Source: Herpetosiphon giganteus
GTDB taxonomy: Bacteria; Chloroflexota; Chloroflexia; Chloroflexales; Herpetosiphonaceae
NCBI RefSeq assembly: GCF_016907925.1
Contig: NZ_JAFBCZ010000012.1
Coordinates: 1 to 64,000 of the forward strand
Reading direction: 5' to 3'
Length of the DNA stretch: 64,000 nucleotides
The notes under the pieces: generated by a model
The model's input: the letters and a program-made list of their open reading frames with translations, nothing else
Databases searched by the model: none
What the model was told of the DNA's origin: nothing
Translations under genes and position numbers: made by a program
Shown: piece by piece, positions 1 through 64,000 of the stretch
Layout of the letters: each line of letters starts with the position of its first letter
Numbering within the stretch: position 1 is the first letter of the stretch

Positions 1-84
1 TGGGCAACGACCGTGACGCGGGGTGGCCGGCTCGGGACGGCCATGCCCTAACATCCATTAATACCCATTTCCCAACCTGTCCGC

Positions 85-125
85 CCTTAAACCCGTGCCA
101 CGGGAGAGGGGTTGGGCTGAGGGCA
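85..125. repeat. partial copy of inverted-end repeat (family B)
   Basis: A fragment containing the CGTGCCACGGGAGAGGGG end followed by GGCTGAGGG. It matches one end of the family-B elements at 3775, 39729, 46650, 51641 and 55236. The part further upstream in the window is unrelated or degraded. Confidence 0.55.
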
Positions 126-195
126 TGACAATACATGAGATTCAATTGCCACTTCTTGCAGCAAAGCAGTGGCGTTTTGGTTTAAGGAGTAGAAG

Positions 196-1785
196 ATGAA
201 CGAGCAATTGTGTCGGGCACGGATTGCCCACAATGCCCAGACTCGTGAGCCAAGCCTCGATCTTTCCCATCTTGACCTCACCCGCCTCCCAGAAACAATT
301 GGCGAATTAACCCATCTTGAAGCATTAGATGTTCGCTATAATTATTGGCGGCAGTTACCATCTGAATTTGCCAACCTGACGAAGTTGCGCAGCTTAGATC
401 TGAGTTTTTTCAACCTCGACACCATTCCAGAATGGCTCGACCAATTAACCAGCCTCGAAGAATTAGCTATTCGGGCAAACCCAACCACGGGTATTCCCGC
501 TGTTCTAACACGATTACCACGGTTGCAAAAATTAAATCTCTATCTTGATGGTTTTGAAGTATTGCCACGCGAATTGCTCAATCTGCCACCGCTGCATATG
601 CTCGATATTGATGGATTAGAAAAATTGACCACATTTCCAGCGTGGTTAAGCGAGTTACCAATTAAACATTTGGTCTATTATCCAAGAGGTATCTCCAATG
701 AGCCTTTGATTGGTACAATGACCTCGCTCGAGGGGCTTGATTTATGGCATAACCACGATGAGTTAACGGCTTTTCCGGAATGGCTCAGGCAGATGCATAA
801 TTTACGCTGGCTCTGTTTTAGTGCCAACGCTGTTGTGCCAACATGGCTCATGGAATTATCCCAACTGACCTATTTGGAAAGTTATAGCGATTTTGGCAAG
901 CTTAGCCAAATCTGGCATGCATGGGAATCACTTGAACAGCTCAAGTGTCGGAATGTGGGTGATACGGCTTTTCCGCCAAACCTCAAAACCTTAGATATCG
1001 GGATTAATCAAGCGACATTCCCTGAATCAATACGGACATTGGACAAGCTTGAAGAACTCCATATCGAGGGTGAAGGCTTTCGCGAGTTGCCTGGCTGGGT
1101 TTTAGAATTACCTCAATTGCACACCTTAGATATTGTCAGTACGCGGATTGATCACATTCTGCCGCCTGCCCAACCCAACCATAGCCTGCGAAAACTCATG
1201 ATGCATAGTCTATTCTGTAGCCACCATCACACCTTAGATGGCATACGCAGCTTGCATAGGCTAGAAAAATTAAGTTTGGGTGGGCATACCTTAGAACAAC
1301 TACCGTCATGGCTGCACGAATTGCAACAGCTGCGCGAGCTTTCGATTGATGATTGCGCGTTGACTGATCTTGACCCAAGTTTGGGCCAACTCCAAGAGCT
1401 TGAAGCGCTTCATGTCTCAGATAACTATATTCCAATAACACGTTTAGAGCATGTATTATCACAGTTTATCCAACTTAAACATCTATCACTCCACTTATCG
1501 GGTAATGACCAATTTCCGAGTAGTATTTGCCAGCTGCATCAACTACGTAGCTTGGAGATTGGAATCTGGGCAACCCATGTAATACCTGCATCGCTTAATC
1601 AATTGAAGAACCTTGAAATTCTATGGATCTCTGCACCAGAGCTTGAGCATCCATTGCCCTTGGAAGCATGGCTTGAGCTACCGAAACTTAAAGAGTTACA
1701 AATAAGGCTCAATGCCCCATATCCTATTGATCCCGAATTATTGCAACGCTTTGTGCAACGGGGTATACACGTTGATCTAGGCTAA
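196..1785 (+). CDS. leucine-rich repeat protein
   Basis: A 529-residue protein built almost wholly of leucine-rich repeats of the LxxLxxLxLxxNxLxxLPxxL type; examples include LTRLPETIGELTHLEALDVR and its repeats to the C-terminus. No signal peptide, membrane segment or enzymatic domain is visible, so a cytoplasmic protein-binding scaffold is likely, but the partner is unknown. The ATG has a good AAGGAG site six bases upstream. It stands alone: a fragment of a dispersed repeat precedes it and a 600-base repeat-filled gap follows. LRR proteins of this length occur widely in multicellular and predatory bacteria; a specific role cannot be read from sequence. Confidence 0.9.
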   Translation: MNEQLCRARIAHNAQTREPSLDLSHLDLTRLPETIGELTHLEALDVRYNYWRQLPSEFANLTKLRSLDLSFFNLDTIPEWLDQLTSLEELAIRANPTTGIPAVLTRLPRLQKLNLYLDGFEVLPRELLNLPPLHMLDIDGLEKLTTFPAWLSELPIKHLVYYPRGISNEPLIGTMTSLEGLDLWHNHDELTAFPEWLRQMHNLRWLCFSANAVVPTWLMELSQLTYLESYSDFGKLSQIWHAWESLEQLKCRNVGDTAFPPNLKTLDIGINQATFPESIRTLDKLEELHIEGEGFRELPGWVLELPQLHTLDIVSTRIDHILPPAQPNHSLRKLMMHSLFCSHHHTLDGIRSLHRLEKLSLGGHTLEQLPSWLHELQQLRELSIDDCALTDLDPSLGQLQELEALHVSDNYIPITRLEHVLSQFIQLKHLSLHLSGNDQFPSSICQLHQLRSLEIGIWATHVIPASLNQLKNLEILWISAPELEHPLPLEAWLELPKLKELQIRLNAPYPIDPELLQRFVQRGIHVDLG

Positions 1786-1880
1786 ATAGCATTGCCTCGC
1801 CCACGAAAACGATTGGAACCGCGAAGGACGCGAAGGTTGGTATTAACAGAAGCACAACAACAATCCAACAAATAAATATT

Positions 1881-1942
1881 AGGGGTGCAGGGGATGAAAA
1901 CCCCTGCGTCTCCCGCCTTGAGGCGGGACGGAAGGGTGGTGA
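1881..1942 (+). repeat. two-hairpin GC-rich element (family A), copy 1
   Basis: First hairpin: AGGGGTGCAGGGG against CCCCTGCG around a GATGAAAA loop. Second hairpin: TCCCGCC TTGA GGCGGGA. It then ends GGAAGGGTGGTGA. The same design recurs at eight other sites in this window, always between genes. Confidence 0.85.
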
Positions 1943-2051
1943 AACGAGGGATGAGCGATCAGGGGGCAGAGGTCAGGAACCACGAAGAGCACGAAGATCG
2001 TCAAGTTTTGGGGTTACAGAATCAACCATAACAGTCCACAAGATAAATATT

Positions 2052-2113
2052 AGGGGTGCAGGGGATGAAAACCCCTGCGTCTCCCGCCTTGAGGCGGGAC
2101 GGAAGGGTGGTGA
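2052..2113 (+). repeat. two-hairpin element (family A), copy 2
   Basis: Identical in layout and nearly identical in sequence to copy 1, 171 bp downstream of it, as part of the tandem array. Confidence 0.85.
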
Positions 2114-2222
2114 AATGAGGGATGAGCGATCAGGGGGCAGAGGTCAGGAACCACGAAGAGCACGAAGATCGTCAAGTTTTGAGATTACAGAATCAACCAC
2201 AACAATCCAACAAATAAATATT

Positions 2223-2284
2223 AGGGGTGCAGGGGATGAAAACCCCTGCGTCTCCCGCCTTGAGGCGGGACGGAAGGGTGGTGA
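2223..2284 (+). repeat. two-hairpin element (family A), copy 3
   Basis: Third tandem copy, again 171 bp on; flanking words are the same as for copy 2 apart from a few substitutions. The array ends just after it. Confidence 0.85.
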
Positions 2285-2385
2285 TCATTTGAAAGCCAGC
2301 AAGCAGCTAAAAATCCTACTATTCGCGATTTAACAATTTTGGCGTATGATAGCCCGTGATCGCTCTGCACAGAAAGGATATAACC

Positions 2386-3726
2386 ATGCAGGTCAATCCA
2401 GGGATTTTCAAAGCCTACGATATTCGCGGGATTTACCCCAGCGAACTGAATGAAGATGTAGCATTTTTGATTGGACGCGCCTTCGCTTCGTTTTTACAAG
2501 CAGAAAAAGTGATTGTTGGCCGTGATATGCGCACCTCAGGCCCATCAATTTTCGATGCAGTTACCCGTGGCTTGATGCACCAAGGCGCTGATGTGATCAA
2601 CATCGGCATGGTCAGCACCGATCAATATTATTTTGCCTGTACCCAATTGGGCTTGCCGGGCATGATGGTGACGGCCTCGCACAACCCCAAACAATACAAC
2701 GGCTTCAAAATGGTCAAAAAAATGCCTCAATTGCTCTCAGGCGATGCAGGCATTCAAGATTTGCGCACATTGGTCGAGAGCGAAGCGTTTAGCGAGCCAA
2801 CCCGCCAAGGCAGCATGAGCGAGCTTGACCTCAGCGAAGAATTTATCGAATCGGTCTTGCAATTGATCGATGTTGCCAGCCTTAAACCGCTCAAAGTGAT
2901 TGCCGACACAGGCAATGGCATGGTCGGGCCAATTCTCAAGCGGGTTTACGAACGCTTGCCAGTCGAATTGATTGGCTTGTATCTTGACCCCGATGGAACC
3001 TTGCCAAACCACGGGCTTGACCCATTGCAGCCAGAAAATCGCGCCGAACTTGAAGCCCGCGTGGTTAGCGAAAACGCCGATGTGGGCTTTGCCTTCGATG
3101 GCGACGGCGACCGCTTCTTTGCGATCGACAATCGCGGCCAATTTATCTCAGGCGATTTTATGACCGCATTGATGGGCCAATATTTCCTTGAAAAACACCC
3201 AGGAGCCAAAATTTTGTATGATGTGCGGGCTTCGTGGGCCGTGCCCGAGTTGATTGGCGCTGCTGGTGGCGTTCCACTGATGGAGCGGGTTGGTCATGCC
3301 TTCATCAAGGCTCGGATGTCCAACGAAGGCGCGATTTTCGCTGGCGAAGTGACTGGCCACTACTATTTTGGCGATTTCAATTACGCTGATTCAGGCGTGA
3401 TTCCATCGTTGATTATTTTGGAAATGCTTTCGAAAAAGGGCAAAACCCTGAGTGAATTGTTGGCTCCGCTTGAATCAACCTACTTCATTTCAGGCGAAAT
3501 TAACACCAAAGTTGCCGATGTGAAGGCTGTGTTGGCGACCTTGGCCGAAAAATACAGCGATGCAGAGCAACACACCATGGATGGCTTGTCGGTCAATTAT
3601 CCCGATTGGCACTTTAATGTGCGTGGCTCCAACACCGAGCCATTGTTGCGGCTCAACCTCGAAGCCCGCAGCAAAGAGTTGATGGAAGCCAAACGCGATG
3701 AAGTTTTAGCCATTATTCAAGGGTAG
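2386..3726 (+). CDS. phosphomannomutase/phosphoglucomutase
   Basis: A 446-residue alpha-D-phosphohexomutase that interconverts hexose 1- and 6-phosphates and supplies sugar nucleotide precursors. All four family motifs are present: the phosphoserine loop TASHNPKQYNG, the metal-binding DGDGDR, the sugar-binding loop GEVTGH, and the phosphate-binding RGSNTEPLLR near the C-terminus. Length fits the bacterial PMM/PGM (AlgC/ManB) group. I chose the ATG with AGAAAGGA seven bases upstream (product starts MQVNPGIFKAYDIRG); an in-frame GTG ten codons earlier lacks a ribosome site. Substrate preference (mannose or glucose phosphate) cannot be decided from sequence. Monocistronic by spacing. Confidence 0.93.
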   Translation: MQVNPGIFKAYDIRGIYPSELNEDVAFLIGRAFASFLQAEKVIVGRDMRTSGPSIFDAVTRGLMHQGADVINIGMVSTDQYYFACTQLGLPGMMVTASHNPKQYNGFKMVKKMPQLLSGDAGIQDLRTLVESEAFSEPTRQGSMSELDLSEEFIESVLQLIDVASLKPLKVIADTGNGMVGPILKRVYERLPVELIGLYLDPDGTLPNHGLDPLQPENRAELEARVVSENADVGFAFDGDGDRFFAIDNRGQFISGDFMTALMGQYFLEKHPGAKILYDVRASWAVPELIGAAGGVPLMERVGHAFIKARMSNEGAIFAGEVTGHYYFGDFNYADSGVIPSLIILEMLSKKGKTLSELLAPLESTYFISGEINTKVADVKAVLATLAEKYSDAEQHTMDGLSVNYPDWHFNVRGSNTEPLLRLNLEARSKELMEAKRDEVLAIIQG

Positions 3727-3774
3727 CGACGAGGGGTCAGGGGCTAGGGATTAGGGTTCAGGTTGCAACCATGT

Positions 3775-3913
3775 TCCCTCACCCCCATCCCCCTCTCTCA
3801 CTGAACGCGGGCGAGGGGGAGCCGACCAGGGTTCTCAATACTTGTTTGTGTTAGAACCAGCGGATTAAAGCCCCTCGCCCGCGCCACGGGAGAGGGGCTG
3901 GGGTGAGGGGATC
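3775..3913. repeat. inverted-end repeat (family B), copy 2
   Basis: The element begins CCCTCACCCC and ends GGGGTGAGGGG, with inner inverted stretches CTCTCTCACTGAACGCGGGCGAGG and CCTCGCCCGCGCCACGGGAGAG. It fills most of the gap before the DUF899 gene. The rest of the gap is low-complexity GGGGTCAGGGGCTAGGGATT-type sequence. Confidence 0.8.
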
Positions 3914-4042
3914 TTAAAACCTAGCTCTCTGTTCTATGCTCTCCTGACCTCTAGTCCCTAGCTCCTTGATTAAATAGATCATTTGTTCGCCTTTCATGCT
4001 ATGATAGCAAGGCAGTTTATTGTAGTGATGAAGGAGCATTCA

Positions 4043-4846
4043 ATGAACGATGGCTTGCAAAACCAGATTCCCCTGAGCGATGCCAATCCCCCAAGTATCC
4101 CCCCAACTGTTGATCGCGCTATATTCCAAGCCCAACTTGATACGATTCGCCTTCGCGAAAAAGCCCATACCCGCGAGGGCGATGCAATTGCTGCTGCGCG
4201 ACGGCGCTTGCCGATGGTCGAGGTCGATGCAACAACTCCGGTAATCGGGCCAAACGGGCCAGTTCGATTAATCGACGCTTTCGAGGGCCGCAGTCAGCTG
4301 TTTGCAGGCTATATGATGTGGTACGACGGTGCGAGTGCTGCCCAGCAATGCGAAGGCTGTAGCATGAATGTTGGCCATGTGCTTGAGCTTGGCTACCTGA
4401 ACTCGCGCGATGTGACCTTTGCCGTGTTTTGCCAAGGCCCGTTTGCCGAGAGCAACCGCTACCGCGAATTTATGGGCTGGCCAATGCCTTGGTATTCTGT
4501 GCCAGAAGCCTCGCTTGATCGGCTGATTGCTGGTCGCCACTTTGGCATTTGGGTGTGCTATTTGCAACATAATGGTCGAGTATTTGAAACCTATTGGACA
4601 ACCGGTCGCGGCTGCGAACAACTTGGCAGCTCGTATGCAATGCTCGATCTGACAATTTATGGCCGCCAAGAAGTTTGGGAAGATTCGCCTGCTGGCTGGC
4701 CACAACGCTTTTTCAACACCCGCTCGGCCCAAATGCGCACCGATGAGCATGGCCACGCGGTCAATCGACCTGCTGGCCGCCCAATTGCCCAATGGTCGCG
4801 CATCGCCGCTGGCCGCTCCGATGATCTTGCTGGCGCTGATAAATGA
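4043..4846 (+). CDS. DUF899 family thioredoxin-like protein
   Basis: A 267-residue protein that I recognise as DUF899 from the segment around residues 65-215, with LFAGYMMWYDGAS, then a CEGCSMN motif, a FAVFCQGPFAE stretch and FMGWPMPWYS. The family has a thioredoxin-like fold and its biochemical role is poorly defined. The Cys pair in CEGC could be redox active (inference). The ATG is preceded by GAAGGAGCATTCA, a clear ribosome site; an upstream in-frame ATG lacks one. Flanked by repeat-rich gaps on both sides, so transcribed alone. A TATGAT -10-like hexamer lies about 40 bases upstream but without a convincing -35. Confidence 0.8.
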   Translation: MNDGLQNQIPLSDANPPSIPPTVDRAIFQAQLDTIRLREKAHTREGDAIAAARRRLPMVEVDATTPVIGPNGPVRLIDAFEGRSQLFAGYMMWYDGASAAQQCEGCSMNVGHVLELGYLNSRDVTFAVFCQGPFAESNRYREFMGWPMPWYSVPEASLDRLIAGRHFGIWVCYLQHNGRVFETYWTTGRGCEQLGSSYAMLDLTIYGRQEVWEDSPAGWPQRFFNTRSAQMRTDEHGHAVNRPAGRPIAQWSRIAAGRSDDLAGADK

Positions 4847-4851
4847 GCGTC

Positions 4852-5000
4852 GAGGGATCAGGGGCTAGGGATCAGGGGTCAGCATTGCGTACAGATGATT
4901 AAGCGATTTGGAAAACAACCTAAAACCTTGGAAATAGACTGATCTGCTGATTTGACTTCCTAGTCCTGACCCCTAGCCCCTACCATCTGATCCCTACTTT
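4852..5000. repeat. mosaic of short intergenic words (family C)
   Basis: The gap contains GGGATCAGGGGCTAGGGATCAGGGGTCAG and the reverse-type CTGACCCCTAGCCCCTA. These are members of a set of recurring words that fill many gaps in this window. No gene seen. Confidence 0.6.
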
Positions 5001-5006
5001 TCATCT

Positions 5007-5035
5007 TTGACATAAGCAATTCTTGGTGCTACCAT
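5007..5035 (+). promoter_or_regulatory. candidate sigma-70-type promoter of xer gene
   Basis: TTGACA, 17 bases, then TACCAT. The hexamer pair sits about 50 bases before the recombinase start codon. Confidence 0.55.
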
Positions 5036-5086
5036 AGGCGCTGCGGGGAATTTTGGAAACGCATATCCCGACGTTGGAGGGTGCTC

Positions 5087-6007
5087 ATGCAGCAGCAGCT
5101 AGAACAGTTTTTAGCCTATTTAACGGTTGAGCGCGGTTTAACCGGTAACACCATTGCCGCCTATCGAACCGACCTTGACCAATTTGTTACCTTTATTGTC
5201 GAACGCAACGTAGGCAGCTGGAGCAGCGTCTCCCGCGATGACCTGTTGGCGTTCTTGCTCTTTCTCAAAGAAAAGCGCTACGCAACCTCCACGATCGCAC
5301 GTCGTACTGCTGCAATTAAATCGTTTTTTGAATACCTGCAAGGCCAACATATTATTGCCACCAATCCAACCGAAAACTTGGATTCGCCCAAGGTTGATCG
5401 TTTCTTGCCCAAAGCGATTACGGTCGCGCAAGTAGACGAACTGCTTGAATTGCCCCTCACGACTAGCGGCCCCGAAGGCCTGCGCGATAAAGCCATGCTC
5501 GAAGTCTTGTATGCCACTGGCATGCGCGTCAGCGAGTTGGTTGCGCTCGATGTTCAAGATGTCGATCTGAATAGCCATCAGATTCGCTGCTTGGGCAAGG
5601 CCAATAAGGAGCGCAGCTTGCCGATTGCTGGCAGCCCAAGCACCGCCTTGGAAGAATATCTTGATATGGCGCGTGGCCAGATTAGCCGCAACGGCGGCGA
5701 CCCAGCCTTGTTTCTCAATCATCGGGGAAAGCGGCTTACCCGCCAAGGCTTTTGGTTAATCTTGAAGGGCTACGCCGAACGCTTAGGCCTGAGCGATTTA
5801 ACTCCCCATACCTTGCGCCACTCGTTTGCAACCCATATGCTCAATCGGGGCCGGGATTTGCGCGAAGTGCAAGAGTTACTTGGCCATGCAAGTATTTCAA
5901 CAACGCAAATTTATACCCAAGTAAGTAACGACCGCAGCGTTAAATACGATCAAGCAGCTCAGCGCCCAAAAATTGCTGATGCCGCCGAAGTTGAGTTTAG
6001 CGCCTAA
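5087..6007 (+). CDS. tyrosine recombinase XerC/XerD
   Basis: A 306-residue site-specific tyrosine recombinase. Residues 1-90 form the SAM-like core-binding domain (EQFLAYLTVERGLTGNT). The C-terminal catalytic domain shows ATGMRVSEL with the first Arg, the HTLRHSFATHML box, LGHASISTTQIYT with the second His, and the Tyr nucleophile in that IYTQV stretch. Length is normal for XerC/XerD, which resolve chromosome dimers at dif. The ATG with GGAGG six bases upstream was chosen over a GTG two codons earlier. No integrase-like neighbours or att-like repeats were found, so a housekeeping role is more likely than a mobile-element role. C versus D cannot be assigned. Confidence 0.9.
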   Translation: MQQQLEQFLAYLTVERGLTGNTIAAYRTDLDQFVTFIVERNVGSWSSVSRDDLLAFLLFLKEKRYATSTIARRTAAIKSFFEYLQGQHIIATNPTENLDSPKVDRFLPKAITVAQVDELLELPLTTSGPEGLRDKAMLEVLYATGMRVSELVALDVQDVDLNSHQIRCLGKANKERSLPIAGSPSTALEEYLDMARGQISRNGGDPALFLNHRGKRLTRQGFWLILKGYAERLGLSDLTPHTLRHSFATHMLNRGRDLREVQELLGHASISTTQIYTQVSNDRSVKYDQAAQRPKIADAAEVEFSA

Positions 6008-6044
6008 GCAAATCAGTCGTTGGGCTGAATAGACTTTTTGGCAG

Positions 6045-6302
6045 CTATGCTAGAGTTAGCTCCAACAACATGATGCCTATTGGCGACGAACCGTAGAAGT
6101 AGGCTGGAATTTCGCTCGCAGCGATGTGGGGATGGTGCAAGCCCACAAGCAGAAACCAGCAGAATGGCGACGGGGAGCCAATTACAATAGATCGCAAAGG
6201 TGCCTTGGTGAAGAACCAAGGAACTGGGGTGGAACCGCGAAGCGTTTTTTCTTCGTCCCCAGGCAGTGCTAGCAATAGCGTTGCCTGGGGATGACCGTTT
6301 TT
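6045..6302 (+). promoter_or_regulatory. T-box riboswitch leader of glyS
   Basis: The T-box sequence GGGGTGGAACCGCG is followed after a short U-rich loop by CGTCCCCAG, giving the antiterminator (CTGGGG pairs CCCCAG). The same CCCCAG also starts the competing terminator, CCCCAGGCA ... TGCCTGGGG followed by a T-run. Stem III (CCTTGG TGAAGAA CCAAGG) lies just upstream. These paired alternatives and the downstream glycyl-tRNA synthetase gene identify a tRNA-Gly-sensing T-box. Uncharged tRNA would stabilise the antiterminator and allow glyS transcription. I did not resolve the specifier codon in stem I, so the upstream limit is approximate. Confidence 0.88.
6257..6302 (+). terminator. T-box terminator hairpin
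   Basis: Stem CCCCAGGCA/TGCCTGGGG (one bulged base) with a loop containing GTGCTAGCAATAGCG, then GATGACCGTTTTT. Its 5' arm is shared with the antiterminator. Confidence 0.8.
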
Positions 6303-6433
6303 AGCAAGGATGAATTATGAAGGATAAAGGATGAAATAGGCTGAAATATCCCAAAATAGCGATCAATCGATCAGTGATTTGGAATATTTTCATCCCTCAT
6401 CCCTCATCCCTCATCCTTTTCATGGAGGTTTTT

Positions 6434-7813
6434 ATGCCAGCAACAACGATGGATGAATTGGTTTCGTTATGCAAGCGGCGGGGCTTTATCTTTCCTGGCT
6501 CGGATATTTATGGCGGGTTGCAAGGAACCTACGATTATGGCCCGTTGGGGGTTGAACTCAAAAACAACCTCAAAGCCGCCTGGTGGCGAGCCATGGTCTA
6601 TGAACGCGACGATGTGGAAGGCCTCGATGCGTCGATTTTGACCCATCGCTTGGTGCTGCGCCACTCTGGCCACGAAGCAACCTTTACCGATCCAATGGTC
6701 GATTGTCGCAATTGTAAAAGCCGTTGGCGCGCCGATCAACTCAAAGATAACAAATGTGAAAAATGTGGCTCAACCGATTTGACCGAGCCACGCCCATTCA
6801 ATTTGATGTTCAAAACCGCTGTCGGGCCAGTTGCCGAAGAAGGCTCGTTTGCCTATTTGCGGCCTGAAACTGCCCAAGGCATCTTTACCAACTTCAAAAA
6901 TGTGGTCGATTCAACTGCACGGCGTTTGCCCTTTGGGATTGCCCAAATTGGCAAGGCATTTCGCAACGAAATCACGCCCCGCAACTTTATCTTCCGCGTG
7001 CGTGAATTCGAGCAAATGGAGCTTGAATTCTTTGTGCAGCCTGGCACCGACGACCAATGGCATAGCCAATGGGTTGAAGCTCGTTTTCAATGGTGGCGTG
7101 ATCAAGGCTTGCTCAGCGAAAATCTGCAAGCCTATCATCAAGCAGGCGATGAATTAGCTCACTATGCCAAAGCCTGCGTCGATATTCTGTATAAATTCCC
7201 GCATGGCTTGGAAGAATTAGAGGGGATTGCCAATCGTACCGACTTTGACCTTGGCTCGCATACCCGTAGCCAAGCAGATTTTGGCTTATCGGCAAACGTC
7301 GATCCCAACGAAGATAGCACCGCCAAGCTGACGATTCCGCACCCAGAAACCCAAAAACCGCTGGTGCCATTCGTCATCGAGCCATCGGCAGGGGTCGATC
7401 GTGGGGTTTTGGCGGTTTTGACCGAAGCCTACACCAAGGAAACGTTGGAAAATGGTTCCGAACGCATTGTGTTGAAGCTCAAGCCTCACTTAGCGCCAAT
7501 CAAGGTTGCAGTGTTGCCATTGGCTCGCAACAAGCCAGAGATCGTCGAAAAAGCCAAAGCTGTTAAAAACTTGTTGATGGCTACCGGCATTGGCCGCATT
7601 TTCTACGAAGATACTGGCAACATCGGCAAGGGCTATCGCCGTCACGACGAAGTTGGCACGCCGTTCTGCATCACCGTCGATTTTGACACCTTGGGCCGTG
7701 GCGATGATGCCAGCTTAACCGACACTGTGACCGTGCGCGACCGCGACACCATGAGCCAAGTGCGGATTCCAATCAACGAACTGGCCGCCTACATTCGCGA
7801 ACGCCTCGTCTAA
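6434..7813 (+). CDS. glyS: glycine--tRNA ligase (single-chain type)
   Basis: A 459-residue class II aminoacyl-tRNA synthetase that charges tRNA-Gly. It is the homodimeric archaeal/eukaryal-like form used by many Gram-positive and Chloroflexota bacteria rather than the alpha2-beta2 form. Seen in the sequence: N-terminal [12 protein letters not shown], a YDYGPLG motif, a four-Cys zinc-knuckle-like insertion (CRNCKS...CEKCGS), RPETAQG (motif 2 region), and the C-terminal anticodon-binding domain ending with [10 protein letters not shown]. Start ATG has GGAGG six bases upstream. Regulated by the upstream T-box; the gene ends at a Rho-independent terminator. Confidence 0.95.
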
Positions 7814-7836
7814 GCAGTCATTCAAACTTACTCTTT

Positions 7837-7868
7837 AGCCAAGCTCAGTTCATGGGCTTGGCTTTTTT
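7837..7868 (+). terminator. terminator of glyS
   Basis: AGCCAAGC/GCTTGGCT stem around a ten-base loop, followed directly by six T residues. Confidence 0.85.
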
Positions 7869-7971
7869 AATGGTAGCAAGCTGTAACCTAAAGTTGAATA
7901 AGAGGCTAAACGAAGATGGTACAATAGCGCTAGAACTCATGCCTACAATTCCACACCCTGAGGAGCCACCC

Positions 7972-9066
7972 GTGAAACGTTTTTTTCAGCAATGGCTTCA
8001 TTCGCTTTCGTATTCCGACCCCATTCAATTGCAACAAGCCCAAATTATGCAGGGTATTCTCTTAGGTTCGTTTCTGGCCAGCACTGGCGCTTTAGTTGTG
8101 CCATTTCTTGCTCCAGTCACCACCGCTCAATCAATTGGGATCGCGATTGCCATTGGCGCAGCGATTATGATTTTTCTAGGAGCGTTGTTACTTCTGCGGC
8201 GCAATTATTTTAAGCTGGCACTTTTTGGCAGTGTTTTTGGCTTATCGTTCTTTTTATTAATTATGTTGCTTGGCACGGGCTTGGCCGATAGCGGCGCGAT
8301 TATTTTTGGCTTGGCAGTGCCCATGGCCTTGGCAAGCTTGCTGAGTGGCCGCAAATTGACCTTTGTGATGATTGGCGTTGGTATGGTTGGCTTGATTGTA
8401 ACCGCCCTAGCCGAAGCATTTGTGCCCCAAATCACTGGTTTTGCCAAACCTATGGATAAAAATTATGGCGGGATTATTGGTGGCTATATGGCAGTCGCTT
8501 TGGTGCTGGGGATGGTGTTATCGAGCTATGGCAGCGCCTTATCAACCGCGCTGAGCAGCGCCCGCACCCGTCAAATCGAGCTAGAGTTGCTGCAAGCCAG
8601 CCTTGAAAAAACCGTTGCCGAGCGCACCGCGACGTTGCAAAATACCTTGGCTGAATTAAAGCAACGCGCTACCGAACAATCCCAACTATTGGAAGCCAAC
8701 CAGCAACAAGCGGCGGTTATTCGCGAGTTGGGCGTGCCAATTATTCCGCTTGGTGGGCGACGTTTGGTTGTGCCCTTGGTCGGCCAACTTGATAGCGATC
8801 GTTTGGCCACTATTCGCGAACGGGTGATTACTGCGGTGGTACAGCAACGTGCCCGCCAAGTGCTGCTCGATGTAACCGGTGTGCCCTTGGTTGATGTGTA
8901 TATGGCTGGTGAATTGGCGGCGGTGATTGCCGCTACCAGCTTGGTTGGAGCCGAAACCGCCTTGGTTGGCATCAATCCCGATGTTGCGCAAGGTTTGGTT
9001 GGCTCTGGGATTGATGTGAGTCGGCTGCCTGCGTTTGCCACGTTGGAACAAGCCCTGAATTCATAG
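7972..9066 (+). CDS. membrane STAS-domain regulator
   Basis: A 364-residue protein with about six hydrophobic helices in residues 20-195, a predicted coiled coil (LELLQASLEKTVAERTATLQ and on, to about 250), and a C-terminal STAS domain in which LLDVTGVPLVDVYMAGEL aligns with the anti-sigma-antagonist core. The arrangement recalls RsbR-like co-antagonists with a sensory membrane part (inference). The GTG start was chosen because GAGGAG lies six bases upstream; longer in-frame versions would begin inside the glyS terminator. No partner kinase or sigma factor gene is adjacent; another STAS protein is encoded at 57463. Confidence 0.8.
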   Translation: MKRFFQQWLHSLSYSDPIQLQQAQIMQGILLGSFLASTGALVVPFLAPVTTAQSIGIAIAIGAAIMIFLGALLLLRRNYFKLALFGSVFGLSFFLLIMLLGTGLADSGAIIFGLAVPMALASLLSGRKLTFVMIGVGMVGLIVTALAEAFVPQITGFAKPMDKNYGGIIGGYMAVALVLGMVLSSYGSALSTALSSARTRQIELELLQASLEKTVAERTATLQNTLAELKQRATEQSQLLEANQQQAAVIRELGVPIIPLGGRRLVVPLVGQLDSDRLATIRERVITAVVQQRARQVLLDVTGVPLVDVYMAGELAAVIAATSLVGAETALVGINPDVAQGLVGSGIDVSRLPAFATLEQALNS

Positions 9067-9095
9067 CCTGCAACGTTGTAATTGGGAGATTTTCG

Positions 9096-10118
9096 ATGGC
9101 GCTTGAGCAGCCCACCCGGGCCTTGGTAATTGGCGGATGTGGCTTTGTTGGCAAGCATTTGGTGCAGCAACTTTTGGCCAGCGGGCGGCCTGTGCGAGTG
9201 TTTGATCTTCAGCCCTATCCCGACCAGCAGGTCGAATCGGTGGTTGGCGATTTGCGCCGTGCTGAGCAAGTTTTAGAAGCTTGCCGCGATGTTGGCACGG
9301 TCTTTTTGTGTGCCGCTGCGGTCGATTGGGGCTGGGGCAATGCCCAATTATTGCACGATGTGAATGTGCTAGGGCCGCAGCATGTGGTTGCTGCCTGCAA
9401 AGCCATGGGCGTTGCGCAACTGATTTATACCAGCAGCGTTGATGTAGTGTTTGAGGGCAAACCAATTCGCGCTGGCGATGAGCGCTTGCCCTATCCCAAG
9501 CGCCATTTGGATATTTACGGCGCGACCAAAACCGCTGGCGAGCGCTTGGTTTTGGCGGCCAATGGTCAGGCAGGCTTGGCAACCTGTTCGTTGCGTTTGG
9601 GCGGCGTGTATGGTCCAGGCGATTCACATCGTTTGCCTTCGTTGGTCGCTTTGGGCCGGCGCAGCGCGATTCCACGCTTGGGCGATGGCTCGGCACGCTT
9701 TTCGCATATCTACGTGGAGAATGCTGCCCATGGTCATATTCTCGCAGCCCAACATCTAACCGTCGCTGGGGTGATGGGCGGTCAAGCCTATTTCTTAGTC
9801 GACCCTGATCCTGATAACTTTTTTCTATTTCTCAAGCCGATAATCGAAGCTTTGGGTTTGCGGATGGCCCAGCGCCATGTGCCATTTGGCCTGATGAATA
9901 TGTTGGCTTGGCCCAGCGAAACTTGGTATCGCACCACGCGCAGCAAGCAACGCCCCAGCCTAACGCGTTATACCGTCACCTCAACCTGCGTTGATTTTTG
10001 GTTCACCGGCACCAAAGCTGCCCAAGATTTTGGCTACCAGCCGCTGGTCGGGCTTGCCGAGGCCCGCCAACGCACGATTGAGTGGGCCAAGCGCGAGTTT
10101 AATTTAGGGCTGAAGTAA
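9096..10118 (+). CDS. NAD(P)-dependent epimerase / 3beta-hydroxysteroid dehydrogenase-like SDR
   Basis: A 340-residue extended short-chain dehydrogenase. It has the N-terminal nucleotide-binding GGCGFVGKH (GxxGxxG), the active-site YGATK with Tyr and Lys, and upstream YTSSVDVVF supplying the catalytic Ser. The pattern DWGWGNAQLLHDVNVLG is typical of the 3beta-HSD-like branch, whose bacterial members act on sterol/terpenoid alcohols or nucleotide sugars. Substrate not predictable. It starts about 30 bases after the STAS gene behind GGGAG, so the two may be co-transcribed. No membrane segment of the sterol-enzyme type is obvious. Confidence 0.82.
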   Translation: MALEQPTRALVIGGCGFVGKHLVQQLLASGRPVRVFDLQPYPDQQVESVVGDLRRAEQVLEACRDVGTVFLCAAAVDWGWGNAQLLHDVNVLGPQHVVAACKAMGVAQLIYTSSVDVVFEGKPIRAGDERLPYPKRHLDIYGATKTAGERLVLAANGQAGLATCSLRLGGVYGPGDSHRLPSLVALGRRSAIPRLGDGSARFSHIYVENAAHGHILAAQHLTVAGVMGGQAYFLVDPDPDNFFLFLKPIIEALGLRMAQRHVPFGLMNMLAWPSETWYRTTRSKQRPSLTRYTVTSTCVDFWFTGTKAAQDFGYQPLVGLAEARQRTIEWAKREFNLGLK

Positions 10119-10545
10119 AAGCAAAAGTCAGAAGTCAAAAGTCAAAAGTCAAAAAAGAACATCGAACAGAGAGCAGAGAACATAGGGATTGGGGATCGGT
10201 CGTTGAGGGCTGGGGATCGGTTGCTTAATGCAGCGGTGCAGAGCAGTTGGGCTATTGGCTTTGGGCTAGGGGCGATTCATTGGCAATACCAATAGTTGCT
10301 CCGAAAGCCAACAGTCAATAGCCAATAGCCTCATGCTTCGTGCTCTTCGTGGATCAATGTTAACGCAGCGGCGCAGAGCATAGCTATTGGCTTTGAAAAA
10401 TTAATAATCTGAGCTAATCTGTGTCAATCTGTGGCTAAAAACATTCTTCTCGATTCTTCGCATTTGCTATGTTCTATGCTCTCTGTTCTATGCTCTATGC
10501 TCTCTGTTCTATGTTCTCTCTTCTAAGCCTACAAACCTTCACCAA
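10119..10545. repeat. gap filled with family-C repeat words
   Basis: Runs of AAAAGTCAAAAGTC, GCTATTGGCTTTGG, AATAGCCAATAGCC, CGTGCTCTTCGTGGATC, AATCTGTGGCTAAAA and TTCTATGCTCTCTGTTCTATG follow each other. The same words recur at 11745, 31810, 44330, 51510 and 58560. No coding potential seen. Confidence 0.7.
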
Positions 10546-10551
10546 AGCAGA

Positions 10552-10580
10552 ATGACAGCAAGCTACGAATGTGCTATAGT
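10552..10580 (+). promoter_or_regulatory. candidate promoter of gap
   Basis: ATGACA, 17 bases, TATAGT, about 65 bases before the start codon. It lies directly after the repeat-filled gap. Confidence 0.6.
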
Positions 10581-10645
10581 GGTGACGAACGGCGCAAAGC
10601 CGTGAAAGCATTCTTATGTTGGTGCGAAATATTAAGGAGTCACTT

Positions 10646-11671
10646 GTGGCACGAGTAGCAATCAACGGCTTCGGTCGCATCGGTCGCCAAAGCTTCAAAA
10701 CCATCTTGGATCTCTATCGCGATGAGTTGGAAATTGTTGCAATCAACGACCTGACCGATAACCAAACGTTGGCCCACCTGCTCAAGTACGATTCAACCTA
10801 TGGTTCATTCGATGGCGATGTCACCGCCACTGAAGATACAATCAGCGTTACCTTCGCCGATGAAGAAGAGCCAATGGTCATCAAGGCCTTGGCCGAGCGC
10901 GATCCGTCAAAGTTACCATGGGGTGAGCTGAACGTCGATATCGTGATTGAATCGACTGGGATTTTCACTGATGCTAGCAAAGCCAAACTGCACTTAGACG
11001 CAGGCGCAAAGAAAGTTATCATCAGCGCTCCCGCCAAAAACGAAGACATTACGGTCTGTATCGGCGTGAACGAAGAAAACTACGACCCTGAAAAACATAC
11101 GATTGTTTCAAATGCATCATGTACCACCAACTGTTTGGCTCCTGTGGCCAAAGTCTTGAACGATAAGTTCGGGATTGTGCATGGCTTGATGACCACGATT
11201 CACTCGTATACGATGGACCAAAACCTGCAAGACGGCCCCCACAAAGATTTGCGCCGCGCTCGCGCCGCTGCTTTGAACATGGTTCCAACGACCACTGGTG
11301 CTGCTAAAGCTGTGGCCTTGGTTATCCCTGAGCTGAAGGGCAAGTTCGACGGTTTCTCAGTGCGCGTCCCAACCCCAACCGTTTCGATGATTGACTTTGT
11401 GGTCGAATTGACCAACGGTGCAACCGTTGAAACGATCAACAATGCCTTCATCGAAGCCTCACAAGGCGCGATGGAAGGCGTGTTGGGCGTAACCAACGAG
11501 CCATTGGTCTCATCAGACTTTATCGGGACTTCATACTCAAGCGTCGTCGACTTGAGCTTGACGATGGCGATTGGCGAAAAGATGGTTAAAGTTGTTGCTT
11601 GGTACGACAACGAATGGGGCTATGCAACCCGCATCGCTGACCTCACCGCGTACATCGCTGAAAAGCTCTAA
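10646..11671 (+). CDS. gap: glyceraldehyde-3-phosphate dehydrogenase (type I)
   Basis: A 341-residue glycolytic enzyme that oxidises glyceraldehyde 3-phosphate to 1,3-bisphosphoglycerate with NAD. The N-terminus has the NAD-binding INGFGRIGR, the catalytic Cys lies in [11 protein letters not shown], the paired His in TIHSYTMDQ, and the C-terminus carries [11 protein letters not shown]. Length is standard. The GTG start has AAGGAG six bases upstream; a start ten codons earlier has no ribosome site. It has its own promoter and terminator and is not joined to pgk or tpi here. Confidence 0.97.
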
Positions 11672-11691
11672 GTTTTTTCTTCGCAAACCAA

Positions 11692-11730
11692 AACGCGCTG
11701 GTGGTTTTTTGAGCCACCAGCGCGTTTTTT
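11692..11730 (+). terminator. terminator of gap
   Basis: AACGCGCTGGTGG pairs with CCACCAGCGCGTT around a short TTTTTTGAG loop, then a T-run. Confidence 0.9.
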
Positions 11731-11744
11731 GTTAGCTGAGAGTA

Positions 11745-11936
11745 TTTGATCCACGAAGCGCACGAAGGAGCCGCAACCACGAAGAGCGCGAAGAGCACGA
11801 AGCACGTTTTAGCCACAGATTCCCACAGATTATTGTTCCTGTAGCCCATAGCCAATAGCCTACAGCCTGAACCCCGATTCCCAGCCCCTGACCCCCAAAT
11901 TCTATGTTCTATGCTCTCTGTTCTATGTTCTTATGC
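11745..11936. repeat. family-C repeat words between gap and regulator
   Basis: Contains GATCCACGAAGCGCACGAAGG, CACGAAGAGCGCGAAGAGCACG, TAGCCACAGATTCCCACAGATT and TTCTATGCTCTCTGTTCTATG in sequence. Confidence 0.65.
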
Positions 11937-12680
11937 TTACAACGAGCCGCCATCGGCCAACTTATAACCAACGCCGCGCACCGTCAGAATTCGGCGGGGC
12001 TTCGATGGCAGTTCTTCGATTTTCTCGCGTAAGCGACGCACACACACATCGACAAGGTTGGTTTGGCCAACGTATTCGTAGCCCCACACTTCGCGAAACA
12101 GCACTTCGCGATCAAAAACCTGACCTGCATTGGCTGCCAAGAAATAGAGCAACTCAAATTCCATCGGTGTGAGATTTACGTCCTCGCCAGCGAGCAGCAC
12201 TTTGTGGCGTGGCTCGTCAATCTCCAAATCGCCAATTCGCACAATCGGCGAGGCTTTGCGATGTTGATAGCCTTCCACCCGTCGAATAATCGCCTCAACC
12301 CGCGCTTGCAGCTCAGCAGTACGAAACGGCTTGGTAATATAATCATCAGCACCTAGCTCAAAGCCATGCACCACATCATCGGTGCCATCGCGGGCGGTGA
12401 TAATAATAATTGGCACATCGGAACGCGAACGAATGCGCTCGGTCACCGTAAAACCATCAACATACGGCATCATCACATCAATCAACAAAAGCTGATATTC
12501 GCCATCGCGATACATTTTGAGCGCTTCGAGGCCATTGGAAACTGTGACGAGTTGATAGCGCTGGCCGCTTAACGCCACCTCGACCAACCGCAAAATCGCC
12601 GGATCATCATCGGCAACCAGAATTTTGCGCTGATGGGCATTTTCTTCATGGCGTTCGTTAGTTCGGTTGAGCAAACGCAT
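11937..12680 (-). CDS. OmpR/PhoB-type response regulator
   Basis: A 247-residue two-component regulator. The receiver domain (about residues 18-132) has the acidic pocket in ILVADDDPAILRL, the phosphoacceptor Asp in LLLIDVMMP and the conserved Lys in DYITKPF. The C-terminal winged-helix DNA-binding domain runs to VRGVGYKLADG. Start chosen at the ATG with AAGGAG seven to eight bases upstream (product begins MRLLNRTNER). No histidine kinase gene is adjacent, so it is an orphan in this window. Its own stop is followed by repeat words shared with the gap downstream of GAPDH. Confidence 0.92.
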   Translation of the reverse strand: MRLLNRTNERHEENAHQRKILVADDDPAILRLVEVALSGQRYQLVTVSNGLEALKMYRDGEYQLLLIDVMMPYVDGFTVTERIRSRSDVPIIIITARDGTDDVVHGFELGADDYITKPFRTAELQARVEAIIRRVEGYQHRKASPIVRIGDLEIDEPRHKVLLAGEDVNLTPMEFELLYFLAANAGQVFDREVLFREVWGYEYVGQTNLVDVCVRRLREKIEELPSKPRRILTVRGVGYKLADGGSL

Positions 12681-12847
12681 ACAAGCACTCCTTGCACAGT
12701 TAACCAATCTCTGTGTATGCTACCAAGAAAGTGCGCATTCGGCTAGGGCCAAAGGATTCATGCTCAAGTTTTCGGGAGTAGGGATCAGTAATAATCTCTG
12801 ATTTTTAGGTTTATCAAGTAGCCACTATTGATCGCAAATTGTGCTTG

Positions 12848-12911
12848 AGGGGGTGCAGGGGATTAAAGCCCCCTGCGTTTCCCGCCTTGAGGCGGGACGG
12901 AAGGGTGGTGA
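12848..12911 (+). repeat. two-hairpin element (family A), copy 4
   Basis: AGGGGGTGCAGGGGATTAAAGCCCCCTGCG then CCCGCCTTGAGGCGGGA and GGAAGGGTGGTGA. It lies between the start of the regulator and the end of the permease gene. Confidence 0.85.
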
Positions 12912-12930
12912 GTAAACCATGATTTCAATC

Positions 12931-13827
12931 TCATCCTTTGACTGTGCCCGCCGTTAGGCCGCGAATCAATTGGCGCGAGAAGATGAGGTAGAGCACCAGC
13001 ACCGGGGCAATCGCCAAGGTCAACATTGCCAGCAAAGCGCTCCAATCGGTTTGAAATTGACCAAGGAATTGTTGTGCGCCAAGTGTGAGGGTGCGCGAAG
13101 CCTCGCCAGGAGCCAAAACCAGCGGAAACCACAAATCGTTCCAAATCGGCAGCATCACGAAAATCGCCAAAGTTGCCAAGGCTGGGCGCATCAAGGGTAC
13201 AACCAACCAAAACACTTGATATTCGCTGGCTCCGTCAAGCCGCGCCGCATCTTTGAGGTCGCTCGGCACTTGGCGCATATATTGCGAAAGCACAAAAATC
13301 GCCATCGGCAAGCCTTGGGTGCTATACACCAAGATCAACGACCAAATTGTGTCTTGCAGATTGAGCGCAACCATCAGTTTGAGAATACTCACGGTTGCCA
13401 AACGAATCGGAATCATCAAGCCAATCAGCGCATACAAGGTTAAAAAGCCGCGCCCACGGTAGCGATATTCGGTTAAACCAAAGGCAGTCATGGCTCCCAG
13501 CAGCAAAATCAGCCCAATCGAGCCAAGTGTTACCAGCAAGCTATTGCCAAGATAATGCAAAATCGCTGTTTGCTTAAAGACCGTGGCATAGCCAACCGGA
13601 TCAAATAGCTCGCCGATTGGCGGCAGATAGGGCTTTTGGAAAATTGCTTGCGAGCCTTTGAACGAGTTCATCACCACCAAAATAACCGGCGCAATTGCCA
13701 ACAAGGTGTAGCTGCCCAAGATCGCATGCACCAGCAATGGCGTGAGCCAGCGGCTTGGCCGCAGGGCATTGGGTGCGGTTTTTGGTTGGGTCATGGGCGG
13801 TTTACTCACAAGCGAGTTAGAGCTCAT
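12931..13827 (-). CDS. carbohydrate ABC transporter permease (MalG/LacG type)
   Basis: A 298-residue inner-membrane permease with six hydrophobic segments and the cytoplasmic EAA loop DLKDAARLDGASEYQVFW, which docks the ATPase. It belongs to the binding-protein-dependent CUT1 family and normally pairs with a MalF-type subunit. Its start overlaps the end of the upstream permease gene by 11 bases, so translation is probably coupled. It is last in a binding protein - permease - permease operon. No ATP-binding subunit is encoded nearby; such systems commonly share an MsmK/UgpC-type ATPase from elsewhere (family knowledge). Sugar specificity unknown. Confidence 0.9.
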   Translation of the reverse strand: MSSNSLVSKPPMTQPKTAPNALRPSRWLTPLLVHAILGSYTLLAIAPVILVVMNSFKGSQAIFQKPYLPPIGELFDPVGYATVFKQTAILHYLGNSLLVTLGSIGLILLLGAMTAFGLTEYRYRGRGFLTLYALIGLMIPIRLATVSILKLMVALNLQDTIWSLILVYSTQGLPMAIFVLSQYMRQVPSDLKDAARLDGASEYQVFWLVVPLMRPALATLAIFVMLPIWNDLWFPLVLAPGEASRTLTLGAQQFLGQFQTDWSALLAMLTLAIAPVLVLYLIFSRQLIRGLTAGTVKG

Positions 13828-14728
13828 AGCTTACAACCTTGCGTTGCCACACTAACAAATACAGCAAACTACCAAACAAAATAATCAAAAAGATCACCAT
13901 GGCAATCGCCGTACCCATCGCATAATCGCCAAGTTGCAGCTGGAAGCCATAGAAGGTGCGATAGAAGAAGGTTCCGAGCAAATCAGTCGAGAAGTTTGGC
14001 CCAGCCAGCGCACCCTTGGCGGTGTACACCAAATCAAAGGCGTTGAAGTTGCCAATAAAGGTCAAAATGCTCACAATCCCAACCGTCGGCAAGATGAGCG
14101 GAAACTTGACCCGCCAGAATAATTGCCAAGCACTAGCACCATCAACCCGCGCCGCTTCCAAAATATCTTGGGGCACAGCCAGCAGCGCCGTCATAAAAAA
14201 GAGCATTGGAATACCAACAAATTGCCAAATTGAGATTAAGGCCACGGTTGGCAACGATGTGCTTTCTAAACCAAGCCATGGGCGATAGCGAATGCCCAAA
14301 AAATCGCTAATTGCTGGCGCAATTCCCCAGGTTGGGCTGAGAATTAGTTGCCAAATAAAGCCCACAATCACAAACGAAAGCATGGTTGGCGAAAAAAGCA
14401 GCGTGCGATAGATGCTGCGCCCACGCAGATTTTTGCTATCGAGCAGCGCCGCCAACAGCAATCCCAAGGGGTTTTGCAGCACCATGTGTAATAGGAAAAA
14501 GAGCACAGTATTTTTCAGCGCCCGCCAAAAATAGGGCCACCACTGGCTATCAGTAAACAGCCGTTGATAATTGCTCACGCCCACAAAATTGGCTCCATCG
14601 GAGCTAAACAGGCTTAAGCGCAAGGTATCGAGCAAAGGAAAAACCATCACGATGCTGTAGAGCAAGAGGGCTGGCGCGAGAAATACGACAATATGCCAGC
14701 GTGGGCGCGATTTGTTGGGGCGCAGCAT
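13817..14728 (-). CDS. carbohydrate ABC transporter permease (MalF/UgpA type)
   Basis: A 303-residue permease with six membrane helices and the EAA motif DILEAARVDGASAWQLFW. The first helix follows HIVVFLAPALLLYSIVMVFP, typical of UgpA/LacF-like subunits. The start is uncertain: the ATG used here has AAAGAG six bases upstream, an ATG five codons earlier is also possible, and a TTG further up would fall inside the hairpin preceding this gene. It is the middle gene of the sugar-importer operon and overlaps the next permease. Confidence 0.88.
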   Translation of the reverse strand: MLRPNKSRPRWHIVVFLAPALLLYSIVMVFPLLDTLRLSLFSSDGANFVGVSNYQRLFTDSQWWPYFWRALKNTVLFFLLHMVLQNPLGLLLAALLDSKNLRGRSIYRTLLFSPTMLSFVIVGFIWQLILSPTWGIAPAISDFLGIRYRPWLGLESTSLPTVALISIWQFVGIPMLFFMTALLAVPQDILEAARVDGASAWQLFWRVKFPLILPTVGIVSILTFIGNFNAFDLVYTAKGALAGPNFSTDLLGTFFYRTFYGFQLQLGDYAMGTAIAMVIFLIILFGSLLYLLVWQRKVVSYEL

Positions 14729-14751
14729 AGGCAACTCTTTCATCAAACCAT

Positions 14752-14782
14752 GCCACCTCGCCAAAAAACTCGGCGAGGTGGC
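14752..14782 (-). promoter_or_regulatory. intercistronic stem-loop
   Basis: A perfect 11-bp stem (GCCACCTCGCC/GGCGAGGTGGC) with a GAGTTTTTT loop lies between the binding-protein gene and the first permease gene. There is no T-run after it on the transcribed strand, so it is more likely an RNA-stabilising or partial-attenuation element than a full terminator (inference). Confidence 0.65.
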
Positions 14783-14797
14783 AAGACCGCAGGCTAC

Positions 14798-16087
14798 TTA
14801 GGGTTTTTTGTACCAATTATCCAAGCCCTTTTGGAGATCTTGGGCTGCTGCTTCGGGCGCAAACGTCCCGTTAATCACCCCAACGCTGGTGCGCCATAAT
14901 TCGTTTTCGAGGTTTGGCTCGCCACGTGAGAGAATTTGGTAGGAGTTGCGGATGGTCGATTGACATTGTTTGCGCCAATCAACGAAGGTTTGAGCCAACG
15001 GATTCTTGAGGGTCACCGGATAATCCGACAGGCTGAAGAAGCCAGGCAAGGCATTGCTAAATTCGCTGGCGAATTCAGGCCCAGTCATCCATTCAAGGAA
15101 GGTGCGGGCTTCGGCCATATGGGTGGTTTTGGCGTTAATCCCAATCCCAATGTCGGTGTGATCGCTGATAAAACATTGATCGTTGGCATTGACCACCGGA
15201 GCTTTGAACGCGCCAAGCTCAAATTTGGCATTTTGGTTGAAGTAGGCAATATCCCACGAGCCAGCGGGGTAGATTGCGCCGCGACCTGAGGCAAACAGAA
15301 TTTGAGCATCGGCATATTTGACTGCCTCAAAGCCTTCGGGCAGATAATCGCGCCAGCGCTCAAGGTCTTTGAAGGTTGAAACATAGGCAGCATCGGTTAA
15401 TTTGGTGCTACCATCAATCAACCCTTTGCGGCCAGTTTCGCCAAGCCAATAATTTGGCCCGATGTTTTGGAAGCCCATGGTTGCTGCTTCCCATTGCTCT
15501 GCTGTGCCCATCACCAATGGCGTGTAGCGGCCATCTTGCTTGATTTTATCGAGCACTGCAAAGAATTCAGCGACGGTTTTGGGTTCGGTTAAGCCAAGTT
15601 CATTGAAAATGGTTTTGTTGTAGATAAAGCCATGAATGACCGAGGCCATTGGCAAGCAAAACAGCGTTTTGCCATCGTCGGTTTGCCAAGCACTTTTGGC
15701 CACATCGCTAAAATGTGGAATGCCTTGCAAATCGTTGAGCGATGTTAGATGACCTGCGGTATACAAACCCAACGAAACATCGAAAGGCCGACAAGTAATC
15801 AGATCGCCAGCAGTGCCTGCTTCGAGCTTGCTATTGAGCGCAGCATTGTATTCGGTGGGCGCGGTTGGCCGAAATTCCACATGAATATTCGGGTTGCTCT
15901 TCTCAAACAACGGAATAATTTGTTCAGTCCAAACCTTTTGGTCGTCGCTGCGCCAGCTTTCAATCGTAATCGTCACTCGATTGGCATTTGTGGCAGGAGC
16001 TTCGGTGGCACTGCCGCCACCACACGCGGCTAAAACCGTCGTTAATAAGCTAGCGCAAGCCAGCTTCCAAGGCCATTTGCGAACCAT
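14798..16087 (-). CDS. sugar ABC transporter substrate-binding lipoprotein
   Basis: A 429-residue extracytoplasmic binding protein of the CUT1 (MalE/UgpB-like) family. The signal peptide ends in a lipobox LAAC followed by GGG, so the mature protein should be lipid-anchored. TIESWRSDDQKVWTEQIIPLFEK is the usual N-terminal lobe, and FLEWMTGPEFASEF near residue 350 is a common C-terminal motif. The first and most expressed gene of its operon by position. ATG start with AGGAGTG just upstream. Ligand cannot be inferred; there is no adjacent glycosidase. Confidence 0.92.
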   Translation of the reverse strand: MVRKWPWKLACASLLTTVLAACGGGSATEAPATNANRVTITIESWRSDDQKVWTEQIIPLFEKSNPNIHVEFRPTAPTEYNAALNSKLEAGTAGDLITCRPFDVSLGLYTAGHLTSLNDLQGIPHFSDVAKSAWQTDDGKTLFCLPMASVIHGFIYNKTIFNELGLTEPKTVAEFFAVLDKIKQDGRYTPLVMGTAEQWEAATMGFQNIGPNYWLGETGRKGLIDGSTKLTDAAYVSTFKDLERWRDYLPEGFEAVKYADAQILFASGRGAIYPAGSWDIAYFNQNAKFELGAFKAPVVNANDQCFISDHTDIGIGINAKTTHMAEARTFLEWMTGPEFASEFSNALPGFFSLSDYPVTLKNPLAQTFVDWRKQCQSTIRNSYQILSRGEPNLENELWRTSVGVINGTFAPEAAAQDLQKGLDNWYKKP

Positions 16088-16272
16088 AACACACTCCTGT
16101 CTAGGACGCTGCGGATTGTTGAAGCTTTTAAATTGAACGTGCTTTGATGCTGGCTACGATGTGGAGAGGATTGAATAAACTTTATTATTTCATTGGATTT
16201 AGTAAACAGACAGTACCATAAAGGCTTAAGAATTGTCAAGTTTTGGCTGAAGGAGTGGGTTGCGAGGCTAAA

Positions 16273-16303
16273 ACAAAGCACTCACTGCGTGGACAGTGAG
16301 TGC
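16273..16303 (-). terminator. terminator downstream of tRNA-Glu
   Basis: On the minus strand GCACTCACTG/CAGTGAGTGC with a six-base loop is followed by TTTGTTTT, a few bases after the CCA end of the tRNA. Confidence 0.85.
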
Positions 16304-16306
16304 AAA

Positions 16307-16383
16307 TGGTGACGCATACGGGATTCGAACCCGTGATCTTCACCTTGAAAGGGTGACGTCCTAGGCCGCTAGACGAATGCGCC
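16307..16383 (-). tRNA. tRNA-Glu (anticodon TTC)
   Basis: The minus strand reads GGCGCATTCGTCTAGCGGCC at the 5' end, has a CTTTCAA anticodon loop with TTC, a GGTTCGAATCC T-arm and an encoded CCA. The acceptor stem GGCGCAT/ATGCGTC pairs fully with one G-U pair. Close in sequence to bacterial tRNA-Glu. It stands alone and has its own terminator. Confidence 0.95.
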
Positions 16384-16559
16384 GTTTGGTTTAGGGCTTG
16401 AGTATTCTACTCGTAACGGGGCTTTTTGTCAAATTGGAGCTTGGCTGCACAATCAGCCAGATTATTGAGGCCCAATCAGCCAACATCTGCGATGATATTC
16501 GATAGAGTTTTAGCCTGATTGCGCTGTTTTGGCTGCCCAATTTGGATTGCGAGTAATGT

Positions 16560-17015
16560 ATGCCTCAACCCCAAGCGGTGCTCTTGATTGGCTTGCAAGC
16601 CAGCGGTAAATCGACGTTCTATGGGCAGCAATTTTTGCATACCCATGTGCGAATTAACCGCGATATGCTACGCACCAAACATCGCGAACAGCGCTTGTTC
16701 GAATGTTGCTTGTTGATCAAACAGGCCTTTGTGCTCGATAAAATGAACCTTGAGCAAACCCAACGTGCCGCCTATATTCAGGCCGCCAACGCTGCGGGCT
16801 TCACGGTTGAAGGCTATTTTTTACAATCAGATTTGGCTGCGTGCCTAGAACGCAACCGCCAGCGCACTGGCCAGCAGCACGTGCCAGAAATCGCCATCCG
16901 TGGCTCAATCAAGCGCTTGGAAATGCCCGATTTAGCCGAAGGTTTTGCCCGTTTGTGGCTGGTGCGCCAACTGCCAGCCCAGCAATTTGCAGTTATTCCA
17001 TGGGAGGAGCAATGA
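16560..17015 (+). CDS. P-loop kinase, polynucleotide-kinase-like
   Basis: A 151-residue small P-loop protein. The Walker A motif is GLQASGKST at residues 11-19, and RINRDMLR follows at about 32-39, the INRD pattern seen in the 5'-polynucleotide kinase/AAA_33 group. A C-terminal CLERNRQR supplies lid-type Arg residues. Likely phosphorylates a nucleic acid or nucleotide end (family inference). Its stop overlaps the next gene's start (ATGA), so it is tightly co-translated with the Thg1-like polymerase. Ribosome site is weak. It could also be an uncharacterised nucleotide kinase. Confidence 0.8.
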   Translation: MPQPQAVLLIGLQASGKSTFYGQQFLHTHVRINRDMLRTKHREQRLFECCLLIKQAFVLDKMNLEQTQRAAYIQAANAAGFTVEGYFLQSDLAACLERNRQRTGQQHVPEIAIRGSIKRLEMPDLAEGFARLWLVRQLPAQQFAVIPWEEQ

Positions 17016-17770
17016 ATTTCGAGCAGCTTGATCAATTAATGCGGGTCTATGAAACAACCACCGATCAAACGGTGTTGCCAAATATTTGGATGGTGGCAAG
17101 GATCGATGGTCGCTCGTTTACCCGCCTCACCAAAGATGTGATGAACTATCAACGCCCGTTTGATCAACGCTTTCGCGATGCAATGGTCAGTACGGTGAGC
17201 CATTTGTTGGATTGTGGCTTTCCTGTGCTCTATGGTTATACCCAAAGCGACGAGATTTCGTTGCTTTTCAGCTATCGCTGCGATGTATTTGGCCGCAAGT
17301 TGCGCAAATATTGCTCAATTTTGGCGGGTGAGGCTAGTGGTCATTTTAGCCTAGCGATTCAACAGCAAGCCAGTTTTGATTGCCGAATTTGCCAGTTGCC
17401 CACCGATCAACTGGTGTATGATTATTTTCGCTGGCGGATGGAAGATACCCATCGCAATGCGCTGAATGCTTATTGCTACTGGACATTGCGCGACCAAGCG
17501 CTCAATCCGCAAATGGCCCATGATCAAGTTGCCAAGCTTTCGGTCGCTCAGAAAAATGAGTTGCTATTTAAACATGGCATCAATTTTAACGATTTGGTTG
17601 CCTGGCAAAAGCGTGGCGTTGGCCTGTATTGGCGGAACGTTGATCACGCGGGCTTTAATCCGCAAACCCAAATGCCAACCATCAGCCAACGCCGAAAAAT
17701 TCATGTTGAGCTTGAATTGCCGCAACGTGAACACTACACAGCCTTGCTGCACGATTTACTTGATCGCTGA
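17012..17770 (+). CDS. Thg1-family 3'-5' nucleotidyltransferase (TLP)
   Basis: A 252-residue relative of tRNA-His guanylyltransferase. It has the metal-binding Asp in ARIDGRSFTRL and the second catalytic Asp in GYTQSDEISLLF, plus NALNAYCYW further on. Eukaryotic Thg1 adds G-1 to tRNA-His; bacterial Thg1-like proteins instead repair 5'-truncated tRNAs by templated 3'-5' addition (family knowledge). The start overlaps the kinase stop and has GGGAGGAGC upstream. Pairing with a 5'-end kinase suggests an RNA 5'-end repair unit (inference). The following oxidoreductase starts about 20 bases later and may share the transcript. Confidence 0.9.
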   Translation: MNFEQLDQLMRVYETTTDQTVLPNIWMVARIDGRSFTRLTKDVMNYQRPFDQRFRDAMVSTVSHLLDCGFPVLYGYTQSDEISLLFSYRCDVFGRKLRKYCSILAGEASGHFSLAIQQQASFDCRICQLPTDQLVYDYFRWRMEDTHRNALNAYCYWTLRDQALNPQMAHDQVAKLSVAQKNELLFKHGINFNDLVAWQKRGVGLYWRNVDHAGFNPQTQMPTISQRRKIHVELELPQREHYTALLHDLLDR

Positions 17771-17791
17771 TGTTTATAGCTAGGAGATTGT

Positions 17792-18832
17792 ATGCCGATA
17801 AATGTAGCTTTAGTTGGGTTTGGCATGGCCAGCCAAGTTTTTCATGCACCGCTGATTATGGCCGAACCACGCTTGAATTTACACACCGTGGTGCAGCGCC
17901 AAAGCCAAACTGCGCGCGAACGCTACCCAACTGTGCAGGTTGTCGCTGATCTTGGCGAAGCGTTGGCGAATCCAGCGCTTGAATTGGTTGTGATTGCCAC
18001 CCCAAATCAAACCCACGCCGATTTGGCCGCCCAAGCCTTGAGCGCTGGCAAACATGTGGTGGTCGATAAGCCGTTTACGCTCAACAGCGGGCAAGCTGAT
18101 CTGTTGATTGCGCTGGCTGAGCAACAGCAACGGGTGCTGAGTGTGTTTCATAATCGGCGTTGGGATGGCGATTTTCTGACCACAAAGGCAGTGATTGATG
18201 CTGGTTGGTTGGGGCGATTGGCGAGCTACGAATGCCATTACGATCGCTATCGGCCCCAGCTGAAACAGGGAGCGTGGCGCGAACAAGCTAGCGCTGGCAG
18301 TGGCATTTTGTATGATCTTGGCTCGCATTTGATCGATCAGGCGGTGGTGTTATTTGGCTTGCCCCAAACGATCATGGCCCAACTTGCCAAGCAACGTGAT
18401 GGCGCGCAAACTGTTGATTATTTTGATTTACGTTTGGGCTATAGCGAGCTGCAAGTAACGCTCAAAGCAGGCATGTTGGTGCGTGAAACCGGGCCGCGAT
18501 TCAGTTTGCATGGCACGCATGGCTCATGGCTCAAAGCTGGCACTGATTCGCAAGAAGCTGCTTTGAAAGCTGGCCAAACGCCAAATAGCCCAAATTGGGG
18601 CCACGAGCCAGCCGCCGATTGGGGCATGCTCAACACTGAAGCCAATGGCTTAGCACTGCGAGGCACAATTGAAACGCTGGCGGGCAATTATCCTGCCTAT
18701 TATCGCAACTTGGCCCAGACGATTAGCGGCGAGGCCGATTTGGCCGTAACCGCCAAGCAAGCCCGCGAAGTGATTCGCTTGATCGAGTTGGCCGAACAAA
18801 GCGCCGCCGAACAACGCACGATTGCGGTGTGA
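17792..18832 (+). CDS. Gfo/Idh/MocA family oxidoreductase
   Basis: A 346-residue NAD(P)-dependent sugar/inositol-type oxidoreductase. The N-terminal Rossmann fold starts VALVGFGMASQVFH; the catalytic Lys region is GKHVVVDKPFTL (consensus EKP, here DKP), and the C-terminal domain has GSGILYDLGSHLIDQ. It resembles the YvaA/YdgJ branch in this layout, but the substrate is unknown. ATG with AGGAG seven to eight bases upstream. Likely the third gene of the kinase-TLP transcript by spacing, although a functional link is not obvious. Confidence 0.9.
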   Translation: MPINVALVGFGMASQVFHAPLIMAEPRLNLHTVVQRQSQTARERYPTVQVVADLGEALANPALELVVIATPNQTHADLAAQALSAGKHVVVDKPFTLNSGQADLLIALAEQQQRVLSVFHNRRWDGDFLTTKAVIDAGWLGRLASYECHYDRYRPQLKQGAWREQASAGSGILYDLGSHLIDQAVVLFGLPQTIMAQLAKQRDGAQTVDYFDLRLGYSELQVTLKAGMLVRETGPRFSLHGTHGSWLKAGTDSQEAALKAGQTPNSPNWGHEPAADWGMLNTEANGLALRGTIETLAGNYPAYYRNLAQTISGEADLAVTAKQAREVIRLIELAEQSAAEQRTIAV

Positions 18833-18937
18833 ATTGCTCTCACCCCTCGCCTTAGAAGCGTAGGTTTTAATCATGGTACTTGGCGAACCATGAAACCTAT
18901 GGTTTAGCGATGGATAGCTGACCACCAAATGCCCTTG

Positions 18938-19002
18938 AGGGGGTGCAGGGGGATTAAAGCCCCCTGCGTCTCCCGCCTTGAGGCGGGACGGAAGGGTGGT
19001 GA
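18938..19002 (+). repeat. two-hairpin element (family A), copy 5
   Basis: AGGGGGTGCAGGGGGATTAAAGCCCCCTGCG then CCCGCCTTGAGGCGGGA and GGAAGGGTGGTGA, between convergent genes. Confidence 0.85.
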
Positions 19003-19050
19003 TCAGGTATGATGCTTAAAATCTACCCTTGAAAGGGAAGAGAATGGCCT

Positions 19051-19545
19051 TTAGCGATAGTTATTGAACTGCAAGGGCAGCGCAAAATCATCGCCGCGTT
19101 CGCGCAACAGCGACATCACTGCTTGCAACTCATCTTTGCTTTTCGATGAAACGCGCAGCGAATCGCCTTGAATTCGAGCTTGGGCCTTAGGAACTTCGGC
19201 CTTAATCAATTTTACAATTTTCTTGGCAATATCTTCGGCAATGCCTTTGCGCAAGGTAATAACTTGGCGAATTTTCATGCCGCCAATTTCCTCAAGCTCG
19301 CCATAATCAAACAATTTGATCGAAAGATTGCGGCGCAAGGCTTTGGTTTCGAGAATATCGCGCACCGCATTTAATGCCAATTCGCTGCCGGTTACAAGCG
19401 TAATTTCCTTTTCGCCAAGCGTAATTTCGGTATTCGTATCTTTCAAATCATAGCGAGTGCCAACATCGCGCTTGGTTTGGTCAACAGCATTAATCAACTC
19501 TTGCCGGTCAAAATCTGAAACGACATCAAAACTAAATTCAGCCAC
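19051..19545 (-). CDS. YajQ family nucleotide-binding protein
   Basis: A 164-residue protein matching YajQ/DUF520 throughout: FSFDVVSDFDRQEL at the N-terminus, TRYDLKDTN, and the end ALPLQFNNYR. Members bind c-di-GMP or nucleic acids in several bacteria (family knowledge). Full length. The start is GTG with GGGAGG about seven bases upstream. Monocistronic by orientation; the nearest minus-strand gene upstream is the RodZ-like gene about 80 bases away. Confidence 0.93.
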   Translation of the reverse strand: MAEFSFDVVSDFDRQELINAVDQTKRDVGTRYDLKDTNTEITLGEKEITLVTGSELALNAVRDILETKALRRNLSIKLFDYGELEEIGGMKIRQVITLRKGIAEDIAKKIVKLIKAEVPKAQARIQGDSLRVSSKSKDELQAVMSLLRERGDDFALPLQFNNYR

Positions 19546-19628
19546 AAAAAGCCTCCCAATAGTATTATTCGCTAGATGAATGCAGCTTTAACTATACCCC
19601 AAGAATGCGGTATGGCGTTCAGCTACGC

Positions 19629-20429
19629 TTAATTGGGCGTATAAATTGTGGTGACAACTTGGTTGGGCGCGCCCATGCGCACCGGCGCTTTGCCATTGTG
19701 AATCACTTCGACCACGGCGGCATTGCCAGCCTTGACCTGAACCGTTTGCTGAGCCGAGAAGGGCTGCGTCCAGCCATTACTTTGAATACCTTCGATGGTA
19801 TTTTGGCCATCGACCAACACTTGCAGCCACGACGAACCGCCATCAATCCGCAATACCACTTGGACAGGAACATCTTGGGTTGGGGTTATGGTGACGGTTG
19901 GCGTTGCCAATGGATTGATTGGCGATGGAACAGAGCCATCGGGATTGGTTGGTTGGGCGGTTGGTGTAGCCAATAAGGTTGGCGTGGGAATGACTGAGGT
20001 CGAGGTTGCGGCCCCAGCCACTTGGGTACTATTGATTGTCGTAAGACCAAGTGCATTGAGCGTCAAATAGCCGATCACAACCAAAGCCAAGACCACCAAA
20101 ATCACCGTCCAGAGACTGGGTAGAAAAATTGTATTCCGGCGCGGCGGCACTGCTGCGGGCACAACCTGAATCGGCGTTGAAGCACCACGCTCAATCCGAT
20201 ACAGATCTATTAACTCATCTGCGGGCAGACTCAAATACTGGGCATAATTTCGAATAAAACCACGGGCATAAACATCGCCCGGCAGATGATGATATTCACC
20301 ATTTTCGAGGGCCGCCAAATAGCGTTGGATAATTCGGGTTTCACTTGAAGCTTGAGCCAGCGAGATACCACGGGCTTCACGGGCTTCGCGAAATCGAAGG
20401 CCTAATCTGTTGTTTCCAGCGTTTGTCAT
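19629..20429 (-). CDS. RodZ-like helix-turn-helix membrane protein
   Basis: A 266-residue protein with an N-terminal HTH_25 domain (LGLRFREAREARGISLAQAS, then TRIIQRYLAALE), one transmembrane segment (SLWTVILVVLALVVIGYLTL), a Pro/Thr/Ser-rich linker with repeated TPT motifs, and a C-terminal DUF4115-like beta domain. That is the architecture of RodZ, the MreB-anchoring cell-shape factor. The start is unsure; the ATG chosen follows AAGG six bases upstream and begins MTNAGNN. Longer in-frame versions lack a ribosome site. Occurs 6 kb from a RodA/FtsW gene on the same strand. Confidence 0.85.
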   Translation of the reverse strand: MTNAGNNRLGLRFREAREARGISLAQASSETRIIQRYLAALENGEYHHLPGDVYARGFIRNYAQYLSLPADELIDLYRIERGASTPIQVVPAAVPPRRNTIFLPSLWTVILVVLALVVIGYLTLNALGLTTINSTQVAGAATSTSVIPTPTLLATPTAQPTNPDGSVPSPINPLATPTVTITPTQDVPVQVVLRIDGGSSWLQVLVDGQNTIEGIQSNGWTQPFSAQQTVQVKAGNAAVVEVIHNGKAPVRMGAPNQVVTTIYTPN

Positions 20430-20672
20430 GCTTTGCCTTGTGCCATGATGATGGTTGTCTGCATGCTGGTATTCGTCCATGGGGAACGGAGTGGATGAAG
20501 GTGCAGTTATGGCAACGCTGCCATCAAGCAATCTCATGTTCACTATAAATGGGCCCAATCGGACGAATGTCCGTAAGAAACAAGCCATGCTTGCCTCAGC
20601 CAAGCGCATTATACCACAGCCACTTTTATGCTCTGTGAAAAATGAGAAACTAGGATTAACAATCGTTAAGAA

Positions 20673-20717
20673 TCCCTTGGCGCTGGCTGCTTTCGGGTAG
20701 TAACCAGCGCCAAGGGA
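20673..20717 (-). terminator. hairpin terminator, 14-bp stem
   Basis: TCCCTTGGCGCTGG pairs perfectly with CCAGCGCCAAGGGA. On the minus strand it follows the small-protein gene and leads into a TTCTTAACGATTGTT stretch, so it probably ends the phosphosignalling operon. Confidence 0.7.
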
Positions 20718-20747
20718 TGAATTAAGCCTTATTTGGAGCCTAAAAGC

Positions 20748-20999
20748 TTATGCGTCGCGGAAGAAGTCGATGACGTTGCCGCGTTCTTCTTCGCTGACCA
20801 TCATTTCAATGAAGGTCACCCGATGCCATGGGTAAATTACCGATTGCACCCCGCCGCCAATGTAGGGCACATCTTTGCCATCGCGGCGACGCATGTTGCT
20901 GACGCGAATAAAAGCATCGGTTGGCTGGGGATCGTCTTCCATCTCAGCCACAATCGGATCTTCGCCACTCAAGTGCAAAATAACAACCCGTGTACCCAT
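20748..20999 (-). CDS. conserved small protein of unknown function
   Basis: An 83-residue acidic protein starting MGTRVVILHLSGEDPIVAEM. I do not recognise a named family. No signal peptide, membrane segment or Cys is present. It has a strong AGGAG ribosome site and is the last gene of the minus-strand run FHA - this gene, 34 bases after the FHA stop, so it may act in the same phosphosignalling system (inference from position only). Confidence 0.75.
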   Translation of the reverse strand: MGTRVVILHLSGEDPIVAEMEDDPQPTDAFIRVSNMRRRDGKDVPYIGGGVQSVIYPWHRVTFIEMMVSEEERGNVIDFFRDA

Positions 21000-21033
21000 A
21001 AAAAACTCCTTCTACTAGCGAGAATGGTTTGGT

Positions 21034-21552
21034 TTATTGACTCGTCAATTCAATCCGTAACAAGATATTGCCCAAACGCACTTCATCGCCATGGCGCAAG
21101 GCTTTGGGGCTATTCGCAGCCAGCTTCTCACGATTAATAAAGGTACCATTTGAGCTACCTAAATCTTCGAGCGTACAGACGTTGCCCGTTTGAATGCGAA
21201 TAATTGCATGGCGACGTGAAACGCCAGCTTCTAGCCCGCCATCGGTCGAAAGATCAATATCGGGATAAAAACTGCCCTTGTTGTCTTGGCGGCCAATCAC
21301 GATTGGCTGGTTGGTGTTGAAACCGAGCTTGCGCCCGCTATTCAAAATTACCACCCGCAACACTGGAATCGCCGTATCGCGGGGTGGCGCAGGCGGCGGA
21401 ATGACCAAATTGCCAGAGCCACCAGCCATCGAGGCCGCCCCAAGCGAAGCGGTGGTCTCACGAATGCGCGAAGGCAAAAACGACGAGCCACAGTCAATGC
21501 AGAAAAAGGTGCCTGGTAAATTTTCTGTTTCACACGCTGGACACTTAATCAT
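21034..21552 (-). CDS. zinc-ribbon and FHA domain protein
   Basis: A 172-residue adaptor. Residues 4-21 form a zinc ribbon (CPAC and CIDC pairs). A Pro-rich linker follows, then an FHA domain (about 65-172) with all canonical phospho-Thr-binding features: IGR, SRRHA and LGSSNGTFIN. FHA domains bind phosphothreonine peptides. The nearby kinase carries nine matching D(A/S)TR motifs, so it is a likely partner (inference). Starts ten bases after the VWA gene stop; ribosome site GGAAG. The same zinc ribbon plus FHA layout is common in Chloroflexota and Actinobacteria. Confidence 0.9.
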   Translation of the reverse strand: MIKCPACETENLPGTFFCIDCGSSFLPSRIRETTASLGAASMAGGSGNLVIPPPAPPRDTAIPVLRVVILNSGRKLGFNTNQPIVIGRQDNKGSFYPDIDLSTDGGLEAGVSRRHAIIRIQTGNVCTLEDLGSSNGTFINREKLAANSPKALRHGDEVRLGNILLRIELTSQ

Positions 21553-21561
21553 AACAACTTC

Positions 21562-22833
21562 CTATTGCTCTCCGCCCCGTTCGCGAGCTACCAAGCCACG
21601 GGTGCCGTACTTAATCCGTTTGCGACCTTCATCGCTGGTTGTGCCGCTGCGTAACAGGCGGGTGGCCTCTTCTTGCACGGTTTGGGCCAGATCGGTTTGG
21701 CCCGATTCGAGCAAGCGCGTGCCAGCCATGCGCAGTTTTTTGGTAGCTTCTTCGATATTGCCTTGCTCGACATGTTGCCAGGCCGAGGCTTGTAAGCGAT
21801 AGGCCACCGTTCGCTCGAGCCAGTGTTTAACCACGCCATCAACATCTGGCCGAATTTGCTCTGCTGGCCGAATTGGCAATTGCACATCGACCTTGGTTTG
21901 CAAGGCTTGGCTGCTGATGCTCGGCACTTCGTAAAACATCTCGACCCGACAGATGGTTTGGTTGCCTGCTGGCATTGGCGGCACGACCAGCTCCAACAAA
22001 AAGACTTGATCTTCGCGGCCAACCCACTCGCCGAGCGGCATACGCCACAGCGTTTCGTTGTGAAGTTGCGGGGTGAGCGCGGCAATAAATGGGCGCACCC
22101 GAAACAGCGAACGAATCTCAGCTTGCGGGTGCAAGTGAAAGCGCAATTCAACCTTATGCGCCATTACATTTTGCAGCCGTTTGATCTCCTCGGAGAAGAC
22201 ATTAACAATTTGCTGGGCGTTGGTGATGTATTCGGTGCGGCTATTTTCCGCAGAAGCGATAGTTTCGAGTAGATCTTCGTTCCACTCGTCGCCAATGCCC
22301 AGCGCCGTGATACCAATGCCCTTGGATTGCGCGCGGCGGGCGATTTCGACGCAGCGGCTTTCATCGCCATAGGTACGGCCATCGGTCAACAAAACCATGC
22401 GGCTGATCCCGCGGCTCATCATGGGTCGCGAGATTTCTTGCAAGCCCATCATCATGCCGGTGGCCATTTCGGTGCCACCTTTGGCCTCGATCATGCCAAT
22501 TGCGCGTTTGATTTGGTCTTTATCGTTGGGGCGTTGGCAGGGCACAACTACTTCGGCGCGGTCGTTGAACGACACCACCGAGAAATAATCTTGACGATTC
22601 AGTTGATTGACGACGTTGTTACATGCCTCTTTGACTTGGTAGAGCCGTTCGCCGCGCATTGAAGAGCTACGATCGACAATAAAGCCAAGATTGACCGGAA
22701 TCGCCAAATCGGCATCGGGAATGCCTGAAGGCGAGGCTTCGACCAACAAATAGACAATTTGTGGATCGTTGCTTTGGGCAACTGCTGGCCGCCCAGGGGT
22801 GATGCGCAGTTGAACCATTGCTTGGTTACTCAT
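21562..22833 (-). CDS. von Willebrand factor type A domain protein
   Basis: A 423-residue soluble protein. The VWA domain (about residues 45-215) keeps a complete metal-ion-dependent adhesion site: DRSSS, the Thr in GGTEMATG, and Asp in LLTDGRTYGD. Downstream is a beta-rich region and a helical tail (about 340-400) of the type found in Chloroflexota VWA proteins. No signal peptide, so it acts in the cytoplasm, probably as a metal-dependent protein-interaction module. Its start overlaps the phosphatase stop by four bases, so the two are translationally coupled. Confidence 0.9.
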   Translation of the reverse strand: MSNQAMVQLRITPGRPAVAQSNDPQIVYLLVEASPSGIPDADLAIPVNLGFIVDRSSSMRGERLYQVKEACNNVVNQLNRQDYFSVVSFNDRAEVVVPCQRPNDKDQIKRAIGMIEAKGGTEMATGMMMGLQEISRPMMSRGISRMVLLTDGRTYGDESRCVEIARRAQSKGIGITALGIGDEWNEDLLETIASAENSRTEYITNAQQIVNVFSEEIKRLQNVMAHKVELRFHLHPQAEIRSLFRVRPFIAALTPQLHNETLWRMPLGEWVGREDQVFLLELVVPPMPAGNQTICRVEMFYEVPSISSQALQTKVDVQLPIRPAEQIRPDVDGVVKHWLERTVAYRLQASAWQHVEQGNIEEATKKLRMAGTRLLESGQTDLAQTVQEEATRLLRSGTTSDEGRKRIKYGTRGLVARERGGEQ

Positions 22834-23987
22834 CGGAGCGCTCCTTGGGCTTGCAAGGGTGGCAATGAAACGACCACCGCGCTAATATTATCTTCGCCGC
22901 CTTCTAAGTTGGCGCGGGCAATCAAACGCTGGCAGGCATCTTTGGGCCAAGGCGTTTCATTGATGATCGCGGCCATCTCATCGTCGTCAACCATGCTCCA
23001 CAAGCCATCGCTACACAATAACAAATGGCTAATGCCCTCAAGGCTTTGATAGATGGAATCGACTTGCAGCTCAGGGTGTTGGCCAACCGTCCGATAGAGT
23101 TGATTGCGCAGCGGATGATTGCGGGTTTCTTCTTCGGTCAATTGACCCATCGCAATCAAGCGCCCAACTGTTGAGTGATCGCTGGTAATCAGGCGCAATT
23201 TGCCATCGCTCATGGCATACAAGCGGCTATCGCCAACATGGGCAATGTACAAGCCATCGCCAACCATTAACGCTGCAGTGCAGGTTGTGCCCATATCGGT
23301 GCCGTGGGCTTGGGCTTCGTTCCAAATCCGCGTGTTGGCATCTTGCACCGCCGTCATCATCAGCAAGGGCAATGGATTGCCTGGATCTTCATCGGCCATG
23401 GCTGGCAGGGCCAATTGCTCCAATACGGCAATCATCACAGTTTCAATTGCGCGCCGCGAGGCGATTTCGCCGCCTTCGTGGCCGCCCATGCCGTCGGCAA
23501 CCACAAACAGGCCAACACTCAAATCGTGCTCGCCATCGGGCAAACTCATCAACAGCGAGTAAACGCTATCTTGGTTATTGCGCCGAATTCGCCCAATATC
23601 CCGCGCGGCCCAGGTTGCCAAGCCACGGGTTGAAACGGCTTTGGCCACAATCGGCGCATTGCTAATATCGCGCGTCCCAAGGTAATTTGTGCCATCAGGA
23701 TCACGCTCCGGCAGTTGCTCCGGGTCGAGTGGGGCTGTGGTTTTTTGCGAGCGTTCGGTGGCCAAAGCGCCAGCAGATTGGGCTGCTGGCAATTCGGCTG
23801 TTGGTTCTGGGCTGGTTGGCGCAGCTGCTGGCTCAACGTCAACCGCTGCGGTAGTTGGTTCGACAAGTGGCTCGCTGCTGGCAGGGTTTTCGATCGCAAC
23901 CGCTGGTTGCTCGGTTGCAGCAGGAGCCGAATCAAGCGTGCTTGGCTCAGTTGAAGTACGCCCGAATAATTTACGAAAAAATCCCAT
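22830..23987 (-). CDS. PP2C-family Ser/Thr protein phosphatase
   Basis: A 385-residue protein with a Pro/Ala/Thr-rich N-terminal 140 residues and a PP2C (PPM) domain after it. Metal-site motifs are visible: ARDIGRIRRNNQDSVY with the first Asp, VADGMGGHEGGEIAS, and the C-terminal LLCSDGLWSMVDDDEM and GGEDNISAVVV. Bacterial PP2C enzymes dephosphorylate targets of Hanks-type kinases. The ATG has AGGAG eight bases upstream (MGFFRKLFGR). It lies 11 bases after the kinase stop, a conserved kinase-phosphatase pairing. Confidence 0.94.
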   Translation of the reverse strand: MGFFRKLFGRTSTEPSTLDSAPAATEQPAVAIENPASSEPLVEPTTAAVDVEPAAAPTSPEPTAELPAAQSAGALATERSQKTTAPLDPEQLPERDPDGTNYLGTRDISNAPIVAKAVSTRGLATWAARDIGRIRRNNQDSVYSLLMSLPDGEHDLSVGLFVVADGMGGHEGGEIASRRAIETVMIAVLEQLALPAMADEDPGNPLPLLMMTAVQDANTRIWNEAQAHGTDMGTTCTAALMVGDGLYIAHVGDSRLYAMSDGKLRLITSDHSTVGRLIAMGQLTEEETRNHPLRNQLYRTVGQHPELQVDSIYQSLEGISHLLLCSDGLWSMVDDDEMAAIINETPWPKDACQRLIARANLEGGEDNISAVVVSLPPLQAQGALR

Positions 23988-23998
23988 GGCGGACTCTC

Positions 23999-26323
23999 CT
24001 AAGCACGTAAGGCATAGACATGGTGATCCATCGACCCAATATAGACAACACCTTCGACGACCGCTGGCGTAGAAACAATTGGGCCTTCGCAGGTGTGCGT
24101 CCAAACAGGCGTGCCCGAACCAGCATCGAGACAATAGACCGTTCCATCAGCGGCCCCGATGTAGATGCGACCTGAATCGGCAACAGGCGACGAGACGATT
24201 TGCGCCCCAGTGTTGTATTGCCAAACCTGTTTGCCATTTTTCAGATCAACTGCATAGACATTGCCGTCGATCCCACCAACAAAGGCACGGTTGCCAATGA
24301 TAATCGGCGATGAATTCACGTAGTGGCTGGTGCGGAATTTCCAGATTGGCCAGCCGCCTTCGAGGTCGAGCGCATGCAGATTGTTATCCATACAGCCAAC
24401 CAAGACCATGGTATCGTTGGCCGCAGCGCTAGAAACAATCCCGCCTTGGAGCTTTTGTTTCCAGCGAATGCCGCCTTTGAACAGATCGACAGCCACGATA
24501 CTGCCATCGCCTGCGCCAAAAATAACCATACTTGAGGTCAAACATGGCGATGAGCGAATCCATTGCCAGCCGCGATAGCGCCAGATTTGGCGGCCATTGG
24601 TGGCATCAACCGCATACATGTGGTAATCGTCGGAGCCAAAGTAGACCAAACGGTCTTGGACGCGGGGCGATGAGCGCACGGGTTTTTCGGTGCGAAAGAC
24701 CCAGCGTTGGGTGCCAGCACGGGTATCGAAGGCATAGACGTTGCCATCATCCGAGCCGACAATCACCATCTCATCCCAGACGGTCGGCGTTGATGAAATA
24801 CCGCCCTCGGTTGGCTTCTTCCAGCGAAATTCGCCACGTTTGGTATCCAAGGCGTAGAGGTTGGTGTCGTAGCAGCCGATGTAGAGCGTGCCATTGCGCA
24901 CAAATGGCGATGACCGCACTTCATCTTCGCAGCGAAACTTCCAAAGTACCTCAGTATTTTTGCCGCCACGGCGAATTGCTGCCCCAAAGGCTGGCGTTGC
25001 TGGCGTAGCGACCGCGACTCCAGCTGGAGCCAGACCTGGCACGCTCATCAAGACCGATTGAAATTCGGCTGCCGAACCCCAGCGATTGGCCATATCGTAT
25101 TCGAGCGATTTCATCACAATCGCTTCTACTTCGGGCGAAACGCTTGGGTTCAATTGGCGAATCGGGCGATCGCCAAAGGTAAATGGGGTTTCTAAGCGGG
25201 GGTCAATGTTGGTGAGCAAGTGGTGCAAGGTCGCGCCCAAGGCGTAGACATCGCCACGGGCTTCGGCAATCCCGCGATATTGTTCTGGTGGCGAATAGCC
25301 TTCCGTCCCAATCATCGTGCCTTTTTTATCGGTGCGGGTAAAGACCCGCGCAATCCCGAAGTCGATCAGCACAATCCGATCGCTTGGCGTGACGATCATG
25401 TTCGATGGCTTTAAGTCGCGGAAGATAATTGGCTCTGGCTCGTGACCATGCAAATAGTTCAGCACATCGCAGATCTGAATCGCCCAGCGCCCAACTTGGT
25501 GCTCTTCCAAGGGGCCGTTGGCTTTTTCGAGCACGGTTTCTAGATCGTGGCCTTCGATCAATTCCATCACCAGATAGGCGCGGCCTGCTTCTTCGAAAAA
25601 GTCGTAGACCTTGGGAATTGCTGGATGATTGAGGGTTGCCAACAAGCCAGCTTCGCGCTCGAAGTTCTTCAAGCTCAGCAAGCGGGTTTGCGAATCGGGC
25701 GAGTTTTGAAACATCTCTTTGATTGCACAAAAGCGCGTCACATCTTTAAAACGGGTGTCGCGGCCTTTGTAGACCACGCTCATCCCGCCGATGCCCAAAA
25801 CGCCTTCGATTACATAGCGACCTTCAAGCACCGTGCCAGTTTTGAGCGTTGGCGAGCTTGCTTGGGGCGTGCTTGGCTCTGCTTGTTTTGCGCCTGGCTG
25901 TTGCAAACGGGTTGCATCAGGGTTGGGCGCACGATTGCGAATATCTTCCGTGCCCAGCCGTGAAACCCCTTGATTGCGTAAGATCGAGCCAATCCGATTG
26001 CTGACGCTGCGAGTTGCATCAGGGTTCTCATTGATGCCACGGGTCGCATCAGGATTTGGATTGATCCCACGGGTTGCATCGGGATTGACTGGTGGAGCAA
26101 TGCTTCTGGTTGAATCATTGCCCGCGGCGACTAAGCCACGAGTCGAATCGGGATCGGCTGGAGCAATCGTGCGGGTTGCGTCTAAGCCGCGAGTCGAGTC
26201 ATCGCTGATTGGTTGTGGAGAGAAAGTACGTGTTGCATCATCGGGCTGCCCTGTTGATGAACCGCCATCCGGCCCATCGATTGGGGTTAAACGCGATGTC
26301 CCACCTCGTTTGATTAACGCCAT
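23999..26323 (-). CDS. Hanks-type Ser/Thr kinase with PQQ-like beta-propeller
   Basis: A 774-residue kinase. Residues 1-160 are disordered and carry nine D(A/S)TR motifs (Thr 31, 44, 50, 61, 72, 84, 94, 104, 138), each with a hydrophobic residue at +3 except the last. The kinase domain (about 170-430) has GIGGMSVVYKG, catalytic Lys202, FRDLKPSN (usual HRD is FRD) and DFG at 321-323. Residues 465-774 are PQQ-type propeller repeats (LYALDTKRGEFRW and seven or more relatives). Unlike most bacterial members there is no transmembrane helix between kinase and sensor, so the whole protein seems cytoplasmic. Ribosome site AAGGGGG. First gene of the phosphatase/VWA/FHA operon. Confidence 0.93.
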   Translation of the reverse strand: MALIKRGGTSRLTPIDGPDGGSSTGQPDDATRTFSPQPISDDSTRGLDATRTIAPADPDSTRGLVAAGNDSTRSIAPPVNPDATRGINPNPDATRGINENPDATRSVSNRIGSILRNQGVSRLGTEDIRNRAPNPDATRLQQPGAKQAEPSTPQASSPTLKTGTVLEGRYVIEGVLGIGGMSVVYKGRDTRFKDVTRFCAIKEMFQNSPDSQTRLLSLKNFEREAGLLATLNHPAIPKVYDFFEEAGRAYLVMELIEGHDLETVLEKANGPLEEHQVGRWAIQICDVLNYLHGHEPEPIIFRDLKPSNMIVTPSDRIVLIDFGIARVFTRTDKKGTMIGTEGYSPPEQYRGIAEARGDVYALGATLHHLLTNIDPRLETPFTFGDRPIRQLNPSVSPEVEAIVMKSLEYDMANRWGSAAEFQSVLMSVPGLAPAGVAVATPATPAFGAAIRRGGKNTEVLWKFRCEDEVRSSPFVRNGTLYIGCYDTNLYALDTKRGEFRWKKPTEGGISSTPTVWDEMVIVGSDDGNVYAFDTRAGTQRWVFRTEKPVRSSPRVQDRLVYFGSDDYHMYAVDATNGRQIWRYRGWQWIRSSPCLTSSMVIFGAGDGSIVAVDLFKGGIRWKQKLQGGIVSSAAANDTMVLVGCMDNNLHALDLEGGWPIWKFRTSHYVNSSPIIIGNRAFVGGIDGNVYAVDLKNGKQVWQYNTGAQIVSSPVADSGRIYIGAADGTVYCLDAGSGTPVWTHTCEGPIVSTPAVVEGVVYIGSMDHHVYALRA

Positions 26324-26677
26324 ACAGCCCCCTTGGCTTTAAGGAACGATCAATGCGCGGCTTGCCGAAGTAGGGGTGATGTTGTAGGACAGCAAATAAA
26401 CAAGAGCATAACAATAATTGCTACCAACATCCCAATCCACCTACAACTACTGCATCTCGCAGGAGCTTCTTCAAAGCTGCTGGTTGAATAAATCCAGTCG
26501 GCTTTGTAGGAACAATGTTGATCAAGTCTTTAAGAAAGAAAATGTTACGATGTATTATACGAAATCGCCCGAAGGCGGGCAAGGTAGCTGGTTAGGCAAT
26601 TTTAAGTAAAATCCTTGGCTGATGGGTGGTTTGTGCAGCAACATTGCTCGTCAAATAGTCCTCAATTGGCCTAGTAC
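26324..26677. other. gap upstream of kinase operon
   Basis: About 350 bases between two minus-strand genes. It has the upstream region of the kinase operon and the 3' end of the RodA/FtsW gene. A reading frame of about 60 codons on the plus strand has no ribosome site and no recognisable product. Only a small CGCCCGAAGGCGGGC hairpin is seen; nothing else stood out. Confidence 0.5.
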
Positions 26678-27820
26678 CTAGTTGAATGACCAACGCCGAC
26701 TACGAATTGAGACACTCAGCACGACCCCAATCCCCATCAAAACTGTTAGGGTAAACGAGCCACCATAGCTCAAAAACGGCAGCGGAATCCCAGTCATAGG
26801 CATCATAATTAAGTTCATGCCGATGTTTTCTAAGCAGTGCACCAAGAGCAAGCCGCCAATTCCGGCCACCATCAAGCGCCCAAATGGGTCACGTGCTCGT
26901 TCAACGACCCGCCAAATTTGCCAGATGATGATTAATTGCAGCACAATCACCACTGCTGCGCCAATAAAGCCCAGTTCTTCGGCGGTTACGGCAAAAATAA
27001 AGTCGCTTTCTTGCACGGGCAAATAGTTTAATTGGCTTTGCACGCCGCGCAACAAACCCATGCCACCCAGCCCGCCGTTGCCAATTGCCAAGCGCGATTG
27101 GATAATTTGCCAACAGGCGCGCATGCGAAATTCAATATCGGTTTCGCAGCGTTCTGGGGTCAAGAATACGGTTAATCGTTCGCGCTGATATTGGTCGAAT
27201 TTGAGCCAAGCCAGCACCACGACCGGCGCGCCAAACAGGCTTAATAGGCCATATTGCACCCAGCGGGTATTGGCGACCAACGACATTACCAGCCAAATCC
27301 CAATCATCACCATGCCTGAGCCAAAGTCGGGCTGAAGCATAACCAAGCCAAGCGGCACCGCCAGAATTACCAGCGAAATAAAGACCGATTTCCACGGGCT
27401 TGGCTCATCGCCATGCTTGCTCCAAAAGGCTGCCAGCGCAATAATCACCATGAGTTTGGCAGGCTCGGTTGGCTGAAACGACAGTTGGCTTGAGCCGATC
27501 CAGCTTTGGGCACCATATTTGACCTGGCCAAGCGCCACCACCATGCCCAACAAACCCAAGGCCGCAACATATAAAACAATTGCCAACGAACGTAGCAACT
27601 GATAATCGAGCAGCGCCAGGCCAAACATCAGGCTCACGCCCACGCTAATCCAGACAATATGTTTGGCAAACGATGAGCCAAGCCCAAACACCAAGGTGCC
27701 TGCTGAACCCACCGTCGTGGTATAGACCATTGGTAAGCTAATTGCTAGCAACAGCAAGACAGCAACAACCATTAATGGATTAAACTCGCGCCATGAGCGG
27801 GCGCGAATGCTAGTGGACAT
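26678..27820 (-). CDS. FtsW/RodA/SpoVE family peptidoglycan polymerase
   Basis: A 380-residue polytopic SEDS protein with about ten membrane helices. Family landmarks: LLDYQLLRSLA early, then GAQSWIGSSQLSFQPTEPAK (the conserved Gln-Pro-x-Glu loop), QPDFGSGMVM, and the C-terminal MTGIPLPFLSYGGSF. SEDS proteins polymerise glycan strands with a class B PBP partner. RodA (elongation) and FtsW (division) cannot be told apart here. ATG with AGGAGGG upstream. It sits upstream of the Ser/Thr kinase cluster on the same strand, recalling the actinobacterial rodA-pstP-pkn gene order. Confidence 0.92.
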   Translation of the reverse strand: MSTSIRARSWREFNPLMVVAVLLLLAISLPMVYTTTVGSAGTLVFGLGSSFAKHIVWISVGVSLMFGLALLDYQLLRSLAIVLYVAALGLLGMVVALGQVKYGAQSWIGSSQLSFQPTEPAKLMVIIALAAFWSKHGDEPSPWKSVFISLVILAVPLGLVMLQPDFGSGMVMIGIWLVMSLVANTRWVQYGLLSLFGAPVVVLAWLKFDQYQRERLTVFLTPERCETDIEFRMRACWQIIQSRLAIGNGGLGGMGLLRGVQSQLNYLPVQESDFIFAVTAEELGFIGAAVVIVLQLIIIWQIWRVVERARDPFGRLMVAGIGGLLLVHCLENIGMNLIMMPMTGIPLPFLSYGGSFTLTVLMGIGVVLSVSIRSRRWSFN

Positions 27821-28178
27821 AATAACCCTCCTGACTCAAAATAATACCATATTGGCTTGCTGCGTGTGCGCAATTAACCAATATTCTGGCATAGCTTGAG
27901 CGTTTGTTGTTGCAATTATAGCAGTTGCGCTTGCTACGCGATGGGCAATGTGAGCTTGGGGGCTGCTTAACGCTGAATGAGCAATTCGCGCTTTGTCATC
28001 AAATTGTTGGGAATAAGGCTAGCCTATTCGCTATAATTCAGTGTATTATCACCAAATAGCAGCATCTGCTATCCCACTCGCGTTTAACCTCTTGATTGCT
28101 GATGCTCGTCGTCGTGTATAATTGCGCATATCTTCTATTAAAGAGGATATGCTTAGGATTCCAGAAAGAGTGGATCGT
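27821..28178. other. divergent gap between rodA-like gene and regulator
   Basis: This gap separates divergently read genes and must hold both promoters. On the plus side TTGATT and TATAAT with a 19-base spacer precede the regulator. I did not find a good pair for the minus strand. Confidence 0.5.
28092..28122 (+). promoter_or_regulatory. candidate promoter of NarL-type regulator
   Basis: TTGATT, 19 bases, TATAAT. The spacer is slightly long, but the -10 is a perfect consensus. Confidence 0.5.
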
Positions 28179-28922
28179 ATGCAAGCATCTGCGGAAGGCC
28201 CGCGCCGCCGCGGCGATACAGCCGCCAAAACCAATCTTGTTTTGGTTCATGCCCACACGATTTATCGCGAAGGGTTGCGCTATCATTTTGGTCAAGTGCC
28301 CCGCTATAAAATTATTGGCGAGGCCAGCAACGGCCAACAAGCAATTCGCTTGGTCGATTATAGCAACCCCGATATTATTGTGATGGACGTTGATTTACCT
28401 GGGGTCAACGGGATTGAAGTTGCGCGCACGGTCAAATTAAACCACCCCAATATTGGCGTGATTTTGCTCAGCGATATTAACGATCAAGAAGGGATCGTCA
28501 AATCTCTGCGCGCTGGCGTTGCGGCCTATCTTTCGCGCACGATCGATTGGGACGATTTGATCAATTCGGTCGATATGGTGCGCTCAGGCAATTATCCCAT
28601 TAATGATTTGGTGCTGAATACGCCAGCGGTTGCTGCTGCTGTGATGGATTCATTTCGCCAACTCACCATGGATACCCATACCGAGCATGTCTATTCGCCG
28701 ATGTCACCGCGTGAAATCGAAGTGCTCGAATTGGTTGCTGCTGGTCAGACCAATAAAGAAATTGCTGCTCGGCTCGAAATTAGCAATCAAACAGTCAAAA
28801 ATCATATTTCATCAATTTTGCGCAAACTAGCGGTTAACGATCGCACCCAAGCTGTGGTATTTGCATTACAGCGGGGCTGGATTAAAATTGTGCAAAACGA
28901 TAATTCGTTTTCTGGGATGTAA
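28179..28922 (+). CDS. NarL/LuxR-type response regulator with atypical receiver
   Basis: A 247-residue regulator with an N-terminal receiver-like domain and C-terminal LuxR helix-turn-helix (SPREIEVLELVAAGQTNKEIA, then SNQTVKNHISSILRKL). The receiver retains a central IIVMDVDLPG Asp, but the acidic pair that normally binds metal is replaced (LVLVHAHTIYREGL) and the Lys is Arg (YLSRTID). It may therefore not be phosphorylated normally. The start is unsure between this ATG (AAGAG eight bases upstream) and one ten codons earlier. The lipoprotein gene follows after 47 bases. Confidence 0.85.
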   Translation: MQASAEGPRRRGDTAAKTNLVLVHAHTIYREGLRYHFGQVPRYKIIGEASNGQQAIRLVDYSNPDIIVMDVDLPGVNGIEVARTVKLNHPNIGVILLSDINDQEGIVKSLRAGVAAYLSRTIDWDDLINSVDMVRSGNYPINDLVLNTPAVAAAVMDSFRQLTMDTHTEHVYSPMSPREIEVLELVAAGQTNKEIAARLEISNQTVKNHISSILRKLAVNDRTQAVVFALQRGWIKIVQNDNSFSGM

Positions 28923-28969
28923 TTGCGGCGTTGCCCACCGCCGGTTTGGATTTGTCCAAGGAGTGTCGT

Positions 28970-30766
28970 TTGAAGTTGTTGTTACGGCAACGTGTGAGTT
29001 TAGCCTTGGTCGTTGTGGCGCTCGCAGCATGTCAACAAGCCCCACAGCCCACTGCTCGCCCGTTACAAAATCAGCTAACTATTCTCGCCTTAACTCCGAC
29101 AGGCACGGCTACTCCAACGGCTACGGTGACATTAACGCCTGCACCTGCGTCGCCAACTAGCGCGCCTTCGGTTACGCCAACTCGCACAGTTGGGCCTTCG
29201 CCAACCAAAGGTGCCACGCCAATCAACCCTTCAGCAGTTATTCCACAAACAACGCCGCAGGCAACGCCGCTGAGCACGCCAACTGCCAATCAGAGCAGCA
29301 GTTTTTGCACCCAGAATTTTGGGGCAGTGAGTGATGAGCGGTTTAGTGCACGGCTCAATAATGCTGGGCTTGATCGCACGCCAAATGGCGATCGGCTCTT
29401 TTTAGAATTAACTTCAAGCAGCGGCCCGGTCAACGGCCAAGTGCGCTGTGTGCCGCCTGCTGCCGCCCAGTTGCTCTCTAACGATAGCTCCATCGCCAGC
29501 GTCATTCAAATCGATTTGCCATTATGGCGACACGATGAGCTGTGGAGTTCGTCTTCGGTCACGCTGACCAAAGTTTTACGCCTCGATACCTTGCAACATG
29601 TGCGCTCGGTCGTCTCGCAATCGAGCAGCGATTCAGCAGGCGTGTTGATCGAAATTGGGCTTGATCAAGCCTTGCCATTTACCGTTCAGCTTAATGGCGG
29701 TCGCTTAAATGTCGTGATTGCCGATAATGCCAATACCGTGCTTAGCGATGATGCCCTGTCTAAGAGCAATGGCAAACCAACTGCTCCCAAGCAGCCAGTT
29801 GTCTTTGCCAGCAAGGGCGATTTGTACCGCTACGAAAGCTCGCGGGTCGTGCCGATTACCACAACCTTGGCAATCGAAAGCGATGTCGCGCTCAGCCCAG
29901 ATCGCACCCAAATTGCCTTCTGTCGCGCTAATCCCGATGGCTTGCCAACCCAAGGCGCACTCTGGACAAGCACCATCGATGGCGATAACGAAACCTTGGT
30001 TGCCGATGTTGGCGGCTGTGCCGAGCCAGCTTGGGCGCTTGATGGCGGCGTGATTTGGTTTACTGCGCCGTGGAGTGATGCAGCGCCTGATAGTTATCGC
30101 TTGTGGCAAGTTACTGCCAATGGTGGCGATGCCAGCGCGGTCTCGCCGCTCGATGAGTGGAGCCGCCGCATGCCGCATGCCTTGCCCGATGGCTCAGTGC
30201 TGACGGTTGGGCATACCGATGGCGGCCAAGGTGCGTTGCTAATCAGCAATCCGTTGAGCGGCACCGATAACTTGCTTGGCCAAGCCAGCCTTGGCAACTA
30301 TGCGAGTGTTGGCAAAGCCAGCGTTTCTGCTGATGGCACACGGATTGCCGTCGAAGCCATTCGGGCTGATGGTGGGGCCGACTTGGTTGTGCTCGACCAA
30401 AGCGGCAAACAACTTGACCTGATTAGCGGCCAATGGTGGGTGCGTCCGCTGGCGTGGGGCAACGACAACACACTCTATTACTTAAATGTGATTTGTCGTA
30501 GCGGCCAAGTGCTGAACTATAGCCTCCACAGCCGCCAAGGCAGCAAAGATAGCCAAATTGTCAAAGGCTCGACCCTTGGCGATCTAGGCTCAGTTGCAGT
30601 CGTTGATGATACGATGTTGTATGTACGCTCTTTACAATCGCCCGATACTGAGCGCGGCGCGCAGCCAGTGATTGGCGGAGCCAGCGAATTATGGCTGTAT
30701 GATCTTTCAAATTCAGCCCGTACGCGCCTGATTGCTGCCGACGATGGCATTACCAGCGTCAAATAA
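28970..30766 (+). CDS. large lipoprotein with TolB-like beta-propeller
   Basis: A 598-residue secreted protein. With the TTG start (AAGGAG six bases upstream) the product begins MKLLLRQRVSLALVVVALAAC, a classic lipoprotein signal with LAAC lipobox. A 75-residue Thr/Pro-rich linker follows, then a domain around residues 130-245 that resembles AMIN-type beta domains (QHVRSVVSQ, VLIEIGLDQALPF), then WD/TolB-like repeats (DVALSPDRTQIAFCRANPDG). It may anchor to the surface and bind polymers or partners. It follows the regulator gene directly and ends at a terminator, so the pair likely forms an operon. Confidence 0.82.
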   Translation: MKLLLRQRVSLALVVVALAACQQAPQPTARPLQNQLTILALTPTGTATPTATVTLTPAPASPTSAPSVTPTRTVGPSPTKGATPINPSAVIPQTTPQATPLSTPTANQSSSFCTQNFGAVSDERFSARLNNAGLDRTPNGDRLFLELTSSSGPVNGQVRCVPPAAAQLLSNDSSIASVIQIDLPLWRHDELWSSSSVTLTKVLRLDTLQHVRSVVSQSSSDSAGVLIEIGLDQALPFTVQLNGGRLNVVIADNANTVLSDDALSKSNGKPTAPKQPVVFASKGDLYRYESSRVVPITTTLAIESDVALSPDRTQIAFCRANPDGLPTQGALWTSTIDGDNETLVADVGGCAEPAWALDGGVIWFTAPWSDAAPDSYRLWQVTANGGDASAVSPLDEWSRRMPHALPDGSVLTVGHTDGGQGALLISNPLSGTDNLLGQASLGNYASVGKASVSADGTRIAVEAIRADGGADLVVLDQSGKQLDLISGQWWVRPLAWGNDNTLYYLNVICRSGQVLNYSLHSRQGSKDSQIVKGSTLGDLGSVAVVDDTMLYVRSLQSPDTERGAQPVIGGASELWLYDLSNSARTRLIAADDGITSVK

Positions 30767-30787
30767 GCGCGAGCAAATTAGCGTTTG

Positions 30788-30814
30788 GGGCAAGTCACAC
30801 GACTTGCCCTTTTT
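30788..30814 (+). terminator. terminator after the lipoprotein gene
   Basis: GGGCAAGTC ACAC GACTTGCCC followed by TTTTT. Confidence 0.88.
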
Positions 30815-30825
30815 GTTAGCAAAAG

Positions 30826-31809
30826 ATGGTGTCTATGTTTCAAGCAATGTATAGCTTGCCCGACCAAGCGTTGCGCAAACTCAGCAGCGTTGATGAAATT
30901 CGCGAAATGCGTGCTAGTGGCGAAGGCATGCTGTGGCTTAATTTGTATTCGTGTCAGCCAAGTGAATACGATATCTTTTTGCGCGACATGTTTCATTTTC
31001 ACCCGCTTGCAATCGAAGATACCCTGAGCACTGGCTATCAACCACCTAAGGTTGATGATTTTGGCGATTATCTGTTTATTATTGTGCATGCGCTTGCAGT
31101 GGGCGAAGATGTATCGCGCTTGAGTACCGACGAATTAAACTGCTTCTTAGGCCGCAATTTTGTGGTTACAGCCTCGCATGTACGCTTGGCGGCATTGGAT
31201 TCAATTTGGGAACGGGCTGGCCGCGATGGGCGGATTCTTGAGCGCGGCGCTGATTTTTTGGCCCATGCAGTGCTCGATGCAATTGTTGATGAATTTTTGC
31301 CCTATCTTGACCGAATTGATGAAGAAGTTGATTTTCTGGAAGATAGCATCATTCAAGACCCCAAGCCCAGTGCCTTGCGCCGCATTTTGGAGCTGAAGCA
31401 CAGCATTTTAGGCTTACGGCGGGTTGTATCGCCCCAACGTGAAGTGATGCAGCGGCTTTCGCGCGGCGAGTTCGATGTGATTTCGCGTAACTGTGAAATT
31501 TATTTTCGCGATATTTACGACCATCTGGTGCGCATCACCGACCTCAGCGAAGGCGTGCGCGACGTGGTTGGCAGTACCTTGGATACCTACCTCTCGGTTT
31601 CCTCAAACAAAATGAATGAAATTATGAAGGCGCTTACTATCGTCAGCACAATTTTCTTACCCTTAACCCTCGTTACCTCGCTGTATGGCATGAACTTTGA
31701 AATGATGCCCGAACTGCATTGGCGCTATGGCTATCTCATGGTGTGGGCAATTATGCTGCTGATTATCATCGGTATGCTCTGGTTTTTTCGCCGCCGCCGC
31801 TGGCTGTAA
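30826..31809 (+). CDS. corA: CorA-type magnesium/divalent cation transporter
   Basis: A 327-residue member of the CorA/Mrs2 family of pentameric Mg2+/Co2+ channels. The N-terminal cytoplasmic domain is about 265 residues, then two membrane helices. The selectivity signature YGMNF lies between them (SLYGMNFEMM), and the C-terminal tail is basic (FFRRRRWL), as in the family. The start ATG lies just beyond the upstream terminator and has only a weak ribosome site. Transport of Mg2+ is the usual role; the ion is not proven by sequence. Confidence 0.93.
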   Translation: MVSMFQAMYSLPDQALRKLSSVDEIREMRASGEGMLWLNLYSCQPSEYDIFLRDMFHFHPLAIEDTLSTGYQPPKVDDFGDYLFIIVHALAVGEDVSRLSTDELNCFLGRNFVVTASHVRLAALDSIWERAGRDGRILERGADFLAHAVLDAIVDEFLPYLDRIDEEVDFLEDSIIQDPKPSALRRILELKHSILGLRRVVSPQREVMQRLSRGEFDVISRNCEIYFRDIYDHLVRITDLSEGVRDVVGSTLDTYLSVSSNKMNEIMKALTIVSTIFLPLTLVTSLYGMNFEMMPELHWRYGYLMVWAIMLLIIIGMLWFFRRRRWL

Positions 31810-33005
31810 GTGAGGGTTCAGGGTTCAGGGTTCAGGGGCAAGGGAGACGAAAACCGCGAAGAGCGCGAAGTGACACGAAGAATTTTAGCCACGAATTCCA
31901 CGAATTGCCCGAATACGTATTTTGAGCCACAGATTCCCAGAGATTGTTGGAATTATGTTCTCTGCTCTCTGTTCTATGCTCTTCATCCTTCATCCTTCGG
32001 TTCTCTGCGCCTCTGCGTTAAAATATTGATCCACGAAGCCTGTAAAGAAAAATTATTGGGGTATAGGAATCACACTAACATTCCAACACATAAACATTAG
32101 GGGGTGCTGGGGGATGAAAACCCCCGGCGTTTCCCTCCGGCGGAGGGACGGAAGGGAGGCGAAACGATGGTGAGCTATCAGTGTTCAGGGGTTAGGAAAA
32201 CGAAGGCTTCTTTTTAGCCACAGATTGACACAGATTATTGAGATTGAAATTCCGCTAGCCAATAGCCCAAAGCCAATAGCCAAGAGCCATTCTTCCTCTG
32301 CGCCTCTGCGTTAATGAATTGATCCACGAAGAGCACGAAGGCTTCTTTTTAGCCACGAATTCCACGAATTGCCCGAATACGTATTTTGAGCCACAGATTC
32401 CCAGAGATTGTTGGAATTATGTTCTCTGCTCTCTGTTCTATGCTCTTCATCCCTCATCCTTCATCCTTCATCCTTCGGTCACGTTGCGCCTCTGCGTTAA
32501 AAAATCAATCCACAAAGCCATTCTTCCTACGAGCTAGCCATGTAGCTAGCTGATTGAGCTTTTCGCCCTAAACCCTTGCACTCGCCTGCGAAGCGATCAA
32601 CAATTAATAAAGCCTCATCGTTTTTTCACAATGGTGACATTGTATGACACAGGGGCATGCGATAGTATCTAGGTGGAAGGTATTGTCGTCTACAGGTTAA
32701 AAGTTAGCGTTGGAATGACGATGTTGTTAGCAGAAAGCCAGCAATGCACCCGCGATCTCGTCTGATACTAAATCGCTGCTTTGAGGGAATCCTCGCGACC
32801 TATGCTCCAATTCCTAGGTTTGAGGGAACCAAACTTTCTGCATGGCGGTTATTAAAAATATCAGGCTTCAGACCGACCAACAATCGGTTTATTTGCCCTG
32901 ATCAACACAGCAACGCTCGGCTATACTTTGGGCATCCTGTTGGCAAGCCAAGCGCCTGGTGTGCTTGAGCGTTGTTCGCAGCGTCAGCGTTTATAGGGGG
33001 GAACC
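31810..33005. repeat. 1.2-kb gap of family-C words with a duplicated block
   Basis: Two blocks of about 104 bases, at 31884-31988 and 32348-32452, are identical or nearly so. Both read from TTTAGCCACGAATTCCACGA to CTATGCTCTTCATCC. Between them is a family-A element. The remainder is AGAGCGCGAAG, CTCTGCGCCTCTGCGTTAA and similar words. Reading frames here consist of repeat sequence, and two of them share the same translated text. The last 450 bases (32530 on) lack these words and show no convincing gene. Confidence 0.8.
32099..32163 (+). repeat. two-hairpin element (family A'), copy 6
   Basis: A variant: AGGGGGTGCTGGGGGATGAAAACCCCCGGCG then CCCTCCGGCGGAGGG and GGAAGGGAGGCGA. The stems are conserved, but bases co-vary relative to copies 1-5 (CCGCC/GGCGG becomes CTCCG/CGGAG). 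Confidence 0.85.
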
Positions 33006-33935
33006 ATGAGCAACTGGGAAAAAACGTTTGGTAAGCGCGAATTACCAACACCTCCAGCATGGGTCAATTTTTTTAGTCCACAGCAATGGCAAGATTTTCG
33101 CCAAATCGTGCAGCGATATTTGAAAAACCTCGGTTTACCGGTTCGCCCCGAAAACCAAGGCTTTGTGGTGCTGGCCGATTATGCTGGTTGGACCAAAGAC
33201 ACCCGCATTGGGCTTAGCTCTTTGGCGCAAAAATGCTATGCCCATCCCCAATCGCAATGGCTGGCAGTTATTACCGATCACTTTGAGGCAATGCACAAGG
33301 GCTTTGAAAACGAAGTGCTCTTGCAAGATGAAATAGACGATTTTGAGAGTGTTCGCGATTTGTTGGCTATTCGCTTGTGGGCCTTGGAGCCTGAATTGCG
33401 CGAAAAGCTGATCTATCGCGAGGATTTGCAGGATGTGTGTTCGGTCTTGGTCTTCGATTTGCCAACGACCATTCGTAGCGTCAGCAGCGACGAGGCCGCC
33501 GCCTGGGGCAAGAGCAACGATGAATTGTTTGCAATTGCCTTGGAAAACTTGCGCGGACGCGAGTTGCGCCTGACCGAACACGAGTTGGATGATGGGATCA
33601 ATGTGCTGGCGATTACTGGCGACGATTTCTTGATTGGCTCGCAAAGCTTGTTGCTTGAGCATTACCCCCAATGTTTGGGCCGCTTTGGTACGTTGGTGGC
33701 TGTGCCCAATCGCCATGTGGTGTTGTGCTACCCAATTAATGAACCAATTGCCTTGGAAGCGTGGACGAGTATGCTGCCTGTGGTCGAAGGCATGTACTTG
33801 AATGGCCCTGGCTCGATCTCAAATCAGGTTTTTTGGTACGATAATGGCACCTTTACCCATTTGCCGCATTCGCAAGAGCAGCAATCGCTGCGTTTATCGC
33901 CGCCAAGCACCTTTTTAACCACCTTCCAAGAGTAA
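33006..33935 (+). CDS. uncharacterised protein, DUF1444-like
   Basis: A 309-residue soluble protein that starts MSNWEKTFGKRELPTPP after GGGGGGAACC. The C-terminal half (residues 150-285) with DLPTTIRSVSSDEAAAW, then NVLAITGDDFLIGSQSLLLE, is reminiscent of DUF1444/YtpQ proteins, but I am not certain. No signal peptide or membrane helix; acidic overall. Neighbours are a terminator and a GNAT gene, so context gives no function. Confidence 0.75.
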   Translation: MSNWEKTFGKRELPTPPAWVNFFSPQQWQDFRQIVQRYLKNLGLPVRPENQGFVVLADYAGWTKDTRIGLSSLAQKCYAHPQSQWLAVITDHFEAMHKGFENEVLLQDEIDDFESVRDLLAIRLWALEPELREKLIYREDLQDVCSVLVFDLPTTIRSVSSDEAAAWGKSNDELFAIALENLRGRELRLTEHELDDGINVLAITGDDFLIGSQSLLLEHYPQCLGRFGTLVAVPNRHVVLCYPINEPIALEAWTSMLPVVEGMYLNGPGSISNQVFWYDNGTFTHLPHSQEQQSLRLSPPSTFLTTFQE

Positions 33936-33959
33936 AATCTACCCATTGCAATTCAAGCA

Positions 33960-33996
33960 CCTGCTGTTGTCAGAGAAAGCCAACAGCAGGTTTTTT
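33960..33996 (+). terminator. terminator of the DUF1444-like gene
   Basis: CCTGCTGTTG/CAACAGCAGG stem with an 11-base loop, then TTTTTT. Confidence 0.9.
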
Positions 33997-34018
33997 ATAT
34001 TCAACAAGGAGCCAACGA

Positions 34019-34480
34019 ATGAAATTACACATCCGCCGCTATCAAGCAAGCGATGCAGCGATTGTCTGGGAACTGCATAATTTGGGCTTGCAGCTGATGG
34101 GCGCACATCTGGGCAATGGGCCTCGCGATGCTGATGTTTTAGCGGTTGAAGCGTATTATCTAGCTACAGGCGGCGAATTTTTGGTTGGCGAAGTGGCTGG
34201 GCAAGTGGTACTGATGGGCGGTTTGTTGCCAACTGGCGAGCGTGAGGCCGAAGTTAAGCGCATGCGCGTGCATCCCGATTTTTGGCGGCGCGGCTTGGGC
34301 GAGCACATGTTGCTTGCGCTTGAACTGCGAGCGCGTGAATTGGGCCTAATCCGCTTGCATCTGGATACCTCAGTGCAGCAAGCGCCAGCCCAAAAGCTCT
34401 ATCTGAAACATGGCTATCGCGAAATTGCTCGTGGCCAAATTGCGCAACTTGAGATTATTTATTATGAGAAATGGCTCTGA
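34019..34480 (+). CDS. GNAT family N-acetyltransferase
   Basis: A 153-residue acetyltransferase. The central motif RVHPDFWRRGLGEHMLLALE is the acetyl-CoA-binding R-x-x-G-x-G/A motif of the family, preceded by a beta strand with MGGLLPTGEREAE. The acceptor substrate cannot be inferred. ATG with AAGGAG eight bases upstream. It lies just upstream of the peptide array, but that array has its own promoter, so a functional link is unproven. Confidence 0.88.
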   Translation: MKLHIRRYQASDAAIVWELHNLGLQLMGAHLGNGPRDADVLAVEAYYLATGGEFLVGEVAGQVVLMGGLLPTGEREAEVKRMRVHPDFWRRGLGEHMLLALELRARELGLIRLHLDTSVQQAPAQKLYLKHGYREIARGQIAQLEIIYYEKWL

Positions 34481-34564
34481 TTCGTGGTTATGGGTAAGAT
34501 TGCGCACATTTGGAAATGTGACATTTGTGAAAAAGATTATTAATCATTTACTCATCTTATTCGC

Positions 34565-34594
34565 TAGACAACTATTAATAATTAAAAGTATACT
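34565..34594 (+). promoter_or_regulatory. candidate promoter of the peptide array
   Basis: TAGACA, 18 bases, TATACT in an AT-rich stretch, about 33 bases before the first peptide start codon. One mismatch to each consensus hexamer. Confidence 0.65.
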
Positions 34595-34627
34595 AGCGTC
34601 AATTCACCGATTCATTAAGGAGTACCC

Positions 34628-34726
34628 ATGAAGAAACTGACGATTCGCAAGACCGAAACCCTGAAAACGACCGCTGCGTTTTATGCTGGTGGCTGTGGTG
34701 GCCCAATCATCATCGTTCTGCCATAA
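34628..34726 (+). CDS. candidate precursor peptide 1
   Basis: A 32-residue peptide. Residues 1-23 are the array consensus: MKKLTIRKTE, then TLKTTAAFYAGGC. The tail is GGPIIIVLP. ATG with AAGGAG seven bases upstream. Twelve-gene-wide context: ten more copies follow on the same strand. Single Cys at position 23; ends in Pro. I do not recognise a named family. Confidence 0.85.
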   Translation: MKKLTIRKTETLKTTAAFYAGGCGGPIIIVLP

Positions 34727-34851
34727 TAAACGTCGGCAAACCCAAAACCTCATCGAAGCAACACCTTTTCTCCTTCCTGCCTTTGCTTCAAAAACCCAAC
34801 TTAAATTCCCTAAAGTAAATACGATCATTTTCATTCCAATGAAGGATTCCC

Positions 34852-34956
34852 GTGAAAAAGATCACCATTCGTAAAGCTGAAACCTTGAGAACCACTGCGG
34901 CATTTTATGCTGGCGGGTGTCATTCAGGCGGTGGTGGAATTATTGTGATTCCCTAA
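34852..34956 (+). CDS. candidate precursor peptide 2 (GTG start)
   Basis: A 34-residue peptide, first residues MKKITIRKAE then TLRTTAAFYAGGC and tail HSGGGGIIVIP. The start must be GTG (AAGGA seven bases upstream), because the nearby ATG is in another frame. The only copy with Arg in place of Lys13 and a His after the Cys. A 125-base spacer separates it from copy 1. Confidence 0.8.
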   Translation: MKKITIRKAETLRTTAAFYAGGCHSGGGGIIVIP

Positions 34957-35070
34957 ACCTCGCAGCTACGACGATTTTGAAGCAACTCCTCCCACATCTT
35001 GCTCCACTGCTTCAAAATAATTGAGGATGATCGTCGCACATTTAACTATCATCTCACAAGGAGCAACCCC

Positions 35071-35181
35071 ATGAAGAAAATCATCATTCGCAAAGCTGAA
35101 ACCGTTAAAACGACCGCTGCGTTCTATGCTGGTGGCTGTGGCGTATCACCAATTGGCCCAGGCCGAATCCTGATCCCATAA
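35071..35181 (+). CDS. candidate precursor peptide 3
   Basis: A 36-residue peptide, MKKIIIRKAE then TVKTTAAFYAGGC and tail GVSPIGPGRILIP. ATG with AAGGAG about eight bases upstream. The tail has Gly/Pro and a basic residue, unlike copies 1 and 2. Confidence 0.85.
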   Translation: MKKIIIRKAETVKTTAAFYAGGCGVSPIGPGRILIP

Positions 35182-35267
35182 GCACAACTCCATCCTCAAG
35201 CTATTTGCCTCCTTCTCTCCTAGCTCCTGCAAATAGTGCTTCAGATTTTATTTTGGCTCATTAACCT

Positions 35268-35284
35268 CCCATCATTGCCATGGG
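35268..35284 (+). promoter_or_regulatory. small hairpin before peptide 4
   Basis: CCCAT CATTGCC ATGGG lies just before the TTATTAGGAG ribosome site. A near-identical hairpin precedes peptide 5. It could influence initiation or RNA processing (inference). Confidence 0.4.
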
Positions 35285-35301
35285 CTTATTAGGAGTATCA
35301 C

Positions 35302-35415
35302 ATGAAAAAGATCACGATTCGCAAGGCCGAAACCGTCAAAACCACCGCTGCGTTCTATGCTGGTGGCTGTGGTGGCCCAATTGTTCCAGGCCGCGGTGGC
35401 GTGTTAATCCCATAG
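35302..35415 (+). CDS. candidate precursor peptide 4
   Basis: A 37-residue peptide, MKKITIRKAE then TVKTTAAFYAGGC and tail GGPIVPGRGGVLIP. Longest class together with copy 10. Ribosome site AGGAG seven to eight bases before ATG, preceded by a small hairpin. Confidence 0.85.
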   Translation: MKKITIRKAETVKTTAAFYAGGCGGPIVPGRGGVLIP

Positions 35416-35502
35416 GTTTTGCTTGTTGCTATTTGCATTTTTCGCTCTTTGCTCCCGCTGCAAATAGTTCCACAGATTCCCACTTGCATCGATTCGAAGC
35501 AT

Positions 35503-35519
35503 CCCATTAACGCAATGGG
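35503..35519 (+). promoter_or_regulatory. small hairpin before peptide 5
   Basis: CCCATT AACGC AATGGG followed by TTTATTAGGAGTG; the counterpart of the hairpin before peptide 4. Confidence 0.4.
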
Positions 35520-35536
35520 TTTATTAGGAGTGTGTT

Positions 35537-35641
35537 ATGAAAAAGTTGAGCATTCGCAAAGTTGAAACCCTCAAAACCACCGCTGCCTTCTATGCTGGTG
35601 GTTGCGGCGGCCCAGGCGGCCCACCACGCCAAATCCCATAG
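35537..35641 (+). CDS. candidate precursor peptide 5
   Basis: A 34-residue peptide, MKKLSIRKVE then TLKTTAAFYAGGC and tail GGPGGPPRQIP, very rich in Gly and Pro. AGGAG seven bases before ATG. Confidence 0.85.
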   Translation: MKKLSIRKVETLKTTAAFYAGGCGGPGGPPRQIP

Positions 35642-35683
35642 GCTTGGCTGTTTGAATTGTTTATTTGTTTTAAGGAGTGTGTT

Positions 35684-35776
35684 ATGAAAAAGCTTGCAAT
35701 TCGCAAAGTTGAAACCCTCAAAACCACCGCCGCTTTCTATGCTGGTGGCTGTGGCGGCCCTCGCCCGCTTCCATAA
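35684..35776 (+). CDS. candidate precursor peptide 6
   Basis: A 30-residue peptide, MKKLAIRKVE then TLKTTAAFYAGGC and tail GGPRPLP. TAAGGAG eight bases before ATG. From here on spacers shrink to 30-50 bases. Confidence 0.85.
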   Translation: MKKLAIRKVETLKTTAAFYAGGCGGPRPLP

Positions 35777-35816
35777 GCTTCTCGGCTTAATTGATGAGCA
35801 ATCTTAGGAGTGTGTC

Positions 35817-35906
35817 ATGAAAAAGATTACGATTCGCAAGACTGAAACCCTCAAAACCACCGCTGCCTTCTATGCTGGTGGCTGTGGTGGCGTTCGCTTG
35901 CCATAA
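35817..35906 (+). CDS. candidate precursor peptide 7
   Basis: A 29-residue peptide, the shortest copy: MKKITIRKTE then TLKTTAAFYAGGC and tail GGVRLP. TTAGGAG before ATG. Confidence 0.85.
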   Translation: MKKITIRKTETLKTTAAFYAGGCGGVRLP

Positions 35907-35958
35907 ACGATAGCGCTACGAAATGCACGCTGATTAATTGTTATCAAGGAGCATTCCC

Positions 35959-36051
35959 ATGAAAAAGATTACGATTCGCAAAACCGAAACCCTGAAAACC
36001 ACCGCTGCGTTCTATGCTGGCAGCTGTGGCCCAATCTTCGCCCAACCATAG
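35959..36051 (+). CDS. candidate precursor peptide 8
   Basis: A 30-residue peptide, MKKITIRKTE then TLKTTAAFYAGSC and tail GPIFAQP. Here the residue before Cys is Ser rather than Gly. The protein sequence is identical to that of copy 9, although the DNA differs at six synonymous sites. Confidence 0.87.
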   Translation: MKKITIRKTETLKTTAAFYAGSCGPIFAQP

Positions 36052-36081
36052 GCAACAAACCTCAACGATAAGGAGTGTGGC

Positions 36082-36174
36082 ATGAAAAAGATTACGATTC
36101 GTAAAACCGAAACCCTCAAAACCACCGCAGCCTTCTACGCTGGCAGCTGTGGCCCAATCTTCGCCCAACCCTAG
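36082..36174 (+). CDS. candidate precursor peptide 9
   Basis: A 30-residue peptide identical in protein sequence to copy 8. The synonymous differences (CGC/CGT, CTG/CTC, GCT/GCA, GCG/GCC, TAT/TAC, CCA/CCC) show that the reading frame, including the tail, has been maintained. AAGGAG before ATG. Confidence 0.87.
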   Translation: MKKITIRKTETLKTTAAFYAGSCGPIFAQP

Positions 36175-36216
36175 TTTATTCGCCGCAATCTAAATTAGTG
36201 CTAAGGGGGATTTCCA

Positions 36217-36330
36217 ATGAAAAAGATCACCATTCGCAAGGCTGAAACCTTGAAAACGACCGCTGCCTTCTATGCTGGTGGCTGTGGTGGCCCAATCATC
36301 ATCAGCCCATTCCCAGTGCTGGAACCATAG
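36217..36330 (+). CDS. candidate precursor peptide 10
   Basis: A 37-residue peptide, MKKITIRKAE then TLKTTAAFYAGGC and tail GGPIIISPFPVLEP. Its tail starts like that of copy 1 (GGPIII) but is extended. Ribosome site TAAGGGGGA. Confidence 0.85.
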   Translation: MKKITIRKAETLKTTAAFYAGGCGGPIIISPFPVLEP

Positions 36331-36362
36331 GTTTTTGACTCGACGGTGTGTAAGGAGTATTC

Positions 36363-36473
36363 ATGAAAAAGATTACGATTCGCAAAGTCGAAACCCTCAA
36401 AACAACGGCGGCCTTTTACGCAGGCTCCTGCGACCCAATTGGCCCCGGTGGTCCCATCCTCGTTGGTGCATAA
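36363..36473 (+). CDS. candidate precursor peptide 11
   Basis: A 36-residue peptide, MKKITIRKVE then TLKTTAAFYAGSC and tail DPIGPGGPILVGA. The only copy ending in Ala instead of Pro and the only one with Asp after the Cys. AAGGAG seven bases before ATG. The M50 protease gene starts 73 bases later with no terminator between. Confidence 0.85.
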   Translation: MKKITIRKVETLKTTAAFYAGSCDPIGPGGPILVGA

Positions 36474-36546
36474 ACTGAACCTGTGAGTGAGTGAGCAGGA
36501 GAAGGTTTTTAGTTAATCCCAACACTAGAAGGGTGGGCCTGGCGCT

Positions 36547-37851
36547 ATGACAAGTATGGTTGCTGCCTCGACGAATCCTTTGTATACAGCATCAGCCTAT
36601 GTTGATGTGTATCCATTTGTTCGGCAAGAGGAGAGCGAAGAAGAGTTATTAATTGGGCGCGTCGATACCAATAACTTCATTATGCTGCCCAAAGAAGCCG
36701 TTGAAATCCTCGATGATTTGGCGCATGGCAAAACTATTGGCGAGGCGCAAGCCCTCTATGCCGAACGCTATGGTGAAATTCCCGATTTGGTTGATCTCCT
36801 CGAACAATTAGAATCCGAAGGCTTTGTCCAGCCACTCCAATCGGATACGGTGCGCTTTGGCCAACAAGCGCCAACCAATACAGCCGAAGCTGTTGCAACC
36901 ACACCCAATCAACCGCGCACTGTGCGCTTTCACTTCACGTTTTTTCCGGTGCGGCTAGCCCAACTATTGTTCAGCCCAATTGCTTTGGCCTTGTATGCGA
37001 TTTTTATTGGTGGCGCGGCGGCAATTGTGCTGTCTCAACCATCGATTGTGGCAGGCTGGCGGGCGATGGTGGTCGATGAACAAATGGCGATCTTTACCCT
37101 AATCATCATGCTGCATGGCTTTGTCATCACCTTTTTTCACGAGCTTGGCCATGCGGTTGCCGCCCGTTCGCGTGGGGTTGATGTACGCTTTGGCATCGGG
37201 CGACGCTTATGGGTGATTGTGGCCGAAACCGATATGTCGGCAATTTGGTCGATTAAGCGCAATCTGCGCTTTTTACCAATTCTGGCGGGCATGGTGGTCG
37301 ATTTGCTCAGCGCCGCGATGATGATTTATCTGGCGTTTATGCACCAGCGCCAAATCATTAATCTTTCGGATTTTGGCTATGTTTTGGTGCGGGCGTTTAT
37401 GTGGAGCTACCTGCTGAATTTGCTGTTTCAGCTGTATTTCTTCGTGCGCACCGATATTTATTATTTCCTCTCAACCTGGTTGCGTTGCTCAAACCTCATG
37501 GGCGATACCGCCAATTATATGATCAATCAGTTCAATCGTTTAATGGGTCGCCCAGAACCGCATAATCAAGCGGCAATTCCCGAACGTGAGCGCACAATTA
37601 TCAAGCGCTACGCCTTTTTCTGGCTGATCGGACGGGTGCTTGCTTTCTATTCGTTGTTCTTCTTAACCCTGCCAATTTTATGGAGCTACGCCAGCATTTT
37701 GTTTGAACGCATGTTTGGTAGTTCAAGCAACAACCTGCAAGTGCTCGATTCGATTTTGGCAGCCATTTTGATCTTTATCAGCCAAGCCGTTGGAATCTTC
37801 CTTTGGCTTTGGAGCTTGATCCGCAGAAAGGTTAGCGTCGATGACATCTAA
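36547..37851 (+). CDS. M50 metalloprotease with N-terminal PqqD-like domain
   Basis: A 434-residue membrane protein. Residues 35-97 look like a PqqD/RRE-type peptide-recognition domain (TNNFIMLPKEAVEILDDL, then LVDLLEQLESEGFV). After a linker come about six membrane helices. The second carries the zinc site FFHELGHAVAARS (HELGH at 198-202), and D303 in RTDIYYFLS followed by CSNL fits the third-ligand motif of the site-2-protease class (usual DGYY...PNL). Similar proteases accompany RiPP clusters such as yyd (family knowledge). Likely processes the upstream peptides at the membrane (inference). The ribosome site is weak. It overlaps the TPR gene by 11 bases. Confidence 0.85.
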   Translation: MTSMVAASTNPLYTASAYVDVYPFVRQEESEEELLIGRVDTNNFIMLPKEAVEILDDLAHGKTIGEAQALYAERYGEIPDLVDLLEQLESEGFVQPLQSDTVRFGQQAPTNTAEAVATTPNQPRTVRFHFTFFPVRLAQLLFSPIALALYAIFIGGAAAIVLSQPSIVAGWRAMVVDEQMAIFTLIIMLHGFVITFFHELGHAVAARSRGVDVRFGIGRRLWVIVAETDMSAIWSIKRNLRFLPILAGMVVDLLSAAMMIYLAFMHQRQIINLSDFGYVLVRAFMWSYLLNLLFQLYFFVRTDIYYFLSTWLRCSNLMGDTANYMINQFNRLMGRPEPHNQAAIPERERTIIKRYAFFWLIGRVLAFYSLFFLTLPILWSYASILFERMFGSSSNNLQVLDSILAAILIFISQAVGIFLWLWSLIRRKVSVDDI

Positions 37852-39727
37852 GAGCAAGCAATTAATCGTCTGGGTAGGCAATGCTGGCGCGCAACGAACC
37901 GCAGCCGCCCAAACATGGCTAAACCAACAATCTGCGGCGCGCACATGGTTGCTGAGCATGAATCGGTCTAAGTTGGGCCACTGGGCTGGGCTAAATAGCT
38001 TTGTTAGCTCGCTCTTGCCCGAAATTAAAGCCCAAGCGCCTGAGCTATTGGTCAAATATGATTATGAATTGGCGTTGGTGCTGCCCCAATTGCAACGTGA
38101 ATTGGCCGTGCGCAACCCAAGCCTGACCGATATTAGCAATCCTCAAGAGCGCACCCGCAATTATGCCGCCGATCGCGCCTTTCGGATCGTGCAAGGCTTG
38201 ATCGATATGCTGCATGAGTTTCGCCAACATGCACCCGACCAAGCTTGGGTGATTGTCTGCGATCAGTTTGATCAGGCTGGCTCATTGGTCACGATGTTTT
38301 TCAAAGAATTATTGCGCCGCGCCGACCAACGCTTTGGCTTGACGATTGGCTTTTTGATTGAGCCAAACGCTGAGTTATTGGCCGAATATCAAAGTTGGGC
38401 CGAGCATGTCGAGCTTATCAATGGCGATTGGCAAGCAGATCAGCCAGTCGCTGAATTAGATCCTGCTGAGGCCAAACAACGGCTTGATGAGCTAGAGCGC
38501 GACCATACCTTTGATCCCATTGAAATTGAATTGCACTTGCCGCAATTGATTCAGCTGGCAACCGCCGCCAACGAGCCACGCAAGCGACTGGGCTTTATGC
38601 ACGAAGGCCTTTCGATCTGCTCGACACGTGGCTTGTATGCAGATGCGCTGTATTATGGCGAGCCGTTGCAAGTTGCAATGGAGCGCGATTTCCCGAAGAG
38701 CGTTGATTTTCGGCTCAGCGCCTATTTGAAGCTCTACAATTGTTATATTGGGCTAAAACAGGCCGAGCCAGCCTTGGCAATTGCCGAAACTGCGGTGAGC
38801 ATCACCGATAATCCAGCCCGTTTATTTAGCTGGTATTACTTGATTGCGATGATTCATGGGCGCTTTGCCGTGCCCCGCGATTACGATCAGGCCGAGCATT
38901 ATCTTAATTTGGGCATTGAAGCGATTCAGCAGGCCGATATTCCAGCCCAAGAAAAACTCTTCCAATCATCATTCAATCGCAATGGCTTGGCATTAATTCG
39001 CCACTTCCAAAAACGACCCTTGGAAGCGATTGAAATTTGCCAAGAATGTTACAAACAGCTGGAAACCGGTTTAGATACCGAGGAACACAAATTACATCGC
39101 TCGGTTTTGCTGTATAACATTGCCCAAGTGTACGATTCGCTCAAAGATTATCCGAATGCACTGCATTATTACACCTTGACAATTGAAATGGACCCCAACT
39201 ACGCCGAATATTACAACGAACGAGCCAATATTTATCTGCAAATTGGCGATTATGCAGCAGCCGAGCGCGATTATCGCCAATCGATCGAGCTTAGCCCGCC
39301 GTATACCGAAGTCTGGACCAACCTTGCCCAATGCTATCAATTGCAAGACGAATTTGAGCAAGCAGTTGGGGCGTTTAGCCGTGCGCTGGATATTGATCCC
39401 AAAAACGTGGTGGCGCTCAACCATCGGGCCGAATGCTACGAAGCTTTGGGCCAAACTCAGGCTGCGATCGAAGACTATAGCGCCAGCCTGAAGCTCAAGC
39501 CAAACGACTCAGGCATTGTTGCCAACCGCGCTATTCTCTATTATGAGCTTGGCGATTTGGCTGCCTCGTTGGCCGATTTGAACACCGCGATTGAATTGCA
39601 GCCCGATTTGGCTGAGCTGTACGAAAATCGTGCGGTAGCGTTGGAAGCGCTCGAACGCTATCCAGAAGCCGAGCACGATCGCCAGCAAGCGATATTGTTG
39701 GCCAACGCCCACGAAGTCAATGCCTAA
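37841..39727 (+). CDS. TPR protein with degenerate P-loop-like N-terminal domain
   Basis: A 628-residue protein. The N-terminal 200 residues resemble a STAND/AAA-type ATPase fold, with VWVGNAGAQRTAAA where a Walker A would be but no GKT/S, and AWVIVCDQFDQAG as a Walker-B-like strand. The C-terminal part (about 410-620) contains six or so TPR repeats (NALHYYTLTIEMDPNYAEYY and following). Such proteins act as protein-binding scaffolds. The start lies within the end of the protease gene, so translation is coupled and the two probably work together. A regulatory, chaperone or immunity-type role at the peptide locus is possible but unproven. Confidence 0.85.
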   Translation: MTSKSKQLIVWVGNAGAQRTAAAQTWLNQQSAARTWLLSMNRSKLGHWAGLNSFVSSLLPEIKAQAPELLVKYDYELALVLPQLQRELAVRNPSLTDISNPQERTRNYAADRAFRIVQGLIDMLHEFRQHAPDQAWVIVCDQFDQAGSLVTMFFKELLRRADQRFGLTIGFLIEPNAELLAEYQSWAEHVELINGDWQADQPVAELDPAEAKQRLDELERDHTFDPIEIELHLPQLIQLATAANEPRKRLGFMHEGLSICSTRGLYADALYYGEPLQVAMERDFPKSVDFRLSAYLKLYNCYIGLKQAEPALAIAETAVSITDNPARLFSWYYLIAMIHGRFAVPRDYDQAEHYLNLGIEAIQQADIPAQEKLFQSSFNRNGLALIRHFQKRPLEAIEICQECYKQLETGLDTEEHKLHRSVLLYNIAQVYDSLKDYPNALHYYTLTIEMDPNYAEYYNERANIYLQIGDYAAAERDYRQSIELSPPYTEVWTNLAQCYQLQDEFEQAVGAFSRALDIDPKNVVALNHRAECYEALGQTQAAIEDYSASLKLKPNDSGIVANRAILYYELGDLAASLADLNTAIELQPDLAELYENRAVALEALERYPEAEHDRQQAILLANAHEVNA

Positions 39728-39728
39728 G

Positions 39729-39861
39729 TCCCCTCACCCCAACCCCTCTCCCGTCCAACGGGCGAGGGGCTTTAACGCCGTGGTTCTTGCAAAAATCCTT
39801 GGAAAAAACGGGTGCTCGCCCTCGCCCGCGTCTAGTGGGAGAGGGGGCTGGGGGGTGAGGG
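39729..39861. repeat. inverted-end repeat (family B), copy 3
   Basis: Starts TCCCCTCACCCCAACCCCTCTCCC and ends GGGGGTGAGGGAA. The middle reads GGTTCTTGCAAAAATCCTTGGAAAA, shared with the copy at 55236. Confidence 0.8.
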
Positions 39862-39983
39862 AACGCAAAATCCTTGCAAGCTTATAAACCGCTGCAACTG
39901 AATCTTCATTTGTTGGCGAAATCATTGCTATACTGAGCCTCAAGGAACAATCCCTTGAGGCTCATTTGATTGAGGAGCTGCTG

Positions 39984-40535
39984 ATGCCAACCATATTTAG
40001 TCATGTGGCCCCAGCCTTGGTGCTTGGTTTGGCGCTTGGGCGCGAGCGGATCAGCCGTCCGTTGTTGGTTTGCGCCTCGATTGCAGCGATTAGCCCTGAT
40101 TTTGATGGGATTAGCTTTTGGCTGGACATGCCGCGTGGCACGTTGCTGAGCCATCGTGGTTTTACCCACTCACTTGGCTTTGCGACAATCATCGCCAGCT
40201 TGGGGGCGCTCTGCGCGCCGCGCTTGGGCTGCAAACGCTGGGTTGCGGCGTTGGTGTTGTTTATGGCAACCTTCAGCCATCCGCTTTACGATATGCTGAC
40301 CAATGGCGGCAGTGGCGTGGCGCTGTGGTGGCCGTTCAGCAGCCAGCGAGTCTTTTTTGAGTGGCGGCCAATTGCGGTTGCGCCAATCAGCGCGGCGCGG
40401 CTTTTTTCCGAGCGCGGCTGGAATGTGCTGCTCTCAGAATTACGCTGGATTTGGCTGCCATGGCTGGGGCTTGGCTGGATTGTGGCCTGGCTACGGCAGC
40501 GCTATGATACGTCCAAAGCGCAGATTCGTGCGTAG
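39984..40535 (+). CDS. YdjM-like membrane-bound metal-dependent hydrolase
   Basis: A 183-residue membrane protein that matches the YdjM/DUF457 family: TIFSHVAPALVLGLALG at the start, ISPDFDGISFW, LLSHRGFTHSLGF with the conserved His residues, and FSHPLYDMLTNGG. The conserved His and Asp residues are thought to bind metal; family functions are poorly known. ATG with GAGGAG six bases upstream; an in-frame ATG six codons earlier has none. The next gene begins about 27 bases later, so the two may be co-transcribed. Confidence 0.88.
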   Translation: MPTIFSHVAPALVLGLALGRERISRPLLVCASIAAISPDFDGISFWLDMPRGTLLSHRGFTHSLGFATIIASLGALCAPRLGCKRWVAALVLFMATFSHPLYDMLTNGGSGVALWWPFSSQRVFFEWRPIAVAPISAARLFSERGWNVLLSELRWIWLPWLGLGWIVAWLRQRYDTSKAQIRA

Positions 40536-40562
40536 CATAAGCAATCTCGATAGTGTGGAGCG

Positions 40563-42215
40563 ATGACGAACATGGCCCAATTTGATGCGATTGTTGTTGG
40601 CGGCGGGCATAATGGATTGACCTGTGCCTGTTATTTGCAAAAAGCTGGAATCAAAACCCTTGTGATCGAACGGCGACCGATTGTTGGTGGCGCGGTTTGC
40701 ACCGAAACCATGTTTGGTGGCTATAAGATGGATGTTGGCTCATCGGCCCACATTATGATTCACCTCACGCCAGTGGTGCGCGAGCTTGAGCTGCATAAAT
40801 TTGGCCTCGAATATATTGATATGGACCCGTTTGCCTGGTATCCATTGCCTGATGGTTCCGGCGCAATTGAATTTTGGCGCGATTTAGACAAAACCTGTGC
40901 CTCGATTGAAAAAATTTCGCCCAAGGATGCCCATGCCTATCGCCAATTCGTGGCGCTGTGGGGGCCGCTCAACGAAGGCGTATTTGATGTGTTTCTCAAA
41001 TCGCCATCGCCTGCCAACCTTGGTCGCCAGATGCTAACTGGCCAATTCAAGGGCGAAAAAGGCACCCATCCGCTGGATATTCTGCGGCGTTTGTTTACCT
41101 CGTATGGCCATTTGATCAACGAAACGTTTGAAAGCGAAGCCATGCGCGCTGCGATGGGCTGGTTGGCGGCGCAATCTGGCCCGCCGCCGCACGAAATTGG
41201 CACCGGCGATTTTGCTGGCTGGCATTCGATGCTGCACGAAAGCGGCGCGAAACATCCACGCGGTGGCTCTGGCATGTTGACCCAAGCGATGGCTGCGCGC
41301 TTCAAAAGCGATGGTGGCACGTTGCTGCTCGATGCGCCAGTTGAGCGCATTATTGTGCAGCATGGAGTTGTGCAAGGAGTTGAATTAACCTCGGGCGAAA
41401 TCTACAGCGCGCCAATGGTCATTTCGAATGCTCATGTGCAAACCACCTTGCTCAAGTTGGTCGAGCGTGAGCAACTGCCGAATGGCCTCGCCGAGCGAGT
41501 TGGTCGGATTCGGGTTGGCAATGGCTTTGGCATGGCCGTGCGTTGTGCCGCTGATGAATTGCCTGATTATTTGGCCGCGCCTTCTGGTGGCCGCCCGCAT
41601 CCATCGCATCATGGCTTGCAACTGCTTTGCCCATCGATCGATTATCTCAATCGTGCGGTCAGCGATTATGATCGCGGCGTGCCAGCAACCGACCCAGCAG
41701 TCATTGCTATGACATTTAGTGCAATCGACCCCGATGTTGCGCCCAAGGGCAAGCATACGCTGTTCTTGTGGGGCCAATATCACCCGTATGAATTAAGCAA
41801 TGGCGAAGATTGGGATAGCATTGCCGATCGCGAGGCCGACAAACTTTTAGAAGTTGTGTATCGCTATGCGCCAAATATGCGTGGCAAAATTAGCAATCGC
41901 TATGTGCAAACGCCATTAACGTTGGAGCGAACCTTTGGTATGCTGCGCGGCAACGTGATGCATGTCGAAATGTCGTTTGATCAGATGTTTGCCTTCCGCC
42001 CGCTGCCTGAGCTTTCCGAGTATCGGGTGGCTGGGATCAAGGGCTTGTATCTGACTGGCGCGAGCACCCATCCTGGTGGCGGCGTATTTGCAGCATCGGG
42101 CTATAACACTGCCCAAACTGTGCTCAAAGATCGCCAGCCATCACGCCAATGGGTTGGTTGGACGCTTGGCGCGGCGGCAGCCTTAGGCGCAATTGCCTGG
42201 GCGAAAAAGAAATAA
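40563..42215 (+). CDS. FAD-dependent oxidoreductase (phytoene desaturase / PYROXD2-like)
   Basis: A 550-residue flavoprotein. The N-terminal Rossmann motif is DAIVVGGGHNGLTCACYL followed by VIERR, and the C-terminus has GIKGLYLTGASTHPGGGVFAASG, typical of the NAD(P)/FAD phytoene-desaturase-like superfamily. Its length and GDFAGWHSMLHESGAKHPRGG are closer to PYROXD2-type oxidoreductases than to CrtI desaturases (inference). A single hydrophobic helix near the C-terminus (LGAAAALGAIAWAKKK) may anchor it. Start could be either of two ATGs three codons apart. No carotenoid genes are adjacent. It ends at a strong terminator. Confidence 0.85.
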   Translation: MTNMAQFDAIVVGGGHNGLTCACYLQKAGIKTLVIERRPIVGGAVCTETMFGGYKMDVGSSAHIMIHLTPVVRELELHKFGLEYIDMDPFAWYPLPDGSGAIEFWRDLDKTCASIEKISPKDAHAYRQFVALWGPLNEGVFDVFLKSPSPANLGRQMLTGQFKGEKGTHPLDILRRLFTSYGHLINETFESEAMRAAMGWLAAQSGPPPHEIGTGDFAGWHSMLHESGAKHPRGGSGMLTQAMAARFKSDGGTLLLDAPVERIIVQHGVVQGVELTSGEIYSAPMVISNAHVQTTLLKLVEREQLPNGLAERVGRIRVGNGFGMAVRCAADELPDYLAAPSGGRPHPSHHGLQLLCPSIDYLNRAVSDYDRGVPATDPAVIAMTFSAIDPDVAPKGKHTLFLWGQYHPYELSNGEDWDSIADREADKLLEVVYRYAPNMRGKISNRYVQTPLTLERTFGMLRGNVMHVEMSFDQMFAFRPLPELSEYRVAGIKGLYLTGASTHPGGGVFAASGYNTAQTVLKDRQPSRQWVGWTLGAAAALGAIAWAKKK

Positions 42216-42223
42216 AGCTATTG

Positions 42224-42263
42224 CAAGAGCTGCTCAGTCGAATTAATCGCTGAGCAGCTCTTG
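42224..42263. terminator. terminator between convergent genes
   Basis: CAAGAGCTGCTCAG pairs perfectly with CTGAGCAGCTCTTG around a 12-base loop. It probably serves both the oxidoreductase gene and the convergent membrane-protein gene. Confidence 0.85.
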
Positions 42264-42264
42264 T

Positions 42265-44280
42265 TTAAGGCTGAATTGTTGCTTCAAAAACGCTAATTGA
42301 TAAGGTGCGCGGGTCGGCACCTGGCTGTTGCAAGCTTGGGTTAATGCCTGCTTCATGGGGTTTGAAACGCAGTTTATAACTTTTTTGAGCTAAATCGATT
42401 GGCAGCGTAAAGCTTTCGACGGCTGTGCCAACGTTCAGTGTTGCCAACAATTGATCATCAAGCAAAATATCGACTGCCTGCGGATGATCGAATGCAACCA
42501 ATTTCAATTGAAGCTGGGCTTGCATTGGGCGAGTGGGATATAGGCCCAAGGTTGCGCCAGCCCCAGCATCTTTAATCCAGCGGTGCAAATCATGCTCGCT
42601 GCCCTCAATCTCATACCAACCCGTGCCCAATTCCATCAGGCTCGTCAATGGCTCGCTGCTTGGTTGCCAATCCAACCGATAGGCCACCAGCGTTTGGTCG
42701 TTGGCAATTTCGCTGGCCTTGGCTCCAGTGAGCGCTTCAACTTGCTCCAACGTCGGCACTTGCTGATTCGGCATATCCGATTTGCGGTAGTACACGAGGT
42801 AGCGCAAATTAAAGTAGCTGGTGGCTGCCAGCGGTTGCTGCACCGGAAAAATATCCTGCGCTGGCAAATTAAGTTCTGGTTCTTCTAAGCCACGAACGAG
42901 CCGAATATCAAAAATTGGGATGCGTGGCACAGGCCGCGCCAACACGCCATCAATAATTGGGCGCTGATGGATGGTTTGATAATACATGGCAAACCACGCG
43001 CTGTTGGTGCGGCGAATCGGCATATCGAGCACACTGCCAGTGATTGGATCGGCGGCAATTTGCTCATACACGGGGTGATGGCTTGGTTGGAGCAATGGCC
43101 GCTGGCTTGGCCAACTATCAACCCCAATTAAAAGCAGCAAAACGGCGCTTGCCAGCACATGCCAACGCGCTTGCCAACGCTTCAGCAGCGCATCCACGCC
43201 CATGGCCGCCAGCACCGCACAACTTATTAACGTTAAAACGATAAAGCGATCGGGGTAGCGCCCGAATTGGGCAATTGGCAAGAGATTATAAATTTGATAC
43301 AAGCCATAGCGTGGGCCGAGCGCCAGCCAAAATGCCCCAAGCCCGAGCACAATCCAGCGCAAGCCTTGTTTTTTGGTCAACACCACGCCAATTACGGCCA
43401 ACGCCAGCCCAACAATGCCTAAATAGGATAATGTTGAGCGTTGGAGAACTGCCAAGGGTGAGATTGCGCGCTTGCTCACTTCCTCAACGCTGCGAATCAA
43501 GACCGAATTTTGCGCGGCCTGGCGCAACATTGGAAGCAACATTAATGGCAGAATCACGACTAAAGTTACGCCGCCAATGATCAGTGGCGCACGTAGGCGT
43601 TGCCAAGTATGTTTGAGGCTGCGTGGTTGCTGCGCCAGATCAAACCCAAGCCAGACCAATGTCCAGAGCAGCGCATACATCGCCATATACAAGCTTGAAA
43701 ACAACACCGCGAGCAAGGCCAGAATTGCCCAGGCAATCCGCCCGAATGAAGGTTGTTGGCGCACCCGTTCGTAGGCCACGAAATAGAGCGGCAACCACTG
43801 CATATTCCACAATTCAAGGTGATTGAGGGTGAGGTGGCCAACATGAAAGGCAGAAAAACTGTAGATCATGCCAGCCAGAAAGGCGCTGCGCGACGAGCAT
43901 TGCCATTGGCGACAGAGCAAATAGACTGCATAGCCGCTGAGCACAAACGAGCCAAGCGCCAAAAAATTATAAGCTGGAATCACGCCCCATATGGCGATAA
44001 TCGGCAGCGCAATAATCGCGTTGGTAATGCTCAAGGGGTGAAAATAGAGCGCAGCGCCATTTGGCGTATACAGTTGGTCGGTAAAAAAAGGCGATTTGCC
44101 AGCAAGCAGGCTGCGATACACATGCTCAAGATTCCAGAGTTTTTCCCATAAATCTTGGGCTGCATCGCCAGCACCCGAAGGCACATGGGTTGCAACATTG
44201 CCAATCAGCGGATAGGTAGCGATGATTGCAAGCAGCAGATAGCCCAAAAGCACAAGACTATGAATTAAGCGTTGCGACAC
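42265..44280 (-). CDS. large membrane protein, GT-C glycosyltransferase-like
   Basis: A 671-residue protein with about ten to twelve hydrophobic segments in the first 380 residues and a soluble C-terminal part. The first outer loop has HVPSGAGDAAQDLWEKLW, in the place where GT-C enzymes have catalytic acidic residues. It resembles YfhO-like/GT-C membrane transferases in layout, but I cannot name the substrate. GTG start with AAGGA upstream. Monocistronic by the flanking repeat gap and the terminator. Confidence 0.8.
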   Translation of the reverse strand: MSQRLIHSLVLLGYLLLAIIATYPLIGNVATHVPSGAGDAAQDLWEKLWNLEHVYRSLLAGKSPFFTDQLYTPNGAALYFHPLSITNAIIALPIIAIWGVIPAYNFLALGSFVLSGYAVYLLCRQWQCSSRSAFLAGMIYSFSAFHVGHLTLNHLELWNMQWLPLYFVAYERVRQQPSFGRIAWAILALLAVLFSSLYMAMYALLWTLVWLGFDLAQQPRSLKHTWQRLRAPLIIGGVTLVVILPLMLLPMLRQAAQNSVLIRSVEEVSKRAISPLAVLQRSTLSYLGIVGLALAVIGVVLTKKQGLRWIVLGLGAFWLALGPRYGLYQIYNLLPIAQFGRYPDRFIVLTLISCAVLAAMGVDALLKRWQARWHVLASAVLLLLIGVDSWPSQRPLLQPSHHPVYEQIAADPITGSVLDMPIRRTNSAWFAMYYQTIHQRPIIDGVLARPVPRIPIFDIRLVRGLEEPELNLPAQDIFPVQQPLAATSYFNLRYLVYYRKSDMPNQQVPTLEQVEALTGAKASEIANDQTLVAYRLDWQPSSEPLTSLMELGTGWYEIEGSEHDLHRWIKDAGAGATLGLYPTRPMQAQLQLKLVAFDHPQAVDILLDDQLLATLNVGTAVESFTLPIDLAQKSYKLRFKPHEAGINPSLQQPGADPRTLSISVFEATIQP

Positions 44281-44472
44281 ACTGAATCCTTTTTAACTAA
44301 TCAAACAGCGCTAGCATACCATAGGCGAGCGACGAGAGAGACGAAACCACGAAGGACACGAAGAGCACGAAGGAACGAGGAATTAAGGTAACGAAACCAC
44401 GAAGAGCACGAAGAGCACGAAGCTATTAATGTGAGGAATAGGAAGCATAGTAACAATCCACGAAGAAACATT

Positions 44473-44536
44473 AGGGGGTGCTGGAGGATGAAAACCCCCG
44501 GCGTTTCCCTCCGGCGGAGGGACGGAAGGGTCGCGA
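44473..44536 (+). repeat. two-hairpin element (family A'), copy 7
   Basis: AGGGGGTGCTGGAGGATGAAAACCCCCGGCG then CCCTCCGGCGGAGGG. One stem mismatch (GGAGG) compared with copies 6 and 8. Confidence 0.8.
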
Positions 44537-44688
44537 ACTGATACTGAGTAATCAGCGATCAGGGGTCAGGAAATCACGAATGCTTATTTTTAGCCACGAA
44601 TTGCCCGAATTCCACGAAGAGTATGAAGAGCACAAAACTAATTAATGTGGGGAATAGGAAGCATAGCAACAATCCACGGAGAAACATT

Positions 44689-44754
44689 AGGGGGTGCTGG
44701 GGGATGAAAACCCCCGGCGTTTCCCTCCGGCGGAGGGACGGAAGGGAGGCGAAA
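44689..44754 (+). repeat. two-hairpin element (family A'), copy 8
   Basis: Same as copy 6 over its whole length: AGGGGGTGCTGGGGG, ACCCCCGGCG, CCCTCCGGCGGAGGG, GGAAGGGAGGCGA. Confidence 0.85.
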
Positions 44755-44979
44755 AAAGCCATACTTATTAAATACTACAAATGTTGATTAAAGAGGTAAC
44801 AAAGGGCTAAAACTAAACTCCATGGCCAGCAAGCAGCATAAAAATTGACAAAGTATTAAGCATAAGCTATGCTTGCCATAACTGCGTGGACTTGGCAACG
44901 CACATTCATGTCATCATGCATATGCAGATAGCCTTGATTGCTATCAGCAACCAAGTACCATTCGAGGAGTCTTCTTTCC

Positions 44980-46596
44980 ATGACAGAGAAGCGAACTCCG
45001 CGGCGACGTGTTCAACGAGCACAAACGCAAAACAACGCCGAAGTTATTTTGCTACCAGCTCCTAACCACACCACTACCGCATTTCGCCAAAAATCTGATA
45101 CAGGCCGGATTGAGTCACTCAATCAAGCTGGCCGCTCAGCCCAACGACGACGCAAGCAAGAACAACGCGCAGCTTCGATCGCGCGATCTTCGCTAGCTCA
45201 AATCGCTGGCACATCAACACGTGCTCCACTAGCAATTCCCGAACCAAAACCAGCACGGCGTTCGTTCAAGGTTGCCGCCCAATCGGTGCGTCAGCGCTTA
45301 CAAATTCAACGTCGCTTAGTCGCCCATAGCGTCATTCTTTTGGCTGCCTGTGTGGTGGCTTGGGGTCGCGGCTTTCCGCTCAATCCCGCTGCTGATTCGA
45401 CAGATCATGCAATTCCCGAAGTTTTAGCCGCCGCTCAGTTGGTCGATGAAGTTGAAGCAGGTAATTTCCAACGTGTCGTCATCCCCATTTCTGCAACCCA
45501 GCCCCAAAGTGTTGGTGGTGGCGAGCATGAAGTTGTGGTCGATGTTGGCCCTGCCTTAATCAAACCAGCGCCAGAGCGTGGCCCTGCCTTTGTTGCGACC
45601 CACTTGGTTGCCAACGAAGAAACTATCGCCGATATTGCTAGCAAATATACAATCACTCCTGAATCGTTAATTGCGGCCAATAATTTAACTGGCCCAGTTG
45701 CGATTGGCGAAACGCTGCGGATTCCGCGGGTTTCAGGCGTTCCCCACACCGTCAGCGAAGGCGAAACGATTACCGATATTGCCGAACGCTACAGTGTTGG
45801 CGCTGATGTGATTATGACGTTCCCACCCAATGGCTTAGATCAAGGCCAAGCCTTGGTTGCTGGCCGCGAGATTTTCGTGCCAGGCGCATCACTGGCAGGC
45901 GTGCAAAATGTCTCCGTGCGTGGCGCAATCGATTCAATCAACCAAAAATCGCAAGCAGCTGCCATCGTGCTGGCCGACCGCACCAACTTGCGAGAAGGCC
46001 CAGGCACTGCCTACGAGAAAATCGTCAAGGTCAATGCTGGCGAGCGTTTACAGCTGATCGCCAAGCACGAAGAATGGGTCAAAATTCTACAAACCGATGG
46101 TGAGGTTGCGTGGGTTGCGCGCGAAGTTGTGAGCATTCCTGCCGAAGTTTGGTCGGTTTTGGAAGAAACCGATAACTTCCCACCGCCACCACCACCGCCA
46201 CCAGTCTGGGTTTGGCCAAGCTATGGCGACCTAACCTCGGGCTTTGGTTATCGCAACTTTAGCGTTGGCCGCTTCCACAACGGTGTCGACATTGCCAACC
46301 GCAAAGGCACGCCAATTTCGGCAGCCCGGCGTGGTACGGTCATCGAAGCTGGCTGGTGTAGTGGCTACGGCTATTGTGTCAAAATTAGCCACGGCTCCGG
46401 AATGGTCACCGAATACGGCCATATGATGTCGAATCCGGTGGTTTCCGAAGGTCAAGAAGTCGAGGCCGGACAGTTGATTGGCTATATGGGCAGCACCTAT
46501 GATCGGGCTGGCGGTGGCTATTCAACTGGCGTTCACTTGCACTTCACGATCAAAATCGATGGTACGGCGGTTAATCCGCTGAAGTATCTGCCATAA
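44980..46596 (+). CDS. M23 peptidase with LysM and SH3 domains
   Basis: A 538-residue cell-wall enzyme. A long basic, Gln/Arg-rich cytoplasmic N-terminus of about 110 residues is followed by one membrane segment (LVAHSVILLAACVVAWG). Outside are two LysM-like repeats (about 210-303, THLVANEETIADIASKYTIT and HTVSEGETITDIAERYSVG), an SH3b domain (NLREGPGTAYEKIVKVNAGE), a short poly-Pro linker and a C-terminal M23 endopeptidase domain. Zinc ligands are visible in FHNGVDIA and HLHF. It likely hydrolyses peptidoglycan cross-bridges. ATG with GAGGAG ten bases upstream; an earlier in-frame start has no ribosome site. Confidence 0.9.
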   Translation: MTEKRTPRRRVQRAQTQNNAEVILLPAPNHTTTAFRQKSDTGRIESLNQAGRSAQRRRKQEQRAASIARSSLAQIAGTSTRAPLAIPEPKPARRSFKVAAQSVRQRLQIQRRLVAHSVILLAACVVAWGRGFPLNPAADSTDHAIPEVLAAAQLVDEVEAGNFQRVVIPISATQPQSVGGGEHEVVVDVGPALIKPAPERGPAFVATHLVANEETIADIASKYTITPESLIAANNLTGPVAIGETLRIPRVSGVPHTVSEGETITDIAERYSVGADVIMTFPPNGLDQGQALVAGREIFVPGASLAGVQNVSVRGAIDSINQKSQAAAIVLADRTNLREGPGTAYEKIVKVNAGERLQLIAKHEEWVKILQTDGEVAWVAREVVSIPAEVWSVLEETDNFPPPPPPPPVWVWPSYGDLTSGFGYRNFSVGRFHNGVDIANRKGTPISAARRGTVIEAGWCSGYGYCVKISHGSGMVTEYGHMMSNPVVSEGQEVEAGQLIGYMGSTYDRAGGGYSTGVHLHFTIKIDGTAVNPLKYLP

Positions 46597-46615
46597 ATCG
46601 AACGAGCTTTGAAGC

Positions 46616-46648
46616 AGCGCCAGTGCAACTTGCATTGGCGCTTTTTTA
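46616..46648 (+). terminator. terminator of the M23 peptidase gene
   Basis: AGCGCCAGTGCAACTTGCATTGGCGCT (one internal mismatch) followed by TTTTTT. Confidence 0.8.
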
Positions 46649-46649
46649 T

Positions 46650-46848
46650 TCCCTCACCCCCCAGCCCCCTCGCCCACTGAACGCGGGCGAGGGGGAGCAT
46701 CCGTGGTTCACCAAGGAATTGGGGGAAAACCAAGATGTAAAAGCCCCTCGCCCATTCGATGGGAGAGGGGTTGGGGTGAGGGGATCTTAATCCTACCCTT
46801 GTAAAAGCCCCTCGCCCGCGCCACGGGAGAGGGGTTGGGATGAGGGAA
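46650..46848. repeat. inverted-end repeat (family B), copy 4, extended
   Basis: CCCTCACCCCCCAGCCCCCTCGCCC at one end, then two successive copies of the right-hand module GCCCCTCGCCC...GGGAGAGGGGTTGGG(G/A)TGAGGG. An apparent internal duplication of one end. Confidence 0.75.
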
Positions 46849-46860
46849 CGTAGCTTCAAG

Positions 46861-47976
46861 CTACGCTCGACCTAGTTGCAAAACTTGCTGGCTGCGTTCG
46901 CGTCCGCTGGTCGTCAACTCAAGTTGTTGGCCTTGGCAACGCACCAAACTGCGCCGCTGAGCCAAATCAAGCACCCGCTGAGCAAACTTATTGTTCCATT
47001 GCAGTTCGCTTTGCAAATGGCTAATTGTGCTTTCGTTGGCTGCTTCGGGGCTGCCTTCGTGCTGCAACAAATGCACTAGTAGCGTATCGGCTGCGAACTG
47101 AATCCGTTGGCGAGCCAAACGCCGAGCACGGGCAACCAAGCCTTGTTTGGGGCTAAACAACAAGGCCAAGCCAAATTCTACCCCTGTGATGGTGGCAATT
47201 GCGCCTGCAACCGAACCATTGAGCATAAAAGCTAAGCCAAAGCCAAGCACTGCCGCGATTGCTCCAGCGCCAATCGCCAAGCCAATCATCCATGGCAAAC
47301 GGTCGGTCAGCAAATAGGCAGTGGCCGCAGGCACAATCATCAAGGCCACCACCAAAATTGCCCCAACTGCGGTAAACGCGCCAACTGTGGTAATCGAAAC
47401 CACCGCCATCAGGCCATAGTGAATCAGGATTGGCGAAAAGCCAAGGGTCGCTGCCAAGCCTGCATCAAAGGTCGCCAGCTTCAATTCTTTATAAAACACT
47501 GTAATAAAGATGAAGTTGATCAGACATAAGCCACCCATAATCCACAGCGATTGTGGCCCTAGATCGGTTTCGCCAAGATACCAATGATCAAAGCCCACAA
47601 ATTCGATGTTGCCATAGAGCACTGCATCGGCATCGAGGTGCACATCGGCATAATATTTCGAGACGAGGAAGGTTCCCAAGGCAAACATGGCTGGAAACAC
47701 AATCCCAATTGCCGATTCGCCGCCGACGCGTTGGGTATTTTTGAGCAATTCTACCAAGCCCACAGTGATCAATCCGGCTAGCGCTGCGCCAAAAAAGCCC
47801 GCCAACAAACTTGGCCCTTGGGCGATGAAATAGCCCGCTACCAAGCCTGGCAAAATCGCATGGCTAATCGCATCGGCCAACATCGCCATGCGCCGCAGAA
47901 TCAGGAAACAGCCAAGCGAGGCACAGGCAGCCGCCACCAAAATTCCGGTCAGAATAATTGCAAACGTGCTACTCAT
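46861..47976 (-). CDS. metal ABC transporter permease, TroD/MntD type
   Basis: A 371-residue ABC-3 family permease for Mn2+/Zn2+ uptake. Hydrophobic helices fill residues 1-270. SLGCFLILRRMAMLADAISH is the conserved N-terminal motif with the ABC-3 signature. Unlike its partner it has a cytoplasmic C-terminal extension of about 95 residues (QRIQFAADTLLVHLLQHEG...) of winged-helix character, a feature of TroD/MntD-type subunits. Last gene of the five-gene locus. ATG with AAGGAG upstream, three bases after the previous gene's stop. Confidence 0.9.
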   Translation of the reverse strand: MSSTFAIILTGILVAAACASLGCFLILRRMAMLADAISHAILPGLVAGYFIAQGPSLLAGFFGAALAGLITVGLVELLKNTQRVGGESAIGIVFPAMFALGTFLVSKYYADVHLDADAVLYGNIEFVGFDHWYLGETDLGPQSLWIMGGLCLINFIFITVFYKELKLATFDAGLAATLGFSPILIHYGLMAVVSITTVGAFTAVGAILVVALMIVPAATAYLLTDRLPWMIGLAIGAGAIAAVLGFGLAFMLNGSVAGAIATITGVEFGLALLFSPKQGLVARARRLARQRIQFAADTLLVHLLQHEGSPEAANESTISHLQSELQWNNKFAQRVLDLAQRRSLVRCQGQQLELTTSGRERSQQVLQLGRA

Positions 47977-47979
47977 GGC

Positions 47980-48900
47980 TTATTCTCCTTTGACTGGCTG
48001 GGCTTCGCGATTGCGCGGCTCATGATTGAGAGCATGACTTTGGCGCAATTTGGCCCAAACCAAGCCCCGAGCTGGCGCAAACAACAATGAAATTGCCACA
48101 ATTGCGGTTAGGCTGAGAATGATCATCGGCCCAGTTGGTACGTGCTGTTGCCCAAGGCTCAGCATGGTTCCGGCAATCCCTGCGGCTGCCCCAAACACGC
48201 CCGAAAGCAGCAACATCACGCTTAATCGATGCGTCCATTGGCGGGCTGCAACCGCTGGCCCAACCAACATTGCCGCCATCAACACCACGCCGACGGTTTG
48301 CAAGCCAATCACAATCGCCACCACAATTAAGCTGGTGAGCAAAATGCCCAAGCGGTTGGGCGCAAAGCCAAGGCTGGCAGCAAAGGCCGGATCAAACGCC
48401 AACAACTTAAATTCTTTATATAGCAACACCAAACAGCCCAGTGCCAAACCACCCAAAATGCTCATCGTCAGCACATCGGTTGCAACCAAGGTTGCCGCTT
48501 GGCCAAACAAAAAGCGATCAAGCCCAGCTTGGTTGGCATCGTTGCGCTTGGCAATATAGGTCAGTAGCAAAATCCCTACGCCAAAAAAGACGCTCAGCAC
48601 AATCCCCAAGGCGCTATCTTCGCTAATTCTAGTGTCGCGCACAATTCGATTAATGGTCAGCGTGCCGACCCAACCGGCAATGCCCGCCCCCAACAAAAGC
48701 ACAATCGGCGCTTTGGAGCCAGTCAACAAGTAGGCGATGGCAATGCCTGGCAAAGCCGCGTGCGAAAGCGCATCGCCCAGCAAGCCTTGACGACGGAGCA
48801 CCGCAAAACAGCCCAAAATGCCACTGACAATTCCCAGCACCATCGCGCCCAAGGCCACGTTGCGCAAGGTGTAATCGCTGAATAGATCGAATAGGCTCAT
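47980..48900 (-). CDS. metal ABC transporter permease, TroC/MntC type
   Basis: A 306-residue ABC-3 permease. GILGCFAVLRRQGLLGDALSH corresponds to the same motif as in its partner, without the long C-terminal extension. The start overlaps the end of the ATPase gene by four bases (ATGA) with GAGGTG in front. A longer in-frame version would run through the ATPase gene and is rejected. Confidence 0.9.
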   Translation of the reverse strand: MSLFDLFSDYTLRNVALGAMVLGIVSGILGCFAVLRRQGLLGDALSHAALPGIAIAYLLTGSKAPIVLLLGAGIAGWVGTLTINRIVRDTRISEDSALGIVLSVFFGVGILLLTYIAKRNDANQAGLDRFLFGQAATLVATDVLTMSILGGLALGCLVLLYKEFKLLAFDPAFAASLGFAPNRLGILLTSLIVVAIVIGLQTVGVVLMAAMLVGPAVAARQWTHRLSVMLLLSGVFGAAAGIAGTMLSLGQQHVPTGPMIILSLTAIVAISLLFAPARGLVWAKLRQSHALNHEPRNREAQPVKGE

Positions 48901-49643
48901 GCTGCACCTCGAATTAGGTTTTGGGTTCGCCCGCCATAGGTTTGGCTGATGTTCTCTGGTGTCCAAGTGGTTTTCATGGGGCCTGCGGCGATCATGCGCA
49001 CATTCAGCAAGGCTACCCAATCAAAATATTCTGGCGCTGAATCAAGGTCGTGGTGCACGCAGATGACGGTTTTGCCATCGGAGCGCAGTTGTTGCAACAG
49101 GCTAATGATGGCCCGTTCGGTCACTGCATCAACGCCCACAAATGGCTCGTCCATCAGATACAGCTGGGCACGTTGGGCCAAGGCCCGCGCCAAAAAGACC
49201 CGTTGTTGCTGGCCGCCACTGAGTTGGCTGATTTGGCGTTGGGCAAAATCGGCCATGGCGACTTGCTCCAAACAGTGCAAGGCCCATTCGCGGTCGGCCT
49301 TGCTTGGCCGCTTGATCCAGCCAAGTTGGCCGTAGGTTCCCATCAAGACCACATCTAAGGCATTGGTTGGAAAATCCCAATCGACGCTGGAGCGTTGCGG
49401 CACGTAGCCAACCATTTGGCGGGCTTTGGCATAGGTCTGGCCAAACATCTGGATAGTTCCAGCAGCAATTGGCATCAAGCCAAGTGTCGCTTTAATCAGG
49501 GTCGATTTACCAGCACCGTTTGGCCCAACAATCGCCGCCAACACACCACTTGGCACACTCAAATCAATATCCCACAACACCGGTTTATCTTGATACGCCA
49601 CAGTCAGGTCGTGAATTGCCAGCGGTTTTGCATCTGTATTCAT
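48897..49643 (-). CDS. metal ABC transporter ATP-binding protein, TroB/MntB type
   Basis: A 248-residue ATPase. It has Walker A GPNGAGKST, the signature LSGGQQQRVF, Walker B LYLMDEPFVGVD and the switch His in VHHDLDS. Full-length and typical of manganese/zinc importers. ATG preceded by AGGAG. A repeat-rich gap of about 120 bases separates it from the binding-protein gene. Confidence 0.95.
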   Translation of the reverse strand: MNTDAKPLAIHDLTVAYQDKPVLWDIDLSVPSGVLAAIVGPNGAGKSTLIKATLGLMPIAAGTIQMFGQTYAKARQMVGYVPQRSSVDWDFPTNALDVVLMGTYGQLGWIKRPSKADREWALHCLEQVAMADFAQRQISQLSGGQQQRVFLARALAQRAQLYLMDEPFVGVDAVTERAIISLLQQLRSDGKTVICVHHDLDSAPEYFDWVALLNVRMIAAGPMKTTWTPENISQTYGGRTQNLIRGAA

Positions 49644-49765
49644 ATGGTTTGGCTCCTGTATGAGGGGTCAGTGATTAGGGATCAGGGGTCAGGATTAATA
49701 GCTATTTCATCTTTTCTTCTCTATTTCCGACTGAACCCTGATCCCTGAATCCTGCTCCCTCGTAA

Positions 49766-50683
49766 CTACTTCAACGCATTAACAATGGTTGTGATGTTAT
49801 GGCGCACCATGCCGATGTAGGTGCCTTCTTCAGTGCCAGCATTGCCCATGGCATCGGAGAATAATTCGCCGCCGATTGCCACATTCCAGCCGCGCGATTG
49901 CACAGCCTTCTGCACTGCATTAATCGTAGTTTGCGGCACGCTGGATTCAACAAAGATGGCTTTGATTTGGCGAGTTTGAATAAATTCGGCCAAACCCTGA
50001 ACATCGCCTGCGCCTGCTTCGCTGGCTGTGCTCAAGCCTTGCAAGCCCCGCACTTCAAAGCCATAGGCCGAGCCAAAGTAGCCAAAAGCATCGTGGGCGG
50101 TAATCAGCACGCGGCTTGAAGCTGGCACGGTGGTGATCAAATCGCGAATCTCTTGATCAAGCGTGGTGAGTTCTTGGGCATAGGCAGCGGCGTTGCGTTC
50201 GTAATCGGCGGCATGAGCTGGATCATAGCTTGCCAAGGTTTCGGCAATCACGCCAATCGTATCGCGCCACAACAGCACATCAAACCAAATATGTGGGTCG
50301 TAGGAATCGTTGCCGGTTGAATGCAAGCGACTAGGATCAAGCTTGCTGGTGACGGCAATCGTGGGCTTTTGGCGATTGAGCTTTTCGAGCATATCGGTCA
50401 TGCGTCCTTCAAGCTCCAAGCCACCATAAAACACCATCTCAGCATCATCGAGAATCCGTACATCGCCAACGCTTGGCTTGTAGAGATGCGGGTCAACGCC
50501 AGGCCCCATCAAGCCAAGCACCTCGACATGCTCGCCGCCAACATGTTTAATCACATCGGCGATCATGCCAACCGTTGCCGCCACTTTGATCGGTGGATTT
50601 GGCGTAGTTTGTTGGGCAAAACTGCTCGGGCCGCAACTTACCAGCAACAATAGCAAGATTATCAAAAGCTGTTTTCGTCGCAT
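49766..50683 (-). CDS. troA: metal-binding lipoprotein, TroA/ZnuA family
   Basis: A 305-residue cluster A-I binding protein. The signal peptide ends at a lipobox LLVSC. Metal ligands can be placed at His in GVDPHLYKPS, His in YDPHIWFD, His in ITAHDAFGYFG, and Asp in GGELFSDAMG. The pattern His-His-His-Asp, with AHDAFGYFGSAYGFEVRGLQ around the third, is that of TroA, which takes Zn and Mn. A candidate operator lies just upstream. First gene of the transport operon. Confidence 0.92.
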   Translation of the reverse strand: MRRKQLLIILLLLLVSCGPSSFAQQTTPNPPIKVAATVGMIADVIKHVGGEHVEVLGLMGPGVDPHLYKPSVGDVRILDDAEMVFYGGLELEGRMTDMLEKLNRQKPTIAVTSKLDPSRLHSTGNDSYDPHIWFDVLLWRDTIGVIAETLASYDPAHAADYERNAAAYAQELTTLDQEIRDLITTVPASSRVLITAHDAFGYFGSAYGFEVRGLQGLSTASEAGAGDVQGLAEFIQTRQIKAIFVESSVPQTTINAVQKAVQSRGWNVAIGGELFSDAMGNAGTEEGTYIGMVRHNITTIVNALK

Positions 50684-50716
50684 ACAACTACCTCATTTTA
50701 ATAAGACAAAAAACTA

Positions 50717-50732
50717 TTTAGGCATGCCTAAA
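50717..50732. promoter_or_regulatory. candidate metalloregulator operator upstream of troA
   Basis: A perfect 16-bp palindrome TTTAGGCATGCCTAAA lies 34 bases before the troA-like start. It closely resembles the site in front of the regulator gene and the general DtxR/MntR-type box. Confidence 0.75.
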
Positions 50733-50754
50733 AGGCTTAGCTAAAAAAAGAGCG

Positions 50755-51426
50755 CTAAATTGAACGCTCTATTTGAACTTGAATTCTGGTTGCTAAGCGC
50801 GAGTCGAGCACCTGTTGGGTTTGCTGATCGCCAACGTTCAAGGTTAAGGGGCCGTCAAACGGGGCGCGAGCCACAATCATCACAATGCTGTTGGGCGTTA
50901 ATCCAAGGTCTGCCAAATAGCGCAAGCGCGCTGCATCGCGATCTTCAACTTCGACGATGCGGGCAATTTGGTTAAGCTCCAATAAGGTTAGCGAGCAAGA
51001 ATCGCGCTGCGGAATGCTGCCATCGCGGGCGGGAATTGGCGAACCATGCGGGTCAAATTGGGGATGGCCCAAATATTCGGCAATCCGTTCTTCGAGCGCT
51101 TCCGAAAGCACATGCTCCAACACTTCGGCCTCGTCGTGCACTTCATCCCACGACATCCCCAGCGCTTGTACCAAATAGAGTTCAAGCAACCGATGATGGC
51201 GAATCATTTCAAGCGCAATTTTCTCGCCGATTTCAGTTAGGCGCACGCCAGAACGCGCTTGATAATCGACCAATTCCAAACTTTCGAGTTTTTTGAGCAT
51301 CTCGGTGATGGTGGGCGCACTAAAGCCAAAATAACTAGCCAGCCGACCGTTGGAGACAGGCGCTTCCTCTTGTTGAAGGGTATAAATTGCTTTGACATAA
51401 TCTTGCACGCCTGCCGTAATTCGCAT
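50755..51426 (-). CDS. DtxR/MntR-family metal-dependent regulator
   Basis: A 223-residue repressor. It has an N-terminal winged helix (VQDYVKAIYTLQQEEAPVSN, then SAPTITEMLKKLE), a dimerisation/metal-binding domain with RHHRLLELYLVQALGMSWDEVHDEAEVLEH, and a C-terminal FeoA/SH3-like domain (about 150-223). Such proteins repress metal uptake when Mn, Fe or Zn is bound. It lies directly upstream of the Tro/Mnt-type transporter, and palindromic sites occur before both genes, so autoregulation plus operon control is likely. Confidence 0.93.
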   Translation of the reverse strand: MRITAGVQDYVKAIYTLQQEEAPVSNGRLASYFGFSAPTITEMLKKLESLELVDYQARSGVRLTEIGEKIALEMIRHHRLLELYLVQALGMSWDEVHDEAEVLEHVLSEALEERIAEYLGHPQFDPHGSPIPARDGSIPQRDSCSLTLLELNQIARIVEVEDRDAARLRYLADLGLTPNSIVMIVARAPFDGPLTLNVGDQQTQQVLDSRLATRIQVQIERSI

Positions 51427-51446
51427 AAGTTCACTAATCCTTTCAT

Positions 51447-51461
51447 TTAGGTACTACCTAA
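51447..51461. promoter_or_regulatory. candidate operator at the regulator promoter
   Basis: TTAGGTA C TACCTAA, a 15-bp palindrome about 20 bases before the regulator's ATG. A TATACT -10 element on the minus strand overlaps its edge (51461-51466), so a bound repressor would block initiation. Confidence 0.72.
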
Positions 51462-51499
51462 GTATAAAGTTTATTGTGGTTAAATGTCAAGCAGCTTAT

Positions 51500-52029
51500 C
51501 GACGAAGTTTTTTTTGATCCACGAAGGACACGAAGGGCCACGAAGATGTATTTTTTAGCCACAGATTGGCACAGATTGATTAGATTATGTTTCTCATAGC
51601 CCATAGCTGTAATGGTGCATTGCGTTAACCACCGCCTGATCCCCTCACCCCAACCCCTCTCCCACGTGGCGGGCGAGGGGCTTTAATCCTGTGGTTCTGC
51701 TGAACTGCGCGGTGAAAACGGGTGCTCCCCCTCGCCCGCGTTTTCGTGGGAGAGGGGCTGGAGGGTGAGGGAACATGATTGCCAATCCAATGTATCAATA
51801 CATATAGGCTTTTGGCTTTTGCGTTCATTCATCCTCCCTCATAATTCATACTTACGCCCTCTGCGCCTCTGCGTTGAGTTTTCGCCACGAATTGCACGAA
51901 TTGCACGAAGATGTATTTTTTGCCACAGATTACACAGATTGATTAGATTATGTTTCCCATAGCCAAAAGCCAAAAGCTAATAGCCAATAGCCTGACGTTA
52001 TGTTCTATGCTCTATGTTCTATGTTCTGC
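51500..52029. repeat. repeat-filled gap (families B and C)
   Basis: Contains CCACGAAGGACACGAAGGGC, TAGCCACAGATTGGCACAGATT, a family-B element, CTCTGCGCCTCTGCGTTGAG and GTTCTATGCTCTATGTTCTATG words. No gene seen. Confidence 0.7.
51641..51773. repeat. inverted-end repeat (family B), copy 5
   Basis: CCCCTCACCCCAACCCCTCTCCC at one end and GGGAGAGGGGCTGGAGGGTGAGGG at the other, with GGTTCTGCTGAACTGCGCGGTGAAAACGGGTGCTCC in the middle. Confidence 0.8.
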
Positions 52030-52695
52030 CTAAGGAAACCCACTGCCCATAGTCAGCAAGCTGCCGATTAAAATGAACAGCAAGGCCAGAATATAGCCTA
52101 GCAAGGCCAGATTAAAGGCCACGCCACGACCAACTTGATACCAGCGATAACGTTGCTGAGCCTTGGCTGCGCGGCTTGTCCATTGCAGAATTTGGGGAAT
52201 TAAGCGCATGGCTTGATCAAAAAGCTGCTTGACTGCCAGCTCAGGAGTTGCCAAATCAACCTCAACTAGCGCTAAGCGATGCTCTTCAACATATTCGCCT
52301 GGAGCCAACCACTCGCCAGTTTTGGCATCGCCAACAAAGCGATTGCGATAGCGCACCGCCTTGCAAACCAGCCGAAACTCAAGTGTAGTGCCATGAATTG
52401 TCAGCACAAACGTGCCGATTAATGGTAGCAGCTGAAAAACTTTGCTGGTCAGGTGGTCGCGCACGATGATTGGCACAATTACCGAATAGCGATCGGCCTG
52501 AATTTTCGCATGGGGAATTTCCGTGCAATGCTCAAGCTGGGTAGCTCCCAGTGCTTGCATGAATTGGGGTAAATGTAGCTCAATCAGTGGGCGCACAAGG
52601 CGAGCGGTGGCGCGGCTTTGCAAATCGCTTTCGGTTTGGCGAATCCGTTCGATCTGCTGCTCTAAGCGCCAGCGTAAAATCCGTGCTCGTTCCAT
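52030..52695 (-). CDS. protein of unknown function with one C-terminal membrane helix
   Basis: A 221-residue protein. The N-terminal 30 residues are Arg/Glu-rich and likely coiled coil (ERARILRWRLEQQIERIRQT). A mixed region follows and the C-terminus is one hydrophobic helix (LALLGYILALLFILIGSLL). I do not recognise a family. ATG with AGGTGG upstream. The gene lies about 25 bases after the next membrane-protein gene on the same strand, so the two are likely co-transcribed. Confidence 0.75.
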   Translation of the reverse strand: MERARILRWRLEQQIERIRQTESDLQSRATARLVRPLIELHLPQFMQALGATQLEHCTEIPHAKIQADRYSVIVPIIVRDHLTSKVFQLLPLIGTFVLTIHGTTLEFRLVCKAVRYRNRFVGDAKTGEWLAPGEYVEEHRLALVEVDLATPELAVKQLFDQAMRLIPQILQWTSRAAKAQQRYRWYQVGRGVAFNLALLGYILALLFILIGSLLTMGSGFP

Positions 52696-52722
52696 AACAA
52701 CCACCTAGGTGATGGAAGTTTG

Positions 52723-53481
52723 CTAGCTGATAGCCCGTTTACGTTCAGCTAAACGCTGCTCAATCTCTCGATCTGCCACAATTTGGTCGGCCTCAAAATA
52801 GACTTGGGCCACAACCAGCCAAGCCCAAAATAAACAGCTCATCAACAGCCACAAGGCTGCCAAGAGCCACCAAACCGCCACTGCCGGAATATGCGTAAGT
52901 TGCCAGAACCACCACCCAGCTCCCAGCGCTGGCAGATAGAGTGGCAAAGTAACCAAGCGGGCTTGGAGGTAAAGCCAACGCCCATTATTGCCAAGCGCTC
53001 GGCGCAGGCTTGCCCGACCGAGGGCTTTTTCCACCGCGCCATCGCGAGCAAAAAAGAGCTTGCTGACTGGCGAAAAACTGCCTAAGAAGCTTACACCAAA
53101 CAGTGTGCCAAGAATGATGAAGGTAAGGCTGGTGGCAATCGTATTATTATCGCCAACGATAAATGGCACAATCGCACAAAACAAAAACACCGCGGCAACC
53201 AGTTGCGGAAATACGAAATAAACAAAATCCATCACCGTTGCCAACAAACCCATCACCGCTTTATCGCCGAATTGTCGCCATGCAGGCAGCGGCAGCCGAT
53301 AGCCCCGCGAACTATTATCGAGGTGCTCAATGACCAACCCTTGCGGCCAAATAACCCCAATGATGGTTGAGCCAAGCAACCCTCCAATCGCAACCTTGGG
53401 CAACCATAAGCGGTCGCTCCAAACAGTACGCAGAGCAGTTTGCAAGGCTCGCAAGGGCTGAAATTGTTCTTCGGCTGCCAC
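52723..53481 (-). CDS. polytopic membrane protein, DUF4013-like
   Basis: A 252-residue protein with roughly five to six membrane helices. The N-terminal SDRLWLPKVAIGGLLG and internal GDKAVMGLLATVMDFVYFVFPQ patterns recall DUF4013 proteins, though I am not sure. GTG start with GGAGGG upstream. It starts 13 bases after the CinA gene stop on the same strand. Function unknown. Confidence 0.78.
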   Translation of the reverse strand: MAAEEQFQPLRALQTALRTVWSDRLWLPKVAIGGLLGSTIIGVIWPQGLVIEHLDNSSRGYRLPLPAWRQFGDKAVMGLLATVMDFVYFVFPQLVAAVFLFCAIVPFIVGDNNTIATSLTFIILGTLFGVSFLGSFSPVSKLFFARDGAVEKALGRASLRRALGNNGRWLYLQARLVTLPLYLPALGAGWWFWQLTHIPAVAVWWLLAALWLLMSCLFWAWLVVAQVYFEADQIVADREIEQRLAERKRAIS

Positions 53482-53494
53482 TGGCCCTCCTTCG

Positions 53495-54673
53495 CTAGGC
53501 TTCTAAGCTACGGCGAATCAGATCAAGCGCCGCAGTGGTGATAAAGCCTAAAGCATCGTCGCTTTTCAACTCAACCCGCCGGGTAAAGCTGCGTTGCAAA
53601 TCTTTGCCCACCAACACAATGCACACATCAGTAAAGCCGTCGGCCCCAATTTGGGCTGGCACTGCTGCAATGCCATAGCTGGCCTGCCAATTGTTGCGCA
53701 CCGTGTTGGCTCCAGCAATTGCCAACGATTCTGCTGCTTCGCGATCAACTGCTTGATCGAGCGGGTGGATGGTTACGCCGCGCAAAGCTTGGGCCAAATC
53801 GGGCTTGGCCGAACGCAGCCCATTGTAGATTGGTGCGCCGCGCAAGCCTTCATAAATTGCCAAACTAGCTGATTGTTGTTGCAACCGGCGCAATACGTGC
53901 GCTGCCAAACCATCGCGATCCATCAAAAAGCGCTCAAGGCGGCGAGAAACTTCGGCAGCGCAGGCTTCAATATCGGCCTCAACTTGGGCCGGATCTTCGC
54001 CGTGAGCCGAAATTCGTACCTCGTATTGGGCGGCTTTGGCCGAAATGCCAACCGTTGGATAGGCTGCTTGCATCAGATCGGCGATAAGCTCGCCAGCTTC
54101 AGCTTCGCTTGTACCACTGAGCCAGATCGAACGCACCAACAAAACCGATTTTAGGCCACGCTCGTTGCGCAAGAACGGCAATAATTCAGTTTCAACCAGA
54201 AACTTCATCTCGCTGGGTACGCCAGGAAAAACCATCAACGCGCGTGCGCCTTCATCGATGATAAATGATGGTGCAGTGCCACGAGCATTGGGCACAGGCC
54301 GCGCCCCCATTGGCACAAAGGCTTGTTGGCGATTGCTCTCGCTCATTGTGCGGCCAAACGAACGAAAACGCGCTTCGATGCCATCAAACAGCTCTTGGTG
54401 AAACTCCAAGGGGCGTTTGGTAGCTTGGGCAACGGCTTCGCGGGTTAGATCGTCGGCGGTTGGGCCAAGCCCACCAGTGCACAGCACCAACGGGCTGCGT
54501 TGCCATGCCGCCGCGATAACCTCAGTGATTGCGCCAATGTCGTCGGCGACCAAAGTAACTCGTTGCACCTCAACGCCCACGGTAGCGAGCGTTCGCGCCA
54601 ACCAAGCGCTATTGGTATCGACGGTTGTGCCGAGGGTCAATTCGGTGCCGATGGCAATTAATTCAGCTTGCAT
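53495..54673 (-). CDS. cinA: CinA-like protein with degenerate C-terminal domain
   Basis: A 392-residue protein. The N-terminal MoCF/MoaB-like domain is complete: AELIAIGTELTLGTTVDTNS, then LCTGGLGPTADDLTREAVA and FPGVPSEMKF. In CinA proteins the C-terminal domain is an NMN amidohydrolase with an AESCTGG catalytic motif. Here the equivalent region reads AIYEGLRGAPIYNGLRSAK, without the Ser and CTGG, so that activity is probably lost. The N-terminal part may act as ADP-ribose/CoA pyrophosphatase (family knowledge). ATG with weak ribosome site. Head of a three-gene minus-strand run. Confidence 0.88.
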   Translation of the reverse strand: MQAELIAIGTELTLGTTVDTNSAWLARTLATVGVEVQRVTLVADDIGAITEVIAAAWQRSPLVLCTGGLGPTADDLTREAVAQATKRPLEFHQELFDGIEARFRSFGRTMSESNRQQAFVPMGARPVPNARGTAPSFIIDEGARALMVFPGVPSEMKFLVETELLPFLRNERGLKSVLLVRSIWLSGTSEAEAGELIADLMQAAYPTVGISAKAAQYEVRISAHGEDPAQVEADIEACAAEVSRRLERFLMDRDGLAAHVLRRLQQQSASLAIYEGLRGAPIYNGLRSAKPDLAQALRGVTIHPLDQAVDREAAESLAIAGANTVRNNWQASYGIAAVPAQIGADGFTDVCIVLVGKDLQRSFTRRVELKSDDALGFITTAALDLIRRSLEA

Positions 54674-54684
54674 TGTGCTACTCG

Positions 54685-54906
54685 CTAGGCAATCGTCGTT
54701 TGATCAGGGGCTGGCACACGTTCGTGGAATTCAGTCCAAAGCTCTTTTTCCCGTTGAACCACGGCGGCTTTGGCCGATGCAATGGCACTTTTGACGTTGA
54801 CTTGCAGCGAACCCAACGCGCCTTCTTCTTCATCGCGGTTGGCCAGCACAAATGAGGCTGCCAAGCCAGCACCAACGCCAACAATTAGGCCGAAAACGAA
54901 TTTCAT
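54685..54906 (-). CDS. small YtxH-like membrane-anchored protein
   Basis: A 73-residue protein with one N-terminal hydrophobic helix (FVFGLIVGVGAGLAASFVLA) and a charged C-terminal helix. The GVGAGLAAS pattern is typical of YtxH-like general-stress proteins (inference). The ATG has GAGGA eight bases upstream; an in-frame GTG five codons earlier is less likely. Starts the small run that includes cinA. Confidence 0.75.
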   Translation of the reverse strand: MKFVFGLIVGVGAGLAASFVLANRDEEEGALGSLQVNVKSAIASAKAAVVQREKELWTEFHERVPAPDQTTIA

Positions 54907-55001
54907 GAGCGGTTTCCTCACACTAGGCAGAGCAAATTCTGGGGTTATTATACGGTGGAATGAGGCTTAAAACAATGCAGCGCCCGAAGGCGCTGACTGT
55001 G

Positions 55002-55077
<76 letters not shown>

Positions 55078-55099
55078 GATTTAGTTGTGAGGATGTGGT

Positions 55100-55183
55100 T
55101 GGTGGGGACGGAGAGACTCGAACTCTCACGTCTAGGACACTTGCTCCTAAGGCAAGCGCGTCTGCCAATTCCGCCACGTCCCC
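55100..55183 (-). tRNA. tRNA-Leu (anticodon TAG)
   Basis: The minus strand starts GGGGACGTGGCGGAATTGG, has anticodon loop CTTAGGA (TAG), a long variable arm typical of Leu tRNAs, a GAGTTCGAGTC T-arm and encoded CCA. It lies upstream of tRNA-Gly by 22 bases, so the two are probably one transcript. Confidence 0.96.
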
Positions 55184-55235
55184 GTAGCGAGGGAGAGTAT
55201 AGCATAGCTGTTGAGAAATTGCAAATGCGAGGAAT

Positions 55236-55369
55236 TCCCTCACCCCAACCCCTCTCCCATCCGATGGGAGAGGGGCTTTAATGCCGTGGTTCTTGCAAAA
55301 ATCCTTGGTAAAAACAGGTGCTCCCCCTCGCCCGCGTCTAGTGGGAGAGGGGGCTGGGGGGTGAGGGAA
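55236..55369. repeat. inverted-end repeat (family B), copy 6
   Basis: Bounded by GGAATTCCCTCACCCC and GGGGTGAGGGAATTC, so here even the flanking GAATTC is symmetric. The middle has GGTTCTTGCAAAAATCCTTGGTAAAA, almost identical to the copy at 39729. Confidence 0.82.
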
Positions 55370-55371
55370 TT

Positions 55372-57348
55372 CTACTTAATCTCAACTGTGCCTAATTCGA
55401 TGTAATTGGCTCCATGCTGGGCAGTGCTGGCAGTTACGGGCAAACGCTGAGCCTCAGTCTCAGTAATCGTCGGATCATACCAGCCAAGCACCACTAAATA
55501 GTGGCCTTTGGCCATGGTTTTGGGCAAGGGCACTACAACTTGATCATGAATTGCTTGGTTGGCTTGCCAGCGACTGGTGGGCAGCCCGCCATTCAAGGGC
55601 ATGGTATCGACTTGGGCGGCAACTGGCGCGCCCAAGGCTGGCACCAAATGAATGAACAAGCGATAATCGTTGGCTAAAGCGCTGTTGGTGCGCCACGCCA
55701 ATTGCACCGGCAACGTGCCGCCCGCCTGATAGCCAGCAGGCCACGCCTGCAATTGATAGCCTTCGAGTTGGAAGCTGTTATTCCACGTGGCTGTGGCCGA
55801 AGCAGGAATTGGCCATGTGCCAACTAAGGCCAAATTCTCCACTTGCATTGGGCGGGGAAAGCTTTGGCACAAAATCCGTAGCGCATTAAATTCCCAATAC
55901 GGTAGATCGGTGCAACGCCATTTGTCGTTTAAATCAGCAGTCAGAAAATTAATTCCAACCTTGCCCATATCATCTTGGGGATATTGCGGGTTAGGCGGAT
56001 CGATTGCTTTGGCATTTTCAGGGGCAATCAGCAGCCAACCACGGCGTTTGCCAGCCAACAGCGCCGCATAATCATTATCAAACTCGCCTTGATCGTAGCC
56101 AATTGCCCCGATGCGGCCAAAGCCACGGGCCGCAGGCAAGGCATCGGGCGTAACGCGGCTGGCATAATAGTTATACAAAGTGGCAATATACGGCGGCTGC
56201 ACGATAATCACATCATCAGGGGCAACATGTTCGGCCAAACTTTGCAGCGCCCCGCGATAATCTTCCTTGACGGCGTTGCCGCTCCAAATGCCATAGGGCT
56301 GTTGAAAGACCAACCACGCACTTAAGCCAACGATTGACCCGAGGCTCGCCGTGTTGAGCCAGCGTTGTTGGGCGATTCCGGCCAAGCCAAGCGCCAACAT
56401 CAAGCAAAATAACGGCAAGCTAAAACTGAGGTAACGTGGCTCGTAGAGCGGCGATCCTGCCCCAAGCACTGCCAAAAAGAGCAGCACTGGCAAGAGCCAC
56501 AAGCCTAAGATGATGTTTCGCCGTGGATGCCGCCATGTCAGCCATAAGCCGCTGGCGAGTGCCAAGCCCACAGGCAACAAGCGCCAAGCCAAATCGCTGC
56601 TTGAGCGATCAAAACTGAGCCGACCTAGCAACAGCCATGCTGCTTGCAGCACGCCAATTGTGCGACCAATCGGTGGCGCATTTGGATCTTGGCGCAGCCC
56701 AAAACGAATGCCAACCACAAAGCCAAGGCTTAGCAAGCCAAAGCCAAGCCAGAACCACTTTTGCCAAGCGGTTTGCCTGAAATGCAGCGCCAAAACCAAA
56801 ACTTGCCCCAACACCTGCAATAACGCCAAGCGATGCAAACTGAGACACAGCATCACGCTGGCCAACCACAGCCAAATATTTCGTTTATTGAGCTGATCGA
56901 GCAGATCGAGCAAGCGCAAATTCGACCACAGCACCGCCGCCATCAACATGCTATAGACTTTGGCATCTTGGCTTTGCCACAGCCCAAAAGGATTAATTGC
57001 CAGCAACCCAGCCGCAACCCATGCGACCGTGGGCGTGCTCAAGCGCGCCGCAAAGTGATAGAGCAGCCCGGCCGCCAACGCTCCAGCAATCGCTGAAGGC
57101 GCACGCAGCGCCAATTCACTATCGCCAAAGATGCTCACCCACGCCTTGATCAGCAAGTGATAGAGCGGGTAGCTCTGGCGTGGGCTTAACAGATCGCCGA
57201 ATAAGCTGGGCCACGAACGACCGGTAGCTTCGCTCCAGGTACCGCCCTCGTCGAGCCACAAACTTTGGCTGCTTAGGCGGAAAAAGCGTAAGCCAAGGGC
57301 AACGATCAAAAGGCCAAAACTGATTAATCGGGCTGATTGCTTGTGCAT
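55372..57348 (-). CDS. GT39/ArnT-like membrane glycosyltransferase
   Basis: A 658-residue protein with about ten to twelve membrane helices in the first 400 residues. The first extracytoplasmic loop has SLWLDEGGTWSEA, matching the LWxDE acidic motif of GT-C/GT39 (PMT, ArnT) enzymes, and the following RAPSAIAGALAAG is a common next segment. These enzymes transfer sugar from polyprenyl phosphate to acceptors outside the membrane. Acceptor unknown. ATG (MHKQSARLI) has no strong ribosome site; a TTG eight codons upstream is possible. Stands apart from other genes. Confidence 0.85.
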   Translation of the reverse strand: MHKQSARLISFGLLIVALGLRFFRLSSQSLWLDEGGTWSEATGRSWPSLFGDLLSPRQSYPLYHLLIKAWVSIFGDSELALRAPSAIAGALAAGLLYHFAARLSTPTVAWVAAGLLAINPFGLWQSQDAKVYSMLMAAVLWSNLRLLDLLDQLNKRNIWLWLASVMLCLSLHRLALLQVLGQVLVLALHFRQTAWQKWFWLGFGLLSLGFVVGIRFGLRQDPNAPPIGRTIGVLQAAWLLLGRLSFDRSSSDLAWRLLPVGLALASGLWLTWRHPRRNIILGLWLLPVLLFLAVLGAGSPLYEPRYLSFSLPLFCLMLALGLAGIAQQRWLNTASLGSIVGLSAWLVFQQPYGIWSGNAVKEDYRGALQSLAEHVAPDDVIIVQPPYIATLYNYYASRVTPDALPAARGFGRIGAIGYDQGEFDNDYAALLAGKRRGWLLIAPENAKAIDPPNPQYPQDDMGKVGINFLTADLNDKWRCTDLPYWEFNALRILCQSFPRPMQVENLALVGTWPIPASATATWNNSFQLEGYQLQAWPAGYQAGGTLPVQLAWRTNSALANDYRLFIHLVPALGAPVAAQVDTMPLNGGLPTSRWQANQAIHDQVVVPLPKTMAKGHYLVVLGWYDPTITETEAQRLPVTASTAQHGANYIELGTVEIK

Positions 57349-57407
57349 AGCGTGCTCTATAATCTTTAACAAATATGAATGGCAATGGAGCTTTGGGCTT
57401 GAATAGC

Positions 57408-57438
57408 AAAAAGCACCAAGCCAGCTAGCTTAGTGCTT
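57408..57438 (-). terminator. terminator of the STAS gene
   Basis: On the minus strand AAGCACTAAGC TAGCT GGCTTGGTGCTT pairs with one mismatch and is followed by a T-run. Confidence 0.75.
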
Positions 57439-57462
57439 AATTGATTGCTGCGAAGCACGCCG

Positions 57463-57804
57463 TTAAGCGCTCAGTTGCTCGATGCCGCTTGCTTCGTCAT
57501 CAGCGATTGTAAACAACGTATCGAAGCGGGTTTTGCGAAAAACCTCAGCAATTTGGACTTGCAAGCCAAATAGCATCAAATTTTGGCCACGACTTTGCTG
57601 ATCTTTCAAATTCATCATGAGCATGCGCAAGGCCAAGCTTGCGGCAAAATCAACTTTGCTCACATCGACCAAGACAGGCCCATTGTGATCGGCAATCGTT
57701 TTAGCAAACGGTTCTTCAAGCTCACGGACTGCGGCAGCGTCCATGCGCGCAGGCAAGCGCACGATCAAGACCTTACCATTGGTTTCTTGGATGAGTTCAG
57801 CCAT
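57463..57804 (-). CDS. STAS-domain anti-sigma factor antagonist
   Basis: A 113-residue single-domain STAS protein of the SpoIIAA/RsbV class: VLIVRLPARMDAAAVRELEE, then VLVDVSKVDFAASLALRML at the usual phosphosite loop. The canonical D-S-S-G is altered to A-A-S-L-A with one Ser kept, so phosphorylation cannot be assumed. ATG with GGGAGA upstream. No adjacent anti-sigma kinase. Confidence 0.88.
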   Translation of the reverse strand: MAELIQETNGKVLIVRLPARMDAAAVRELEEPFAKTIADHNGPVLVDVSKVDFAASLALRMLMMNLKDQQSRGQNLMLFGLQVQIAEVFRKTRFDTLFTIADDEASGIEQLSA

Positions 57805-58001
57805 ACGAAATCTCCCTATAGTTGTCGTTCAAAAGACAGCAGGAAACAAGCGTCATTATACACTGAAGCGCGGGTCAATCACAGAGGATTCTGGCCAAAT
57901 TGCGTTTTTGGGCTTGTTAAAGGCACATTGACGCTTTTTTGAGCGGGCTTTATAATGCGTAGCGCTTAATGCAACTTCACTTCTTCGCAGGAGGCTGCTC
58001 G

Positions 58002-58499
58002 GTGTACTTTACACAAAACGATCCCCCGATTCTTTTCCCTTCGTGGGTAGCAGGTTTGTTGGTTGTTTGGATTGCGGTTTTAGTGGGTGCCATTTTCTGG
58101 CTACGCTCGCTGCCACCAAAAAACCCGTCGCGTTTGGCGTTTCGCAAGCGCACCAGCAACGGCCTGCTGATCATCGCCGGGATTGGGATCGTGCAGTTTC
58201 TGGCGCGTTGGCTGAAGATCGACGTAGTTGAGTGGCGCTTGTGGGGCTATGTTTTATTTGTCGCATTGATTGGTTTCGGGCTGTATTCTTGGCAGTATGC
58301 CCGTTCAACCTTGCCAGCTTTGGTTGCCCAAACCGGCAAAGTTAAATCCAATTATGCTAAGAGCCGCGCTGCTGCTGCCAGTAGCAATGTCAAGGCTGGC
58401 GCTGATGGTGTTGCAAGCGAACCCGCTGCACCACGCCTCCCCAAGCCAATTGCAACCACTGGTCGTCGTGACGCACGCCGCTCCAAGAAACGCAAATAA
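58002..58499 (+). CDS. small membrane protein of unknown function
   Basis: A 165-residue protein with three hydrophobic segments in the first 115 residues and a basic, Ala-rich tail ending in RRDARRSKKRK. The GTG start has AGGAGG seven bases upstream; an in-frame ATG 11 codons earlier lacks one. I do not recognise a family. Confidence 0.75.
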   Translation: MYFTQNDPPILFPSWVAGLLVVWIAVLVGAIFWLRSLPPKNPSRLAFRKRTSNGLLIIAGIGIVQFLARWLKIDVVEWRLWGYVLFVALIGFGLYSWQYARSTLPALVAQTGKVKSNYAKSRAAAASSNVKAGADGVASEPAAPRLPKPIATTGRRDARRSKKRK

Positions 58500-58520
58500 T
58501 TCGCTCTGTTGGCAACAATT

Positions 58521-58565
58521 AAACACTGGCTCTGCTTTGCAGGCTGGTGTTTTTGTTTTTTAGCT
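58521..58565 (+). terminator. possible terminator
   Basis: AACAC..CTGC TTT GCAG..GTGTT with internal loops, followed by TTTTTGTTTTTT. The stem is imperfect. Confidence 0.5.
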
Positions 58566-59003
58566 TGGGAAGCAGGGCTATAGGCTATGGGCTATCGGAA
58601 GATTTTTTCGTGGAATTCGTGGAATTCGTGGCTAAAAATACGGTTCTGATGCCCAAGCAATCGTTTCGCCACCCTTCCGTCCCTCCGCCGGAGGGAAACG
58701 CCGGGGGTTTTCATCCCCCAGCACCCCCTAATATTTATGTTGTGGAATGTTTCTGGGTTGTTTTTCCCCCGATAGCCCATAGCCAATAGCCTATAGCCAT
58801 ATTTTCTCTGCGCCTCTGCGTTAAAATTCTCTTTGTGCAATTCGTGGAATTCGTGGCTAAAAACTTAACCTTCGCGATCTTCGCGTTCTTCGCGGTTTCG
58901 TTGCTCGGCTCCCTGTTCCCTTGCCCCCGACAGCTGAACCCTGGCCCCTCAATCGTAGAAACGAAAGAAACAGGTATACTACTAGTCTACTTAAGGAGCA
59001 ACA
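58566..59003. repeat. repeat-filled gap upstream of rsmA
   Basis: GGAATTCGTGGAATTCGTGGCTAAAAA occurs twice, with CCTCTGCGTTAAAATTC, GATCTTCGCGTTCTTCGCGG and a reverse-oriented family-A' element. A TATACT hexamer about 25 bases before the rsmA start may be its -10. Confidence 0.7.
58667..58730 (-). repeat. two-hairpin element (family A'), copy 9, opposite orientation
   Basis: On the minus strand AGGGGGTGCTGGGGGATGAAAACCCCCGGCG, CCCTCCGGCGGAGGG, GGAAGGGTGGCGA. The only copy in this window lying in the minus orientation. Confidence 0.85.
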
Positions 59004-59870
59004 ATGAATCCATATACCGATCCGTCGCGGGTGCGCGGCGCGTTAAATAGCATTGGGGTGCGCCCAAGCAAAAGCATGGGCCAGAATTTTTTGGTTGATC
59101 CAACGCCGTTGAAATTGGCCTTGGAGCATGCCGATGTGAATGCCAATGATGTGGTGATTGAGGTTGGCCCAGGCTTGGGCGTGCTCACCTGGGAGTTGCT
59201 GAATGCAGCAGGCCAGGTAATTAGCGTTGAGCTTGATACGCGTTTGGCTGGTCGTTTACGCACCGAGTTTGCCGACCGTCCGCTGACTATTGTCGAAAGC
59301 GATGTGCTGGAATTGGCTCCCAGTGCGATGTTGGCTGCTGCTGGCTTGCCCGCCGACACGCCCTATAAACTGGTGGCTAATATTCCGTATGCGATTACCT
59401 CGCCCTTGTTGCGCCATTTTCTCGAAGGCGATAGCCCGCCAAGCTTGATGATGGTGCTGATGCAGTGGGAAGTTGCTGATCGGATTACCGCTAAACCAGG
59501 CGATTTGAGTATTTTGGCGCATAGCGTGCAACTGTATGCAACTGCTGAAATTGTGGCCCGCGTGCCAGCCGCTTCGTTCTTGCCGTCGCCAGCGGTCGAT
59601 TCGGCGCTAGTGTTGATGCGCCGCCGCCCAACCAACGCTGTACCGACGAATCCCAAAGCCTTGTTCAAGGTCATTCGGGCTGGGTTTAGTCAAGCCCGCA
59701 AAAAGCTGATCAATTCGTTGGCTGGTGGGTTGGCTGGTCAAGGCTATAACAAAGAGCAAGTGTTGGCGGCAATTACTACAGCTGGGATTGACCCAAATCT
59801 ACGGGCCGAGGTGTTGACCTTGGAGCAATGGGCAACATTAACTGATACCCTAGGCATGGCTACCAAATAA
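59004..59870 (+). CDS. rsmA: 16S rRNA dimethyladenosine transferase RsmA (KsgA)
   Basis: A 288-residue methyltransferase that dimethylates two adjacent adenines of helix 45 in 16S rRNA. The SAM-binding VIEVGPGLGVLTWELL and the NIPYAITSPLLRHFL active-site motif are present, and the N-terminal KSMGQNFLVDP is the usual family start. Full length. ATG with AAGGAG six bases upstream. It converges on and overlaps by 11 bases the minus-strand regulator gene. Confidence 0.96.
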   Translation: MNPYTDPSRVRGALNSIGVRPSKSMGQNFLVDPTPLKLALEHADVNANDVVIEVGPGLGVLTWELLNAAGQVISVELDTRLAGRLRTEFADRPLTIVESDVLELAPSAMLAAAGLPADTPYKLVANIPYAITSPLLRHFLEGDSPPSLMMVLMQWEVADRITAKPGDLSILAHSVQLYATAEIVARVPAASFLPSPAVDSALVLMRRRPTNAVPTNPKALFKVIRAGFSQARKKLINSLAGGLAGQGYNKEQVLAAITTAGIDPNLRAEVLTLEQWATLTDTLGMATK

Positions 59871-60459
59871 TTAAGCCACGTTGCGCGCCAACCCGAATTG
59901 CTTCGGTGCGCGAAGCCACATCCAATTTGCTGAGCAAGGCTGAAACATGGAATTTGACCGTGTGCTCGCTAATCACCAAGCGCTGAGCAATTTGGCGGTT
60001 GGTCAGGCCCTCAGCCAAGAGTTGTAGCACTTCATGCTCACGCTCGCTGAGCACATTATCCAAGGGTTCTGGTTGGGGTGGGGTATGAATTTGGGCCAAA
60101 ATTGTGGGCGATAGCACACACAACCCAAGCTGCAAGGCCTGCAAACTAGCCCAAATTTCCTGCGGATAAGCATCAGTTGTTACCACACCCCATGCCCGTT
60201 GCTGCGGCGTGGGGTGTGGTAATTCTTGACTAATCAGCAAGATCGCAGGCTGATCGGTGGTGTGGTGCAAAAGCAAGGGCAAGGCTTGATCATCAAGCAA
60301 AATCACGACATCGACGTTTCCCAAATGGTCGAGCAATGATTCGATGTTCGGCGCTGCCGCTACAATTTCCGCCTCGTACTCGGCCAACACGCTGCGCATA
60401 CCCGCGCGGGTCAGCGTTGTGCCACCAATCAACATGAGTTTTAATGCTGATTCGCTCAA
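59860..60459 (-). CDS. LuxR-type regulator with pseudo-receiver domain
   Basis: A 199-residue regulator. The C-terminal LuxR HTH (SEREHEVLQLLAEGLTNRQIA, then SEHTVKFHVSALLSKL) is canonical. The N-terminal 125 residues look receiver-like but lack the acidic pair (MLIGGTTLTRAG) and a clear Lys, so phosphorylation is doubtful. The start appears to be TTG with GGAG 12 bases upstream; only three bases separate it from the protease gene's stop. Regulator and protease are therefore likely one operon. Confidence 0.82.
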   Translation of the reverse strand: MSESALKLMLIGGTTLTRAGMRSVLAEYEAEIVAAAPNIESLLDHLGNVDVVILLDDQALPLLLHHTTDQPAILLISQELPHPTPQQRAWGVVTTDAYPQEIWASLQALQLGLCVLSPTILAQIHTPPQPEPLDNVLSEREHEVLQLLAEGLTNRQIAQRLVISEHTVKFHVSALLSKLDVASRTEAIRVGAQRGLIIW

Positions 60460-60462
60460 TGG

Positions 60463-61338
60463 CTATTTCGCTCCAATGGTGATGTCGAGGTTTTGCAATT
60501 GGCCAGCGCGCAGCACATCAAGCGCCACAGTCTTGCCAGCCCGATCGCTTGCCAAGAGCATTTGCAAATCGCGTGGCTCGCCAAGCTCATGACCATCTAA
60601 GCCAACCAAAATATCGCCAACCAACAAGCCTGCTTGATGCGCTGGGCTATCGGCTTCGACGCTCACTACCAGCAAGCCAGTGGCTTGATTGCGGCCTGCG
60701 CGTTGGTTTTCGGGCAAATTGACGGTTTGGCTGGCAATTCCGATAAAGCCACGGCGGACTCGACCATGATTGAGCAAGGTATCGGCCACGCTGGTCAGCA
60801 CTGCCACCGGAATCGCAATTGGTTCGCCGCCAGCAAAGCCCGAGGTAAACAAGCCAACAATTTCGCCTTGAACATTGACCAAGCCGCCACCAGAGAAGCC
60901 TGGGTATGGCGTGGCATCGGTGCGTAAATATTGGGCCAAGGTGCCACGGCGGGTTGGAACTGGGCCGCCAATTGCGTTAATAATGCCAAAGCTGGCTTGC
61001 ACGCTGCTTGGGCGGCCAACTGCCAAGGCCAATTGACCAACCCGTGGCTCGGTTTTGGCCAACGCTGCGGGGGTGAAATTGGCGTTTGGCACGCGCAACA
61101 AGGCTACATCGCTGCTTGGGTCGCGCCCAACCACATGGGCTTGATATTCAGCGCCATCTGGCCCAACCACTTTGATATGCTCATCGCGTTGGATGACATG
61201 ATCGGCGGTCAGTACCAAATCTGCTTGCCAAACGATGCCGCTGGCACTTTGGCGACGGCGGGCGTAGATCGTCACAATCCCTGCGCCAGCATGTTCAACT
61301 GCATCGGCCAGTTCGCTCGAAAATTCCTGTAAACTCAT
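60463..61338 (-). CDS. HtrA/DegP-like serine protease without signal peptide
   Basis: A 291-residue trypsin-type protease with one PDZ domain. Catalytic residues: His in LTADHVI, Asp in SSDVALLR, and Ser in GFSGGGLV. The PDZ (about 200-285) has EADSPAHQAGLLVGDILVGLDG. Unlike DegP there is no signal peptide or membrane anchor, so it should be cytoplasmic. Starting ATG (MSLQEFSSEL) has AGGAGG about six bases upstream. It precedes the pseudo-receiver regulator in an operon. Confidence 0.9.
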   Translation of the reverse strand: MSLQEFSSELADAVEHAGAGIVTIYARRRQSASGIVWQADLVLTADHVIQRDEHIKVVGPDGAEYQAHVVGRDPSSDVALLRVPNANFTPAALAKTEPRVGQLALAVGRPSSVQASFGIINAIGGPVPTRRGTLAQYLRTDATPYPGFSGGGLVNVQGEIVGLFTSGFAGGEPIAIPVAVLTSVADTLLNHGRVRRGFIGIASQTVNLPENQRAGRNQATGLLVVSVEADSPAHQAGLLVGDILVGLDGHELGEPRDLQMLLASDRAGKTVALDVLRAGQLQNLDITIGAK

Positions 61339-61542
61339 ACAGCCTCCTAAAATTGAGTACCTGCTGAGCAGTATAGCCATGCGCTGCGGCCTTGAGATCA
61401 GCCGATTAGTGAGGTTGCGACCTAGCCAAACGACTAGTTGCTTGGGCCAGAACGCGGTACAATAGTTATGAAGCTGTCGTGAGGATAGCTAGCATTTCAA
61501 GCTGCACCCTGCTGGTGCCAACTTCATTGCGGAAGAAGAATT

Positions 61543-62277
61543 ATGGTGTTATCGCTTGATCTACGACGCTACCGAAATATCGTCGTATTGACAGGGGCGG
61601 GAATTTCGGTTGCCTCAGGGGTGCGACCGTTTCGCGGCCCAAATGGGATTTGGAACGAATGGGATATTGAGCGCTGCGCCACACGCACAGCCTTGGAGCA
61701 ATCTCCCCAGTTGGTTTGGCAAGCTTTTGGGCCATTACGCAAACAACTCCAAACCACCCAGCCCAATGCTGCCCATCGGGCCTTGGCCCGTTTTGAACAA
61801 TCGCTGAGCAAGCATCAACGCTTTACGCTGATCACCCAAAATATCGATGGCCTGCATCAACTGGCTGGCACACGCAATTTGGTCGAGTTTCATGGCAGTT
61901 TGCGCCAAAGCCGTTGCAGCGACGATGAGTGTGAGCAGCCAAGCTTTGTCGATCAGCGCGCGCATACCGAAACGCTGCCAACCTGCCCAACCTGTGGCAA
62001 TCCATTGCGCCCAGATATTGTGCTGTTTGAGGAAGCGATTCCGACTTGGGCCGAAGCTCACGCCAAACGCAGCCTGCGTGAATGTGATTTCTTTTTGGCG
62101 GTTGGCACATCGGGCACGGTTTTTCCTGCCGCAGCCTTTGCGCGCACAGCGCAAATGCTGGGCGCTCGCACAATGTTGGTCAACTTAGAGCCGCATTCCG
62201 AAGCCGATTCGGCGTTTGAAGAACAGCAGATTGGCCGCGCCGAGGAGCTACTGCCGACCTTGCTAGGAGTTGCCTAG
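61543..62277 (+). CDS. cobB: NAD-dependent protein deacylase (sirtuin)
   Basis: A 244-residue Sir2-family enzyme. The N-terminal VLTGAGISVASGVRPFRG, the TQNIDGLHQLAG motif, the HG catalytic His in VEFHGSL, and two Cys pairs of the zinc ribbon (CSDDEC and CPTC) are all present. It removes acyl groups from protein Lys at the cost of NAD. The acyl preference cannot be inferred. It converges on a lipoprotein gene, overlapping it by 15 bases. Confidence 0.94.
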   Translation: MVLSLDLRRYRNIVVLTGAGISVASGVRPFRGPNGIWNEWDIERCATRTALEQSPQLVWQAFGPLRKQLQTTQPNAAHRALARFEQSLSKHQRFTLITQNIDGLHQLAGTRNLVEFHGSLRQSRCSDDECEQPSFVDQRAHTETLPTCPTCGNPLRPDIVLFEEAIPTWAEAHAKRSLRECDFFLAVGTSGTVFPAAAFARTAQMLGARTMLVNLEPHSEADSAFEEQQIGRAEELLPTLLGVA

Positions 62278-62790
62278 CTGAATCGTGACTGGCAATTGTT
62301 CAACCGCCGAGGTGCAGTAACCTTTGCTGCTACAGAGCATAAAACTCAGCAAAATTTGCTGATCAGGCTGTTGAGGATCAAGCTCAACGGGCATGCGCAA
62401 GGTTACTGGCCCCGCTGGATAAATTAACAACGGCTTGCTAGTTTGCAAGGTTGGGTCTGGCGCGGCAATTGCATCGGCGACAATTGGCCCGACCGAGCGC
62501 AATTGGCCTGCTTGAGTTAGCTCAAGCAAGGTTGGCCGCCCCATGCCATCAACCCCGTTGCGCGGCAAATCTTTGGAATACAAGTGTAAATGAGGTTCTT
62601 TGGGTTGGTAGGTTGCCGCCAAAATGATTTGGTTGGCACTATCACGCTCTAAGCGCAATTCAACCTGAGCGTGCTGGCTATCGACAGTTTCCAACACCTC
62701 GAGCACCTGATACGGTGCTTGGGGCGTGGCGATCTCTGGGCCACAACTTGCCAGCAAGAAGATTAATCCCAACCAAATCATTTTGCGCAT
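62263..62790 (-). CDS. lipoprotein of unknown function
   Basis: A 175-residue protein with signal peptide MRKMIWLGLIFLLASC and an ASC lipobox. The mature part has HLHLYSKDLPRNGVDGMGRP and ends with an SKGYCTSAVEQLPVTIQ strand, faintly reminiscent of the DsbD N-terminal domain; this is not certain. The ATG directly follows the stop of the preceding gene, so the two are co-translated. Confidence 0.75.
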   Translation of the reverse strand: MRKMIWLGLIFLLASCGPEIATPQAPYQVLEVLETVDSQHAQVELRLERDSANQIILAATYQPKEPHLHLYSKDLPRNGVDGMGRPTLLELTQAGQLRSVGPIVADAIAAPDPTLQTSKPLLIYPAGPVTLRMPVELDPQQPDQQILLSFMLCSSKGYCTSAVEQLPVTIQLGNS

Positions 62791-63423
62791 TTAGTTAATC
62801 TCCGCTTTGAGCATTTTTATGCCATTCCACACATGCCAAACCACCGTGTGCTCAGGGTATTGGCGGCGATTGGCCGCGCTGATTGGCTGGCCTAAGCGGG
62901 TCATTCTGCCTTGGCGATCAACCGGACGACGGCCAACCACTGGCGCTGCTTCCGAACGCGGCGCAGGAAAATAGCTCTGGCCAATTGGCACTGGCGTATG
63001 AAATTGCCAATTGCCCAATGCCCCATAATCAACGTTCAAGACATACAAACTATAATAATCGGTTTCGAGGCCTTCGCGCTGACATTTGGCGCAACCGCCG
63101 GTTGTCTCTGCATATTCCACGGGCGAAAGATTGGCCTTGCGCGCCTGCGCACGACAATTCTCACATAGCCAAATCCGCGTTTTCGGCGTTGGGCCTTCAA
63201 GAATCCCCAAGCTCACCGAGGGCGATTGGCTGAGATATAGCGTTTGAATCGCCCGTTCTTTGAGCAAATAGAGTGATTGCGCCCGATCAAAGGCGCTCAG
63301 CTCTTCGCGGCTTGGCGTGCGTTCGGCTTTGGGGTCAGTTTCGTAGAACGTGGCCCATTCATCAAGCAATTTCAACCAACGAGACAAACCGACAATCGGC
63401 GGTTCTTCAATGACAGTACTCAA
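62791..63423 (-). CDS. zinc-ribbon-containing protein of unknown function
   Basis: A 210-residue soluble protein. Residues 85-115 hold two Cys pairs (LCENC and CAKCQ), suggesting a structural zinc site; the rest is rich in charged residues and matches no family I know. TTG start with GAGGAGG in front. First of a two-gene unit with the downstream lipoprotein. Confidence 0.75.
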   Translation of the reverse strand: MSTVIEEPPIVGLSRWLKLLDEWATFYETDPKAERTPSREELSAFDRAQSLYLLKERAIQTLYLSQSPSVSLGILEGPTPKTRIWLCENCRAQARKANLSPVEYAETTGGCAKCQREGLETDYYSLYVLNVDYGALGNWQFHTPVPIGQSYFPAPRSEAAPVVGRRPVDRQGRMTRLGQPISAANRRQYPEHTVVWHVWNGIKMLKAEIN

Positions 63424-63432
63424 CGAGCCTCC

Positions 63433-63813
63433 TCAATCGAGCGGCGCAAATAAATCAACTAAATTTCCATCAGGATCAACGACAACTGCATAGCGCTGAC
63501 CCCAAAATGCATCCCATGGCTCTTTGGAGCCAGCATAACCTGCTGCCAAAATCTTAGCATAGAGTTCATCAACTGCTGCAGGGGTGTCACATTTGAACGC
63601 CATGTTCATGCGATGGCCACGTGGTTCTTCCCAATCGCTCTGCAATTGCTTCATCAAGGCTTGGCTATCCCAGGCCAAACGCATGCCGTTGGGCAAGGTT
63701 GTTTCAACATGATTTTCGCCACCAGAATCGCTTGGCAAGTCCAAATCAAACAAGCGATAAAAATTCAAGGCCTTGTCCATGTCGGCAACCACTATCCCAA
63801 TCATATCAAACAT
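63433..63813 (-). CDS. VOC family protein (glyoxalase-like)
   Basis: A 126-residue protein of the vicinal oxygen chelate fold. The MIGIVVADMDKALNFYRLFD start and the DAFWGQRYAVVVDPDGNLVDLF end are the two characteristic half-motifs; an internal HRMNMAFKC strand joins them. Members include glyoxalases, dioxygenases and resistance proteins, so the reaction cannot be assigned. ATG with AGGAGG five to six bases upstream. Starts about 90 bases from the downstream zinc-ribbon gene? No: it lies just upstream of it, ten bases apart, so the three may be an operon. Confidence 0.85.
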   Translation of the reverse strand: MFDMIGIVVADMDKALNFYRLFDLDLPSDSGGENHVETTLPNGMRLAWDSQALMKQLQSDWEEPRGHRMNMAFKCDTPAAVDELYAKILAAGYAGSKEPWDAFWGQRYAVVVDPDGNLVDLFAPLD

Positions 63814-64000
63814 TGGCTTCCTCCTGTAAATACAAACACATGTGCTATTATACAGCTTAAATAGCTTGGTTTGCCAACCGTTGTCTCGCCTCATCGATTG
63901 GGCTTTGCATTAATCAACTCCAACAAGCATAGTACTTTGGCTGTATTATTCTAGCCTAGTTGGCATTTTAAATTGATGCCAAAACAGCTATAGATTTTTT
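63814..64000. other. terminal gap
   Basis: AT-rich sequence upstream of the VOC gene with no credible gene or repeat; it probably holds that gene's promoter and the start of the next locus. Confidence 0.5.

Follow-up and report, generated by a model that had tools for sequence, protein, structure and literature searches.

A tandem array of short peptide genes with an M50 protease and a TPR protein in Herpetosiphon giganteus: a candidate ribosomal-peptide cassette

What is made from eleven very short genes with nearly the same beginning, followed by the genes of a membrane protease and a TPR protein, is the question raised by one locus in the window analyzed here (64,000 nucleotides of the Herpetosiphon giganteus contig NZ_JAFBCZ010000012.1, positions 1 to 64,000). 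In our opinion, the locus is probably a ribosomal-peptide cassette of three parts, namely precursors, a protease of the RRE-M50 type and a scaffolding TPR protein. Its features are as follows (window coordinates).

34481..39973, no strand: cassette interval, absent in two Herpetosiphon relatives, which have ~70 bp there instead
34565..34594, +: promoter-like site TAGACA-18-TATACT, consensus match; candidate operon promoter
34628..34726, +: putative precursor peptide 1, sequence MKKLTIRKTETLKTTAAFYAGGCGGPIIIVLP
34852..34956, +: putative precursor peptide 2, start codon GTG
35071..35181, +: putative precursor peptide 3
35302..35415, +: putative precursor peptide 4
35537..35641, +: putative precursor peptide 5
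35684..35776, +: putative precursor peptide 6
35817..35906, +: putative precursor peptide 7
35959..36051, +: putative precursor peptide 8
36082..36174, +: putative precursor peptide 9, same protein as peptide 8
36217..36330, +: putative precursor peptide 10
36363..36473, +: putative precursor peptide 11, last residue Ala, not Pro
Putative leader peptide: sequence MKKITIRKAETLKTTAAFY
36547..37851, +: RRE-M50 membrane site-2-type metalloprotease, Pfam M50; HELGH at residues 198-202, RTDIYY with D303
36616..36816, +: predicted RRE/PqqD-like N-terminal domain of the protease (~residues 24-90); in the predicted structure, three helices follow three strands
37841..39727, +: TPR protein (Pfam TPR) with an N-terminal degenerate NTPase-like domain without Walker A

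The eleven ORFs (34628-36473, 29-37 aa) have a common front of 23 residues including Cys23, with the columns M1, K2, K3, I6, R7, K8, E10, T11, T14-G21 and C23 fixed in the alignment, and hydrophobic tails rich in Gly, Pro and Ile, ten ending with Pro and the remaining one with Ala; the adjacent copies at 35959 and 36082 encode the same peptide twice. All starts are preceded, at a distance of no more than 15 nt, by a Shine-Dalgarno-like motif (AAGGAG, AGGAG, AAGGA or GGGGG). The ORF coordinates, these motifs and the alignment thus bear out the first-pass annotation, which had described eleven head-to-tail short genes with their own ribosome sites, a conserved front, an invariant Cys23 and Pro at ten of the eleven ends. 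The genome-wide search (6.16 Mb) with the peptide profile retrieved the array copies only (E <= 8e-18; the next match had E = 2), and none of the peptide family models matched the array peptides. The best promoter-like site, TAGACA-18-TATACT, is located ~34 bp upstream of the first peptide start, sites of this kind being no more frequent there than in the shuffled expectation for the region; the Rfam scan of 33.9-40.1 kb gave no match.

Among the array copies, 381 synonymous vs 143 nonsynonymous differences were counted in the leader codons (summed over pairs), with a mean dN of 0.076 and a mean dS of 0.97 between copies (NG86), which points to strong purifying selection on the leaders. Since the profile matches are specific to the eleven copies and the codon differences are mostly synonymous, a chance origin of the array is excluded. 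Between species, the nonsynonymous share of changed codons is 14/37 in the core vs 11/106 in the leader (pooled Fisher p = 0.0006, the pooled pairs not being independent), so at the codon level the core appears to vary more than the leader. This comparison, the alignment and the leader dN/dS agree with the layout proposed earlier, a leader followed by a variable core. They also bear on the reading of the array as regulatory or decaying small ORFs, that is, decoys or inhibitors of the protease with no released product. The species do differ in copy number (9, 11, 11 and 13 were counted), and the H. aurantiacus array includes one copy with a decayed look; however, the selection on the leaders, the cores GPIFAQP, GGPRPLP and SLYAPFSCWPF kept across species and the ribosome site belonging to each copy all speak against this reading, which we regard as very improbable.

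As to the protease, its hydrophobic segments and the HExxH motif with a distal Asp as metal ligand are those of an M50 site-2 protease, and the Pfam Peptidase_M50 match (4.6e-7) is above the cut-off, in agreement with the initial assignment of a site-2-type metalloprotease after the array. HExxH and the Asp are retained in 16/16 members of the protease family, in which TDxY is also kept. The PqqD-like domain, which had been proposed as well, fared differently by sequence and by structure: the Pfam PqqD match (E 0.12) is below the cut-off, and the assignment from sequence alone was dropped, whereas the predicted structure of the protease N-terminus, when compared with RRE domains as had been suggested, did reveal similarity. 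Its fold matches in the PDB are TbiB1, lasso B1, ThcOx, LynD and CteB (Foldseek E ~0.3-2.6, probabilities ~0.85-1.00), and an RRE (precursor-recognition) fold is accordingly predicted for the N-terminus, in a model of moderate confidence (mean pLDDT 69). The PDB sequence searches gave no match with the M50 profile and chance-level matches only with the N-terminal domain alone.

The TPR protein, said at the outset to be coupled to the protease, matches Pfam TPR_1 (4.9e-40), and its gene overlaps the M50 gene by 11 bp, which upholds this statement; its model (pLDDT 86) finds the TPR superhelix in the PDB. The motif GxxxxGK[ST] was absent from the first 120 residues of 15 TPR homologues. Such a pair of genes could belong to a pheromone system of the Eep/RRNPP type, in which the M50 protease would mature pheromones that are short and hydrophobic, to be read by the TPR protein as their cytoplasmic receptor: in Gram-positives, short pheromones are matured by the site-2 proteases Eep/RseP (PMC10202637), and RRNPPA proteins are cytoplasmic quorum-sensing peptide receptors (PMC9765709). 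The likeness extends to the site-2 protease, the short hydrophobic tails and the TPR protein, and the gene overlap and the regulators with STAND and TPR domains that adjoin some clusters are consistent with it; the differences are the RRE domain, which is a biosynthetic feature, the arrays of differing cores and the occurrence in other phyla. Moreover, RRNPP receptors bind the mature peptide and mostly have an HTH besides their TPR repeats; the protein here has TPR repeats, but an HTH was not found in it by Pfam, its N-terminus being degenerate NTPase-like, and eleven peptides face a single TPR protein, with no one-receptor one-pheromone pattern. We consider this pheromone system unlikely.

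The cassette forms one unit. The peptide, M50 and TPR genes, which are its only content, belong together because precisely this stretch is missing from two Herpetosiphon relatives; in these two genomes the leader profile has zero matches. The surrounding genes encode GNAT, YdjM-like and FAD oxidoreductase proteins. The same order, peptide-M50-TPR, is found in Herpetosiphon, Chloroflexi AL-N1, one Chloroflexota MAG, Phytomonospora, two Ktedonobacteria-like genomes and Micromonosporaceae. Each of the 43 M50+TPR loci examined has a leader-motif peptide at its M50 gene; 36 of these loci had been found via the M50 or TPR profile, without the peptide. Across 21 genomes, the leader-profile matches are confined to the cassette clusters, a single TPR-less M50 locus and a stray match (E=0.03), which argues for a peptide-protease linkage that is specific genome-wide. 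The co-occurrence of the leader motif with M50 proteins, which the first-pass annotation had suggested seeking across Chloroflexota, thus holds, and related peptides linked to the protease do exist elsewhere: the trio is not confined to Chloroflexota and is common in Micromonosporaceae. The search of the defence library gave no meaningful match, the PrimPol match falling on the TPR repeats. Spread by plasmids was set aside, given only one partial Streptomyces match.

Whether the peptides are also modified is a separate matter. RRE domains are common in RiPP systems, though not universal. Of the general marks of such systems, an encoded precursor with a conserved leader and a variable core is present, and an RRE domain in the associated enzyme is indicated by the predicted fold and the PDB matches. 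No known RiPP modification enzyme was found in the cassette or among the scanned neighbours in the window, nor a dedicated exporter in the cassette; with no modifying enzyme inside it, the cassette is strictly "RiPP-like". A true RiPP would require a Cys-centred modification by a trans-encoded or unrecognized enzyme, possibly flavin-linked, with the M50 protease acting only as the last step. This is compatible with the three-part cassette and adds a modification step to it. In favor of it are, besides the predicted RRE domain, the Cys present in 96/96 distinct peptides (exactly one in 88 of them), a flavin reductase-like gene directly after the TPR gene in 21/35 actinobacterial M50+TPR loci, an FMN reductase alongside the AL-N1 cluster and a nitroreductase near one Ktedonobacteria-like cluster; however, the Herpetosiphon cassette contains no flavin enzyme, so such an enzyme is not universal. 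We regard the modification as possible, though rather doubtful. The Cys stands 0 to 15 residues from the C-terminus, a spread that does not point to one particular cyclic chemistry and on which an Agr-type thiolactone was set aside; a lipoprotein lipobox was also set aside, the hydrophobic core before the Cys being missing by inspection.

The cassette belongs neither to the daptides nor to the epipeptides or pearlins. In daptides, an RRE-fused M50 protease (MpaP/DapP) removes the leaders (PMC10036551), and the likeness consists in a site-2 intramembrane protease with an RRE (predicted here) at its N-terminus, in several short precursors alongside that share a conserved leader motif, and in a weak similarity of the window protease to the daptide protease profile NF041824 (37.9 bits, E 1.1e-9). 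However, this score is far under the profile cut-off of 300 bits; daptide precursors end in Thr, whereas the array peptides end in Pro or Ala and nowhere in Thr; the oxidative decarboxylase, aminotransferase and methyltransferase are absent from the cassette, and the Herpetosiphon set has a TPR partner and an invariant core Cys. EpeP, TglG and TmoG are further M50 RiPP proteases (PMC10885120). The epipeptide EpeX is served by the M50 protease EpeP/YydH/LiaK (PMC10885120), a membrane enzyme to which, as proposed here, cleavage and export of a short ribosomal peptide are ascribed, but neither the cassette nor the neighbours scanned showed a radical SAM epimerase. NF058609 had no match to the window protease at E <= 1; it weakly matched two TPR-less protease homologues. 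Pearlins share short scaffold peptides and membrane M50 proteases, TglG/TmoG (PMC10885120), but no PEARL (peptide aminoacyl-tRNA ligase) turned up in the cassette or among the neighbours scanned, and the array Cys is encoded within the peptide. In the open-licence literature we found no paper with the leader strings and none linking M50/PqqD or site-2 protease/TPR pairs to RiPPs. The peptide-M50-TPR set looks like an undescribed processed-peptide family.

We suppose that the cassette could operate as follows. The precursor would comprise a leader of the pattern KK-I-x-I/V-R-K-x-E/G-x-V/L-K/R-x-T, followed by a short core with one Cys and a high content of Gly, Pro and aliphatic residues. The leader would be bound by the RRE domain of the protease in the membrane, and the M50 domain would cleave the small-residue stretch around TxAAxxY; the Cys-containing core would then be freed, probably at the membrane or across it. 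The role of the TPR protein is guesswork: translationally coupled to the protease, it may be a scaffold uniting precursor, protease and, in actinobacteria, the flavin-linked partner, or alternatively a receptor. The array would thereby yield a mixture of cores from a single machine, as a first guess a secreted mixture of signalling or antagonistic peptides.

Annotation is nearly blind to this cassette, as no peptide family model matches and the protease is far under the curated cut-off of the nearest named family. Nevertheless, it is a compact testable candidate, with three gene parts, a searchable leader motif and a protease for which a recognition domain is predicted, and the universal Cys marks the position at which to look for any chemistry. 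Tentatively, at somewhat less than even chances, it may represent a new RRE-dependent peptide class common to Chloroflexota and Actinomycetota, marked by the leader KKIxVRK, a core with one Cys, a protease of the RRE-M50 type and a TPR scaffold, with a new, perhaps flavin-linked, Cys chemistry, giving ~10 combinatorial products per protease in Herpetosiphon. If the products are active, many related peptides would come from one cassette, which would be attractive for engineering. The finding also suggests that RRE-M50 proteases may serve more peptide systems than described so far.

The first-pass annotation had read in this DNA eleven short peptide genes, each with its own ribosome site, that share their front and an invariant Cys23, and this reading was borne out: there are eleven short ORFs of 29-37 aa, a Shine-Dalgarno-like site is present at the start of all eleven, and 17 alignment columns, C23 included, are without variation. 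The peptide profile, searched against the 6.16 Mb genome, matches these eleven only. The elements of the region are as follows:

33006-33935: flanking gene
34628-36473, one strand: eleven peptide genes
36547-37851: gene of the M50 protein, a site-2-type membrane metalloprotease
37841-39727: gene of the TPR protein
39728-39864: GC-rich palindromic interspersed repeat (CCCTCACCCCAACCCCTCTCCC...)
39934-39964: strongest stem-loop 3' of the TPR gene

The similarity of the leaders (the conserved fronts) among the paralogues reflects constraint at the protein level and not recent DNA copying, since their mean dN (0.076) is far below their mean dS (0.97) and the codon differences summed over paralogue pairs are mostly synonymous (381 synonymous, 143 nonsynonymous); copies 8 and 9 encode an identical peptide. 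The proposed division into a conserved front and a variable back also holds between Herpetosiphon species: over pooled pairs, 14/37 changed codons are nonsynonymous in the cores (the tails holding the Cys) vs 11/106 in the leaders, the difference being significant for the window and L018 taken singly (p = 0.002) but not for the window and L019, the locus of H. aurantiacus. One array copy of the latter (L019:8503-8607, MKKITLRKAETLKTPAALNAGGCNSGVGRIIMIR) seems to be decaying, which points to birth and death among array copies.

Across relatives, 85 distinct peptides show no variation at K2 and R7 and almost none at T15; Cys occurs in 96 of 96 distinct peptides, exactly once in 88 of them. The leader type varies with lineage: most Chloroflexota have TTAAFY, whereas RLTSAAQPLY is the type of multi-copy Micromonosporaceae. 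The cores are highly diverse: rich in Gly, Pro and Ile in Herpetosiphon, and CNNYCYGMCCCAEFLG, SLYAPFSCWPF or AAACxxYPSKL outside it. Two arrays are headed by a divergent first peptide (L021:9573-9707; in L065 on the reverse strand, some 920 bases ahead of the M50 frame) with a long conserved tail, AIYDGDSxGWPGCDPVFHEPPA, unlike the other copies.

The gene after the array does encode the M50 protease that had been proposed (Pfam, 4.6e-7; HELGH and a distal RTDIYY). The PqqD-like domain ascribed to it falls short of significance at the sequence level (E 0.12) but is supported by predicted structure: in an AlphaFold2 model built from seven sequences, residues 24-90 form three strands followed by three helices (block pLDDT about 65-84), and the high-probability PDB fold matches are recognition domains of peptide-modifying systems, namely TbiB1 with leader peptide (probability 1.00, TM 0.71 on target), lasso B1 with leader (probability 0.96), ThcOx, LynD (a heterocyclase with substrate) and CteB (a sactipeptide enzyme). 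The E-values of these matches, 0.27 to about 2.6, are weak, which is to be expected of a small domain within a 434-residue query; judging from aligned length and rmsd, the aligned part is probably the N-terminal domain. The proposed TPR protein was likewise confirmed: its gene overlaps that of the protease by 11 bp, and its model (pLDDT 86) has fold matches to TPR superhelices. The first 200 residues of the TPR protein make up an alpha/beta domain that weakly resembles AAA_16, possibly a degenerate STAND-type domain; the Walker A motif is absent from all 15 homologues examined.

A promoter-like site directly before peptide 1 and the stem-loop after the TPR gene are compatible with one transcript for peptides, M50 and TPR. 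The flanking gene is present in 6/6 Herpetosiphon genomes searched. In two Herpetosiphon genomes the GNAT stop runs directly to the YdjM-like gene, some 66-72 bp replacing 34,481 to ~39,973 of the window, and these genomes contain no leader peptides anywhere and no TPR protein. As exactly this interval, with leader peptides and TPR, is missing, the cassette, by gene content, consists of peptides, M50 and TPR and nothing else. The repeat after the TPR gene has a 19-base core with 140 genomic occurrences; at this site H. geysericola lacks the repeat and H. llansteffanensis has it in inverted orientation, which suggests that it is mobile or invertible.

The peptide-alignment scan of the genome collection gave matches in three named Herpetosiphon species, in Chloroflexi AL-N1, in a Chloroflexota MAG and in Phytomonospora endophytica, an actinomycete. 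The peptide-M50-TPR order is found in all of them; outside the genus, identity to the window is 32-41% for M50 and 28-48% for TPR. The TPR profile added two of 400 Chloroflexota genomes, taken as Ktedonobacteria-like. In the family of Phytomonospora, which we take to be Micromonosporaceae, the M50 profile matched 45/151 genomes and the TPR profile 60/355, part of the latter matches covering TPR repeats only. Since only 3/397 evenly drawn Actinomycetota genomes matched, the system is patchy and concentrated in Micromonosporaceae.

The expected linkage of related arrays to the protease was found elsewhere: at least one leader-motif peptide lies at the M50 gene in 43/43 M50+TPR loci (8 Chloroflexota, 35 Actinomycetota), 36 of which were found without use of the peptide; two further TPR matches had no M50 in the stretch examined. 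The converse scan of 21 whole genomes with a 26-residue leader profile, which is the stronger test, matched the M50 clusters and, besides these, a further M50 locus that lacks TPR (E 2.8e-4) and a single stray (E 0.03).

A flavin reductase-like fourth gene directly follows TPR in 21/35 actinobacterial loci (L021:14731-15234; equivalents in L065-L068, L079, L081, L082, L112-L116, L158-L165), often with a 4-bp overlap, and is PF01613 where scanned. An FMN reductase lies near the AL-N1 cluster and a nitroreductase near one Ktedonobacteria-like locus; the Herpetosiphon cassette contains no flavin enzyme. Upstream in L065 is a BTAD-NB-ARC-TPR (SARP-type) regulator (Pfam), with genes of similar size and position in L021 and L066-L068, and an HTH-STAND-TPR regulator stands beside the AL-N1 cluster. 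A second locus type in Micromonosporaceae (L069-L078, L080) has a single 22-36 aa peptide (e.g., MKKLxVRKLEPVKTSAAxxC..., one Cys near the end), then an M50 homologue, and no TPR. Its neighbours are NRPS/PKS-like in the two loci checked (AMP-binding and carrier protein, thioesterase and PhyH in one; LnmK-like, HMG-synthase-like, carrier protein and beta-eliminating lyase in the other). More distant Chloroflexota M50 homologues without TPR (L106-L109, in genomes G274, G334, G188 and G041) have no recognisable leader peptide nearby.

The leader probably docks on the RRE, the predicted precursor-recognition domain of the M50 protein, whose active site would then cut the precursor and set the core free. 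Daptides share such an RRE-dependent intramembrane peptidase, which removes their leader (PMC10036551), and the substrates of the M50 proteases EpeP, TglG and TmoG are ribosomal peptides (PMC10885120). The main functional rival is Eep-type pheromone maturation (PMC10202637). Daptide, epipeptide and pearlin were each ruled out, as the window system fails on the tested features, and, in agreement with the first reading that no named system has this set, neither the family libraries searched nor the searchable open literature gave a counterpart. The cassette is real and conserved; it represents a variant among RRE-dependent peptide systems rather than a wholly new kind, unless its Cys chemistry proves new.
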